Shown here piece after piece: positions 1 to 34,116 of a stretch of 34,116 nt of DNA. Position numbers and translations under genes: made by a program. The notes beneath the pieces were generated by a model, which saw nothing but the letters and a program-made list of their open reading frames with translations, searched no databases and was not told where the DNA came from. Within the stretch, counting starts at the first letter, position 1. Each line of letters starts with the position of its first letter. Location: the NCBI GenBank assembly GCA_903852325.1, contig CAINQO010000035.1, positions 1-34,116 of the forward strand, in the 5' to 3' direction. This stretch comes from Candidatus Omnitrophota bacterium. GTDB taxonomy: Bacteria; Omnitrophota; Gorgyraeia; Gygaellales; Profunditerraquicolaceae.

Positions 1-25
1 AAGTACCTTCTTTCTAACGTCATGA

Positions 26-136
26 GAATCGGTCGTCATGCACAAAGTCACCGCCAGTTCTTTGGCGGCGGAAATGCTGGAAAGATTGGGATTTAAACAT
101 ATCCTGGATTACCGGGGCAGGCCGGAATTATTATAG
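26..136 (+). pseudogene. C-terminal remnant of a rhodanese-like domain
   Basis: The open frame ends with a TAG at 134-136 and encodes a peptide with the motifs ASSLAAEMLERLGF and HILDYRG. This matches the end of a rhodanese domain and parallels ASTNAAEKLQEMGY and NVLDYKGG in the complete rhodanese at 1055-1429. The same frame has a TGA at 23-25, and no rhodanese N-terminal half or active-site Cys loop appears in any frame upstream. I read it as the broken tail of a paralogue of the downstream gene. The window begins so close that an intact upstream part in another frame cannot be ruled out. Confidence 0.4.
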
Positions 137-180
137 GTGTAGACAGTTTGACTTTTGAATATCGCAAGTCGTTCATTTGT

Positions 181-209
181 TTGAGGTTAAATTGAATCTT
201 CGGTAAGAT
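181..209 (+). promoter_or_regulatory. weak candidate sigma70-type promoter of the first ECF gene
   Basis: TTGAGG at 181-186 and TAAGAT at 204-209 are separated by 17 nt. Each matches the sigma70 consensus at four of six positions. The -10 box ends 7 nt before the ATG at 217, which has no Shine-Dalgarno sequence. This geometry resembles the stronger leaderless promoters elsewhere in the window. Confidence 0.35.
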
Positions 210-216
210 CCTAAGC

Positions 217-1005
217 ATGCCAAAACTAACCCCCACGGAAGTGATCATTAATGAATACCAGCATAAGATCTACTGGCTGGCATTAAGCATCGTGCGCAAT
301 GAAAAAGACGCCGAAGATATACTGCAGAATACGTTGATCAAGGTAGTGCGCAAGCTTCCCGGCTTCAGGAACAATTCTAAAATCTCCACCTGGATTTACC
401 GGATCGCCTATAATGAATCGCTGATGTACCTGCGGAAAAAACGCCGGTTGTTTAATTCCGCCAATGCCTTCCGCGATTATATCCAACGGCTTCCCGCCGG
501 GATAACCGTGAATTGGTCCAAACTTCCCGATGAGGAGTTATTGAACAAGGAATTAAGGAGCCGGGTTGAGGCGGCCTTGAAGGATATCCCCATTCACTAC
601 CGGATGCCGTTAATCCTGCACCGCCTGGAAGGGTTTTCCCTGGTGGAAAGTTCCCGGATATTGGGAGTAAAACCCAGCACGGTTAAAACCCGCCTGCATC
701 GGGCCTATCTGATGATCAAAGGGGAGCTCAACCGTTATTTTAAAGATCTGCCGCAGGCCAGCCTGCCGCAGGACAACCGCTGCGGAACCTGGACAGGGTT
801 TTTATTTGATTATGCCCGGGAAAATTTAAGCGCTGACCGCAAGCATTCCTTCCGCCGGCATATCCAGGATTGCCCGCGCTGCAACAGTTTTTTAGACACC
901 TACCTTAAAGCTATCCAGATCACCGGTGCGCTTGACTGTCGGGATCTGCCCGCGGAACTCAAAGAAAAACTCAAATCATTTTTATTTATTCCCAAGAAAG
1001 ATTGA
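217..1005 (+). CDS. ECF-type RNA polymerase sigma factor with C-terminal zinc-finger (ZAS-like) extension
   Basis: This is an alternative sigma factor expected to direct RNA polymerase to a stress or signal regulon. Region sigma2 covers about residues 12-80 (DAEDILQNT, STWIYRIAYNE). Region sigma4 covers about 115-170, with the helix-turn-helix GVKPSTVKTRLHRA. ECF proteins are usually about 160-200 aa; this one has 262. The extra C-terminus carries H215-x3-C219-x2-C222, the zinc ligand pattern of zf-HC2 anti-sigma domains (ZAS), so the regulator may be built into the sigma factor. No separate anti-sigma gene follows; a rhodanese starts 49 nt downstream. The ATG at 217 lacks a Shine-Dalgarno sequence and may be read from a leaderless transcript. 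Sigma family assignment is firm; the regulatory role of the extension is inferred. Confidence 0.88.
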   Translation: MPKLTPTEVIINEYQHKIYWLALSIVRNEKDAEDILQNTLIKVVRKLPGFRNNSKISTWIYRIAYNESLMYLRKKRRLFNSANAFRDYIQRLPAGITVNWSKLPDEELLNKELRSRVEAALKDIPIHYRMPLILHRLEGFSLVESSRILGVKPSTVKTRLHRAYLMIKGELNRYFKDLPQASLPQDNRCGTWTGFLFDYARENLSADRKHSFRRHIQDCPRCNSFLDTYLKAIQITGALDCRDLPAELKEKLKSFLFIPKKD

Positions 1006-1054
1006 AACCCTTTTGCCTATCCGGCATCTAAATATCGGAAGAAAGGGGGAAACC

Positions 1055-1429
1055 ATGATTAAAAAGATCGCAAGAGAAGAATTAGTGAGAATGCGTGAAA
1101 AAGGAGCGCGGTTTACCCTGGTGGATGTTTTAGGCAAGGATAGCTATGAAAAAGAACACATTCCGGGCGCAATTTCTATACCCCTGGAGGATATAGAGAG
1201 CAAAGCCGGCAGTTTGCTCGGTAAAGACGATACGATAGTCGTATACTGTGCGAGTTTCATCTGTATGGCAAGCACAAATGCTGCCGAAAAACTGCAGGAA
1301 ATGGGGTATAAGAACGTCCTGGATTACAAGGGAGGCCTGAAGGATTACAAAGAAGGAGGCTTAGCGCTGGAAAGCGGCCGGAAGGAAGAAAAATGCACCG
1401 ATTGTTCCTCCTGCTGTGCCTGCGATTAA
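1055..1429 (+). CDS. Rhodanese-like sulfurtransferase with Cys-rich tail
   Basis: Single-domain rhodanese of 124 aa, expected to transfer sulfane sulfur through a Cys persulfide. The fold is recognisable from TLVDVLGKDSYEKEHIPGAISIP (about residues 21-43) and the active-site segment VVYCASFICMAS, with C65 as the probable nucleophile and C70 nearby. The last ten residues form a C-x2-C-x2-CC-x-C cluster (C114, C117, C120, C121, C123), which could bind metal or serve as a sulfur relay. The start is the ATG at 1055, 8 nt after the strong Shine-Dalgarno AAAGGGGG; an in-frame upstream ATG at 926 lies inside the sigma gene and is unlikely. It sits 49 nt behind the ECF gene and probably shares its transcript. 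Confidence 0.85.
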   Translation: MIKKIAREELVRMREKGARFTLVDVLGKDSYEKEHIPGAISIPLEDIESKAGSLLGKDDTIVVYCASFICMASTNAAEKLQEMGYKNVLDYKGGLKDYKEGGLALESGRKEEKCTDCSSCCACD

Positions 1430-1454
1430 GCTCCTTACCAGGGTTCCCGATAGT

Positions 1455-1479
1455 CTGGCGCATAACACATGCGCGCCAG
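1455..1479 (+). terminator. hairpin after the rhodanese gene, no U-tract
   Basis: CTGGCGC at 1455-1461 pairs perfectly with GCGCCAG at 1473-1479 over an 11 nt loop, 26 nt after the rhodanese stop. There is no T-run behind it, so it may be an mRNA 3'-end stabiliser or processing site and not an intrinsic terminator. Confidence 0.4.
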
Positions 1480-1552
1480 CCGGATTTATAAAATTAATTC
1501 CTTATAGAACCTTGCGCCAGGAATTGCGCAGGCGGGCGGAAGGAGGAGTTAG

Positions 1553-1690
1553 ATGAGAAAAAATAACTGTGGAATAGTGGGATATGAAACGATGTGCATC
1601 AATGGTTGCTGCGAGACTGCAGCGTTAATGGGTTGCAAGCCCCGTGCGAGAAGGAAGGAGGCAAGGAAGGCGCACAATAGACGCAGATAA
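1553..1690 (+). CDS. small Cys-rich basic protein, unrecognised
   Basis: This 45-aa ORF is preceded by a very strong Shine-Dalgarno (AAGGAGGAG, ending 4 nt before the ATG), the main reason to accept it. It contains five cysteines (C6, C15, C19, C20, C28), including the adjacent pair in NGCCE, and ends in a strongly basic tail (KPRARRKEARKAHNRRR). There is no signal peptide. A small metal-binding or nucleic-acid-binding protein is possible, but I recognise no family. It lies between the rhodanese, also Cys-rich at its C-terminus, and a hairpin-rich leader region. Confidence 0.5.
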   Translation: MRKNNCGIVGYETMCINGCCETAALMGCKPRARRKEARKAHNRRR

Positions 1691-1848
1691 TTTAGTAGTA
1701 GGCCAAATAGGCAGACACTTACCGGATTGATCGGTAGATGCATGTTTGACCTGTTTGGACAGCATTAAAAAGTAAGCGGGCGCTTTACCGGAATGAACGG
1801 TAAAAGTAAGCCTGGCTTACTTGGAATAATTAATAAGGCGCCGCGCCC

Positions 1849-1886
1849 GGCCGGGAGAATAAAAATCCCGGCCTATTATTTACCTT
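1849..1886 (+). terminator. probable intrinsic terminator before the DUF748 gene
   Basis: GGCCGGGA at 1849-1856 pairs perfectly with TCCCGGCC at 1866-1873 across a 9-nt A-rich loop, followed by a T-rich but interrupted stretch. It would separate the upstream transcript from the promoter at 1894-1920. Confidence 0.6.
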
Positions 1887-1893
1887 TTTCAAA

Positions 1894-1920
1894 TTGACTT
1901 AATAAACGTTATGGTATAAT
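1894..1920 (+). promoter_or_regulatory. sigma70-type promoter, probably leaderless
   Basis: TTGACT at 1894-1899 and a perfect TATAAT at 1915-1920 (spacer 15, preceded by an extended -10-like TGG). Only 6 nt separate the -10 from the ATG at 1927, and no Shine-Dalgarno exists, so transcription should begin at or next to the start codon. Confidence 0.65.
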
Positions 1921-1926
1921 AAGCCT

Positions 1927-3651
1927 ATGAAAAATAAGCTGCCTTTTTGGCGTAAAGCCCTGAATTTTTCTGCCTGGGTTGTGCTTTATACTTACCTGGC
2001 TTATCTGTTCCTGGCTCTGATCCTGATCCCGGTGGGCGCTCCCTGGGCAATCGCCAGCCAGGGCACCAAACTGCTCAAACATCCGGTTAAAGTTCGCGCT
2101 GTTTTCTTCAATCCTTTCCTGCTGCGTTTCAATATAAACGGATTTACTATCCTGGACAACAATAAGCAAGTGATGATCGGTTTCGATAAGTTCTGGGTGG
2201 ATTTAAGTTTCATGGGATTTTTCCAGAAAAAATGCCGGATTGAGTCCATTGGATTGAACGGGCTTAAAGTTAATGCGCAGCTTTTAGAAGACGGTAGCAT
2301 TAACTTGTTGAGCCTGGTGCCTAAAGAGCCGGCTAAACCGGAAGCTAAGGCTGCTTCTGGTAAAGCTGGAGCGCAAAAAGAACCCGGGCAGAAACAGGGT
2401 GCAGCCCCCGCGCCGGCCAAGCCTTTGCCGAAAGTAGTGGTTGATCTAATTAGCATGGATAATGGGAGGGTTAGTTTCTCCGACCTGTCGGTTAAGCCGA
2501 ATTTTATTACCACCTTAAGCGCGATGAAGTTGCGCATTACGGGTATCTCCACTGATCCTAACGCGGAAGCTAAGGTTAGTTTTGAATCAAAGCTCGATGA
2601 TTTAGGGAGCATCTCTACTGAAACTTCGCTCAAACTATTTGCTTCGCCGATAGTTTTTGACGCGGTATTCAGGCTTAATGATTACGCACTGAAAGTCCTA
2701 ACTCCTTATACCGGTAAATACACCGGGCGCACGGTAAAGGAGGGAAAGCTAAGCTTGAGCATGAATTACCGGGTAGCCGATAATCAACTTCATGCCAGCC
2801 ATAAAATCCTGGTCCAGAGTTTTGATTTCGGGGATAAAGTAGAGAGCAAGGATGCTTTAAACCTTCCTTTCGGATTAGCCTTGGCGATCTTAGAAGATTC
2901 GCAAAACCGGATCGATATATCCTTGCCGGTAACCGGGGATATGAGCAAGCCGGATTTCCACTATTTCCAGTTGATCGGCCAGGTGCTCAGGAGTTTTTTC
3001 TTTAAAATCATCACGAAGCCTTTTTCATTTTTAGGTTCTATGATGGGGGCGGAGAGTGGTAGTGAAGAGCTGGGTTATATCCGTTTTGCGCCCGGCCAGA
3101 CCGGGCTGGTGGACAGCGAAAAAGAAAAATTAAATATTGTCCTCAAAGCTTTAAAAGAACGTCCGAAACTTTCTCTTAAGCTGAACGGCAGTTATGACCC
3201 GGTTATCGACTGGCGGGCGATCAAAGAGGATGTTTTTAACCAGGATTACTCGATCTTAAGGAAAGGATCCAGGCGTCTGGACAGCTGGGTATATCAGGAG
3301 TTGTATCAGCGCCGTTTCGGGATCCGGGCGCTGTGGAAGTTGACCGGCGCTTACCGTTCCAAAGAAGGAGTTTACGATGATATTAAGATCAACGCGGAGA
3401 TCAAGCGCCAGCTTATCGCGGATGGGGCGGCGAATAAATTGGCGTTGAGCGCATTGGCCGCGGCCCGCGCCAAGGTAGTGTATGATTTTGTTGTTGCCGG
3501 AGGTTTTGACGCGCGCAGGGTCAGTATCGGGGAGGTCCAGGAGATCCAGGGGAATACCGCTTACATCCCGCTGGAGCTGGCGTTAACGGTTTTTGATAAT
3601 TCTTCCGGGGCGCCGGATAACCCTTTGCTTCCTGCGGAAGTAAAAAAATAA
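1927..3651 (+). CDS. DUF748 domain-containing AsmA-like envelope protein
   Basis: Protein of 574 aa with one N-terminal membrane segment (about residues 15-38) and a large periplasmic part. Characteristic DUF748 stretches are GKYTGRTVKEGKLSLSMNY, LPFGLALAILEDSQNRIDI and LPVTGDMSKPDFHY. This family belongs to the AsmA-like group of large beta-rich proteins thought to take part in phospholipid transport between membranes or in outer-membrane biogenesis; the exact role is not known here. An Ala/Pro/Lys-rich low-complexity linker sits at about 135-170. The start follows a TATAAT box by 6 nt and has no ribosome binding site. It is followed 25 nt later by the DUF4337 gene. Confidence 0.82.
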   Translation: MKNKLPFWRKALNFSAWVVLYTYLAYLFLALILIPVGAPWAIASQGTKLLKHPVKVRAVFFNPFLLRFNINGFTILDNNKQVMIGFDKFWVDLSFMGFFQKKCRIESIGLNGLKVNAQLLEDGSINLLSLVPKEPAKPEAKAASGKAGAQKEPGQKQGAAPAPAKPLPKVVVDLISMDNGRVSFSDLSVKPNFITTLSAMKLRITGISTDPNAEAKVSFESKLDDLGSISTETSLKLFASPIVFDAVFRLNDYALKVLTPYTGKYTGRTVKEGKLSLSMNYRVADNQLHASHKILVQSFDFGDKVESKDALNLPFGLALAILEDSQNRIDISLPVTGDMSKPDFHYFQLIGQVLRSFFFKIITKPFSFLGSMMGAESGSEELGYIRFAPGQTGLVDSEKEKLNIVLKALKERPKLSLKLNGSYDPVIDWRAIKEDVFNQDYSILRKGSRRLDSWVYQELYQRRFGIRALWKLTGAYRSKEGVYDDIKINAEIKRQLIADGAANKLALSALAAARAKVVYDFVVAGGFDARRVSIGEVQEIQGNTAYIPLELALTVFDNSSGAPDNPLLPAEVKK

Positions 3652-3676
3652 ACAAAGATAAAGGGAGGATCGGAAA

Positions 3677-4216
3677 ATGGCAGAAACATCAACACTAGAG
3701 TCATGGATAAAAGGAGTAGTGGTCACGACAACCTGTTTAGCGGTAATGACCGCGATCGCCGCGGCCCGCGGAGGAGCCTGTGCCACAAAAACGCAGATTT
3801 TGACCGCGTCTGAATCCAGTAAGTGGGCGTATTATCAGGCCAAGAGTATCAAACAAAATCTGGCTGAGTCGCAAAAGAACGCTTTTGAGGTAGAAGCGCT
3901 GGGGGCGGTTAATGCCGACCAGAAAGCTTTGTATGACAGTAAACTTAAAACGGCTACCGGTGAAATAAGCCGCTATGATTCCGAAAAGAACCAGATCAGA
4001 AAAGAAGCTGAGGATGCCGCGGCTCTAAACAAGCTTGTCGCGATAAAGGGGAATTTTTTCTCCGGCGCGGTGGTTTTCTTCCAGATCGCCATCATGCTTT
4101 CTTCGGTAAGCGCGCTGCTTAAAAAGAAATTCATGTGGGTGTTCGGCCTGTTTTTCGGCGTGATTGCCACCGTACTTTTGGGTTACGGGTTATTTTTGCA
4201 GCCGCTTTTATTTTAA
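3677..4216 (+). CDS. DUF4337 family membrane protein
   Basis: Protein of 179 aa matching the DUF4337 pattern: an N-terminal membrane segment rich in Thr/Ala (about 13-31), the conserved stretch ASESSKWAYYQAKSIKQ (about 44-60), a long charged helical region (60-120) and two closing membrane segments (about 128-148 and 153-175). The function of the family is unknown. The ATG at 3677 follows AAAGGGAGG with good spacing. It lies in a co-directional series with the DUF748 gene and the short MscS gene (22 nt gap), hinting at a shared envelope role. Confidence 0.78.
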   Translation: MAETSTLESWIKGVVVTTTCLAVMTAIAAARGGACATKTQILTASESSKWAYYQAKSIKQNLAESQKNAFEVEALGAVNADQKALYDSKLKTATGEISRYDSEKNQIRKEAEDAAALNKLVAIKGNFFSGAVVFFQIAIMLSSVSALLKKKFMWVFGLFFGVIATVLLGYGLFLQPLLF

Positions 4217-4238
4217 CCGGTTAATTAAGGAGGTGGGT

Positions 4239-4745
4239 ATGCAGGATATATTGAATAAAGCCTGGGTTTATTTTCTGCAATACGGACTGGCTTTTCTTTA
4301 TGCCGTACTGATATTTATTATCGGAAAATGGGCGGCGCACATGATCTCTAAGATCGCGGCCGCGGCCATGCATAAAGCCAAGTTAAATACCACGCTTACT
4401 TCGTTCTTAAAGAATATTGTTTACTATGTGTTATTTATCTTTGTGTGTATCGCGGCTTTGAATAAGATTGGCATCGAAACGACCCCGTTTGTGGCTTTGA
4501 TCGGCGCGGCCGGCCTGGCCGTCGGCCTGGCCTTGCAGGGATCTTTGGCTAATTTTGCCGCCGGAGTGATGTTGATCCTTATGCAGCCGTTTAAAGTGGG
4601 GGATGAGATCGAGGCGGGCGGGGCAGCCGGGATCGTGCATGAAATCCAGATTTTCAGCACGATCTTAAAGACGAACGACAATAAGACGATCATCGTGCCG
4701 AATGCCAAGGTTACTTCCGATAAGATAGTTATAAATCACAAATAG
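4239..4745 (+). CDS. MscS-family mechanosensitive channel lacking the C-terminal cytoplasmic domain
   Basis: Small-conductance mechanosensitive channel homologue of 168 aa. It keeps the pore helix with the family's Gly/Ala pattern (GAAGLAVGLALQGSLANF, about 89-106) and the beta-domain (about 117-167), including the conserved VPNAKV and its terminal strand IVINHK. E. coli MscS has 286 residues; the alpha/beta cage after the beta-domain is absent here, and translation of the next 70 nt shows no remnant. Two membrane segments precede the pore helix (about 12-30 and 58-75). The start at 4239 is chosen because AAGGAGGTGG lies just upstream; the longer in-frame start at 4164 overlaps the previous gene. 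Confidence 0.85.
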   Translation: MQDILNKAWVYFLQYGLAFLYAVLIFIIGKWAAHMISKIAAAAMHKAKLNTTLTSFLKNIVYYVLFIFVCIAALNKIGIETTPFVALIGAAGLAVGLALQGSLANFAAGVMLILMQPFKVGDEIEAGGAAGIVHEIQIFSTILKTNDNKTIIVPNAKVTSDKIVINHK

Positions 4746-4818
4746 AGGGTAAGAAGATCAGGCGATCAGGGTATCAGGAGACCAGGGCACAAGGTCGCCA
4801 AGTAGGGGAGGTGGGAGT

Positions 4819-5379
4819 TTGAAGAAAATAATCGCTCTAGTTTTGCTTTGCTTGTTAATTCCTCTCTTGGTTTATTCCGCGACAATCCCCTCAAAAAGGG
4901 TTTTGGTGGTATACTATTCCCGCACCGGGCATAACCAGCTGGTCGCCGAAGCGCTGGCTAATAAATTTAATGCCGACCTTGAACGGCTTATCGACCGGAA
5001 AAAAAGGACCGGGCTGTTTGCTTTTTTCATCGCGGGAAAAGACGCGAATACCAAACAAATCGGGAACATCGAACCGCTTAAGCTTAATCCTAAAGATTAC
5101 GACACCATCCTTATCGGAGGCCCCGCCTGGAACGGCCACATTACTCCGGCTGTCCGGGCATTTTTGGTTCGCAACGATCTCTCCGGTAAAAAGATCGGCC
5201 TGTTCGGGAGCTGCCATTTTATCGGCGTGGAAGATGCCCTGAAAGAAGCCGCGGGCTTGATCTACGGGGCCGGGAATAAAAAATTTCCTACCCTGGCGTT
5301 AAAAGAAGAAGAGCTGAAACAAGAAACACTGACTAAAAAGATCGATGCCTTTTATAGCGCGATGCAATACAGCGAATAA
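4819..5379 (+). CDS. flavodoxin-family protein with signal peptide or membrane anchor
   Basis: Flavodoxin-like FMN-binding protein of 186 aa. After an N-terminal hydrophobic segment (residues 4-20, ending VYSA) comes the first strand and phosphate loop VLVVYYSRTGHNQ (28-40). The second flavin-binding segment is ILIGGPAWNGHITP (about 97-110) and the third is LFGSCHF (near 133). Such domains carry electrons or act as NAD(P)H:quinone-type reductases; classical flavodoxins are cytosolic, so export or membrane anchoring is unusual. The TTG start is supported by GGGGAGGTGGG immediately upstream. The 73 nt before it are a low-complexity run of GATCAGG-like words. Confidence 0.78.
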   Translation: MKKIIALVLLCLLIPLLVYSATIPSKRVLVVYYSRTGHNQLVAEALANKFNADLERLIDRKKRTGLFAFFIAGKDANTKQIGNIEPLKLNPKDYDTILIGGPAWNGHITPAVRAFLVRNDLSGKKIGLFGSCHFIGVEDALKEAAGLIYGAGNKKFPTLALKEEELKQETLTKKIDAFYSAMQYSE

Positions 5380-5404
5380 TTAATATCAAAAAGAAAGGAA
5401 TTAA

Positions 5405-5548
5405 ATGAAGTTTTTTACCAGCGGGATGGCCAGGGAGTGGATGGAGGATTCGTTCATCCGGTTTTTCGTGACGACGGTTTTTATTTTTGCCATTTTACTG
5501 GCGACATTATCCGGGGCTTTTTTGCTGATCTCCATGTGGAAAAAATAG
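5405..5548 (+). CDS. small single-span membrane protein, unrecognised
   Basis: A 47-aa ORF with one strong hydrophobic segment (about residues 19-44, FRFFVTTVFIFAILLATL region) flanked by a charged N-terminus (AREWMED) and a basic end (MWKK). AGAAAGGA lies 6 nt before the ATG. It sits 25 nt after the exported flavodoxin and 14 nt before the next membrane protein, so it is probably part of the same transcript. No family is recognised; it could be an accessory subunit of a neighbour. Confidence 0.55.
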   Translation: MKFFTSGMAREWMEDSFIRFFVTTVFIFAILLATLSGAFLLISMWKK

Positions 5549-5562
5549 CTGTTTAGGGTTTT

Positions 5563-6024
5563 ATGAAAGCGATGAATAGAAAACAAATGATCGTTATTCT
5601 GGGTTTAGCGGCATATATTGCCGGAGGATTAATCGTGGTGATCTTTAATCCCGGCACATTTATCCGGGTCCTGCAAACTCAAGCGTACCTTTTCCTGCCG
5701 ATACTGCAGGTATACATCCCGATTTTAATTTTGGGGATCTTATTGTTTTATTTGCTGCGGGACAGGCCGAAAGCAAAGATCCTGCTGATCTTGCTCTTGG
5801 GCTGCTGCATTACCACTGGCGCTTACGCCGGAGTAAATTTCCTTAACCGCGCCTTTTATGAAAAAATCATCCTTAAGCCCATCCATCGCTATGTATTGGT
5901 TAACCGCCTCAGCGGGCAGGTGGAATATATCATGCGCACCGATAACCGGTGGGCTCCGGTACAGAAACCTTTCCGGAACCAGTATCAAGCGATGTATGAC
6001 CGCCAAGTCGCTGCCTCCCAATAA
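5563..6024 (+). CDS. membrane protein with three hydrophobic segments, unrecognised
   Basis: Protein of 153 aa with hydrophobic segments at about residues 8-27, 42-63 and 70-90, followed by a soluble C-terminal part of about 60 residues containing VLVNRLSGQVEYIMRT and RWAPVQ. A second ATG lies three codons downstream and either could be used; no strong Shine-Dalgarno distinguishes them. The C-terminal stretch VNRLSGQVEYI...WAPV resembles short strand repeats found in many small membrane proteins but is not diagnostic. It is the last gene of the co-directional block 3677-6024. Confidence 0.65.
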   Translation: MKAMNRKQMIVILGLAAYIAGGLIVVIFNPGTFIRVLQTQAYLFLPILQVYIPILILGILLFYLLRDRPKAKILLILLLGCCITTGAYAGVNFLNRAFYEKIILKPIHRYVLVNRLSGQVEYIMRTDNRWAPVQKPFRNQYQAMYDRQVAASQ

Positions 6025-6080
6025 AACATAGGGTGGTTTTCATTCCGCAGTATACTCTTAAACTATTTAAATCTTAAAAT

Positions 6081-7571
6081 TTAAACGGGGATGGTGCGTT
6101 CTTTTGCCCAGCTGCGCAAAGAGGTTATTTCTTCGGATTTTAAAGCGGAGAGCGGTTTGGTGGATTGAACTTGTTCCAGGATGTGCCTGGTGGTGATTGT
6201 TTCTTTTTCGCTGGAGGCCCGGTATAAAGCCGAGATAATTGCCTGTTCGATCTCCGCGCCGCTGAAATCCGCGGAAGATTGCGCCAGGAGTTTCAGGTCG
6301 AAATCCTCGGGTTTTAGCGCGCGGTGTTTGAGATGGATCTTAAAAAGTTCTTCCCGGGTTTGCGTATCCGGCAGGTCCACAAAGAATATTTCATCAAAAC
6401 GCCCTTTACGCAGGAGTTCCGGAGGCAGCTGGTAAACATTGTTGGCTGTAGCGATCAGGAAGCACCCGGTCGCCCGCTCCTGCGTCCAGGTCAGGAAGGT
6501 CCCCAGGATCCTTTGGGAGACCCCGCCGTCGATATCCCCGGAAGAGGAAGCAAACCCTTTTTCGATCTCATCGATCCATAAACAGGAAGGGCATAATTTT
6601 TCCACGATCCCCAGCGCTTTGCGCAGATTTTGTTCTGTTTCGCCGATATATTTACTGTAGAGCCGGGAAAGGTCCAGCCGGTATAAGGGTAGATTAAATT
6701 CCCGGGCAATGATCTTGGCGGCTAAGCTTTTACCGCACCCCTGCACACCCATCAGCAGCAGCCCTTTGGGGGCCGGAAGCCCGCAGTTGGCGTGGAAACA
6801 GTCTTGGCGTTCCTCCAGCCAGCGTTTAAGGTTTACAAATCCGGCAATGTTATCTTTATCTTCGCTCAGGCAAAACTCCAATAAACCTTCCTGGTCGAAC
6901 ACTTTTTTCTTATACGTTTCGATGATCTCCAGGTCTTTTATATCCAACCGGCTGTCCTGGGCCACGCACTGGTTAATGACGCTGCGGATCTGCTGCGCGG
7001 ATAATCCTTTTAAAGCCGAGATGATCTTTTTAAATTCCTCCGTATTAATGGAAGAAGTTACCCCGGACTTGCTCTGGCGCAGTTCGGTGTAGGTTTCCTT
7101 GACCAGCGGGCCGATCTCTTCTTCTGTCGGGTAACCGCCGACCAAATGCGCCGAATCCGGTTCGATCTCTTTGGGCAGTTTGTATTCGGCAGAGAGGATC
7201 ACGAAGGTATTTTTTGAATTTTTGATCTTGTTTATCGCGTCCTTGAATAGCCGCAGGGTGAGCGGGTCCTCCAGGTATTTATCAAAATCCTTCAACACAA
7301 ACAAACCCGGCTGCGTGGGCGCGCCTTCAGCCGGGCTGAAAAAATCTAAAATCGTGCGCAGTGCTTTTACCGGTTCTTTGCTCAGGTAATAAGCGCTGTC
7401 ATTATCCCCTCTTTTCAGGCCGTCGGTCAGGGACCATTGGTAGAAATCCAGGCCTAACTGTCCGGCAATCCCTTTGAGCTGCCGGAGGGCGTAGACCTCA
7501 TCGATGGATTCGAAAAAAACCACCGGGTATTTTGATTGGATTAATAAATTCAGCTCTTCATTCAGGCCCAT
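6081..7571 (-). CDS. Ycf46-like AAA family ATPase
   Basis: AAA+ ATPase of 496 aa with the two-part layout of Ycf46-type proteins: a degenerate N-terminal ATPase-like half (about 1-215, with FVLKDFDKYL) and an active C-terminal AAA domain. Walker A is GVQGCGKS (275-282), Walker B is LWIDEIEKG (331-339), sensor 1 is ATANN (near 377) and the Arg-containing RKGRFDE follows at 389. Ycf46 homologues in cyanobacteria have been linked to photosynthesis or carbon uptake regulation, but the role in non-phototrophs is unknown. The minus-strand start is preceded by AAAAAAGGA and by an extended -10 promoter. It is monocistronic. Confidence 0.88.
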   Translation of the reverse strand: MGLNEELNLLIQSKYPVVFFESIDEVYALRQLKGIAGQLGLDFYQWSLTDGLKRGDNDSAYYLSKEPVKALRTILDFFSPAEGAPTQPGLFVLKDFDKYLEDPLTLRLFKDAINKIKNSKNTFVILSAEYKLPKEIEPDSAHLVGGYPTEEEIGPLVKETYTELRQSKSGVTSSINTEEFKKIISALKGLSAQQIRSVINQCVAQDSRLDIKDLEIIETYKKKVFDQEGLLEFCLSEDKDNIAGFVNLKRWLEERQDCFHANCGLPAPKGLLLMGVQGCGKSLAAKIIAREFNLPLYRLDLSRLYSKYIGETEQNLRKALGIVEKLCPSCLWIDEIEKGFASSSGDIDGGVSQRILGTFLTWTQERATGCFLIATANNVYQLPPELLRKGRFDEIFFVDLPDTQTREELFKIHLKHRALKPEDFDLKLLAQSSADFSGAEIEQAIISALYRASSEKETITTRHILEQVQSTKPLSALKSEEITSLRSWAKERTIPV

Positions 7572-7597
7572 AGGATTCCTTTTTTGTTAATTAAATA

Positions 7598-7606
7598 ATT
7601 ATATCA
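7598..7606 (-). promoter_or_regulatory. extended -10 promoter of the AAA ATPase gene
   Basis: On the minus strand TGATATAAT (TGn-TATAAT) lies 26 nt upstream of the start codon at 7571, with no convincing -35. The leader is long enough to include the AAAAAAGGA ribosome binding site. Confidence 0.55.
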
Positions 7607-7657
7607 CACATTATGCGGGGGGAAACAGTCTTTATTTGCGCCAGGAGAGGGGAGCCC

Positions 7658-7686
7658 TTGTTTAACTCCTATACATGTGCCATAAT
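7658..7686 (+). promoter_or_regulatory. candidate sigma70-type promoter for the ABC-F gene
   Basis: TTGTTT at 7658-7663 and CATAAT at 7681-7686 have a 17-nt spacer. TAGAAT at 7693-7698 is an alternative -10. The transcript would carry the repeat at 7766-7840 in its leader. Confidence 0.4.
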
Positions 7687-7765
7687 TTAGGGTAGAATCA
7701 TATATCTTGAAGCGCGGCAATCTTTCCTTTTGGTCCGCATTTATTAATCCTGATAATTCCTATTG

Positions 7766-7841
7766 GATTGCTTCCCGCCACAAACCGTTGGCGGGCAGGC
7801 GTCGTCTGCCACCTTCGGTGGCGGCTCCTCGCAATGACACA
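7766..7841 (+). repeat. REP-like palindromic intergenic element
   Basis: The element is bounded by GGATTGCTTC and CTCGCAATGAC. These are the two ends of a widespread intergenic palindromic repeat whose usual form reads GTCATTGCGAGGAGC...GAAGCAATC on the other strand. Inside are two hairpins, CCCGCCA/TGGCGGG (7775-7798) and GCCACC/GGTGGC around TTC (7809-7823). Only one copy is in this window, so the repeat nature rests on resemblance to known elements. It forms part of the 294-nt gap between the AAA ATPase and ABC-F genes, which otherwise contains only promoters. Confidence 0.6.
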
Positions 7842-7865
7842 GGTAAAATAAAAGGTTGATATAAA

Positions 7866-9755
7866 ATGGCGTTAATCAGTTTACAGGAAGTTAATCTTGC
7901 GTTCAGCGGGCCGCTTATTTTTGACGGCCTAAATTTACAGGTGGAGCCCGGTGAACGGATCGCTTTGCTCGGGCGTAACGGCGCGGGCAAGACCACCTTA
8001 ATGCAGGTAATGACCGGGAAGCAGAAAGTGGATGCCGGCAAGGTTATCGTGCAAAAAGGAATCCAGGTCGGCCAATTGCCCCAGGAGGTGCCGGTGGATG
8101 TTACGGGCAGTGTTTTTGACATCGTCCTCTCCGGCCTGGGGGCGCGGGCAGAGCTTTTGAGTCAGCACCATCATCTTGCCCAGCGCCTGCAAACCCAGCA
8201 CACCCCGGAGTTATTAAGGCAGTTGGATATCCTGCAGGATAAACTTAACCATACCGGCAGTTGGGACGTGCAGAACCAGGTGGAAGAGGTGATCGCCAAG
8301 ATGAAGCTGGACCCGGAAAGCGATTTTGCCCGCTTATCCGGAGGGCAGAAACGCCGGGCGCTTTTAGCCAGGGCTTTAGTGCTTAAGCCGGAAGTTTTGC
8401 TGCTGGATGAGCCGACAAACCATCTGGATATCGATTCCATGCTTTGGCTGGAAGGATTTCTGCTTAATTACCCGGGCACGGTTTTTTTCGTGACCCATGA
8501 CCGGATGTTCATGACCCGTTTGGCCACCAGGATCCTTGAGCTTGACCGCGGAAAGATATACAGCTGGTCCTGCGACTATAAAACATTCCTGGAACGTAAA
8601 CAGGCAGCGTTGGATATGGAAGAAGCCCGGGACGGGCGCTTCGATAAGCGGCTGGCGGAAGAAGAGGTTTGGATCCGCAAAGGAGTCAAGGCCCGGCGTT
8701 GCCGCAATGAAGGCCGGGTTAAAGCGCTGGAGCGTTTGCGGGAGGAAAAGAAAAAACAACGCAAGGAGGTCGGGGAAGTCAGGATGCGGGCGCAGAAAGC
8801 CGACCTTTCCGGCCACCGGGTGATCAAGATCGCGCAGTTGGGATTTAGTTTTGGAGAGAAATGCCTAGTTAAAGATTTAACCACTCAAATCATGCGCGGG
8901 GATAAGGTCGGGGTGATCGGGCCTAACGGCAGCGGCAAGACTACCTTGCTGCGCCTTTTGCTGGGAAAACTTGCCCCGCAAAAAGGCAAAGTAACCTTGG
9001 GGACGAACCTGCAGATCGCTTATTATGACCAACTGCGGGAAGAATTGGATGAGGAGGCCAGCGTCGCCTGGAATATTAACGGGGAATCTGACACGATCGT
9101 GATTAACGGCAAGCCCAAACACATCATCGGATACCTGCAGGATTTTCTTTTTACCCCTGACCGGGCGCGCACCGCGGTCAAGGTCCTTTCAGGGGGAGAG
9201 CGTAACCGCCTTTTCCTGGCCCGGTTATTTTCCAAGCCTTCGAATGTTTTAGTCATGGATGAGCCGACCAATGATCTGGATATCGAGACCCTTGAGCTTT
9301 TGGAGGAATTACTGCTGGAGTATCCCGGGACCCTGCTTTTGGTCAGCCATGACCGGGCTTTTTTGAATAACGTGGTTACTTCCACCATGGTTTTGGAAGG
9401 GGACGGGGTCATTAATGAATATGCCGGCGGTTATGATGACTGGTTGAGCCAGCGGAAACCTGCTGCGGCGGCTGCGGCAAAAGCAAAACCGGAAAAAGAG
9501 ATCCCACGGCCCAGGAAGCCGGTTATCCCGCGCAAACTTACCGCCAAGGAGCAGCGGGAGCTGGACGGTATTTCGGCAGCCATCGAGAAAATAGAGGCGG
9601 AAGAGAAGCAGCTTTACGCGCTCATGGCGGACTTTAAATTTTACGAAAAGGATCCGGCGGAGATCGCCAAGACCAAAGCCAGGTTGGAATTTTTGTCCGC
9701 AGAATTAGAGAAAACTTACGCGCGCTGGGAATATTTAGAGGAATTATCAGAATAA
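7866..9755 (+). CDS. ABC-F family ATPase (Uup/EttA group)
   Basis: Soluble ATPase of 629 aa with two ABC domains and no membrane segments, expected to act on ribosomes (ABC-F) by entering the E site or rescuing stalled complexes. Domain 1 has Walker A GRNGAGKTT (36-44), signature LSGGQKRR and Walker B LLLDEPTNHLD. Domain 2 has GPNGSGKTT, LSGGERNR and LVMDEPTNDLD. A charged linker joins the domains. An Ala/Lys/Pro-rich tether (about 535-565) is followed by a coiled-coil C-terminal domain (about 565-627), the hallmark of Uup-type members. The ribosome binding site is weak (AAAAGG, 12 nt away). A strong terminator follows. Confidence 0.92.
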   Translation: MALISLQEVNLAFSGPLIFDGLNLQVEPGERIALLGRNGAGKTTLMQVMTGKQKVDAGKVIVQKGIQVGQLPQEVPVDVTGSVFDIVLSGLGARAELLSQHHHLAQRLQTQHTPELLRQLDILQDKLNHTGSWDVQNQVEEVIAKMKLDPESDFARLSGGQKRRALLARALVLKPEVLLLDEPTNHLDIDSMLWLEGFLLNYPGTVFFVTHDRMFMTRLATRILELDRGKIYSWSCDYKTFLERKQAALDMEEARDGRFDKRLAEEEVWIRKGVKARRCRNEGRVKALERLREEKKKQRKEVGEVRMRAQKADLSGHRVIKIAQLGFSFGEKCLVKDLTTQIMRGDKVGVIGPNGSGKTTLLRLLLGKLAPQKGKVTLGTNLQIAYYDQLREELDEEASVAWNINGESDTIVINGKPKHIIGYLQDFLFTPDRARTAVKVLSGGERNRLFLARLFSKPSNVLVMDEPTNDLDIETLELLEELLLEYPGTLLLVSHDRAFLNNVVTSTMVLEGDGVINEYAGGYDDWLSQRKPAAAAAAKAKPEKEIPRPRKPVIPRKLTAKEQRELDGISAAIEKIEAEEKQLYALMADFKFYEKDPAEIAKTKARLEFLSAELEKTYARWEYLEELSE

Positions 9756-9778
9756 AAAATATCGCGCAGGAGTAATTG

Positions 9779-9817
9779 AAACTAAGGCCGTTAAGGGGTC
9801 TTAGTTTTTTATTTTTT
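9779..9817 (+). terminator. intrinsic terminator of the ABC-F gene
   Basis: AAACTAAG at 9779-9786 pairs with CTTAGTTT at 9800-9807, with extra CC/GG pairing inside, followed by a T-rich run to 9817. It lies directly before the ECF-type promoter at 9819. Confidence 0.85.
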
Positions 9818-9818
9818 A

Positions 9819-9848
9819 GGGAACTTTTCCGGGCCGTGCCTTGTCTAA
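9819..9848 (+). promoter_or_regulatory. ECF-type promoter 1 (GGGAACTTTT-N14-GTCTAA)
   Basis: GGGAACTTTT at 9819-9828 and GTCTAA at 9843-9848, with a 14-nt gap. The same two boxes with exactly the same gap occur upstream of the sigma gene (10483) and of the Spy-like gene (11562). The motif resembles RpoE-class promoters (GGAACTT ... TCTRA) known from Enterobacteria. It lies 30 nt before the DUF6515 gene. Confidence 0.88.
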
Positions 9849-9878
9849 TAGTAAGAACAGAGAAAAGGAGGGGGCAAG

Positions 9879-10433
9879 ATGGATAAGAAAATTGCGGTAA
9901 AAAGATTAGGGGTGGCCGCGGCGCTTGGGCTGGTATTGGTTTTTCAATCCACCAATGCTTTTGCGCGGGACAGGGATGATGACCGGGGCAGGGAGCACGA
10001 CAGGGGAAGGTCCAGGGAGGTGGTTGTCGTAGGGCACCAGAAGTATGATTACCATAATGGCAGGTTCTACAAGCCGGGGTTATTTTTCTTTAACATTGCC
10101 CTGGGTATTCCGCCTTTTGGCGCGGTGGTGCATTTTCTGCCAGAAGACCACCGGGTCGTCGTGGTCGGCGGATCAACCTACTATTATTATGACAATGTTT
10201 ACTACCGGCCTAACCTGAACGGGGATTATATTGTGGTCCCGTCTCCGGTGGCGCCCGTACCCGCGGTCCAGGGTTTAACCGGCAGAAGGGTAACGGTAAA
10301 TATCCTTAACTCCGACGGCAGCTATACTACGGTCCAGCTGGTCCAGCAAAGGGGCGGATATGTCGGGCCGCAGGGGGAGTTTTACCCGGGCAACCCGACC
10401 ATTGAGCAGTTAAGAACGCTCTATGGGAGGTAA
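9879..10433 (+). CDS. DUF6515-like exported protein
   Basis: Protein of 184 aa with a signal peptide (residues 1-29, cleavage probably after AFA). A stretch rich in Asp, Arg and Gly follows (RDRDDDRGREHDRGRSRE). The mature part contains hydrophobic and Tyr-rich repeats (GSTYYYYDNVYYRP; VHFLPEDHRVVVVGG), the pattern of DUF6515, a family of unknown function in the envelope of diverse bacteria. An excellent Shine-Dalgarno (AAAGGAGGGGG) precedes the ATG. Its own ECF promoter lies at 9819-9848, so it is a predicted target of the sigma factor encoded next door. No terminator is seen before the sigma gene. Confidence 0.78.
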   Translation: MDKKIAVKRLGVAAALGLVLVFQSTNAFARDRDDDRGREHDRGRSREVVVVGHQKYDYHNGRFYKPGLFFFNIALGIPPFGAVVHFLPEDHRVVVVGGSTYYYYDNVYYRPNLNGDYIVVPSPVAPVPAVQGLTGRRVTVNILNSDGSYTTVQLVQQRGGYVGPQGEFYPGNPTIEQLRTLYGR

Positions 10434-10440
10434 GATTTAT

Positions 10441-10468
10441 TTGCTTAGCCGGACATTGGGGATATAAT
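10441..10468 (+). promoter_or_regulatory. housekeeping-type promoter upstream of the ECF sigma gene
   Basis: TTGCTT at 10441-10446 and a perfect TATAAT at 10463-10468 (spacer 16). It precedes the ECF promoter at 10483, giving the sigma gene a basal and an autoregulated promoter in tandem. Confidence 0.55.
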
Positions 10469-10482
10469 AAAAGGAGCATTAA

Positions 10483-10512
10483 GGGAACTTTTTACCCGTA
10501 AACCCTGTCTAA
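10483..10512 (+). promoter_or_regulatory. ECF-type promoter 2, autoregulatory
   Basis: GGGAACTTTT at 10483-10492 and GTCTAA at 10507-10512, with a 14-nt gap identical to promoters 1 and 3. It ends 15 nt before the ATG of the ECF gene, so the leader is very short. Confidence 0.88.
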
Positions 10513-10527
10513 TTTATTGAGAAGAGA

Positions 10528-11085
10528 ATGAATGACATTGCTCCGGATATCCTGGAACGGTCGGCGGCGGGGAACTTGGATGCCTTTGAGGAGATTTACA
10601 AGGCGACCAGCAGTTTTGTTTACAATGTCGCCCTAAGAGTGACCCGGAACAGCGCGAATGCCGAAGAGGTCACCCAGGATGTGTTTATGAAGATTTACCG
10701 GAACCTGAAGAGTTTCGGGTTCCGTTCAAGCTTTAAGACCTGGGTGTACCGGATCACGGTAAATACGGCGATCAACCATTACCGCAAATCCGGTAAGGAA
10801 GAAAGATCCAGGGTGGATTACGATAATGTAATCGAAACCTTGCCGGATAACCGCCCGGAAACGGCAATCGAGCAAAGCGACAGCCAGGCCCGGTTGAACG
10901 CGTTATTAGACCGGTTAAGCCCGGAACATAAAACTTGTTTGATCCTGCGGGAGATCGAAGGTTTAAGTTACGCAGAGATTGCCGGGGCATTAAATATTCC
11001 GTTGAATACTGTGCGGACCCGCCTGAAGCGGGCGCGCCAGGCGTTGTTGGCGGAGGCAGAAAGGAGACCAGATGAGCCGGTGTAA
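10528..11085 (+). CDS. RpoE-like ECF sigma factor
   Basis: ECF sigma factor of 185 aa, the normal size for the family. Sigma2 covers about residues 22-88 (NAEEVTQDVFMKIY, FKTWVYRITVNTAINHYRK) and sigma4 about 130-180 (LSPEHKTCLILREIEGLSYAEIAGALNIPLNTVRTRLKRA). The gene overlaps the following anti-sigma gene by 14 nt, indicating translational coupling and fixed stoichiometry. It is preceded by a housekeeping-type promoter and by the shared ECF motif, so autoregulation is expected. The ribosome binding site is weak (GAGAAGAG). I infer that this protein recognises GGGAACTTTT-N14-GTCTAA because the three copies flank its own locus. Confidence 0.93.
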   Translation: MNDIAPDILERSAAGNLDAFEEIYKATSSFVYNVALRVTRNSANAEEVTQDVFMKIYRNLKSFGFRSSFKTWVYRITVNTAINHYRKSGKEERSRVDYDNVIETLPDNRPETAIEQSDSQARLNALLDRLSPEHKTCLILREIEGLSYAEIAGALNIPLNTVRTRLKRARQALLAEAERRPDEPV

Positions 11086-11560
11086 AGAAATCCAGGATCT
11101 ACTTCAAGCCGAATATTTTGACCGGGAAAGCGGCCCGAAAGAAGAACAGTCGGTTCAGGAACACCTGAAACAGTGTTCTGCCTGCGGCACATTGGAAAAA
11201 AAACTGCAAGCCCAGCGCCTGCTTTTTCAGGGGGCAAAACCAAAGCCGGTGCCCGCGCATTTATGGGGGAATATCCGCGACGCGATTATCGCTCAGCGTT
11301 TGGAGGAGGAAACCCCGGTTCCCGGTATTCTTGAGCGCTTGAAGAATCTGGTCTTCCTGCGCCGTCCGGCGATGGTCTTGGCTGCCTCTGTTTTTTCAGT
11401 AGTGTTAGTCGTCGCGGCGTTGGTCAACGCGAACCTGCAAAATCAGTCCGCCTTAAGGAAACTGTCTGCCGCAGAAGGGATTGCCGGCTATAGTTTAAGC
11501 GCTAAAAACGGATACACGATCGATGACCTGGGAACAGGGATCGAGGAATATTTCTTATAA
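11072..11560 (+). CDS. membrane anti-sigma factor with zinc-finger domain
   Basis: Protein of 162 aa. The N-terminal cytoplasmic domain has the ZAS motif H31-x3-C35-x2-C38 plus C4, as in zf-HC2 anti-sigma factors. One membrane segment lies at about 99-121 and a short periplasmic tail of about 40 residues follows. It should hold the ECF sigma at the membrane until an envelope signal triggers release, by analogy with ChrR/RseA-type regulators; no separate protease site can be read. The start overlaps the sigma gene by 14 nt. The next ECF promoter begins 2 nt after its stop codon. Confidence 0.85.
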   Translation: MSRCKEIQDLLQAEYFDRESGPKEEQSVQEHLKQCSACGTLEKKLQAQRLLFQGAKPKPVPAHLWGNIRDAIIAQRLEEETPVPGILERLKNLVFLRRPAMVLAASVFSVVLVVAALVNANLQNQSALRKLSAAEGIAGYSLSAKNGYTIDDLGTGIEEYFL

Positions 11561-11561
11561 A

Positions 11562-11591
11562 GGGAACTTTTTGCGTTAATTGCCGGTCTAA
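11562..11591 (+). promoter_or_regulatory. ECF-type promoter 3 (Spy-like gene)
   Basis: GGGAACTTTT at 11562-11571 and GTCTAA at 11586-11591, again with exactly 14 nt between the boxes. It starts 2 nt after the anti-sigma stop codon and ends 23 nt before the ATG at 11615. Confidence 0.88.
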
Positions 11592-11614
11592 GTTAGTGAA
11601 AGGGGGAATTGGAT

Positions 11615-12097
11615 ATGAGAAAAATGAGATTAGCGGTGATTGGTTTAGTGGTGTCCCTGCTGACGGTCGGTTCCGTATATGCCCAGGAGCAAAATGCGGG
11701 TAAGCCGGATGCGGGTAAAGCAAGGGAGGGGATCTATAAGGAGCTGAATTTGACTCCCGAACAGCAGCAAAAATTGGAAGCCAACCGTAAGGCGCAGCGG
11801 GAAAAAATGTCGGAACTGCGTACGGGGATGATGGCGAAAGAGAAAGAGATGCAGCAAGCCGTAATAAGCTCAAGCCGGACAAGTGTCGAGCAGTTGGCCA
11901 ATGAGATCAAAGGTTTGCAGGCACAGCTGATCGATCAGCGGGTAAACGGGATCTTTGCGGTAAAAGAGATCCTTACTCCCGAACAGTTTGCCAAGCTGAA
12001 TCAAATTATGGAAAAACGCAAGGAACAAATGAAGGGGCGTTTCCAGGATCTGCGGCAACAGCACAGAGGAGCGGCGGCCGGTCCGGAAAATAAATAA
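11615..12097 (+). CDS. Spy/CpxP-like periplasmic protein
   Basis: Exported protein of 160 aa. The signal peptide covers residues 1-23 (cleavage after VYA). The mature part is almost entirely helical and charged, with two LTxxQ-type motifs, LTPEQ at 46-50 and at 120-124, which define the Spy/CpxP/ZraP superfamily of periplasmic chaperones and stress sensors. Family members prevent aggregation or modulate sensor kinases. The ATG at 11615 follows AAAGGGGGAA; a TTG two codons upstream is less likely. Its ECF promoter makes it a predicted output of the envelope-stress response, and it could also feed back on the anti-sigma factor, which is speculation. Confidence 0.83.
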   Translation: MRKMRLAVIGLVVSLLTVGSVYAQEQNAGKPDAGKAREGIYKELNLTPEQQQKLEANRKAQREKMSELRTGMMAKEKEMQQAVISSSRTSVEQLANEIKGLQAQLIDQRVNGIFAVKEILTPEQFAKLNQIMEKRKEQMKGRFQDLRQQHRGAAAGPENK

Positions 12098-12123
12098 TTA
12101 TTAAGCCTGAGCAGATTTTCAAT

Positions 12124-12155
12124 AAAACCCGTGCTTTAAAAGGCACGGGTTTTTT
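12124..12155 (+). terminator. strong intrinsic terminator, possibly bidirectional
   Basis: AAACCCGTGC and GCACGGGTTT form a perfect stem around an 8-nt loop, followed by a T-run to 12155 and preceded by an A-run. It can serve the Spy-like gene and, on the other strand, the MFS gene that ends at 12173. Confidence 0.88.
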
Positions 12156-12172
12156 CATTTATATCCGGTGAG

Positions 12173-13459
12173 TTAATATGGAGGGGGTTGCGGCGGAACG
12201 CTTTTTTGTTCCAGGGTCCCGGCGTCAAAACGTAAGTTGCGCAATTGTTTGGCGATCCCTGCGGTTAAAGCAACGATTACCAGGGTAATTATTCCTCCTG
12301 CGGCTACGCAGGGGATCGTACCGATCCAGGCAGCAACCATCCCGCTTTCAAAAGCCCCTAATTCATTGGAAGCGCAGATAAAGATCCAGCTGGCGGAAGC
12401 GATCCGGCCGCGTAAAGCATCCGGAGAGAGAAGCCTGACCATGGAGCGGCGGATCACCATGCTTACCCCGTCAAACACCCCGCTGAAAAATAAAGCCGCC
12501 AGGGAGAGCAAAAAGTTTTTAGAAAAAGCAAAAACAAGGATGCTTGCTCCGAACCCGGCAATCGCGCAAAGCAGGTTCCGTCCGGCGCGCTCGATCGGCG
12601 GATGTTTTGTCGCGATCAGAGTAATAATTAATGCTCCCAAGGAAGGGGCGGCATTAAGCAGTCCTAAGCCTTTGGCCCCGACATGAAGGATATCGTTGGC
12701 GTAAACCGGCAGCAGGATGATCGCCCCGCCGAAGAAAACCGAAAATAAATCCAGGGCCATTGCCGTCCAAAGCGGCTGGGTTTTAAACACAAAACGCCAG
12801 CCGACAGCAATGCTTTTAAAGATCGGTTCCGGTTTATTGATTTGCGGCATGGGTTTCGGGGGGATTAACCGGGTAAAGATCCAGGAAAGGATAAAACCTG
12901 CGGTGATGATAAAGTAGGTAGCCGCCGCTCCCCAGGCGTCAAAGATAAATCCGACTGCCGCCGGCCCGATTACCGAGCAGCTGATCCAGGTGCTGCTGAT
13001 CCAGGAGGAGGCATTGACGGTGAGGTGTTTGGGGACAACCTGCGCTTCAAAAGCGGTGTTTGCCGGGTCGGCAAATCCCCGGGCCACCCCGGCGACAAAG
13101 ATCATCGCGTACAAGCCAGGCAGGGAATTTAAATGCGTTTCCCAGGAGATGACCGCTAAGATCAGGGTGCACAGGCAGGAAACCGCCCGGGTGGTCAGGA
13201 TAATCGTGCGCCGGTTGACATGGTCGGCGACATAGCCGCCAAAGGGGGCGATGGAAATTGCCGGGATCGCCTCCACCAACCCCAGCCAGCCAAGGGAGAG
13301 CGGGTTATGCGTCAGCTTATAGATCTGGAAACCGATCACTACCGCCAGGGCGCGGCTGGCCAGGGTAAAAAAACCTACCGAGCCGATAAACAGGCGGATA
13401 TTGGGAACCTTTAAAGCATCCCGGAAATCGTAGCGCTTATTTTGGTTGATCATAAGCAT
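12173..13459 (-). CDS. MFS transporter (MFS_3-type exporter family)
   Basis: Integral membrane protein of 428 aa with about twelve hydrophobic segments. The loop between helices 2 and 3 has the MFS motif GYVADHVNRRT, and the start of the second half (SLGALIITLIATKH) and the segment VSMVIRRSMVRLLSPDALRGRIASA match MFS_3 proteins such as the enterobactin exporter group. The substrate cannot be read from sequence. A consensus promoter (TTGACA-17-TATAAG) ends 3 nt before this ATG and 9 nt before a second in-frame ATG at 13453, so either start would have almost no leader. Confidence 0.87.
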   Translation of the reverse strand: MLMINQNKRYDFRDALKVPNIRLFIGSVGFFTLASRALAVVIGFQIYKLTHNPLSLGWLGLVEAIPAISIAPFGGYVADHVNRRTIILTTRAVSCLCTLILAVISWETHLNSLPGLYAMIFVAGVARGFADPANTAFEAQVVPKHLTVNASSWISSTWISCSVIGPAAVGFIFDAWGAAATYFIITAGFILSWIFTRLIPPKPMPQINKPEPIFKSIAVGWRFVFKTQPLWTAMALDLFSVFFGGAIILLPVYANDILHVGAKGLGLLNAAPSLGALIITLIATKHPPIERAGRNLLCAIAGFGASILVFAFSKNFLLSLAALFFSGVFDGVSMVIRRSMVRLLSPDALRGRIASASWIFICASNELGAFESGMVAAWIGTIPCVAAGGIITLVIVALTAGIAKQLRNLRFDAGTLEQKSVPPQPPPY

Positions 13460-13462
13460 ATA

Positions 13463-13491
13463 CTTATACTCTTAAGTTGGGTTTCTGTCAA
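13463..13491 (-). promoter_or_regulatory. near-consensus sigma70-type promoter for the MFS gene
   Basis: On the minus strand a perfect TTGACA (13486-13491) and TATAAG (13463-13468) are separated by 17 nt. The -10 nearly touches the start codon, predicting a leaderless or near-leaderless mRNA. Confidence 0.75.
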
Positions 13492-13579
13492 TAAAGCCGC
13501 CGCGATTAAATTCCGGTTGAAACCCTGTTAAAAGAGAGTAAAATAATTAAATAGTGTGTAACAAAAAAAAGAGAATTAA

Positions 13580-15082
13580 ATGAAAAATACTAAAAAAATA
13601 AAGACCCGGTTGGGCATCAGCATGGATGCTTTGCGCAAGGAGTTGAAAAAGTGCGCTGCGCTGGAATCCAGGTTAAAACGCAAAGAGGCCAAGCTGGACG
13701 AATGTAAGAAGGTTTTTGAAGAGCGGTTGGAATCCCGCACGGCTACGGAAAGGATAATAAACAAACAATTGCGCAGCGAGATTGAACTGCGCAAGCAGTT
13801 AGAGCAGGAACTGTATGAGAATGAAATGCGCCTGGCTGAGGCGCAGCGCGCCGCGCACCTGGGCAGTTGGGAATACATTGTCGCGACCCGCCAAACCCGC
13901 TGGTCGGAAGAAGAATTCCGTATTTTCGGCCTTAAACCGACTGCTTTGTCTCCTACCTATGAAGAGCATTTAGCCTTGATCCATCCGGATGACCGCCCGC
14001 TTATCGAACAATCCCTGCAGAACACGCTCCGGAATTTACAGGAATTTAAAACAGAGAATAAGATTATTCGCCCTGACGGGACAATCCGTTTTGTGCAGAA
14101 TACCGCTAAGCCGGTTTTAGGAAAAGACGGTAAGGTGGAAAAGATCGCCGGAACGACCCTGGATATTACCGAACTTCAGGAGCGGACTGCCGAATTAAAT
14201 AATACCAGGCAACGCCTGGAAAGCATTGTTGACGGGATCAAAGAGCAGATAATCCTTGTCTCTAAGGATTTTAAAATACTCTGGGCGAACAAGACATTTT
14301 TAGAGCAATTTAGATGCACAAGGCAGGAGTTGTCGGGAAATTTTTGTTATGCGGTAACGCACAACCGTAAATCCCCCTGTCAGCCTCCTAACGATATCTG
14401 CCCGATCCTTGCGTCCATGCAAAAAGGAGAACCCAAGACGGAAGTGCACATCCATCATGGTCCGGGTGGAGAATTTTTTTCCGAAGTGAGCGCTTATCCG
14501 ATAAAGAACGATAAAGGTGAGATTGTGGAGTTTGTGCATATCTCCAGGGATGTTACCGAGCGGAAAAAAACGGAGGAACAGCTGCGCGCGCTTTCTCTTA
14601 CGGATGAACTTACCGGTTTAGCCAACCGCAGGGGATTTTTGATCCTGGCGCAACAACAATTGAAGGTAGCTAAACGGAATAAACAGGATATGGGGCTTTT
14701 GTTTGCCGACCTGGATAACCTGAAATGGATCAATGATACTTTCGGGCATCAGGAGGGTGACCGGGCGTTAATCGAGGCAGCCGGTGTCCTTACCGCCAGT
14801 TTTCGCGAATCGGATATTGTGGCCCGGGTGGGCGGGGACGAGTTTGCGGTTTTAGCCATCCAGGCGAGCAAACAATTAACGGACGCCCTGAACGTGAGGT
14901 TACAAACGAAACTGGATGAGTATAACGCTAAGGCCGGCCGTAATTACCCGCTCTCCTTAAGTTTCGGGCTGGCTTATTGCGTAGGCGGGAATCCTTGTTT
15001 GATCGATGAACTTATTTCCGGCGCGGATGCTTTAATGTATGAGAATAAGCGTTCCAAGAAAAATAAGCAGCTGGATAAATAG
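13580..15082 (+). CDS. cytoplasmic PAS-PAS-GGDEF diguanylate cyclase
   Basis: Protein of 500 aa expected to make cyclic di-GMP from two GTP. An N-terminal coiled coil (about 15-90) is followed by PAS 1 (about 92-200, with the PAC-type FKTENKIIRPDGTIRFVQ), PAS 2 (about 210-328) and the GGDEF domain (about 338-495). The catalytic motif GGDEF is intact at 418-422, and the inhibitory site RxxD (RESD, 409-412) sits five residues before it, so product feedback is expected. PAS 2 contains C246, C256, C267 and C274, suggesting a metal, haem or redox input. There are no membrane segments. The ATG follows an A-rich leader with AAGAGAATT. Confidence 0.92.
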   Translation: MKNTKKIKTRLGISMDALRKELKKCAALESRLKRKEAKLDECKKVFEERLESRTATERIINKQLRSEIELRKQLEQELYENEMRLAEAQRAAHLGSWEYIVATRQTRWSEEEFRIFGLKPTALSPTYEEHLALIHPDDRPLIEQSLQNTLRNLQEFKTENKIIRPDGTIRFVQNTAKPVLGKDGKVEKIAGTTLDITELQERTAELNNTRQRLESIVDGIKEQIILVSKDFKILWANKTFLEQFRCTRQELSGNFCYAVTHNRKSPCQPPNDICPILASMQKGEPKTEVHIHHGPGGEFFSEVSAYPIKNDKGEIVEFVHISRDVTERKKTEEQLRALSLTDELTGLANRRGFLILAQQQLKVAKRNKQDMGLLFADLDNLKWINDTFGHQEGDRALIEAAGVLTASFRESDIVARVGGDEFAVLAIQASKQLTDALNVRLQTKLDEYNAKAGRNYPLSLSFGLAYCVGGNPCLIDELISGADALMYENKRSKKNKQLDK

Positions 15083-15118
15083 AGCGGGGATCGTTAGTCG
15101 CCGATCGGGGGAGGAAGA

Positions 15119-15475
15119 ATGTTCGAAGGAAAACATCAAAAAGTAGTTCCGCCGGCGGAATTTGCCAGGAGGTTATTTAAATTCATCGGGATCGCTTTGC
15201 TTTTGATCCTATTCTCCCTGGGGCTGGGAGTTGCCGGATACCACTGGTACGCCGGTTACCGCTGGGTGGACGCGTTGTTGAACGCGGCGATGATCCTGGG
15301 AGGGATGGGGCAGGTCAATCCGCTGCCTAATGACGGCGCCAAGGTTTTTGCTTCGGTTTACGCGCTTTTCAGCGGGTTGGTGTTTATCGCCGTGATGGGG
15401 ATTGTCTTTTCGCCGATCGTGCACCGGATGCTCCATAAGTTCCATATTGACGATAAGGACATGGCGAAAAAATAA
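15119..15475 (+). CDS. two-TM ion-channel-like protein with non-canonical pore loop
   Basis: Protein of 118 aa with two membrane helices (about 22-44 and 74-101) and, between them, an amphipathic re-entrant-like segment WVDALLNAAMILGGMGQVNP (49-68). The order helix, pore loop, GK/GAKVFAS helix matches two-TM potassium channels, but the filter TVGYG is replaced by ILGGMGQ. I infer a channel-like protein of altered or no K+ selectivity; no such function has been shown. A strong Shine-Dalgarno (GGGGGAGGAAG) precedes the ATG. The stop codon overlaps the next start (TAATG), coupling it to the mini-lipoprotein. Confidence 0.7.
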   Translation: MFEGKHQKVVPPAEFARRLFKFIGIALLLILFSLGLGVAGYHWYAGYRWVDALLNAAMILGGMGQVNPLPNDGAKVFASVYALFSGLVFIAVMGIVFSPIVHRMLHKFHIDDKDMAKK

Positions 15476-15627
15476 TGCTGAAGAAAATGATCATTTTAGG
15501 GTTGGTCATTCTGGGCGGGAGCGGCTGCGTTTTACTGCAGCCGGATAAACCGGTTAAAAATACTCCCGGAAACCTGCGCGTAAGCGGGGATGTCACCGTA
15601 AGCGCCGTAGACAGAAAAGGATTTTAG
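15475..15627 (+). CDS. small putative lipoprotein
   Basis: A 50-aa ORF that overlaps the preceding stop by one nucleotide. Residues 1-17 form a signal sequence ending LGGSGC, with C18 as a possible lipidation site; the -3 residue is Gly, which is imperfect for a lipobox. The mature part is short and polar (QPDKPVKNTPGN). It is probably a membrane-attached partner of the channel-like protein, inferred only from the overlap. There are no other recognisable motifs. Confidence 0.55.
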   Translation: MLKKMIILGLVILGGSGCVLLQPDKPVKNTPGNLRVSGDVTVSAVDRKGF

Positions 15628-15634
15628 GTATAAT
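15608..15634 (+). promoter_or_regulatory. sigma70-type promoter, probably leaderless
   Basis: TAGACA (15608-15613) and a perfect TATAAT (15629-15634) have a 15-nt spacer. The -10 ends 5 nt before the ATG at 15640 and overlaps the tail of the upstream lipoprotein gene. Confidence 0.6.
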
Positions 15635-15639
15635 CAAAG

Positions 15640-16068
15640 ATGAATGGGGCGCTGGTAAATAAAAGGGGAGTTTTTAATAAGCTTTGGATTTTGCCGGTGA
15701 TATGCTTCCTGTGCGCTCTTTATTTACTTTTAAAATTCACGATAGAATACAATGTCCGGCAAGAAAATTATCACTCGGCTAAAAATACGGTCCGGGCCTT
15801 TAGCGGCGGGTTTGCCAGGCTGCCGGAAAACGGAAAAGACAGGATCCGCGGTTTAAGCATGCGCGCGGCTTTAATTGTTTACAATCATTTAGACGGCCGG
15901 GACAAGATAGAGTTCGCCGATCTTTCGCAGAAACCCGCCGCATCGGAAAAGGATTATTTCCGGAAACAGATATTATGGGAGAGGGCCAGGCCTAAGCTGA
16001 CCGTTGAAGAAAAGCTGGTGGTGGAGGAGTTTGAAAAAGCGATAACGGAACTGGCCGGAGCGAAATAA
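15640..16068 (+). CDS. single-pass membrane-anchored protein, unrecognised
   Basis: Protein of 142 aa with an N-terminal membrane segment (about 14-34, WILPVICFLCALYLLLKF) and a mostly helical, charged remainder that probably faces the periplasm. No family is recognised. There is no Shine-Dalgarno; the TATAAT box ends 5 nt before the ATG. It is followed after a 1-nt gap by a prepilin-like gene, and the two may form a small secretion or pilus-associated module. Confidence 0.6.
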   Translation: MNGALVNKRGVFNKLWILPVICFLCALYLLLKFTIEYNVRQENYHSAKNTVRAFSGGFARLPENGKDRIRGLSMRAALIVYNHLDGRDKIEFADLSQKPAASEKDYFRKQILWERARPKLTVEEKLVVEEFEKAITELAGAK

Positions 16069-16069
16069 G

Positions 16070-16324
16070 ATGAAAAAGAGCGCCGCGGGTTTTATGTTCA
16101 TCGAGCTTTTATTCGGATTATTAATAACGCTATTTCTTGTGTTTACGCTCTCGAAGCTGTATTTAAAACCTGCCGCTGTCAGCCTGAACCCGCAGGAGAA
16201 TAAATTTATCGCCGAGTCCGGGGTAGACGCGACCACCTATAAAACCGTCGTGGACAGCACCAAGAATAAGGTGGAAGAGATCCAAAACAAGCATTTTGAG
16301 GATTTGAATAAATTAGGGGAGTGA
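16070..16324 (+). CDS. type IV pilin-like (prepilin) small protein
   Basis: Protein of 84 aa beginning MKKSAAGFMFIELLFGLL. Short basic leader, G7, F8 and a Glu at mature position 5 (GFMFIE) match the prepilin peptidase recognition site of type IV pilins and pseudopilins, followed by a hydrophobic stem (about 8-28). The remaining 55 residues are hydrophilic, shorter than standard pilins (130-160 aa). It may be a minor pilin or pseudopilin. No pilus assembly gene is in the window. Start: ATG at 16070, 1 nt after the previous stop. Confidence 0.65.
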   Translation: MKKSAAGFMFIELLFGLLITLFLVFTLSKLYLKPAAVSLNPQENKFIAESGVDATTYKTVVDSTKNKVEEIQNKHFEDLNKLGE

Positions 16325-16358
16325 ACTAAGCCGTAAAGACTAAGGAAGGAGACAAGCA

Positions 16359-16640
16359 ATGATCATTATTTTGGCCGGGATATTAAGTATAATTGCGCTG
16401 ATTGGCGTCCTTTTGCTTATCTACTCTCTTCAAAAGAAAGGGGAGGAGATCCGGGAGTTAAAGAATATCATCCTGAATGTGCATGACCGGGCGCTGAGCT
16501 GCAAGAATGCGCCGGCCTATGCCGCTGCCAGCGAGGAGATCAAGAAAACCCTGGATTATGTAATTATCAGCACCGCCTCGACCACGGCGCTCAACCCGTC
16601 TCCCAATTATATAAAAGAGGTATTGGAGATCAATCAATAA
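16359..16640 (+). CDS. small N-terminally anchored protein, unrecognised
   Basis: Protein of 93 aa with a hydrophobic N-terminus (residues 2-23) and a cytoplasm- or periplasm-facing helical rest (KKGEEIRELKNIILNVHDRALSCKN...). AAGGAGAC lies 7 nt before the ATG. It is close to the prepilin-like gene (34 nt) and co-directional. No family is recognised. Confidence 0.6.
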   Translation: MIIILAGILSIIALIGVLLLIYSLQKKGEEIRELKNIILNVHDRALSCKNAPAYAAASEEIKKTLDYVIISTASTTALNPSPNYIKEVLEINQ

Positions 16641-16668
16641 CCCGGTTTTAACCTAAGCAGTTGCACCT

Positions 16669-17316
16669 TTGAAAAACAGCAGCTTAAAAACAGCGGCAGC
16701 AGATAAACAGACTTTTAAAAAACTTTCCGGGCATATCCGGCGGTTAAGCGCTTGCCGCCAGTGCCGGAAAATGTATCCGCCGGTAGTCAGCGGAGGGCCG
16801 GTAGTCAGTAAGATTATTTTGGTCGGCCAGGCTCCCGGAGATAAGGAGCCAAAGCTCGGGCGGCCTTTTGCCTGGACCGCGGGGAAAACCCTTTTTGGCT
16901 GGTTTAACCGGTCCGGAGGGATCTGCGAAGAAAAATTCCGCGCCCAAATCTATATGGCGGCAGTCTGCCGGTGTTTTCCCGGTAAAAATCCCGGCGGAGG
17001 AGACCGGGTACCTTCTCCGCAGGAAATAGAAAATTGCTCCGCCTGGCTTAAAAAGGAACTGAAAATTTTAGGGCCCGACCTGGTTATTCCGGTAGGGAAG
17101 TTAGCGATCTCCCAATTTATCCCGCTGGAAAAGCTGGACCGGATCATCGGCCGGGAATTTAAAGTAACTAAAGCCGGACATACTTTCGGCCTTATCCCCC
17201 TGCCGCATCCGTCCGGGGCTTCCCCCTGGCACCGGAAAGAGCCGGGAAAAACCCTGCTGGGGCGGGCGTTAAGGAAAATTGTCAAACACCCGGCTTTTAA
17301 ATCCATAAAAAGGTAA
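16669..17316 (+). CDS. uracil-DNA glycosylase family protein (Fe-S type)
   Basis: DNA repair enzyme of 215 aa expected to excise uracil from DNA. Motif A is GQAPGDKEPKLGRPF (53-67) and the late catalytic/minor-groove loop is LPHPSGASPWH (near 186). Likely [4Fe-4S] ligands are C29-x2-C32, C100 or C102, and C123. The HPSGAS variant differs from the HPAA of classic family 4 and the HPSPL of family 5, and is shared by a common bacterial UDG-like group. The TTG start has no clear Shine-Dalgarno and no other in-frame start exists nearby, so the N-terminus is uncertain. The S4 gene begins 4 nt after its stop. Confidence 0.82.
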   Translation: MKNSSLKTAAADKQTFKKLSGHIRRLSACRQCRKMYPPVVSGGPVVSKIILVGQAPGDKEPKLGRPFAWTAGKTLFGWFNRSGGICEEKFRAQIYMAAVCRCFPGKNPGGGDRVPSPQEIENCSAWLKKELKILGPDLVIPVGKLAISQFIPLEKLDRIIGREFKVTKAGHTFGLIPLPHPSGASPWHRKEPGKTLLGRALRKIVKHPAFKSIKR

Positions 17317-17320
17317 ACTG

Positions 17321-17527
17321 ATGGAGTTCCGCCTGAAATTTGAATTTATCGAGCTGGATAATTTGCTTAAAGTGCTTGATCTAGCTACCGACGGGATCGA
17401 GGCTAAACACAGCATACAGGAAGGGCTGGTCAAGGTTAACGGCCAGATCGAAAAACGCGTGCGCTGTAAGCTGCGCCCCGGAGATTCCGTGGAATTCCGG
17501 CAGCAGCAGGTCAGCATCATAAAATAA
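17321..17527 (+). CDS. S4-domain RNA-binding protein
   Basis: Short protein of 68 aa consisting of a single S4 domain, as in YbcJ/YlmH/RqcH-associated small RNA-binding proteins. The recognisable core is IELDNLLKVLDLATDGIEAK (residues about 10-29), then VKVNGQIEKRVRCKLRPGDSVEF. It probably binds structured RNA, possibly rRNA. It follows the UDG gene after 4 nt with AAAGG upstream of the ATG, so they are likely cotranscribed. Confidence 0.85.
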   Translation: MEFRLKFEFIELDNLLKVLDLATDGIEAKHSIQEGLVKVNGQIEKRVRCKLRPGDSVEFRQQQVSIIK

Positions 17528-17558
17528 AATTAAATTTTGTAATGATAGGAGGTGGGTG

Positions 17559-18002
17559 ATGAAAAAAATAATAATTTTCGTGCTTTTGCTCGCGCTGGGC
17601 GGATGCGGGTTTGTTTTCCAGGATTTTGACCAAACCCAGAGCAGGGGGTTGGCTTACGGGATGTCTCAAGAGGAGGTCTCTGCCAAGCTGGGTAAGCCGG
17701 TAAAGATAAACAAGGCCTCGATCAATGACAAAGAATATGAAATCTGGGAATATCCGGACAATACCCGGGCCAAGCCGGATAAATTCAATTCCCTGGGGGT
17801 TACTTATATAAAAATATTTTTCCTGGACGGCAAGCTCGTGCAGCGCAATAAAGACAGGGTTTACGGCCAGCCCGCCTATGAATACCTGGAATCCCTGGAT
17901 CCGCAGAGCGGGAGCAAACCCGTCAAACCCGAACCGGCCAAGCCTGCCGCCAGCCCGGCCGAACCGGTTACGGTCGCGCAGCCGCAAGAGAATCTTAAAT
18001 AA
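17559..18002 (+). CDS. BamE/SmpA-like lipoprotein
   Basis: Lipoprotein of 147 aa. Residues 1-15 are a signal sequence and LGGC makes C16 the lipidation site. The GMSQEEVSAKLGKPVKI stretch (about 34-50) with the following EYEIWEYPDN is characteristic of the SmpA/OmlA (BamE-like) fold. BamE is an accessory of the BAM outer-membrane assembly machine, but this fold is also used in other lipoproteins. The C-terminus is low-complexity, rich in Pro, Ala and Lys (about 120-147). A strong AGGAGGTGGG precedes the ATG; the GTG one codon earlier is unlikely to be the start. Confidence 0.72.
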   Translation: MKKIIIFVLLLALGGCGFVFQDFDQTQSRGLAYGMSQEEVSAKLGKPVKINKASINDKEYEIWEYPDNTRAKPDKFNSLGVTYIKIFFLDGKLVQRNKDRVYGQPAYEYLESLDPQSGSKPVKPEPAKPAASPAEPVTVAQPQENLK

Positions 18003-18032
18003 AAAAACCGATGCCAAAGAAAAGGGGCCCGG

Positions 18033-19166
18033 GTGAATTATAAGGCAAATACAGGAATAAAACTTCTGACCGCGTTTAGCTTTGTCCTGTTTTTACCGCA
18101 AACCGGGTTTGCCGACACCAGGACGGTTTACCGTCCGGACGGCTCGGTGCTGGTGGAAGTGACCATGCTGAACGGGAAAAAAGAAGGCCAGCGGACAGTT
18201 TACGGCCCGAATAAATCCGTTGAACAGGTTTCTACTTATAAAGAGGACCAAAAAGAGGGGCCGGAAACGGTGTTCTGGGAAGACGGGACAGTGCAGGCGC
18301 GTAAAATTTATAAGGACGGAAAACTTGAAGGCACCGCGCAATACTTCGAATACAACCGTTTGGTGAGCGAGCAGGAGTTTAAGGAGGGGAACCGGGAAGG
18401 CCTGACTAAATTTTATTATCCTGACGGTTCATTGCGCGATGAACTGCCTTATCATCTGGGCAAGAAAAACGGCGTGTGTAAGTTTTACGATTCCAAGGGG
18501 ACGCTTTATCTGGAGCAAACCTATAAAAACGATAAAAGAGAAGGGCCGACTCGTTGCTTTCAGGCTTTTGCGGCGATAAAACTGGAAAGCAATTTTATGG
18601 AAAAGTTGCGCAGTGAAGCAGGTTATTCCCCCGGACAGTTGATCATGGAGGTGCCTTACAGCGAAGATAAGCGGCAGGGTACCGCCAGGTATTACTCTAA
18701 TACGGGTAAGGTCAACTACGAACAGGAGTTTAAAGATGACATTTTGAACGGGGTGAGCAAAGACTATTATGATGACGGATCCCTGAAGTCCGAAGAGCCG
18801 TATGTTGACGGTAAATTGAACGGTACGGTTAAATATTATCATAAAGGGGGCAGGTTAAGCGGGGAGGTCCCTTTTGTGGATGAGAAACGCCAGGGGGTCG
18901 CTAAGACTTATACCCCGGAAGGGACGCTGGAATCCGAACAGCCTTATCAAAATGACCTGGCCGAGGGGGAGAAAAAATCCTATTACCCGGACGGAAAAAT
19001 AAAAGAGATCAAGCCTTATGCGCGCGATAACGTGAGCGGGAACTGGAGGATGTTTTACGAAAACGGGAAAGTAAAAGCCGAGTGCACGTATGGAGACGGG
19101 GTGATCACCAAAAGTTGGGTTTGTTATGATGTAAACGGTAAGGTCACTACCGAGGTCACCTATTAG
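18033..19166 (+). CDS. exported MORN-type repeat protein (YwqK-like)
   Basis: Protein of 377 aa with a signal peptide (about 1-27, ending GFA) and about eleven repeats of the MORN-2 kind, for example YYPDGSLRDELPYHLGKKNG and YDDGSLKSEEPYVDGKLNG, spaced roughly 23-25 residues. These form beta-strand solenoids that bind proteins or surfaces. YwqK is annotated as an antitoxin-like family in databases, but no toxin is near. The GTG start is inferred because an ATG 22 nt earlier opens only a short frame. It is likely coexpressed with the BamE-like lipoprotein 30 nt upstream. Confidence 0.78.
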   Translation: MNYKANTGIKLLTAFSFVLFLPQTGFADTRTVYRPDGSVLVEVTMLNGKKEGQRTVYGPNKSVEQVSTYKEDQKEGPETVFWEDGTVQARKIYKDGKLEGTAQYFEYNRLVSEQEFKEGNREGLTKFYYPDGSLRDELPYHLGKKNGVCKFYDSKGTLYLEQTYKNDKREGPTRCFQAFAAIKLESNFMEKLRSEAGYSPGQLIMEVPYSEDKRQGTARYYSNTGKVNYEQEFKDDILNGVSKDYYDDGSLKSEEPYVDGKLNGTVKYYHKGGRLSGEVPFVDEKRQGVAKTYTPEGTLESEQPYQNDLAEGEKKSYYPDGKIKEIKPYARDNVSGNWRMFYENGKVKAECTYGDGVITKSWVCYDVNGKVTTEVTY

Positions 19167-19183
19167 ACTTATAGGGGGAAGAT

Positions 19184-19552
19184 GTGTTAGAAGAAGAAAT
19201 TTGGGGGCGAGAAGAGGAATATTTTACCAGGCTCTATAAAGCGGATTATGCCGGAGTGCTGGAGCTGGTGCACAGCCAATTCCTCGGCTGGCCAAGCACT
19301 GAACCGCAACCGCTGGATAAACAAGGGAGCGGCCGCTTTATGCAACAATTGGTCCCCCACCCTGTTTCCTGCACGGTTAAAATTGAACGCAAGGGTATCC
19401 GGGTGCGGGAAGGGGTTGCCTTAACCCACTACCTCCTTTATGTTGATTATAATAGTGGTTCCGCGGGAGCGAAAACTAAAATTTCCCGGATCACCCATGC
19501 CTGGGTAAAAGAAAACCGCCAGTGGAAATTGTTGGGGGGAGTGAGTGCTTAG
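19184..19552 (+). CDS. DUF4440/SnoaL-like NTF2-fold protein
   Basis: Protein of 122 aa. Sequence features such as EEIWGREEEYFTRLYKADYA and the closing AWVKENRQWKLLGGVSA are typical of the DUF4440 branch of the NTF2-like cone fold. Function ranges from small-molecule enzymes to binding proteins, so none is assigned. A GTG start at 19184 is preceded by AGGGGGAAG. There is no signal peptide. It follows the MORN protein by 17 nt and ends before the promoter at 19590. Confidence 0.72.
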   Translation: MLEEEIWGREEEYFTRLYKADYAGVLELVHSQFLGWPSTEPQPLDKQGSGRFMQQLVPHPVSCTVKIERKGIRVREGVALTHYLLYVDYNSGSAGAKTKISRITHAWVKENRQWKLLGGVSA

Positions 19553-19589
19553 TCCGGTCATAAAACTACCGGCTTGCCCCTGAATTTTC

Positions 19590-19618
19590 TTGTAAATCCT
19601 CCCGGCAAGTCTTATAAT
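19590..19618 (+). promoter_or_regulatory. sigma70-type promoter for the bifunctional nuclease operon
   Basis: TTGTAA at 19590-19595 and a perfect TATAAT at 19613-19618 with a 17-nt spacer. The leader of about 50 nt includes the AGGAG box before the ATG at 19671 and a CGGTAA/TTACCG hairpin (19626-19650). Confidence 0.75.
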
Positions 19619-19670
19619 GAAACATCGGTAACGGATATTTCATTTTACCGGGAAAACAACAGGAGCAGTG

Positions 19671-20084
19671 ATGATCGAAATGGAATTAAGTAAAATCGTG
19701 ATCGACGAGAAGAGGCATGACCAGCTGATCGCCTTAAAAGAAAAGGGCGGCACGCGGGTTTTACCGATCGTCATCGGCTTGAATGAAGCCTCGGCGATAA
19801 AATTAAAGATCAGCGGCTATAATCCGCCGCGGCCGCTGACGCACGACCTGATCTATTCGATCATTACGGAGCTTGAGGCAAAAGTGGAAAAAGTGGTCAT
19901 CGATAAGCTGGAAGAAAACACCTTTTACGCCAAGATCATTATCCAGACCGCCTCCGGAGTCCAAAAAACCATCGACGCCCGGCCAAGCGATAGTATCGCG
20001 CTGGCGGTGCGCAGCCATGTCCCGATCTTAGTGGAAGATGAAATTATCAAGCAGTATGAGAAGTTCAACAGCGAAAAGACCTAA
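19671..20084 (+). CDS. bifunctional nuclease family protein (DUF151)
   Basis: Protein of 137 aa from the BFN/DUF151 family. Conserved elements are LPIVIGLNEASAI (about 30-42), RPLTHDL (near 53) and DARPSDSIALAVR (near 103). Plant and archaeal members have been reported to degrade DNA and RNA; the bacterial function is not well defined. The ATG at 19671 is preferred to the adjacent GTG because AGGAG is optimally spaced (5 nt). The gene leads a run with the nucleotidyltransferase and AsmA genes. Confidence 0.85.
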   Translation: MIEMELSKIVIDEKRHDQLIALKEKGGTRVLPIVIGLNEASAIKLKISGYNPPRPLTHDLIYSIITELEAKVEKVVIDKLEENTFYAKIIIQTASGVQKTIDARPSDSIALAVRSHVPILVEDEIIKQYEKFNSEKT

Positions 20085-20127
20085 AGGCTTGCCGTTTCTT
20101 CCTTCCCGTAATCTAAAAAGTTAATCC

Positions 20128-21582
20128 ATGCTTAAATTCTCCCAAACCGACCGTGATATTTTAAACCCGATCGATCAATTCTCCCGGGCCAGAAAAGTAA
20201 AATTATATTTAGTGGGGGGAGCGCTGCGGGACCTGATCCTGGGGCGTGCCAAGGATAATCCGGATTTCGATTTTTGTTTAAAATCCGGCGCTTTAAAATT
20301 CGGCGCCGCGCTGGCCCGGAAATTGAAATGCGCTTATATCCTCCTGGATGAAGAGCATGCCGCCTGCCGTTTAGCCAAAAAAATCAACCAAAAACTTTAT
20401 ACTTTCGATTTTTCGGATTTCCGCGCCGGGACATTGGAAAAAGACCTTTTGCACCGGGATTTTACCATTAATTCCATGGCGCTGGAATTAAAAGAAATAT
20501 TTTCCGGAGGCGACCTTGAGCCGCAGCTCATCGACCCTTACGCGGGGAAAGCGGATCTTCAGGCCAAACGCATCAAGGCGACTGCCGCCGGTTCTTTTAA
20601 GGAGGACCCGTTAAGGATCCTGCGGGCCTTTAGTTTCAGCTGCGCCCTGGGATTCAGTTTAGATAAAGAAACTTTGCGCCTGGCCAAGAAAGAAAAAGAC
20701 AGGGTCGGCGCGGTTTCCAGCGAGCGGATCCGCGAGGAACTGTTCAAGATCCTGGATACCTCCGAGGCTTACGCTTCCCTGGTCAGCCTGGATAAATTAA
20801 AGATCCTGGAGATAATTTTTCCGGAAATCAAACCGATGCGCCGGATCGGGCAGGGGCCGTACCATCACCTGGATGTCTGGCAGCACACCCTGGAAACTTT
20901 AAAGCAATTTGAATTGATCCTTAAGGATGTGAAAAAGAACCCGGAGATATCCGCTTACCTGCAGGAGGAGCTGGCGGGTTTCCGCAAGCGCTCAAGCCTG
21001 CTTAAATTGGCCTGTATTTTGCACGATGTCGGTAAACCCAAAGCGCTGCGCCGGGAAAAAGGAAAGATAATTTTTCACGGGCATGAGAGGGTCGGGCTGG
21101 GGTTGACCCGCTTGATCAGCCGGCGTTTAAAATTGTCCAATGAAGAATGCCGTGCCCTGGAAAGGATCGTCCTCTGGCACCTGCGGCCGGGTTATTTATC
21201 GGATAATCCGCACCCGACCGCCCGGGCAATTTTCCGTTATTTCCGGGACACCGGGGAGGATGCCTTAAGCGTGCTTTTACTTTCCTTGGCGGACCAGCGG
21301 GCCACCAAAGGGCCCTTAACTACGGCGCTCTCGCGGGTGCGTCATGAGAAGACCGTCAAAACCCTGATCGCTAAACTGCTTAAAAGTAAAGAAGAGAAGA
21401 AGATCGAATATTTCCTGAACGGTAATGATTTAATGCGTAAATTCAAACTGTCTCCTTCGCCGCTGATCGGAAAGCTCCTGGCGGATTTGCAGGAGGCCCA
21501 GGCAATCGGCAGGATCAAAAATAAAAATGCGGCCTGGAAACTGGCGGCAAAACTTTTAGCTTCGGTAAAAACCCGGAAATGA
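20128..21582 (+). CDS. CCA-adding-type tRNA nucleotidyltransferase/poly(A) polymerase with HD domain
   Basis: Class II nucleotidyltransferase of 484 aa. The catalytic head has YLVGGALRDLILGR (27-40) and the metal-binding D46-x-D48 pair. The tRNA nucleotidyltransferase motifs HRDFTINSMALEL (about 111), IDPYAGKADLQAKRI and EDPLRILRAFSF follow. A C-terminal HD domain (ILHDVGKPKALR, about 296-307, and HGHERVG) resembles the phosphohydrolase domain of bacterial CCA enzymes. The protein probably repairs the CCA 3' end of tRNAs, but a poly(A) polymerase role cannot be excluded. The ATG has no clear ribosome binding site. The stop overlaps the AsmA start (ATGA). Confidence 0.88.
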   Translation: MLKFSQTDRDILNPIDQFSRARKVKLYLVGGALRDLILGRAKDNPDFDFCLKSGALKFGAALARKLKCAYILLDEEHAACRLAKKINQKLYTFDFSDFRAGTLEKDLLHRDFTINSMALELKEIFSGGDLEPQLIDPYAGKADLQAKRIKATAAGSFKEDPLRILRAFSFSCALGFSLDKETLRLAKKEKDRVGAVSSERIREELFKILDTSEAYASLVSLDKLKILEIIFPEIKPMRRIGQGPYHHLDVWQHTLETLKQFELILKDVKKNPEISAYLQEELAGFRKRSSLLKLACILHDVGKPKALRREKGKIIFHGHERVGLGLTRLISRRLKLSNEECRALERIVLWHLRPGYLSDNPHPTARAIFRYFRDTGEDALSVLLLSLADQRATKGPLTTALSRVRHEKTVKTLIAKLLKSKEEKKIEYFLNGNDLMRKFKLSPSPLIGKLLADLQEAQAIGRIKNKNAAWKLAAKLLASVKTRK

Positions 21583-24014
21583 AAAAGTTTATCATCATCG
21601 CGCTAATTATTTTCTTGTTGATCGGCAGTGCCATCCTTTACCTTAATCAGGTGATCCTCCCGCAAAAAATACAATCCCTGGTTGTCTCCGGGCTGTCCCA
21701 ACAGACCGGCAAAAATGTTACCTTAAAATCCCTGGAGTTCAATATTTTTAAAGGGCTGATCCTGCACGACCTGGTGATCGCCGACGGCCAGCAGGTGCTG
21801 CTGAGTACCCGCCAGGCAACCTGTACGGTTTTTATCTGGCCGATCTTCAAAAAACAGATCATTATCCCCAGTATAAATCTTAAGGCCCCGTATATTTTCC
21901 TGGAGCGCCGCACGGACGGCAGCTTTAACCTGCAGGATCTTTTTAAGCCTCCGGCTCCGGGAAAGAGCCAGGAATTCAACGTGGCGGTTTTCAAGGTGAG
22001 GATCACCAACGGCAGTGTCGCTTTTCAGGATGACACCCTGCCGGAAAAATTCAAAAAGGAAATTAAGAATATCCAGTTGATCCTGCATCTGGGGCTGCCG
22101 GTAAAATTGAAATTCAAGCTTTCCGCGCAGATGGAGGAGCTGGTTCCGGTCACGCTCACCGCTTCCGGAGAGTATAAAATTTTCAGCCAGGAGCTGTCGG
22201 CTGACTTTGAAATTAAGCATTTGCCTCCCGCCGAATTCAGCGCTTATTACGGGGATTTAGGGAAGATGGTTACCGGACTGGTCGATTTAAAAGCCAAGGT
22301 GGGCTTGAAAAACCAACTGCTTGCGGTCGACCTTGACTGTCAGGGTGATAATTTAACTTTCACCAAAGATAATCTCTCGGCGCGCTTAAATGCGGCTTTG
22401 CAAGCCAGGATCGCTTATTGGCTGGAAACAAAAAAACTTGCTTTTAGCGGCGGCTGCGATATCCGGCAGGGACAGATGGGAGGGCTGGAGTTTGTCGGAG
22501 AGGTAAAAAATTTGCAGGGCAGGTTGGTTTTTAACGAACAGTCTTTAGCCGGGGAAAACATGGAGGCGGAATTATTCGGCTTTCCCTTTAAATTCAGGGT
22601 TGCGGTTAAGGATTTCGGCAAGCCGGCGCTGGATATAAATACCGACCTTGATTTAAGTATTGTCCCGGGGCTGGCCAAAGATAAATTTAATCTTTCCCTG
22701 ATTAAATCGGCCAGCGGCAAAGCCGGGCTCCTGGTCAGGATTTTTCCCAATGAACAGGGGGCCTGGCAGGCGCAGGGAGGCCTGGTCATTACCGGAGCCG
22801 CTTTTAAGCTGGATAAAGTGGAAGCGCCGATTGAGAGTTTGTCCGGCCAGCTTAAGTTCAGCAGTCAGGGGTTAAGCTGGTCTAACGCCCAATTTAAATA
22901 CCAGGGTATAAATTACCAGAGCAGCGGTACGCTTTCAGATTTTGCCCTCCCGGCAATTAAATTAAAACTTGAAACCCCGCAGTTATCCCTGGCTGCGGAT
23001 CTGGTTTTATCCGGACAGAAGGTAAGGTTCAGCCGGTTCAAGGGCAGTTATCTTAATTCGCAGTTTTCGATCAGCGGGGATATCGACAGGGTTGATCCGG
23101 AAAAACCGCAGGTGGAGCTGGCCGGCAGGGTTAACCTGGACTTGAATGATCTGGAAGGGCTGCTCCAGAAAATATATCCGGCGGTAAAAGCCTGCAAACC
23201 CCGGGGAAAACTGGAGGCGCAGTTCAGCTTGAGCGGCGAAATTACCGATTTTAAGAACTGCGCGGTACAGGCGAAACTGTCTTCCGACAGTCTTTCCCTT
23301 TATGGTTTACAGGCGCAGAATTTACTCCTGGATTATCTGCAGGAAAAAAGGATCGCCAGGGTCACTAATTGCAATATGGCTTTTTATGACGGGGTAATCG
23401 CGGCCAGCGCGGCTTTAAACCTGAATGCGGAGCAGCCGGTTTACCATGTGGACCTGTCCGCCAGCGGAGTAAGACTGGAAAAACTTAAAATGGACACTAA
23501 TTCTAAAACTAAAGAGATTGCCGGGATTTTTTCCGGGCAGCTCAAGCTTAACGGAAGAGGCAATGATCTGGCGCAGGCTGAGGGTTCCGGAAGTATCACC
23601 ATTGAGCAGGGGAAGCTGGGGGGGCTGAATTTGCTCAAAGGGTTGGGCAGTTTACTGTTGTCTAAAGATCTGGGGAATATCGAATTTACCGGGGCTTCCT
23701 GCGATTTTTCGATCAAAGATAAATTTATTAGTTCGGATGATTTTAAATTAACCAGCAGTATCGTTAATCTCTCCGGGCCGCTGAAGATAGGCCTGGACCA
23801 TTCCCTCTCCGGGGCCTTGGATGTGGAGGTCTTAAGCGAGAAGATCCCCATGGATGGAACATTTAAGGATGTGGCTACCGCGATCATCGGCCAGGGGGGA
23901 GGTAAATTCGGGTTAATCAAATTAGGCGGGACACTGGAAGAACCTAAATACGGGTTTAAAACAGATGTGAGCAATATCATCCAGGGGTTGGCGAACGTGT
24001 TCCTGAAAAAATAA
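21579..24014 (+). CDS. AsmA family envelope protein
   Basis: Protein of 811 aa with an N-terminal membrane anchor (about 4-24) and a long periplasmic beta-rich region. The N-terminal stretch TGKNVTLKSLEFNIFKGLIL is typical of AsmA; the C-terminal AsmA_2-like stretch contains GSGSITIEQGKLGGLNLLKG and LSGALDVEVLSE. AsmA-like proteins (including TamB, YhdP) form hydrophobic grooves thought to move phospholipids to the outer membrane. The ATG overlaps the previous stop (ATGA). Its TAA stop lies within the left arm of the inverted repeat described below. It complements the DUF748 protein at 1927. Confidence 0.83.
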   Translation: MKKFIIIALIIFLLIGSAILYLNQVILPQKIQSLVVSGLSQQTGKNVTLKSLEFNIFKGLILHDLVIADGQQVLLSTRQATCTVFIWPIFKKQIIIPSINLKAPYIFLERRTDGSFNLQDLFKPPAPGKSQEFNVAVFKVRITNGSVAFQDDTLPEKFKKEIKNIQLILHLGLPVKLKFKLSAQMEELVPVTLTASGEYKIFSQELSADFEIKHLPPAEFSAYYGDLGKMVTGLVDLKAKVGLKNQLLAVDLDCQGDNLTFTKDNLSARLNAALQARIAYWLETKKLAFSGGCDIRQGQMGGLEFVGEVKNLQGRLVFNEQSLAGENMEAELFGFPFKFRVAVKDFGKPALDINTDLDLSIVPGLAKDKFNLSLIKSASGKAGLLVRIFPNEQGAWQAQGGLVITGAAFKLDKVEAPIESLSGQLKFSSQGLSWSNAQFKYQGINYQSSGTLSDFALPAIKLKLETPQLSLAADLVLSGQKVRFSRFKGSYLNSQFSISGDIDRVDPEKPQVELAGRVNLDLNDLEGLLQKIYPAVKACKPRGKLEAQFSLSGEITDFKNCAVQAKLSSDSLSLYGLQAQNLLLDYLQEKRIARVTNCNMAFYDGVIAASAALNLNAEQPVYHVDLSASGVRLEKLKMDTNSKTKEIAGIFSGQLKLNGRGNDLAQAEGSGSITIEQGKLGGLNLLKGLGSLLLSKDLGNIEFTGASCDFSIKDKFISSDDFKLTSSIVNLSGPLKIGLDHSLSGALDVEVLSEKIPMDGTFKDVATAIIGQGGGKFGLIKLGGTLEEPKYGFKTDVSNIIQGLANVFLKK

Positions 24015-24015
24015 C

Positions 24016-24237
24016 TTTTAACCCAAGTTTTGCTATCGCAAAACTTGCCCGGAGGGCCGCCCATCTTTTGTAGGCGCGCCTAAAGAATAGATGGGCGGGG
24101 TTAACCCAGCCCATTTGAAAATGGGCTGTCGTAAGACAAAATTTGCACAATGCTTTTTGATGCAAAAATATATGTTAATGTTATAATAATATTTTAGACA
24201 GACATAGAACAATTGTAATGCAAATTTTGGGTTAAAA
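24016..24237. repeat. hairpin-rich element with 18-bp terminal inverted repeats (MITE-like)
   Basis: TTTTAACCCAAGTTTTGC (24016-24033) and GCAAATTTTGGGTTAAAA (24220-24237) form near-matching inverted ends. Inside are three perfect hairpins: CAAGTTTTGC/GCAAAACTTG (24024-24047), CCGCCCATCT/AGATGGGCGG (24057-24098, containing the palindrome TAGGCGCGCCTA) and CAGCCCATTT/AAATGGGCTG (24107-24128). GGGTTAACCC at 24098-24107 is itself palindromic. No transposase is encoded. The left arm includes sequence adjacent to the asmA stop codon. A non-autonomous mobile element or a complex terminator region are both possible. Confidence 0.6.
24157..24187 (+). promoter_or_regulatory. candidate promoter of the trpB2 operon inside the repeat element
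   Basis: A perfect TATAAT at 24182-24187, with TTGATG at 24157-24162 (spacer 19, longer than ideal). If used, the operon is transcribed from within the inverted-repeat element. Confidence 0.45.
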
Positions 24238-24340
24238 ATAAGTTATCGCGGGTAAAATAAGACATCCTCCAGTAATATGAAAGGGATGTCTGATTACAGA
24301 GATTAAAAGAAAGATTTCAGCGGTTAGCCAGGAGAGAAAA

Positions 24341-25732
24341 ATGCCCAAGCACAAGTTTCTTTTGGAAGAAAAAGATATTCCCCGGAAATGGTATAACCTG
24401 GCCGCGGACCTACCTTCACCGATGCAGCCGCCCCTTGCCCCTGACGGTTCACCGCTTAACCCGGCGATGCTGGAGCGGATCTTTCCCGGTAATATCATTG
24501 AACAGGAAATTTCGACACAGCGCTGGATCGATATCCCCGAAGAGATTCTGGAGATCCTTACTTTATGGCGGCCCGCGCCGCTGCGCCGCGCACTGGCTTT
24601 AGAAAAATATTTAAAGACCCCGGCCAGGATTTATTATAAAGATGAGAGCACCAGCCCCGCCGGAAGCCACAAGCCCAATACCGCCGTGGCCCAGGCCTGG
24701 TATAATAAAAAATTCGGGATCAAAAGATTGACCACGGAAACCGGAGCCGGCCAGTGGGGTTCGGCGTTGGCTTTTGCCTGTAATTTGATCGGGCTGCAAT
24801 GCCGGGTTTATATGGTCCGCATCAGCTTCGACCAGAAACCGATGCGTAAAACCATGATGCAGACCTGGGGGGCGGAGTGCATCGCCAGCCCCAGCACGCA
24901 TACCCACGCCGGAAGAGAAGTGCTTAAAGCCATGCCGCATACGCCCGGAAGCTTGGGGATCGCCATCAGCGAAGCGGTGGAAGACGCGCTTTCCGATAAA
25001 AGCAATAAATCCCGGTATTCTTTGGGCAGCGTGCTCAACCATGTTTTGCTGCACCAGACGATCATCGGCCTGGAGGCGAAAAAGCAGCTTAAGCTCGCTA
25101 AGGAAAAGAAGCCGGATGTGGTGATCGGCTGCGTAGGCGGAGGAAGTAATTTCGCCGGCGTCGCTTTTCCTTTTGTCTGCGATAAAATCCACGGAGAAAA
25201 GATCCAGATCATCCCGGTTGAACCGACGGCCTGCCCGACTTTGACCAAGGGCCCGTTTGCTTACGATTTCGGGGATATCGCCGGGCTTACTCCGTTATTG
25301 CCGATGTATACGTTGGGGCATAAGTTTGTGCCGGAACCGATCCACGCCGGAGGTTTGCGTTACCATGGAATGGCGCCTTTAGTCAGCCAGGCGGCAGTGG
25401 AAGGGTTGATCTCGCCGCGGGCATATGACCAGGTTAAATGTTATGAATCCGCGGTGATTTGGGCCAAAACCGAAGGGACGATCCCGGCTCCGGAAACTTC
25501 GCACGCCATTGCCTGCGCGATCGATGAAGCCAAAAAAGCTAAGGCCGAAGGCAAACAAAAAGTAATTTTATTCTGTTATAGCGGCCACGGCCTGATGGAC
25601 CTGGCCGGTTACGATAAATTCCTCACCGGTAAGCTTTCCGCTTATCATTTACCCGGGCACAAGATCCAGGATTCCCTTTGCGCCTTGAAAAAATTCCCCG
25701 CCGCCAAAAAAATAAAAACCGGGAGGTGGTGA
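24341..25732 (+). CDS. trpB: TrpB2-type tryptophan synthase beta chain
   Basis: Pyridoxal-phosphate enzyme of 463 aa, joining indole and L-serine to tryptophan. The PLP Lys is K111 in SHKPNT; the catalytic Glu is E133 in [10 protein letters not shown]; the phosphate loop is GGGSN. The long N-terminus ([25 protein letters not shown]) and overall length (about 460 aa, compared with about 400 for TrpB1) define the TrpB2 subgroup, which often occurs without TrpA. No trpA, trpC or other trp gene is adjacent, so salvage of indole or a paralogous role is plausible. It overlaps the retropepsin gene by 1 nt (TGATG). Confidence 0.9.
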
Positions 25733-26466
25733 TGCGGGTTCGTTTTTGCCAACCCCGTTTTGCGCTCTTGGCCGCGGCGGGTTTTTTAATTTTGCCCGGT
25801 TTCCGGCTGCAGGCAAAGGCGGATACTTTATACCTGAAAAACGGCCGCAGCATCGAAGGGATAATCAATAAGGAAGATGACCGGGATGTTGATCTGGAAG
25901 TAGGCTGCGGGCTGGTAAAATTTTCCAAGGAGCAGATCGAAAGTATCTCCCGGTCTTCCTCCTCCGGAGCCCAGTTGATCAAGCAGGGATGGGCTAAGGA
26001 AAAAGAAGCGCAGGCAGCCAGGGTCAGGGAATTTAGGGAGAAGCAGGAAAGCCTCCCCAAACCGGTAGCCCTGGGCAATCAAAACGGGCAGATGATCGTG
26101 GAAACGACCTTGAATAAAAAATTCAAGGTTAACCTGGTTTTGGATACCGGGGCTTCCGTAGTGATCTTATCCGCTAAAACCGCTGCCCGTTTAGGGCTGG
26201 ATGTTTCTGTCCCGGAGAATAAGGCTAAGGGGGTTGCCGCCGAGTTTGTTTTGGCGGATGGCCGTAAAATAGTGGCCCGGAGCGTTATCCTGGAGAGTGT
26301 CAGTGTCCAGGGCTCCGAGGCGCAGAATGTCGAGGCGGCAGTTTTGCCGGAACAGGAGAACAGTATTATTGCCGGGGATGGGTTGTTAGGGATGTCTTTC
26401 CTGAAAAATTTTTGTTTTAAGATCGACCAAAAAAACAATAATCTGATTTTGGAGAAACAGCCATGA
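25732..26466 (+). CDS. periplasmic retropepsin-like aspartic protease
   Basis: Protein of 244 aa with a signal peptide (about 1-30) and an N-terminal strand module ([27 protein letters not shown]). A retropepsin-type domain follows: LDTGAS (137-142) holds the single catalytic Asp, and a later segment reads [12 protein letters not shown] (near 226). Retropepsin-fold proteases work as homodimers, one Asp from each chain. In bacteria such domains occur in envelope proteins of unknown substrate. The ATG at 25732 follows GGGAGGTGG and overlaps the trpB2 stop by one nucleotide. The longer frame starting at 25678 would overlap trpB2 by 55 nt and lacks a signal peptide, so it is rejected. Confidence 0.8.
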
Positions 26467-26879
26467 AAGCTTTCACCGAATATTTATATTTTCACACCAA
26501 GAAACGCCAGGAGCTCCTTAATATTACCGGCCAGGTGGAGGAGGCATTGTCCAAAAGCGGGATCAATGAAGGGCTTTGCCTGGTCAATGCCATGCATATC
26601 ACCGCCAGTGTTTTTATTAATGACGATGAGGGGGGCTTGCACGAAGATTTTCTGCTGTGGTTGGAGAAGCTGGCGCCTTTCGGTAAAGATAAGTATAAAC
26701 ACAACCTCACCGGGGAAGACAACGGGGATGCCCATCTTAAACGCACGGTCATGGGCAGGGAGGTAGTGGTGGCGGTGACTAAGGGGAAATTGGATTTCGG
26801 CCCCTGGGAGCAGATCTTTTACGGGGAGTTTGACGGCCAGAGAAGAAAACGCGTCTTGGTCAAAATAATCGGAGAATAA
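26463..26879 (+). CDS. YjbQ family protein (UPF0047)
   Basis: Protein of 138 aa of the YjbQ/UPF0047 family. Characteristic segments are [17 protein letters not shown] (about 39-55), [13 protein letters not shown] (about 80-92) and [21 protein letters not shown] (about 105-126). A secondary thiamine-phosphate synthase activity has been described for E. coli YjbQ, but its physiological role is unclear. It overlaps the retropepsin gene by four nucleotides (ATGA) and ends 3 nt before the next gene's start. Confidence 0.87.
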
Positions 26880-26882
26880 TCT

Positions 26883-29078
26883 TTGCGTAAGATATCCCTG
26901 TTAAATTCCATCACTTTTCTTTCCGCTTTCCTTTTATTCCAGATCGAGCTGATCGTCTCCAAGATCATGCTTCCGGATTTCGGGGGCAGTTACCTGGTGT
27001 GGGGATCCTGCGTAGTTTTCTTCCAGGCGGTATTATTTTTGGGGTATTTTTTCGCGTATCTGTGGATCAGAAAAGCCGGGATCCCTTCCATCCGGAAATT
27101 CTATTTTCTTTTATTCCTTCTGCCTTTATTGTGTTTTCCCGGCCGGGGCTTTCCCGCCATTACCCGGGTTAACCTGAGCGTGCCGCTGGTCGCCAATGTA
27201 TTCTGGTACCTGTTTTTCTCGATCGGCGCGGTTTTTTTTGTGTTATCCACGAGCAGCGTCATCCTGCAATCCTGGCTGTCCGGCTCGGAGCTGCCGGAGA
27301 GGAATAATCCTTACGCCCTTTTTGCCCTGTCGAATTTAGGCTCATTCACCGCGCTTTTGACTTACCCGTTTGTCTTTGAAATGTTCCTGGACTTAAACCA
27401 GCAGCTTTTCCTGTGGCGCTTAATGTATTTTCTGCTTTTAGCTTTGATCGGGCTGGCGGTATTTAAAATTAAACTTTCCCCTCAAGCGGCAGTGGGGGCG
27501 CCCGGGGACCGGCGCGGGGTTTCCGGGCAAGATTGCGCCCGGTGGCTGGCCTTCAGCGCCGCCGGAGTGGTGATGTTTTTGTCGGTGACCAACATCCTCA
27601 CTTATGAGATCGCCCCGATCCCTTTATTGTGGGTATTACCGCTGTGCATTTATCTGATCTCTTTTGTCCTTAATTTTAAGCGCAAAAGCTGGGTTCCTGC
27701 CTGGGTAACGGATAAATTTTACCTGACTTTTGCCTGGAGCATCCTTTTCTTTTTTATTCCCTTGATGCGGATTTTGCCCGCTTTTGTCGAAATGGGGGTG
27801 ATCTGCTGGTTTTTATTCCACTTGTGCATGTTCTGCCAATACCAGTTGAATAAAACTAAGCCGGCGGATCTGAATTACCTGCCTTTATTTTATTTAGTCG
27901 TTTCTTTAGGCGGATTCCTAGGCGGGTTTTTTACTACCTGGGTCATGCCGCTTATTTCTTTTTCCGCCTGCGAGTATCTGGTGGGCCTGGCTTTGATCGC
28001 GGTGGGACTGGCTATTGGCAGTGAGTTCAAGCTGATGGGCTGGATCAATGTGTTTTTGGTATTTTATGTTTGTGTCACCCTTAAAATCTGGCCTGTTTTA
28101 TTTAGAGAGTATAATGTGTTCGGCCTCATCATTATTTTTTGGATATATAAAGTTTGTTACGCGCGCATAAGCAAGAATCCTCGCGCGTTTTTGCTAAGCA
28201 TTATCTTGATATTGTCCGTCACCTCGCTTATTTATCCGCTGTGGACTAAATACGATTATATTTACCGGCACCGTAATTATTACGGGATATACGAGGTTTC
28301 CCGGAAAGAAGGCAAGATCCTGTTGATGCACGGGACAACCACGCACGGCGTGCAATATACGGATAAAGATAAGCAGGACCAGCCCCTGGCTTATTATCAT
28401 AAACTTACCCCGGTAGGGCAACTCCTGGGCTCTTCCTGGGAAAGAAAAAACATGGGGGTGATCGGTTTGGGCACGGCCGGGCTTTCCGCTTATGCCCGAC
28501 CGGGCGAGGTGGTCGATTATTTCGAGATCGATCCGGATGTTTATTTTATCGCCGACAAAATATTTACCTTTCTTAAAAATACCAAAGGAAGGATCAATTT
28601 TATTTTCGGGGATGCCCGGGTCAAGATCAAAGAACAGCCCGCCGGCCGCTATGATATTCTGGTGGTAGATGCTTTTAGCGGGGACGCGATCCCGGTGCAT
28701 CTTTTGACCACTGAAGCGATCGATGAATACCATAAACATTTATCCGCCGGGGGAGTGATCCTGTTCCATATCTCCAACCGCTACCTGAATTTTATCCCGG
28801 TTTTATTCAGCAACGCCGAGTACCTGGGCGCGTATTCATGTTTCAAAAATAACATTGAGAATAATAAGCTGGATGCCTATTCTACCAGCTGGTTTGCGGT
28901 GACCTGGGACAAAGGCTCCTTTAACCGGTTGCTCTCCGGGTTTAACTGGAACCAGTATGTTCCGGGTAAAAAACGCCTGCTGCGCCCCTGGACGGATAAA
29001 TATTCCGACATGCTTTTGATCCTGGACCTAAAAGGGGTTTTTTCTCAGATCAGGTATTTTCAACCTTTTTACTGGTAG
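26883..29078 (+). CDS. multi-TM protein with C-terminal spermidine synthase-like domain
   Basis: Protein of 731 aa. The first about 440 residues hold about a dozen hydrophobic segments. The C-terminal domain (about 470-720) is a class I methyltransferase-like spermidine synthase fold: MGVIGLGTAGLSAYA (Gly-rich loop), FEIDPDVYFIA, FGDARVKI and LVVDAFSGDAIPVHLLT. Such fused membrane spermidine synthase-like proteins are widespread in environmental bacteria. Known polyamine synthases are soluble, so aminopropyl transfer is not established here. The TTG start at 26883 has a weak GGAGAAT upstream. It is 3 nt from YjbQ and 7 nt from the macro-Nudix gene. Confidence 0.83.
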   Translation: MRKISLLNSITFLSAFLLFQIELIVSKIMLPDFGGSYLVWGSCVVFFQAVLFLGYFFAYLWIRKAGIPSIRKFYFLLFLLPLLCFPGRGFPAITRVNLSVPLVANVFWYLFFSIGAVFFVLSTSSVILQSWLSGSELPERNNPYALFALSNLGSFTALLTYPFVFEMFLDLNQQLFLWRLMYFLLLALIGLAVFKIKLSPQAAVGAPGDRRGVSGQDCARWLAFSAAGVVMFLSVTNILTYEIAPIPLLWVLPLCIYLISFVLNFKRKSWVPAWVTDKFYLTFAWSILFFFIPLMRILPAFVEMGVICWFLFHLCMFCQYQLNKTKPADLNYLPLFYLVVSLGGFLGGFFTTWVMPLISFSACEYLVGLALIAVGLAIGSEFKLMGWINVFLVFYVCVTLKIWPVLFREYNVFGLIIIFWIYKVCYARISKNPRAFLLSIILILSVTSLIYPLWTKYDYIYRHRNYYGIYEVSRKEGKILLMHGTTTHGVQYTDKDKQDQPLAYYHKLTPVGQLLGSSWERKNMGVIGLGTAGLSAYARPGEVVDYFEIDPDVYFIADKIFTFLKNTKGRINFIFGDARVKIKEQPAGRYDILVVDAFSGDAIPVHLLTTEAIDEYHKHLSAGGVILFHISNRYLNFIPVLFSNAEYLGAYSCFKNNIENNKLDAYSTSWFAVTWDKGSFNRLLSGFNWNQYVPGKKRLLRPWTDKYSDMLLILDLKGVFSQIRYFQPFYW

Positions 29079-29085
29079 GTGAACG

Positions 29086-30012
29086 ATGAAAATAAAAAAT
29101 ACGGAAATTAAGGTCATGCTGGGGGACATTACCGAGTTGCGGGTGGACGCGATCGTCAACGCGGCGAACAATCAATTGTTGATGGGCGGGGGAGTGGCGG
29201 GGGCGATCAAAAAAAAGGGAGGCTCGATCATCGAGGAGGAGGCCCTGGCCAAGGGGCCGCTGGAGATCGGCCAGGCGATCACTACCGGCGCCGGAGAACT
29301 GGCGGCAAAATATGTCATTCACGCCGCGACGATGGGGATGGATTTCAAGACGGATGAATTTAAGATCCGCGCGGCCGCGAGCAACGCGCTTTATGCCGCC
29401 GAACAGATCAGGATCAATTCCGTGGCTTTCCCGGCCTTAGGCTGCGGGACAGGCGGGTTCCCGCTTTTAGCCAGCGCCAAGATCATGGCCCAGGAAGTTT
29501 TAAAACATTTACGCAGCGAGGTTTCCTTAAAAGAAATAATTTTTTGCCTGAGGGACCAGGAGGCATTCACCGTTTTTAAAAAAGGGGTCCTGGGTTATTT
29601 GGAGTACGTGACCACAAAATTATCCGGCGGCCCTTACGTGACAGTGGATGCGATCATCGAACTGGCTTCGGGAATTGTCCTGGTCAAGCGCAGTAACCCG
29701 CCTTTTGGCTGGGCTTTGCCCGGCGGTTTCGTGGATTACGGGGAGAGTCTGGAGGAGGCGGTGATCCGGGAGGCCAAAGAAGAAACCGGGCTGGAGTTAA
29801 CCCAGGTTAAACAATTCCACACTTATTCGGATCCGGCCAGGGACCCCCGGTTCCACACGATTACGGCGGTGTTCACTGCCAAAGCCAAAGGCACTCCTAA
29901 AGCCGGGGATGACGCCGCGGATGTCAAAATAATTAAACCTTCCCAATTAGAAAAAATAGGGTTTGCTTTTGACCACAAGGAAGTGCTGAAGGAATACTTT
30001 AAAATAAAATAA
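29086..30012 (+). CDS. macro domain-Nudix hydrolase fusion
   Basis: Protein of 308 aa with two enzymatic domains. The macro domain (about 1-170) carries [18 protein letters not shown] (24-41), the ADP-ribose-binding pattern, and GCGTGGFP (119-126). The Nudix domain (about 182-305) has the complete box G214-x5-E220-x7-R228-E229-x3-E233-x-G235. Macro domains remove or bind ADP-ribose and its derivatives; Nudix ADP-ribose pyrophosphatases split ADP-ribose into AMP and ribose 5-phosphate. The fusion suggests a single protein doing both steps; the substrate is inferred. It closes the operon and is followed by a strong terminator. Confidence 0.9.
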
Positions 30013-30035
30013 ATTGGGAGCTGTTTGGTAAATAA

Positions 30036-30069
30036 AAAAGAGCCGACTCTTTATTGAGTTGGCTCTTTT
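30036..30069 (+). terminator. intrinsic terminator of the trpB2 operon
   Basis: A 14-bp stem (AAAAGAGCCGACTC with GAGTTGGCTCTTTT, one G-U pair) around a 6-nt loop, with T-run inside the descending arm. It lies 24 nt after the macro-Nudix stop. Confidence 0.85.
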
Positions 30070-30100
30070 GGTTTATCATTGGGTTATCATCGGGTTGAGT

Positions 30101-30145
30101 CTGGATGATGCGGTTAGCGCCGAACTAAGCCTGGATGATACGGTT
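30101..30145. repeat. two 15-bp direct repeats in the convergent intergenic space
   Basis: CTGGATGATRCGGTT occurs at 30101-30115 and 30131-30145, 30 nt apart. Nearby, TTATCATTGG/TTATCATCGG are imperfect tandem words, and CGCCGAAC/GTTCGGCG (about 30118 and 30168) form an 8-bp inverted pair. No coding sequence is supported in the 204-nt gap. Confidence 0.5.
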
Positions 30146-30175
30146 GGAGATTTTCGATTATTGTATCGTTCGGCG

Positions 30176-30219
30176 TAAACTAAAAATTACAAGTATTTGT
30201 TATGGTAATTTTTAGTTTA
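30176..30219 (-). terminator. 15-bp perfect hairpin at the end of the helicase gene
   Basis: TAAACTAAAAATTAC (30176-30190) and GTAATTTTTAGTTTA (30205-30219) pair perfectly across a 14-nt loop. On the minus strand the stem includes the helicase stop codon. A/T-rich arms make it an atypical terminator or a stop-codon-overlapping structure. Confidence 0.6.
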
Positions 30220-32097
30220 ACCTTCGCGCAGCTGTTTTTCAGCGTCGACGATATCCCGGTTGATCACCCGGATAGTTTCCTTGATCTTTTCTTTGAGCAG
30301 ATAGGAGGCTACCGGGGCCTGGGATATCTCCCTTAAAACCTGCACGCTCATCCGGAAGTAGCGCACCACCTCTCCTTCGTCGCAATCCGTAAATTGCAGG
30401 GTGCGCTCGAAATTGGTCCCGCGCAGCCAGGCTTCCATGCTGGCGCAAAGATGGAAATAAGGGAGCTTGCTGAAAGGATAGATCTTGTAGCGGCGTTCTT
30501 TATTTTTTATCCGGTCGTAAGTTTCCTCGGCTGTCCTTTTTAAATGTCCGGTGGCTTTGGACAATCCCGTGGGCATCCGCTGGTTTTTACGCGGCTCAAA
30601 CACCACGGAAGCGGCGATCACCCCCAGCCCGAACTCATCCAGCTGTTCCAGGATATTCTCATCGTAGAGTTCGGCCAGGACCAGTTCATAACCGTAAATA
30701 GTTTTGGCGAATTTCCCTTTGCCCGTAAGCTTGCCATCGTGGATATAATTCAGGTCTTTAAGCAGCCTGAGTTTGGCATCCAGAAGGTTCAGCGCCTGTT
30801 TCTGTTCATTTTTCCGGGACTGGTAATAATGCAGGGAAAGCGGGTAAATATTGAACAGGTCATCCTGGTATTTTTCGTAAAGGTTGAGGATCGTAGCGTA
30901 GGAGGTGTTCAGCTGGCTTTTCACTTCTTCGGGAGGACCGAAAATTATCCGGCGCACTTCCTCGTAATTTATGCGCTGGGGATTGATCCGGGTGTAAACG
31001 AATCCTTCTGTGTCGATCCCCCGGCGGCCGGCGCGGCCGGCCATCTGGAAGAAATCCCGGGTTTTTAAATTTCGCACGTAAGTCCCGTAAAATTTACGCA
31101 GTCCGTCGAACATTACCGAGCGGCTGGGCATATTGATCCCCAGGGCGAAGGTTTCGGTGGTAAAAATGACTTTCAGCAGGCGGCTGGTGAAAAGCCTTTC
31201 GATGACCTCTTTTAATGTCGGCAGCATCCCGGCGTGGTGGTAGGCGATTCCGCGCTGGATCAGCGGGTAAAGCAGCTGCGCCGACTGTTCATTTTTCAGG
31301 TTAAATTTTTCCAGCAATTCTTCATACATCTGGGTGATCGCCCGGGTTTCCTTGGCGTCGAGGAATTTAAACCCGTACAGGTCAAAGGCCAGTTCTTCGG
31401 CGCGCTTGCGGGAAAAAACAAAATAAATCGCCGGCAGCCCTTCTTTTTCCTGGACATGGCGGATTAGGGATTGCAGCCGGTTAGGTTTATCGGAGCGCAG
31501 GCGCTTAAGCTGTTCGAATTTATCCACCACTTCGTTGGCGCACTGAAAACTGAAATGCAGTGGCACCGGCCGCTGGTCTTCGATGACCACTTTGACGGTT
31601 TTATTATGGATGGATTCGATCCATCCGGCGAACTGGTCGATGTTGGGGATCGTTGCCGACAGCCCAAGGAGATTCATGTGTTTAGGTAAAAAGATCAGGG
31701 ATTCCTCCCAGACCGTGCCGCGTTCGGGGTTATCAATATAGTGGATCTCGTCGAAAATGATCCAGGAATATTTTTCCAGGGATGCCGGCTCATCCAGGAT
31801 CTTATTGCGGAAGATCTCGGTAGTCATGATCAGGACCGGGGCCTGGGGGTTGATGGAAACATCCCCGGTAAGGATCCCGATATTCTCCTGGAACTGGCCT
31901 TTAAAATCGCGGAATTTCTGGTTGGAAAGCGCCTTGATCGGGGCGGTATAAATCACTCCCCAGTTTTTCTGGATCGCTTCGCTGATAATGTGTTCGGCGA
32001 TGGCGGTTTTTCCCGCTCCGGTGGGAGCCGAGACAATTACCGAATAACCGCTGTTGATATGATCAATGGCTTCTTGCTGGAAACGGTCGTATTGCAT
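30217..32097 (-). CDS. SKI2/Mtr4-like DExH-box helicase
   Basis: Superfamily 2 helicase of about 626 aa. Motif I is SAPTGAGKT, motif II is FDEIH (DExH form, as in Ski2/Mtr4/Hel308-type enzymes), motif III is GLSAT and motif VI is QMAGRAGRRGID. It probably unwinds RNA or RNA-DNA structures. Only a short C-terminal extension of about 190 residues is present, less than full-length Ski2 proteins (about 1000 aa). I place the start at Met9 of the longest frame (32097) because a perfect TATAAT lies 6 nt before it; the longer start at 32121 has no ribosome binding site. Confidence 0.87.
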   Translation of the reverse strand: MQYDRFQQEAIDHINSGYSVIVSAPTGAGKTAIAEHIISEAIQKNWGVIYTAPIKALSNQKFRDFKGQFQENIGILTGDVSINPQAPVLIMTTEIFRNKILDEPASLEKYSWIIFDEIHYIDNPERGTVWEESLIFLPKHMNLLGLSATIPNIDQFAGWIESIHNKTVKVVIEDQRPVPLHFSFQCANEVVDKFEQLKRLRSDKPNRLQSLIRHVQEKEGLPAIYFVFSRKRAEELAFDLYGFKFLDAKETRAITQMYEELLEKFNLKNEQSAQLLYPLIQRGIAYHHAGMLPTLKEVIERLFTSRLLKVIFTTETFALGINMPSRSVMFDGLRKFYGTYVRNLKTRDFFQMAGRAGRRGIDTEGFVYTRINPQRINYEEVRRIIFGPPEEVKSQLNTSYATILNLYEKYQDDLFNIYPLSLHYYQSRKNEQKQALNLLDAKLRLLKDLNYIHDGKLTGKGKFAKTIYGYELVLAELYDENILEQLDEFGLGVIAASVVFEPRKNQRMPTGLSKATGHLKRTAEETYDRIKNKERRYKIYPFSKLPYFHLCASMEAWLRGTNFERTLQFTDCDEGEVVRYFRMSVQVLREISQAPVASYLLKEKIKETIRVINRDIVDAEKQLREG

Positions 32098-32103
32098 AGG
32101 GTT

Positions 32104-32132
32104 ATTATAATCTAAAACCATTGATTTATCTA
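32104..32132 (-). promoter_or_regulatory. leaderless-type promoter of the helicase gene
   Basis: Minus strand TAGATA (32127-32132) and a perfect TATAAT (32104-32109), spacer 17, with the -10 ending 6 nt before the ATG at 32097. Its -35 box is immediately next to that of the opposite promoter. Confidence 0.6.
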
Positions 32133-32149
32133 CGCAAAAATAATATAAT
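32121..32149 (+). promoter_or_regulatory. leaderless-type promoter of the DUF3786 gene
   Basis: TTGATT (32121-32126) and a perfect TATAAT (32144-32149), spacer 17, with the -10 ending 6 nt before the ATG at 32156 and no Shine-Dalgarno. It interlocks with the divergent helicase promoter. Confidence 0.72.
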
Positions 32150-32155
32150 ACAGCG

Positions 32156-32707
32156 ATGAGTTACGAGGCGGCATTCAGGAAAGCCTGGGAAGATCTATCC
32201 AACCTTAAGGCGCCCAACAATTTATCCGTAAAATTCATGGCGGATGAATACAGCATAGATGCGCAGGCCGGAAAGGTTCTTTCTTTGTCCTGCAATGCTC
32301 CGGCCAAAGATCTTTTGAGCATCCTGATCCTGCACTATTTGGCCAAAAAGTTAGGCGGCCTACCCGGATTGACCGGCCAGTGGCTTACCTTTAAGGAGTT
32401 GGCCGGCATTGAAGGATATGCTTCCGCTTATCATCAACGTTCGGTTGAGCCGATCCTGCGTAAGTACGGGAAGGATCCGGAAGGGATCAGGAATATCCTG
32501 GGCAGGCTCCCGGCTAAGTTATCTGAAGGCGGGGATATTAGCGTTGTCGTGGAGGCTTTTGCCGCTGTTCCGGTGTTGATCAAATTATGGAAAGCCGACA
32601 GTGAGTTCGGCCCCGACGCTAACATTTATTTCGACGCCAGTATTAAGGATATTTTTTGTATCGAGGATATTATTGTCCTGGCGCAAACGGTAGCCGGCCA
32701 GTTGTAA
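32156..32707 (+). CDS. DUF3786 domain-containing protein
   Basis: Protein of 183 aa matching DUF3786: an N-terminal SYEAAFRKAWEDLSNL, a middle ILHYLAKKLGGLPGLTGQWLTFKEL and a C-terminal LIKLWKADSEFGPDANIYFD. The family is of unknown function and is common in anaerobes. No metal-binding Cys cluster is present. The start has no ribosome binding site; transcription probably starts at the ATG itself. The nuclease gene follows 18 nt later. Confidence 0.82.
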   Translation: MSYEAAFRKAWEDLSNLKAPNNLSVKFMADEYSIDAQAGKVLSLSCNAPAKDLLSILILHYLAKKLGGLPGLTGQWLTFKELAGIEGYASAYHQRSVEPILRKYGKDPEGIRNILGRLPAKLSEGGDISVVVEAFAAVPVLIKLWKADSEFGPDANIYFDASIKDIFCIEDIIVLAQTVAGQL

Positions 32708-32725
32708 ATAGGAAAAGGGAGAGAA

Positions 32726-33271
32726 ATGAATAAAACCATTATCGTATTGTTAACCGGTTTATTGGCTTTGACCGGGTATTTTTTCTGTAAGGATCATTTA
32801 TGTTCACTGGGCGCGGCAAGCGCGATGAGCCTGCCCGGATCCGATTATAATAATGTCCTGGTCACTCGGGCAGTGGACGGGGATACTTTATTGCTGGAGG
32901 ACAGAACGCGGGTCCGCTTGATCGGCATCGATACCCCGGAAATGCATGATTCCGCCAAGCTTGACCGGGATGCCAGCCGTTCGGGCCAGGATGTGGCCGC
33001 GATTAAACAGTTAGGCCGGCGCTCCTACGAATTTACTAAAAATCTGGTGGAAGGGAAACGCGTCAGGCTGGAATTTGATGTTGAGCGGTATGATAAATAC
33101 AGAAGGACGCTGGCGTATGTCTATCTCTTGGATGGAACGTTCGTGAATGCCCGGATCGTCGAAGAGGGGTATGCTTCATTGATGACTTATCCGCCTAACG
33201 TAAAATACGCGGATTTATTTTTGAAATTGTACCGGCAAGCCAGAGAGAGTAAAAAAGGATTGTGGAGATAA
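32726..33271 (+). CDS. exported staphylococcal nuclease-like (SNase) thermonuclease
   Basis: Nuclease of 181 aa with an N-terminal signal sequence or anchor (about 5-21). The SNase domain spans about 44-180, with VDGDTLLL (calcium-binding Asp), RVRLIGIDTPE (catalytic Arg and Glu) and KYRRTLAYVYL (second catalytic Arg). It should cleave extracellular or periplasmic DNA or RNA in a calcium-dependent way. AAAAGGGAGAG precedes the ATG. Its role in scavenging is inferred. Confidence 0.9.
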   Translation: MNKTIIVLLTGLLALTGYFFCKDHLCSLGAASAMSLPGSDYNNVLVTRAVDGDTLLLEDRTRVRLIGIDTPEMHDSAKLDRDASRSGQDVAAIKQLGRRSYEFTKNLVEGKRVRLEFDVERYDKYRRTLAYVYLLDGTFVNARIVEEGYASLMTYPPNVKYADLFLKLYRQARESKKGLWR

Positions 33272-33347
33272 ACTCGAAACTCAAAACCCAAAACACCGGT
33301 TTTAAATTTTGAGTTTTGGATTTTGGATTTGTTTAGGATTTCGAGTT
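33271..33347. repeat. A/T-rich nested inverted repeat between nuclease and aroC
   Basis: AACTCGAAA (33271-33279) pairs with TTTCGAGTT (33339-33347), and ACTCAAAA (33279-33286) pairs with TTTTGAGT (33307-33314). The interior consists of short words such as AAAACCC, TTTTGGATTTTGG and GATTTG. It overlaps the nuclease stop codon. It resembles the low-complexity A/T-word intergenic repeats seen in several environmental lineages. No intrinsic terminator geometry is clear. Confidence 0.5.
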
Positions 33348-33377
33348 TAGTGTTTAGAGTTTAAGCGGGAGGCATTT

Positions 33378-34116
33378 ATGTTAAGATTTTTAACAGCGGG
33401 GGAGTCGCACGGAAAAGGGATGGTTGCTATCCTGGAAGGGATTTGCGCGGGTTTAAAGGTGGATGCGGCCAGGATAAATAATGAATTGAAACGCCGGCAG
33501 TCCGGATTCGGAAGGGGCAGGCGGATGCAGATAGAGAATGACCGGGTGGAAATCCTTTCCGGCTTAAAGAACAACCGCACCCTGGGCAGCCCGGTTACCC
33601 TGTTGATCAAAAATAAAGATGCCGGCATCGAAAAATTGCACCCGGTGGTTGCCTCCCGGCCCGGCCACGCGGATCTTCCTGGGCTTTTAAAATACGGTTT
33701 TACGGATATCCGGGAAGTGTTGGAACGGGCCTCCGCCAGGAGCACGGCAGCGACGGTCGCCTTGGGAGCTTTAGGCAAAATATTCCTAAATGAATTCGGG
33801 ATCCAGATTACCAGCACGGTTTTGTCCGTCGGCGGAGTGTCCACAAAAGAGGGGATGGCCGCTAAGATCACCGAAGCGATGAAAAATAAAGACACGGTGG
33901 GGGGGATTTTCCGGGTCAATGCCAGGAATGTTCCTGCAGGATTGGGAAGTTACGTGCAGTCTGACCGCCGGCTGGACAGCCGCCTGGCTGCCGCGATCAT
34001 TTCCATTCCCGGGGTAAAATCTTTCGAAATAGGTTTGGGCGCCGGATACGGGTCGAGTTTCGGCTCGCAGGTGCATGACCCGATATATTACTCTAAAGCC
34101 AAAGGTTATTACCGTT
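33378..34116 (+). CDS. aroC: chorismate synthase, 5' part (cut by the window end)
   Basis: The first 246 residues of chorismate synthase, the FMNH2-dependent enzyme converting EPSP to chorismate at the end of the shikimate pathway. The signature GESHGKG (8-14), RRQSGFGRGRRM (44-55), RPGHADLPGLLKY (about 95-107) and the RASARSTA segment (about 117) are all intact. GGGAGG lies 6 nt before the ATG. The frame is open to the last base; the full protein has about 360-390 residues, so about one third is missing beyond the window. Confidence 0.95.
   Translation, partial: MLRFLTAGESHGKGMVAILEGICAGLKVDAARINNELKRRQSGFGRGRRMQIENDRVEILSGLKNNRTLGSPVTLLIKNKDAGIEKLHPVVASRPGHADLPGLLKYGFTDIREVLERASARSTAATVALGALGKIFLNEFGIQITSTVLSVGGVSTKEGMAAKITEAMKNKDTVGGIFRVNARNVPAGLGSYVQSDRRLDSRLAAAIISIPGVKSFEIGLGAGYGSSFGSQVHDPIYYSKAKGYYR

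Follow-up and report, generated by a model that had tools for sequence, protein, structure and literature searches.

The locus raises the question of which genes are read from the promoters of its ECF sigma factor and what response they would serve. The window, i.e., the whole analysed stretch of 34,116 nucleotides of Candidatus Omnitrophota bacterium, had been interpreted in a sequence-only reading as containing a self-contained ECF regulon with three identical, correctly oriented promoters, each with a 14-nt gap and lying 15–30 nt before a start codon. A pattern search confirmed this arrangement of sites: GGGAACTTTT-N14-GTCTAA had exactly three matches in the window, all on the + strand (Table 1), and the last base of GTCTAA is located 30 nt from the ATG of the DUF6515 gene, 15 nt from that of the sigma gene and 24 nt from that of the Spy-like gene (17 nt from an upstream TTG). 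As had also been stated, no further copy was found in the window, even when the spacer was relaxed to N12-16; 100 dinucleotide shuffles of the window gave 0 matches. The three boxes are not a recent duplication, because their spacers are unrelated in sequence.

Table 1. Features of the predicted ECF sigma factor locus.
Feature	Position	Strand	Evidence or remark
Terminator-like hairpin with T-run, ends the preceding ABC-F gene and sets the module apart	9778..9808	+	Pattern match; alone not above shuffle background
Predicted ECF promoter 1, before DUF6515 gene	9819..9848	+	GGGAACTTTT-N14-GTCTAA; position same in relatives
DUF6515 protein, 184 aa, N-terminal signal-like helix, beta-rich; putative envelope output	9879..10433	+	PF20125, 48 bits vs. 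24.9
Predicted ECF promoter 2, autoregulatory, for sigma and anti-sigma	10483..10512	+	Kept before orthologs
ECF sigma factor, 185 aa	10528..11085	+	TIGR02937, 116.4 bits vs. 42.9 cut-off
Membrane-anchored class I anti-sigma factor, 162 aa	11072..11560	+	PF13490 zf-HC2, 29.6 bits vs. 22.2
Anti-sigma periplasmic C-terminal tail GTGIEEYFL, codons	11531..11557	+	Ortholog alignment
Predicted ECF promoter 3, Spy-like gene	11562..11591	+	Conserved; starts 1 nt past anti-sigma stop codon
Spy/CpxP-like periplasmic chaperone, signal-peptide-like start	11616..12097	+	PF07813 LTXXQ, 42.4 bits vs. 24.3
Terminator-like hairpin with T-run, closes the module	12124..12153	+	Pattern match

The sigma factor contains regions 2 and 4 only, with Sigma70_r2 and r4_2 above their cut-offs, and was attributed to the ECF group (group 4). 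Its PDB relatives are AlgU/SigH (6in7), SigE and RpoE (1or7), and its score with the RpoE equivalog model TIGR02939 is 102.8 bits at a cut-off of 236.15; it would work like RpoE, yet it is not classed as RpoE. The sigma gene and the anti-sigma gene behind it share 14 nt. The product of the latter was classified as a zinc-binding class I anti-sigma factor (ASDI; definition in PMC7406223) by the adjoining ECF gene and a zf-HC2 domain with H-x3-C-x2-C, which is present in 53/53 orthologs. The Spy-like protein belongs to the Spy/CpxP (LTXXQ) family and also matches PF13801 (Metal_resist, 43 bits vs. 29.2); its best PDB match is E. coli Spy (3oeo, E = 0.0019), and it falls short of the Spy equivalog PRK10455 (31.6 bits vs. 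174). Modeling of the DUF6515 protein using AF2 (mean pLDDT 78, pTM 0.46) led to no PDB fold match at E <= 0.001, and no paper on the function of DUF6515 was found in a literature search. The earlier assignment of these two proteins as envelope-protein outputs is supported.

The genome (1.63 Mb, 123 contigs) was searched for the motif with mismatches allowed, and the regulon proved not to be self-contained. A fourth exact site was found between two ABC-permease genes (C81:1099-1127(-)) and is conserved in a congener. The single one-mismatch site, GGGAACTATT (C40:7321-7349(+)), is located 25 nt before a TolC-MacA-MacB operon. Matches with two mismatches were considered background, since there were 12 of them vs. 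13 for a reversed control pattern. The distal operon encodes an OEP protein, an HlyD-type adaptor and ABC_tran + MacB_PCD + FtsX, and was therefore attributed to MacAB-TolC exporters; the MacB component scores 530 bits, below the MacB equivalog cut-off of 966.

To evaluate the distribution of the motif, 384 Omnitrophota genomes were used, 110 with a homolog of the sigma factor and 274 without one. The strict motif was found in 46/110 sigma-positive vs. 9/274 sigma-negative genomes (Fisher p ~3e-20) and, among close relatives, in 10 of 11 genomes with sigma vs. 3 of 47 without it; the phylum scan gave 79 forward matches vs. 1 for the reversed control. The presence of the motif in nine sigma-negative genomes means that similar boxes can also serve other ECF factors. 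Relaxed variants account for many, though not demonstrably all, of the 64 sigma-positive genomes that have no strict motif. Orthologous sigma genes are preceded by the motif at 62/63 loci (some genomes counted twice), and at all 28 Omnitrophota-type ortholog loci a site lies before sigma or before the DUF6515 gene ahead of it. The proposal of a sigma recognition site with autoregulation is thus strongly supported, the site tracking the sigma gene. Two conditions set beforehand as refuting the proposal, absence of the motif beside orthologous sigma genes and equal frequency inside genes, were checked, and the proposal withstood both. As to the second, an ORF of 100 aa or more starts no further than 60 nt away from 58/70 strict sites, vs. 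164/700 random positions. The genes behind the sites cluster mainly as sigma, Spy, DUF6515 and TolC, and signal-like N-termini occur in 41/52 non-sigma targets vs. a 47% background (crude test). Sites without an ORF were considered as sRNA promoters, but this was rejected: there was no Rfam match, and the loci L108, L154, L155 and L181 have coding-like starts, either where the contig ends or farther downstream.

The sites were attributed to the RpoE-type promoter class, having a −35 box GGAACTT(TT), a GTCNAA-like −10 box and about 16 nt between GGAACTT and GTC (exactly 16 in 90/114 sites). Conservation extends beyond the search pattern, with T in 89% just before GTCTAA and purines 7–11 nt after it. 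The likeness to RpoE-class promoters noted from the letters agrees with the published gamma-proteobacterial (Salmonella/E. coli) sigma-E boxes GGAACTTTT/GTCAAA (PMC1804206). Contrary to the earlier supposition, the core and T-run are not specific to this lineage, as GGAACTTTT is the published −35 motif (PMC1804206) and the meningococcal −10 motif CGTCTAAH contains GTCTAA (PMC2893595); the DUF6515 target is a recurrent regulon member.

The TolC-MacA-MacB operon carries a site at 11/22 sigma-positive vs. 0/19 sigma-negative loci (p = 2e-4), and the site is absent from the syntenic TolC locus of the sigma-negative congener G013; the promoter of the exporter was seen exclusively alongside the sigma gene. 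In sigma-positive genomes, a site is lacking within 500 nt of half of the TolC orthologs, some of which lie in the sigma operon. At the loci L018, L019, L025, L027, L028 and L233, the pump genes follow Spy inside the sigma operon.

A comparison with known systems indicated that the locus resembles E. coli sigma-E/RseA (ECF02) in having an ECF sigma and a membrane-anchored anti-sigma in one operon, autoregulation, the −35 box GGAACTTTT with a similar −10 box (PMC1804206) and an RseP-like site-2 protease. However, the anti-sigma here is a zinc-finger protein lacking a folded periplasmic domain of the RseA kind, a DegS/HtrA-type protease was not found, sigma is below the RpoE equivalog cut-off, and the outputs are Spy, DUF6515 and MacAB-TolC. 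The outputs of E. coli BaeSR are spy and a TolC-dependent tripartite pump (mdtABC, tolC; PMC2731931). The same output logic is seen here, whereas the regulator is an ECF sigma/anti-sigma pair instead of a histidine kinase and a response regulator, and the pump is the ABC-type MacAB. The Omnitrophota regulon is a putative functional counterpart of BaeSR built on a sigma factor, which suggests that a Spy-plus-TolC-pump response, controlled in E. coli by a two-component system, is controlled by an ECF factor here. Some Bacteroidota/Neomarinimicrobiota clusters (L033-L035, L038, L058) also have an anti-sigma match and/or a Spy homolog behind sigma, but none contains the GGAACTT/GTCTAA motif and their anti-sigma matches are without the YFL tail. 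A literature search found no paper describing a module that combines ECF and LTXXQ in this way and none on sigma factors of Omnitrophota.

All this makes it very probable that the window contains the core locus of an Omnitrophota sigma-E-type envelope-stress regulon, comprising an autoregulated ECF factor, Spy, DUF6515, the distal TolC-MacA-MacB operon and the ABC-permease gene. Promoter conservation, co-occurrence with sigma, target identities and architecture are seen in the sequences; the sigma encoded here presumably reads these promoters, and envelope damage is the presumed stimulus. The anti-sigma from the same operon would keep the sigma factor at the inner membrane until regulated proteolysis of the anti-sigma sets it free. 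Released sigma would then act on GGGAACTTTT-N14-GTCTAA promoters, all with short leaders, to transcribe the operon that encodes it (a positive feedback, on which the anti-sigma made along with it would act as a brake), the genes for the Spy-like chaperone and the secreted DUF6515 protein and, on other contigs, the export operon and the ABC-permease gene. The circuit recurs across the phylum and looks like a familiar type of envelope-stress switch. Omnitrophota are almost entirely uncultured. The result is a testable circuit at the sequence level for this phylum, with a promoter code, a regulator and conserved outputs.

Further sigma-70-family genes of the genome match the ECF model and, together with the sigma-negative genomes carrying the strict motif, would fit the use of these sites by another ECF factor. 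Such use is very unlikely, given that the motif follows the presence of this sigma across genomes and precedes its gene at all but one ortholog locus, while a sister sigma with similar neighbours has a different −35 box, GGGAATAAA. The parts also call to mind CnrYXH-CnrCBA of Cupriavidus, with its ECF sigma, small membrane anti-sigma, Spy-fold periplasmic protein and tripartite pump. By analogy with CnrX acting on CnrY/CnrH, the Spy-like protein could be a metal-binding periplasmic sensor signalling to the anti-sigma, and the whole a metal-resistance regulon with an efflux pump; the identical parts list, the Metal_resist match and CnrH as a distant PDB match of sigma (4cxf, E 1.6e-7) are in line with this. 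However, the only His of the Spy-like protein lies close to the C-terminus, so that there is no CnrX-like His-rich site; its gene has a separate promoter and a signal-peptide-like start, E. coli Spy tops its PDB matches, and the pump is an ABC-type MacB and not a metal RND pump. A metal-sensing role is accordingly unlikely, and an envelope-stress regulon remains the preferred reading.

The same reading needs a route of sigma release, and here the anti-sigma tail deserves attention. The AF2 model of the anti-sigma consists of ASD helices, one long TM helix and a disordered end, and a fold search with this protein gave no useful match. ASDI anti-sigmas such as RsiW share H-x3-C-x2-C and the ASD helices followed by one TM helix, but in the protein studied no folded extracytoplasmic domain is predicted and there is a phylum-conserved hydrophobic tail. 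Unexpected in this model is the apparent lack of a folded periplasmic domain, with the disordered stretch ending in the conserved tail GTxIExYFL; two hydrophobic residues end the protein in 49/53 orthologs and Glu is found at C-4 in 44/53. The genome encodes an RseP-like M50 site-2 protease for the intramembrane site (TIGR00054, 155.4 bits vs. 147.55; 360 aa) and a CtpA-like S41 protease. An HtrA-type site-1 protease (DegS route) was not detected as a Trypsin_2 match in the genome, whereas 12/14 control genomes have one; this absence is not certain, since the MAG is 94.6% complete.

The tail is perhaps a handle for a tail-specific protease. Its conservation and the gene presence allow us to propose tentatively that GTxIExYFL is bound by a tail-specific PDZ (CtpA-like S41) protease, followed by RseP-like M50 intramembrane cleavage, possibly with Spy shielding the tail. 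A bolder and more doubtful version is that the anti-sigma has dispensed with a sensor domain and the tail itself is sensed, as a built-in degron read directly by the S41/CtpA-like PDZ protease and shielded by free Spy until misfolded proteins titrate Spy and expose it. If this is true, the signal activating site-1 proteolysis and its target would be one chain. The conserved tail is a concrete lead to the way in which such factors might be released in the absence of DegS. It is most improbable that the conservation of the tail instead reflects constraint on the DNA, imposed by the promoter that follows the stop codon, although in the window only 1 nt separates this codon from the −35 box and the tail codons are A/T-rich in the manner of an UP element. 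Of the orthologs, 25 have no promoter following the stop codon and 28 have one, and tail conservation in the former equals or exceeds that in the latter; in these 25 the column entropies of Y, F and L are 0.72, 0.72 and 1.11 bits.

The three predicted promoters that the sequence-only reading had placed ahead of the DUF6515, ECF sigma factor and Spy-like genes were found at those positions, each as GGGAACTTTT (the -35 box)-N14-GTCTAA (the -10 box) and within the claimed 15-30 nt of an ATG start. As it had also stated, the window contains no further copy, since only three matches were obtained; dinucleotide shuffles of the window gave zero matches to this strict pattern. The spacers of the three sites differ, which excludes recent copying of one promoter.

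Features of the ECF module and its flanking hairpins
Feature	Position	Strand	Remarks
Hairpin with T-run between upstream ABC-F gene and module	9778-9808		Pattern match only
Predicted promoter 1	9819-9848	+	Strict pattern, 30 nt ahead of ATG
DUF6515 protein gene	9879-10433
Predicted promoter 2	10483-10512	+	Strict pattern, 15 nt ahead of ATG
ECF sigma factor gene	10528-11085
zf-HC2 anti-sigma factor gene	11072-11560		Start overlaps sigma gene by 14 nt
Predicted promoter 3	11562-11591	+	Strict pattern, 24 nt ahead of ATG
Spy/CpxP-like (LTXXQ) protein gene	11616-12097
Hairpin with T-run at downstream end of module	12124-12153		Pattern match only

The Pfam match of the DUF6515 protein covers residues 48-133; conservation extends past it and includes a C-terminal block, GPQGEFYP..P.VEQL..LYGK. 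In addition, a second sigma-70-family domain (TIGR02937, 91.6 bits; frame of 269 aa) was found at 244-726.

A search of 384 Omnitrophota genomes with the strict pattern gave 79 matches versus 1 for the backwards-read control pattern. Of the 110 genomes that encode a homolog of the sigma factor (E <= 1e-30), 46 contained it, versus 9 of the 274 without one (Fisher p ~3e-20, related genomes being counted as independent); among the 58 closest relatives, with the same treatment of relatedness, the figures were 10/11 and 3/47. The proposed comparison of orthologous sigma genes in relatives recovered the site in 62 of 63 loci (some genomes were seen twice). At all 28 Omnitrophota-type loci selected by protein similarity alone, a site with at most one mismatch precedes the sigma gene or the DUF6515 gene directly ahead of it. 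Of 70 strict sites, 58 have an ORF start (at least 100 aa) no more than 60 nt away, compared with 164 of 700 random positions. Among the 90 sites that share the commonest spacing, conservation extends to bases left free by the search patterns: a T immediately 5' of GTCTAA (89%), an A/T-rich stretch upstream of the -35 box and purines 7-11 nt past the -10 box, where the start site and Shine-Dalgarno sequence would lie. With a median of 21 nt between the -10 box and the start codon, the leaders are short. These comparisons argue that the promoter code is real. The genes downstream of 114 distinct sites, a set partly selected by sigma similarity, clustered as sigma (36), Spy (24), DUF6515 (16), TolC (3) and smaller groups.

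Contrary to what had been supposed, the regulon is not self-contained. In the source genome a fourth exact site was found on contig C81, between two sugar-type ABC permease genes (L216:1099-1127(-)), and a single-mismatch site on contig C40, 25 nt ahead of a TolC-like gene, with MacA-like and MacB-like genes next in line; two-mismatch matches showed no excess over the control level. With the three local sites added, the count for the regulon in this genome is at least five. In the congener G022, the same permease gap (L217:3936-3964(-)) retains both boxes between diverged flanks, the exact site being common to G000 and G022; a glycosyl-hydrolase-like protein gene comes after it in G022. A site within 500 nt upstream was found for 11 of 22 close TolC orthologs from sigma-positive genomes versus 0 of 19 equally close ones from sigma-negative genomes (p = 2e-4). 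The congener G013, which lacks the sigma, keeps the gene neighbourhood (TolC 63% identical), but the -35 box is absent from the intergenic sequence when the two are aligned. The sigma operon itself contains tolC, downstream of Spy, in at least six further loci (L018, L019, L025, L027, L028, L233), with macA and macB also present wherever the locus reaches far enough. Judged by gene and site conservation, the exporter is a conserved regulon member. In genomes G240 and G398 (L224 4271-4299; L225 4819-4847), the ECF site and tolC-macAB are separated by a small gene, which in L225 is MazE/AbrB-like.

The sigma factor scored far above the cut-off of the general ECF model and well below that of the RpoE equivalog. 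Alignment with AlgU (6in7) revealed close similarity in region 2 (FKTWVYRITVNTAINH vs FYTWLYRIAINTAKNH) and in the recognition helix of region 4 (NTVRTRLKRARQAL vs GTVRSRIFRAREAI), regions whose residues contact the promoter in this family; the similarity is consistent with RpoE-type promoter recognition. The promoter core and T-run, thought to be lineage-specific, are not: GGAACTTTT and GTCTAA match the -35 motif of Salmonella/E. coli sigma-E promoters (GGAACTTTT, with -10 GTCAAA; PMC1804206) and the meningococcal -10 motif CGTCTAAH (PMC2893595). The feature particular to Omnitrophota, as far as tested, is the set of targets. An autoregulated ECF/anti-sigma envelope-stress regulon with RpoE-type promoters is of a known kind; a literature search covering few subscription journals found no description of the Omnitrophota version, whose outputs are Spy, DUF6515 and MacAB-TolC and whose anti-sigma factor has the tail but no sensor domain.

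All 53 distinct complete anti-sigma orthologs contain H-x3-C-x2-C. The AF2 model comprises, from N to C, the anti-sigma-domain helices, an additional short helix and one long helix including the membrane span; the chain then becomes disordered (low confidence) before closing in a short terminal helix. As modeled, the protein is without a folded periplasmic sensor domain. The C-terminal consensus (tail) is GTxIExYFL, with the final two residues hydrophobic in 49/53 and Glu at C-4 in 44/53 orthologs. Mean entropy, estimated crudely and ungapped, was 1.9 bits for the last 7 positions versus 3.4 bits for the preceding 33. The Spy promoter may begin directly behind the stop codon, and a resulting DNA constraint was considered as the cause of tail conservation; it was rejected because the tail is equally or more conserved in the 25 orthologs that have no promoter at this place. 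The tail is missing from a sister ECF system of the same phylum and from Bacteroidota relatives.

Operon structure, promoter conservation, target identities and anti-sigma anatomy are established at the sequence level. The anti-sigma factor would hold the sigma factor until envelope stress releases it; the freed sigma factor would amplify its own expression and turn on Spy (chaperone), DUF6515 (putative envelope role) and MacAB-TolC (export). The Spy and TolC pump outputs resemble the E. coli BaeR regulon, which includes spy, mdtABC and tolC (PMC2731931); enteric MacAB is controlled by PhoPQ (PMC5985334). The source genome encodes an RseP-like M50 and a CtpA-like S41 PDZ protease; no Trypsin_2 domain was found in it, and thus no DegS-type enzyme. 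In other systems, site-1 cleavage ahead of RseP is carried out by S41 proteases of the Prc/Tsp type (PMC7593790, PMC10202637). The conserved hydrophobic periplasmic C-terminus would suit binding by such a protease or a PDZ domain, and a release step that depends on this binding is a tentative, rather doubtful hypothesis.

The sister system (L137, L138, L139, L140, L141 in G039, G048, G049, G024, G004; sigma at about position 1470) has a divergent sigma factor (34-39% identical) and a separate conserved promoter, GGGAATAAA ... CGTCTAAT. The output order is identical (anti-sigma, Spy, TolC(-MacAB)) in G004 and G024. These look like regulators with an altered -35 box for the same outputs, even inside one genus. 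A spacer shorter by one base is present at five sites (L153, L156, L192, L194, L195) in genomes without the close sigma ortholog; these sites lie ahead of genes for a secreted-looking protein family (~470 aa; ..VTVYNQNFALIKDQR..), and perhaps belong to another ECF with near-identical boxes. In L154 and L155, from two species of one family, a similar long leader (..AATAATAAGGATAC..GTCTGCTAGGCCGCAG..AATTCGCAC..), noted ~200 nt past the site, precedes the start codon; an Rfam search of it gave no match. The contigs of L009 and L011 were deposited under MAGs of Nitrospira sp. and Marinifilum sp.; both have a sigma of the Omnitrophota type (56-57% identical), together with anti-sigma and promoter of that type, and are probably mis-binned.
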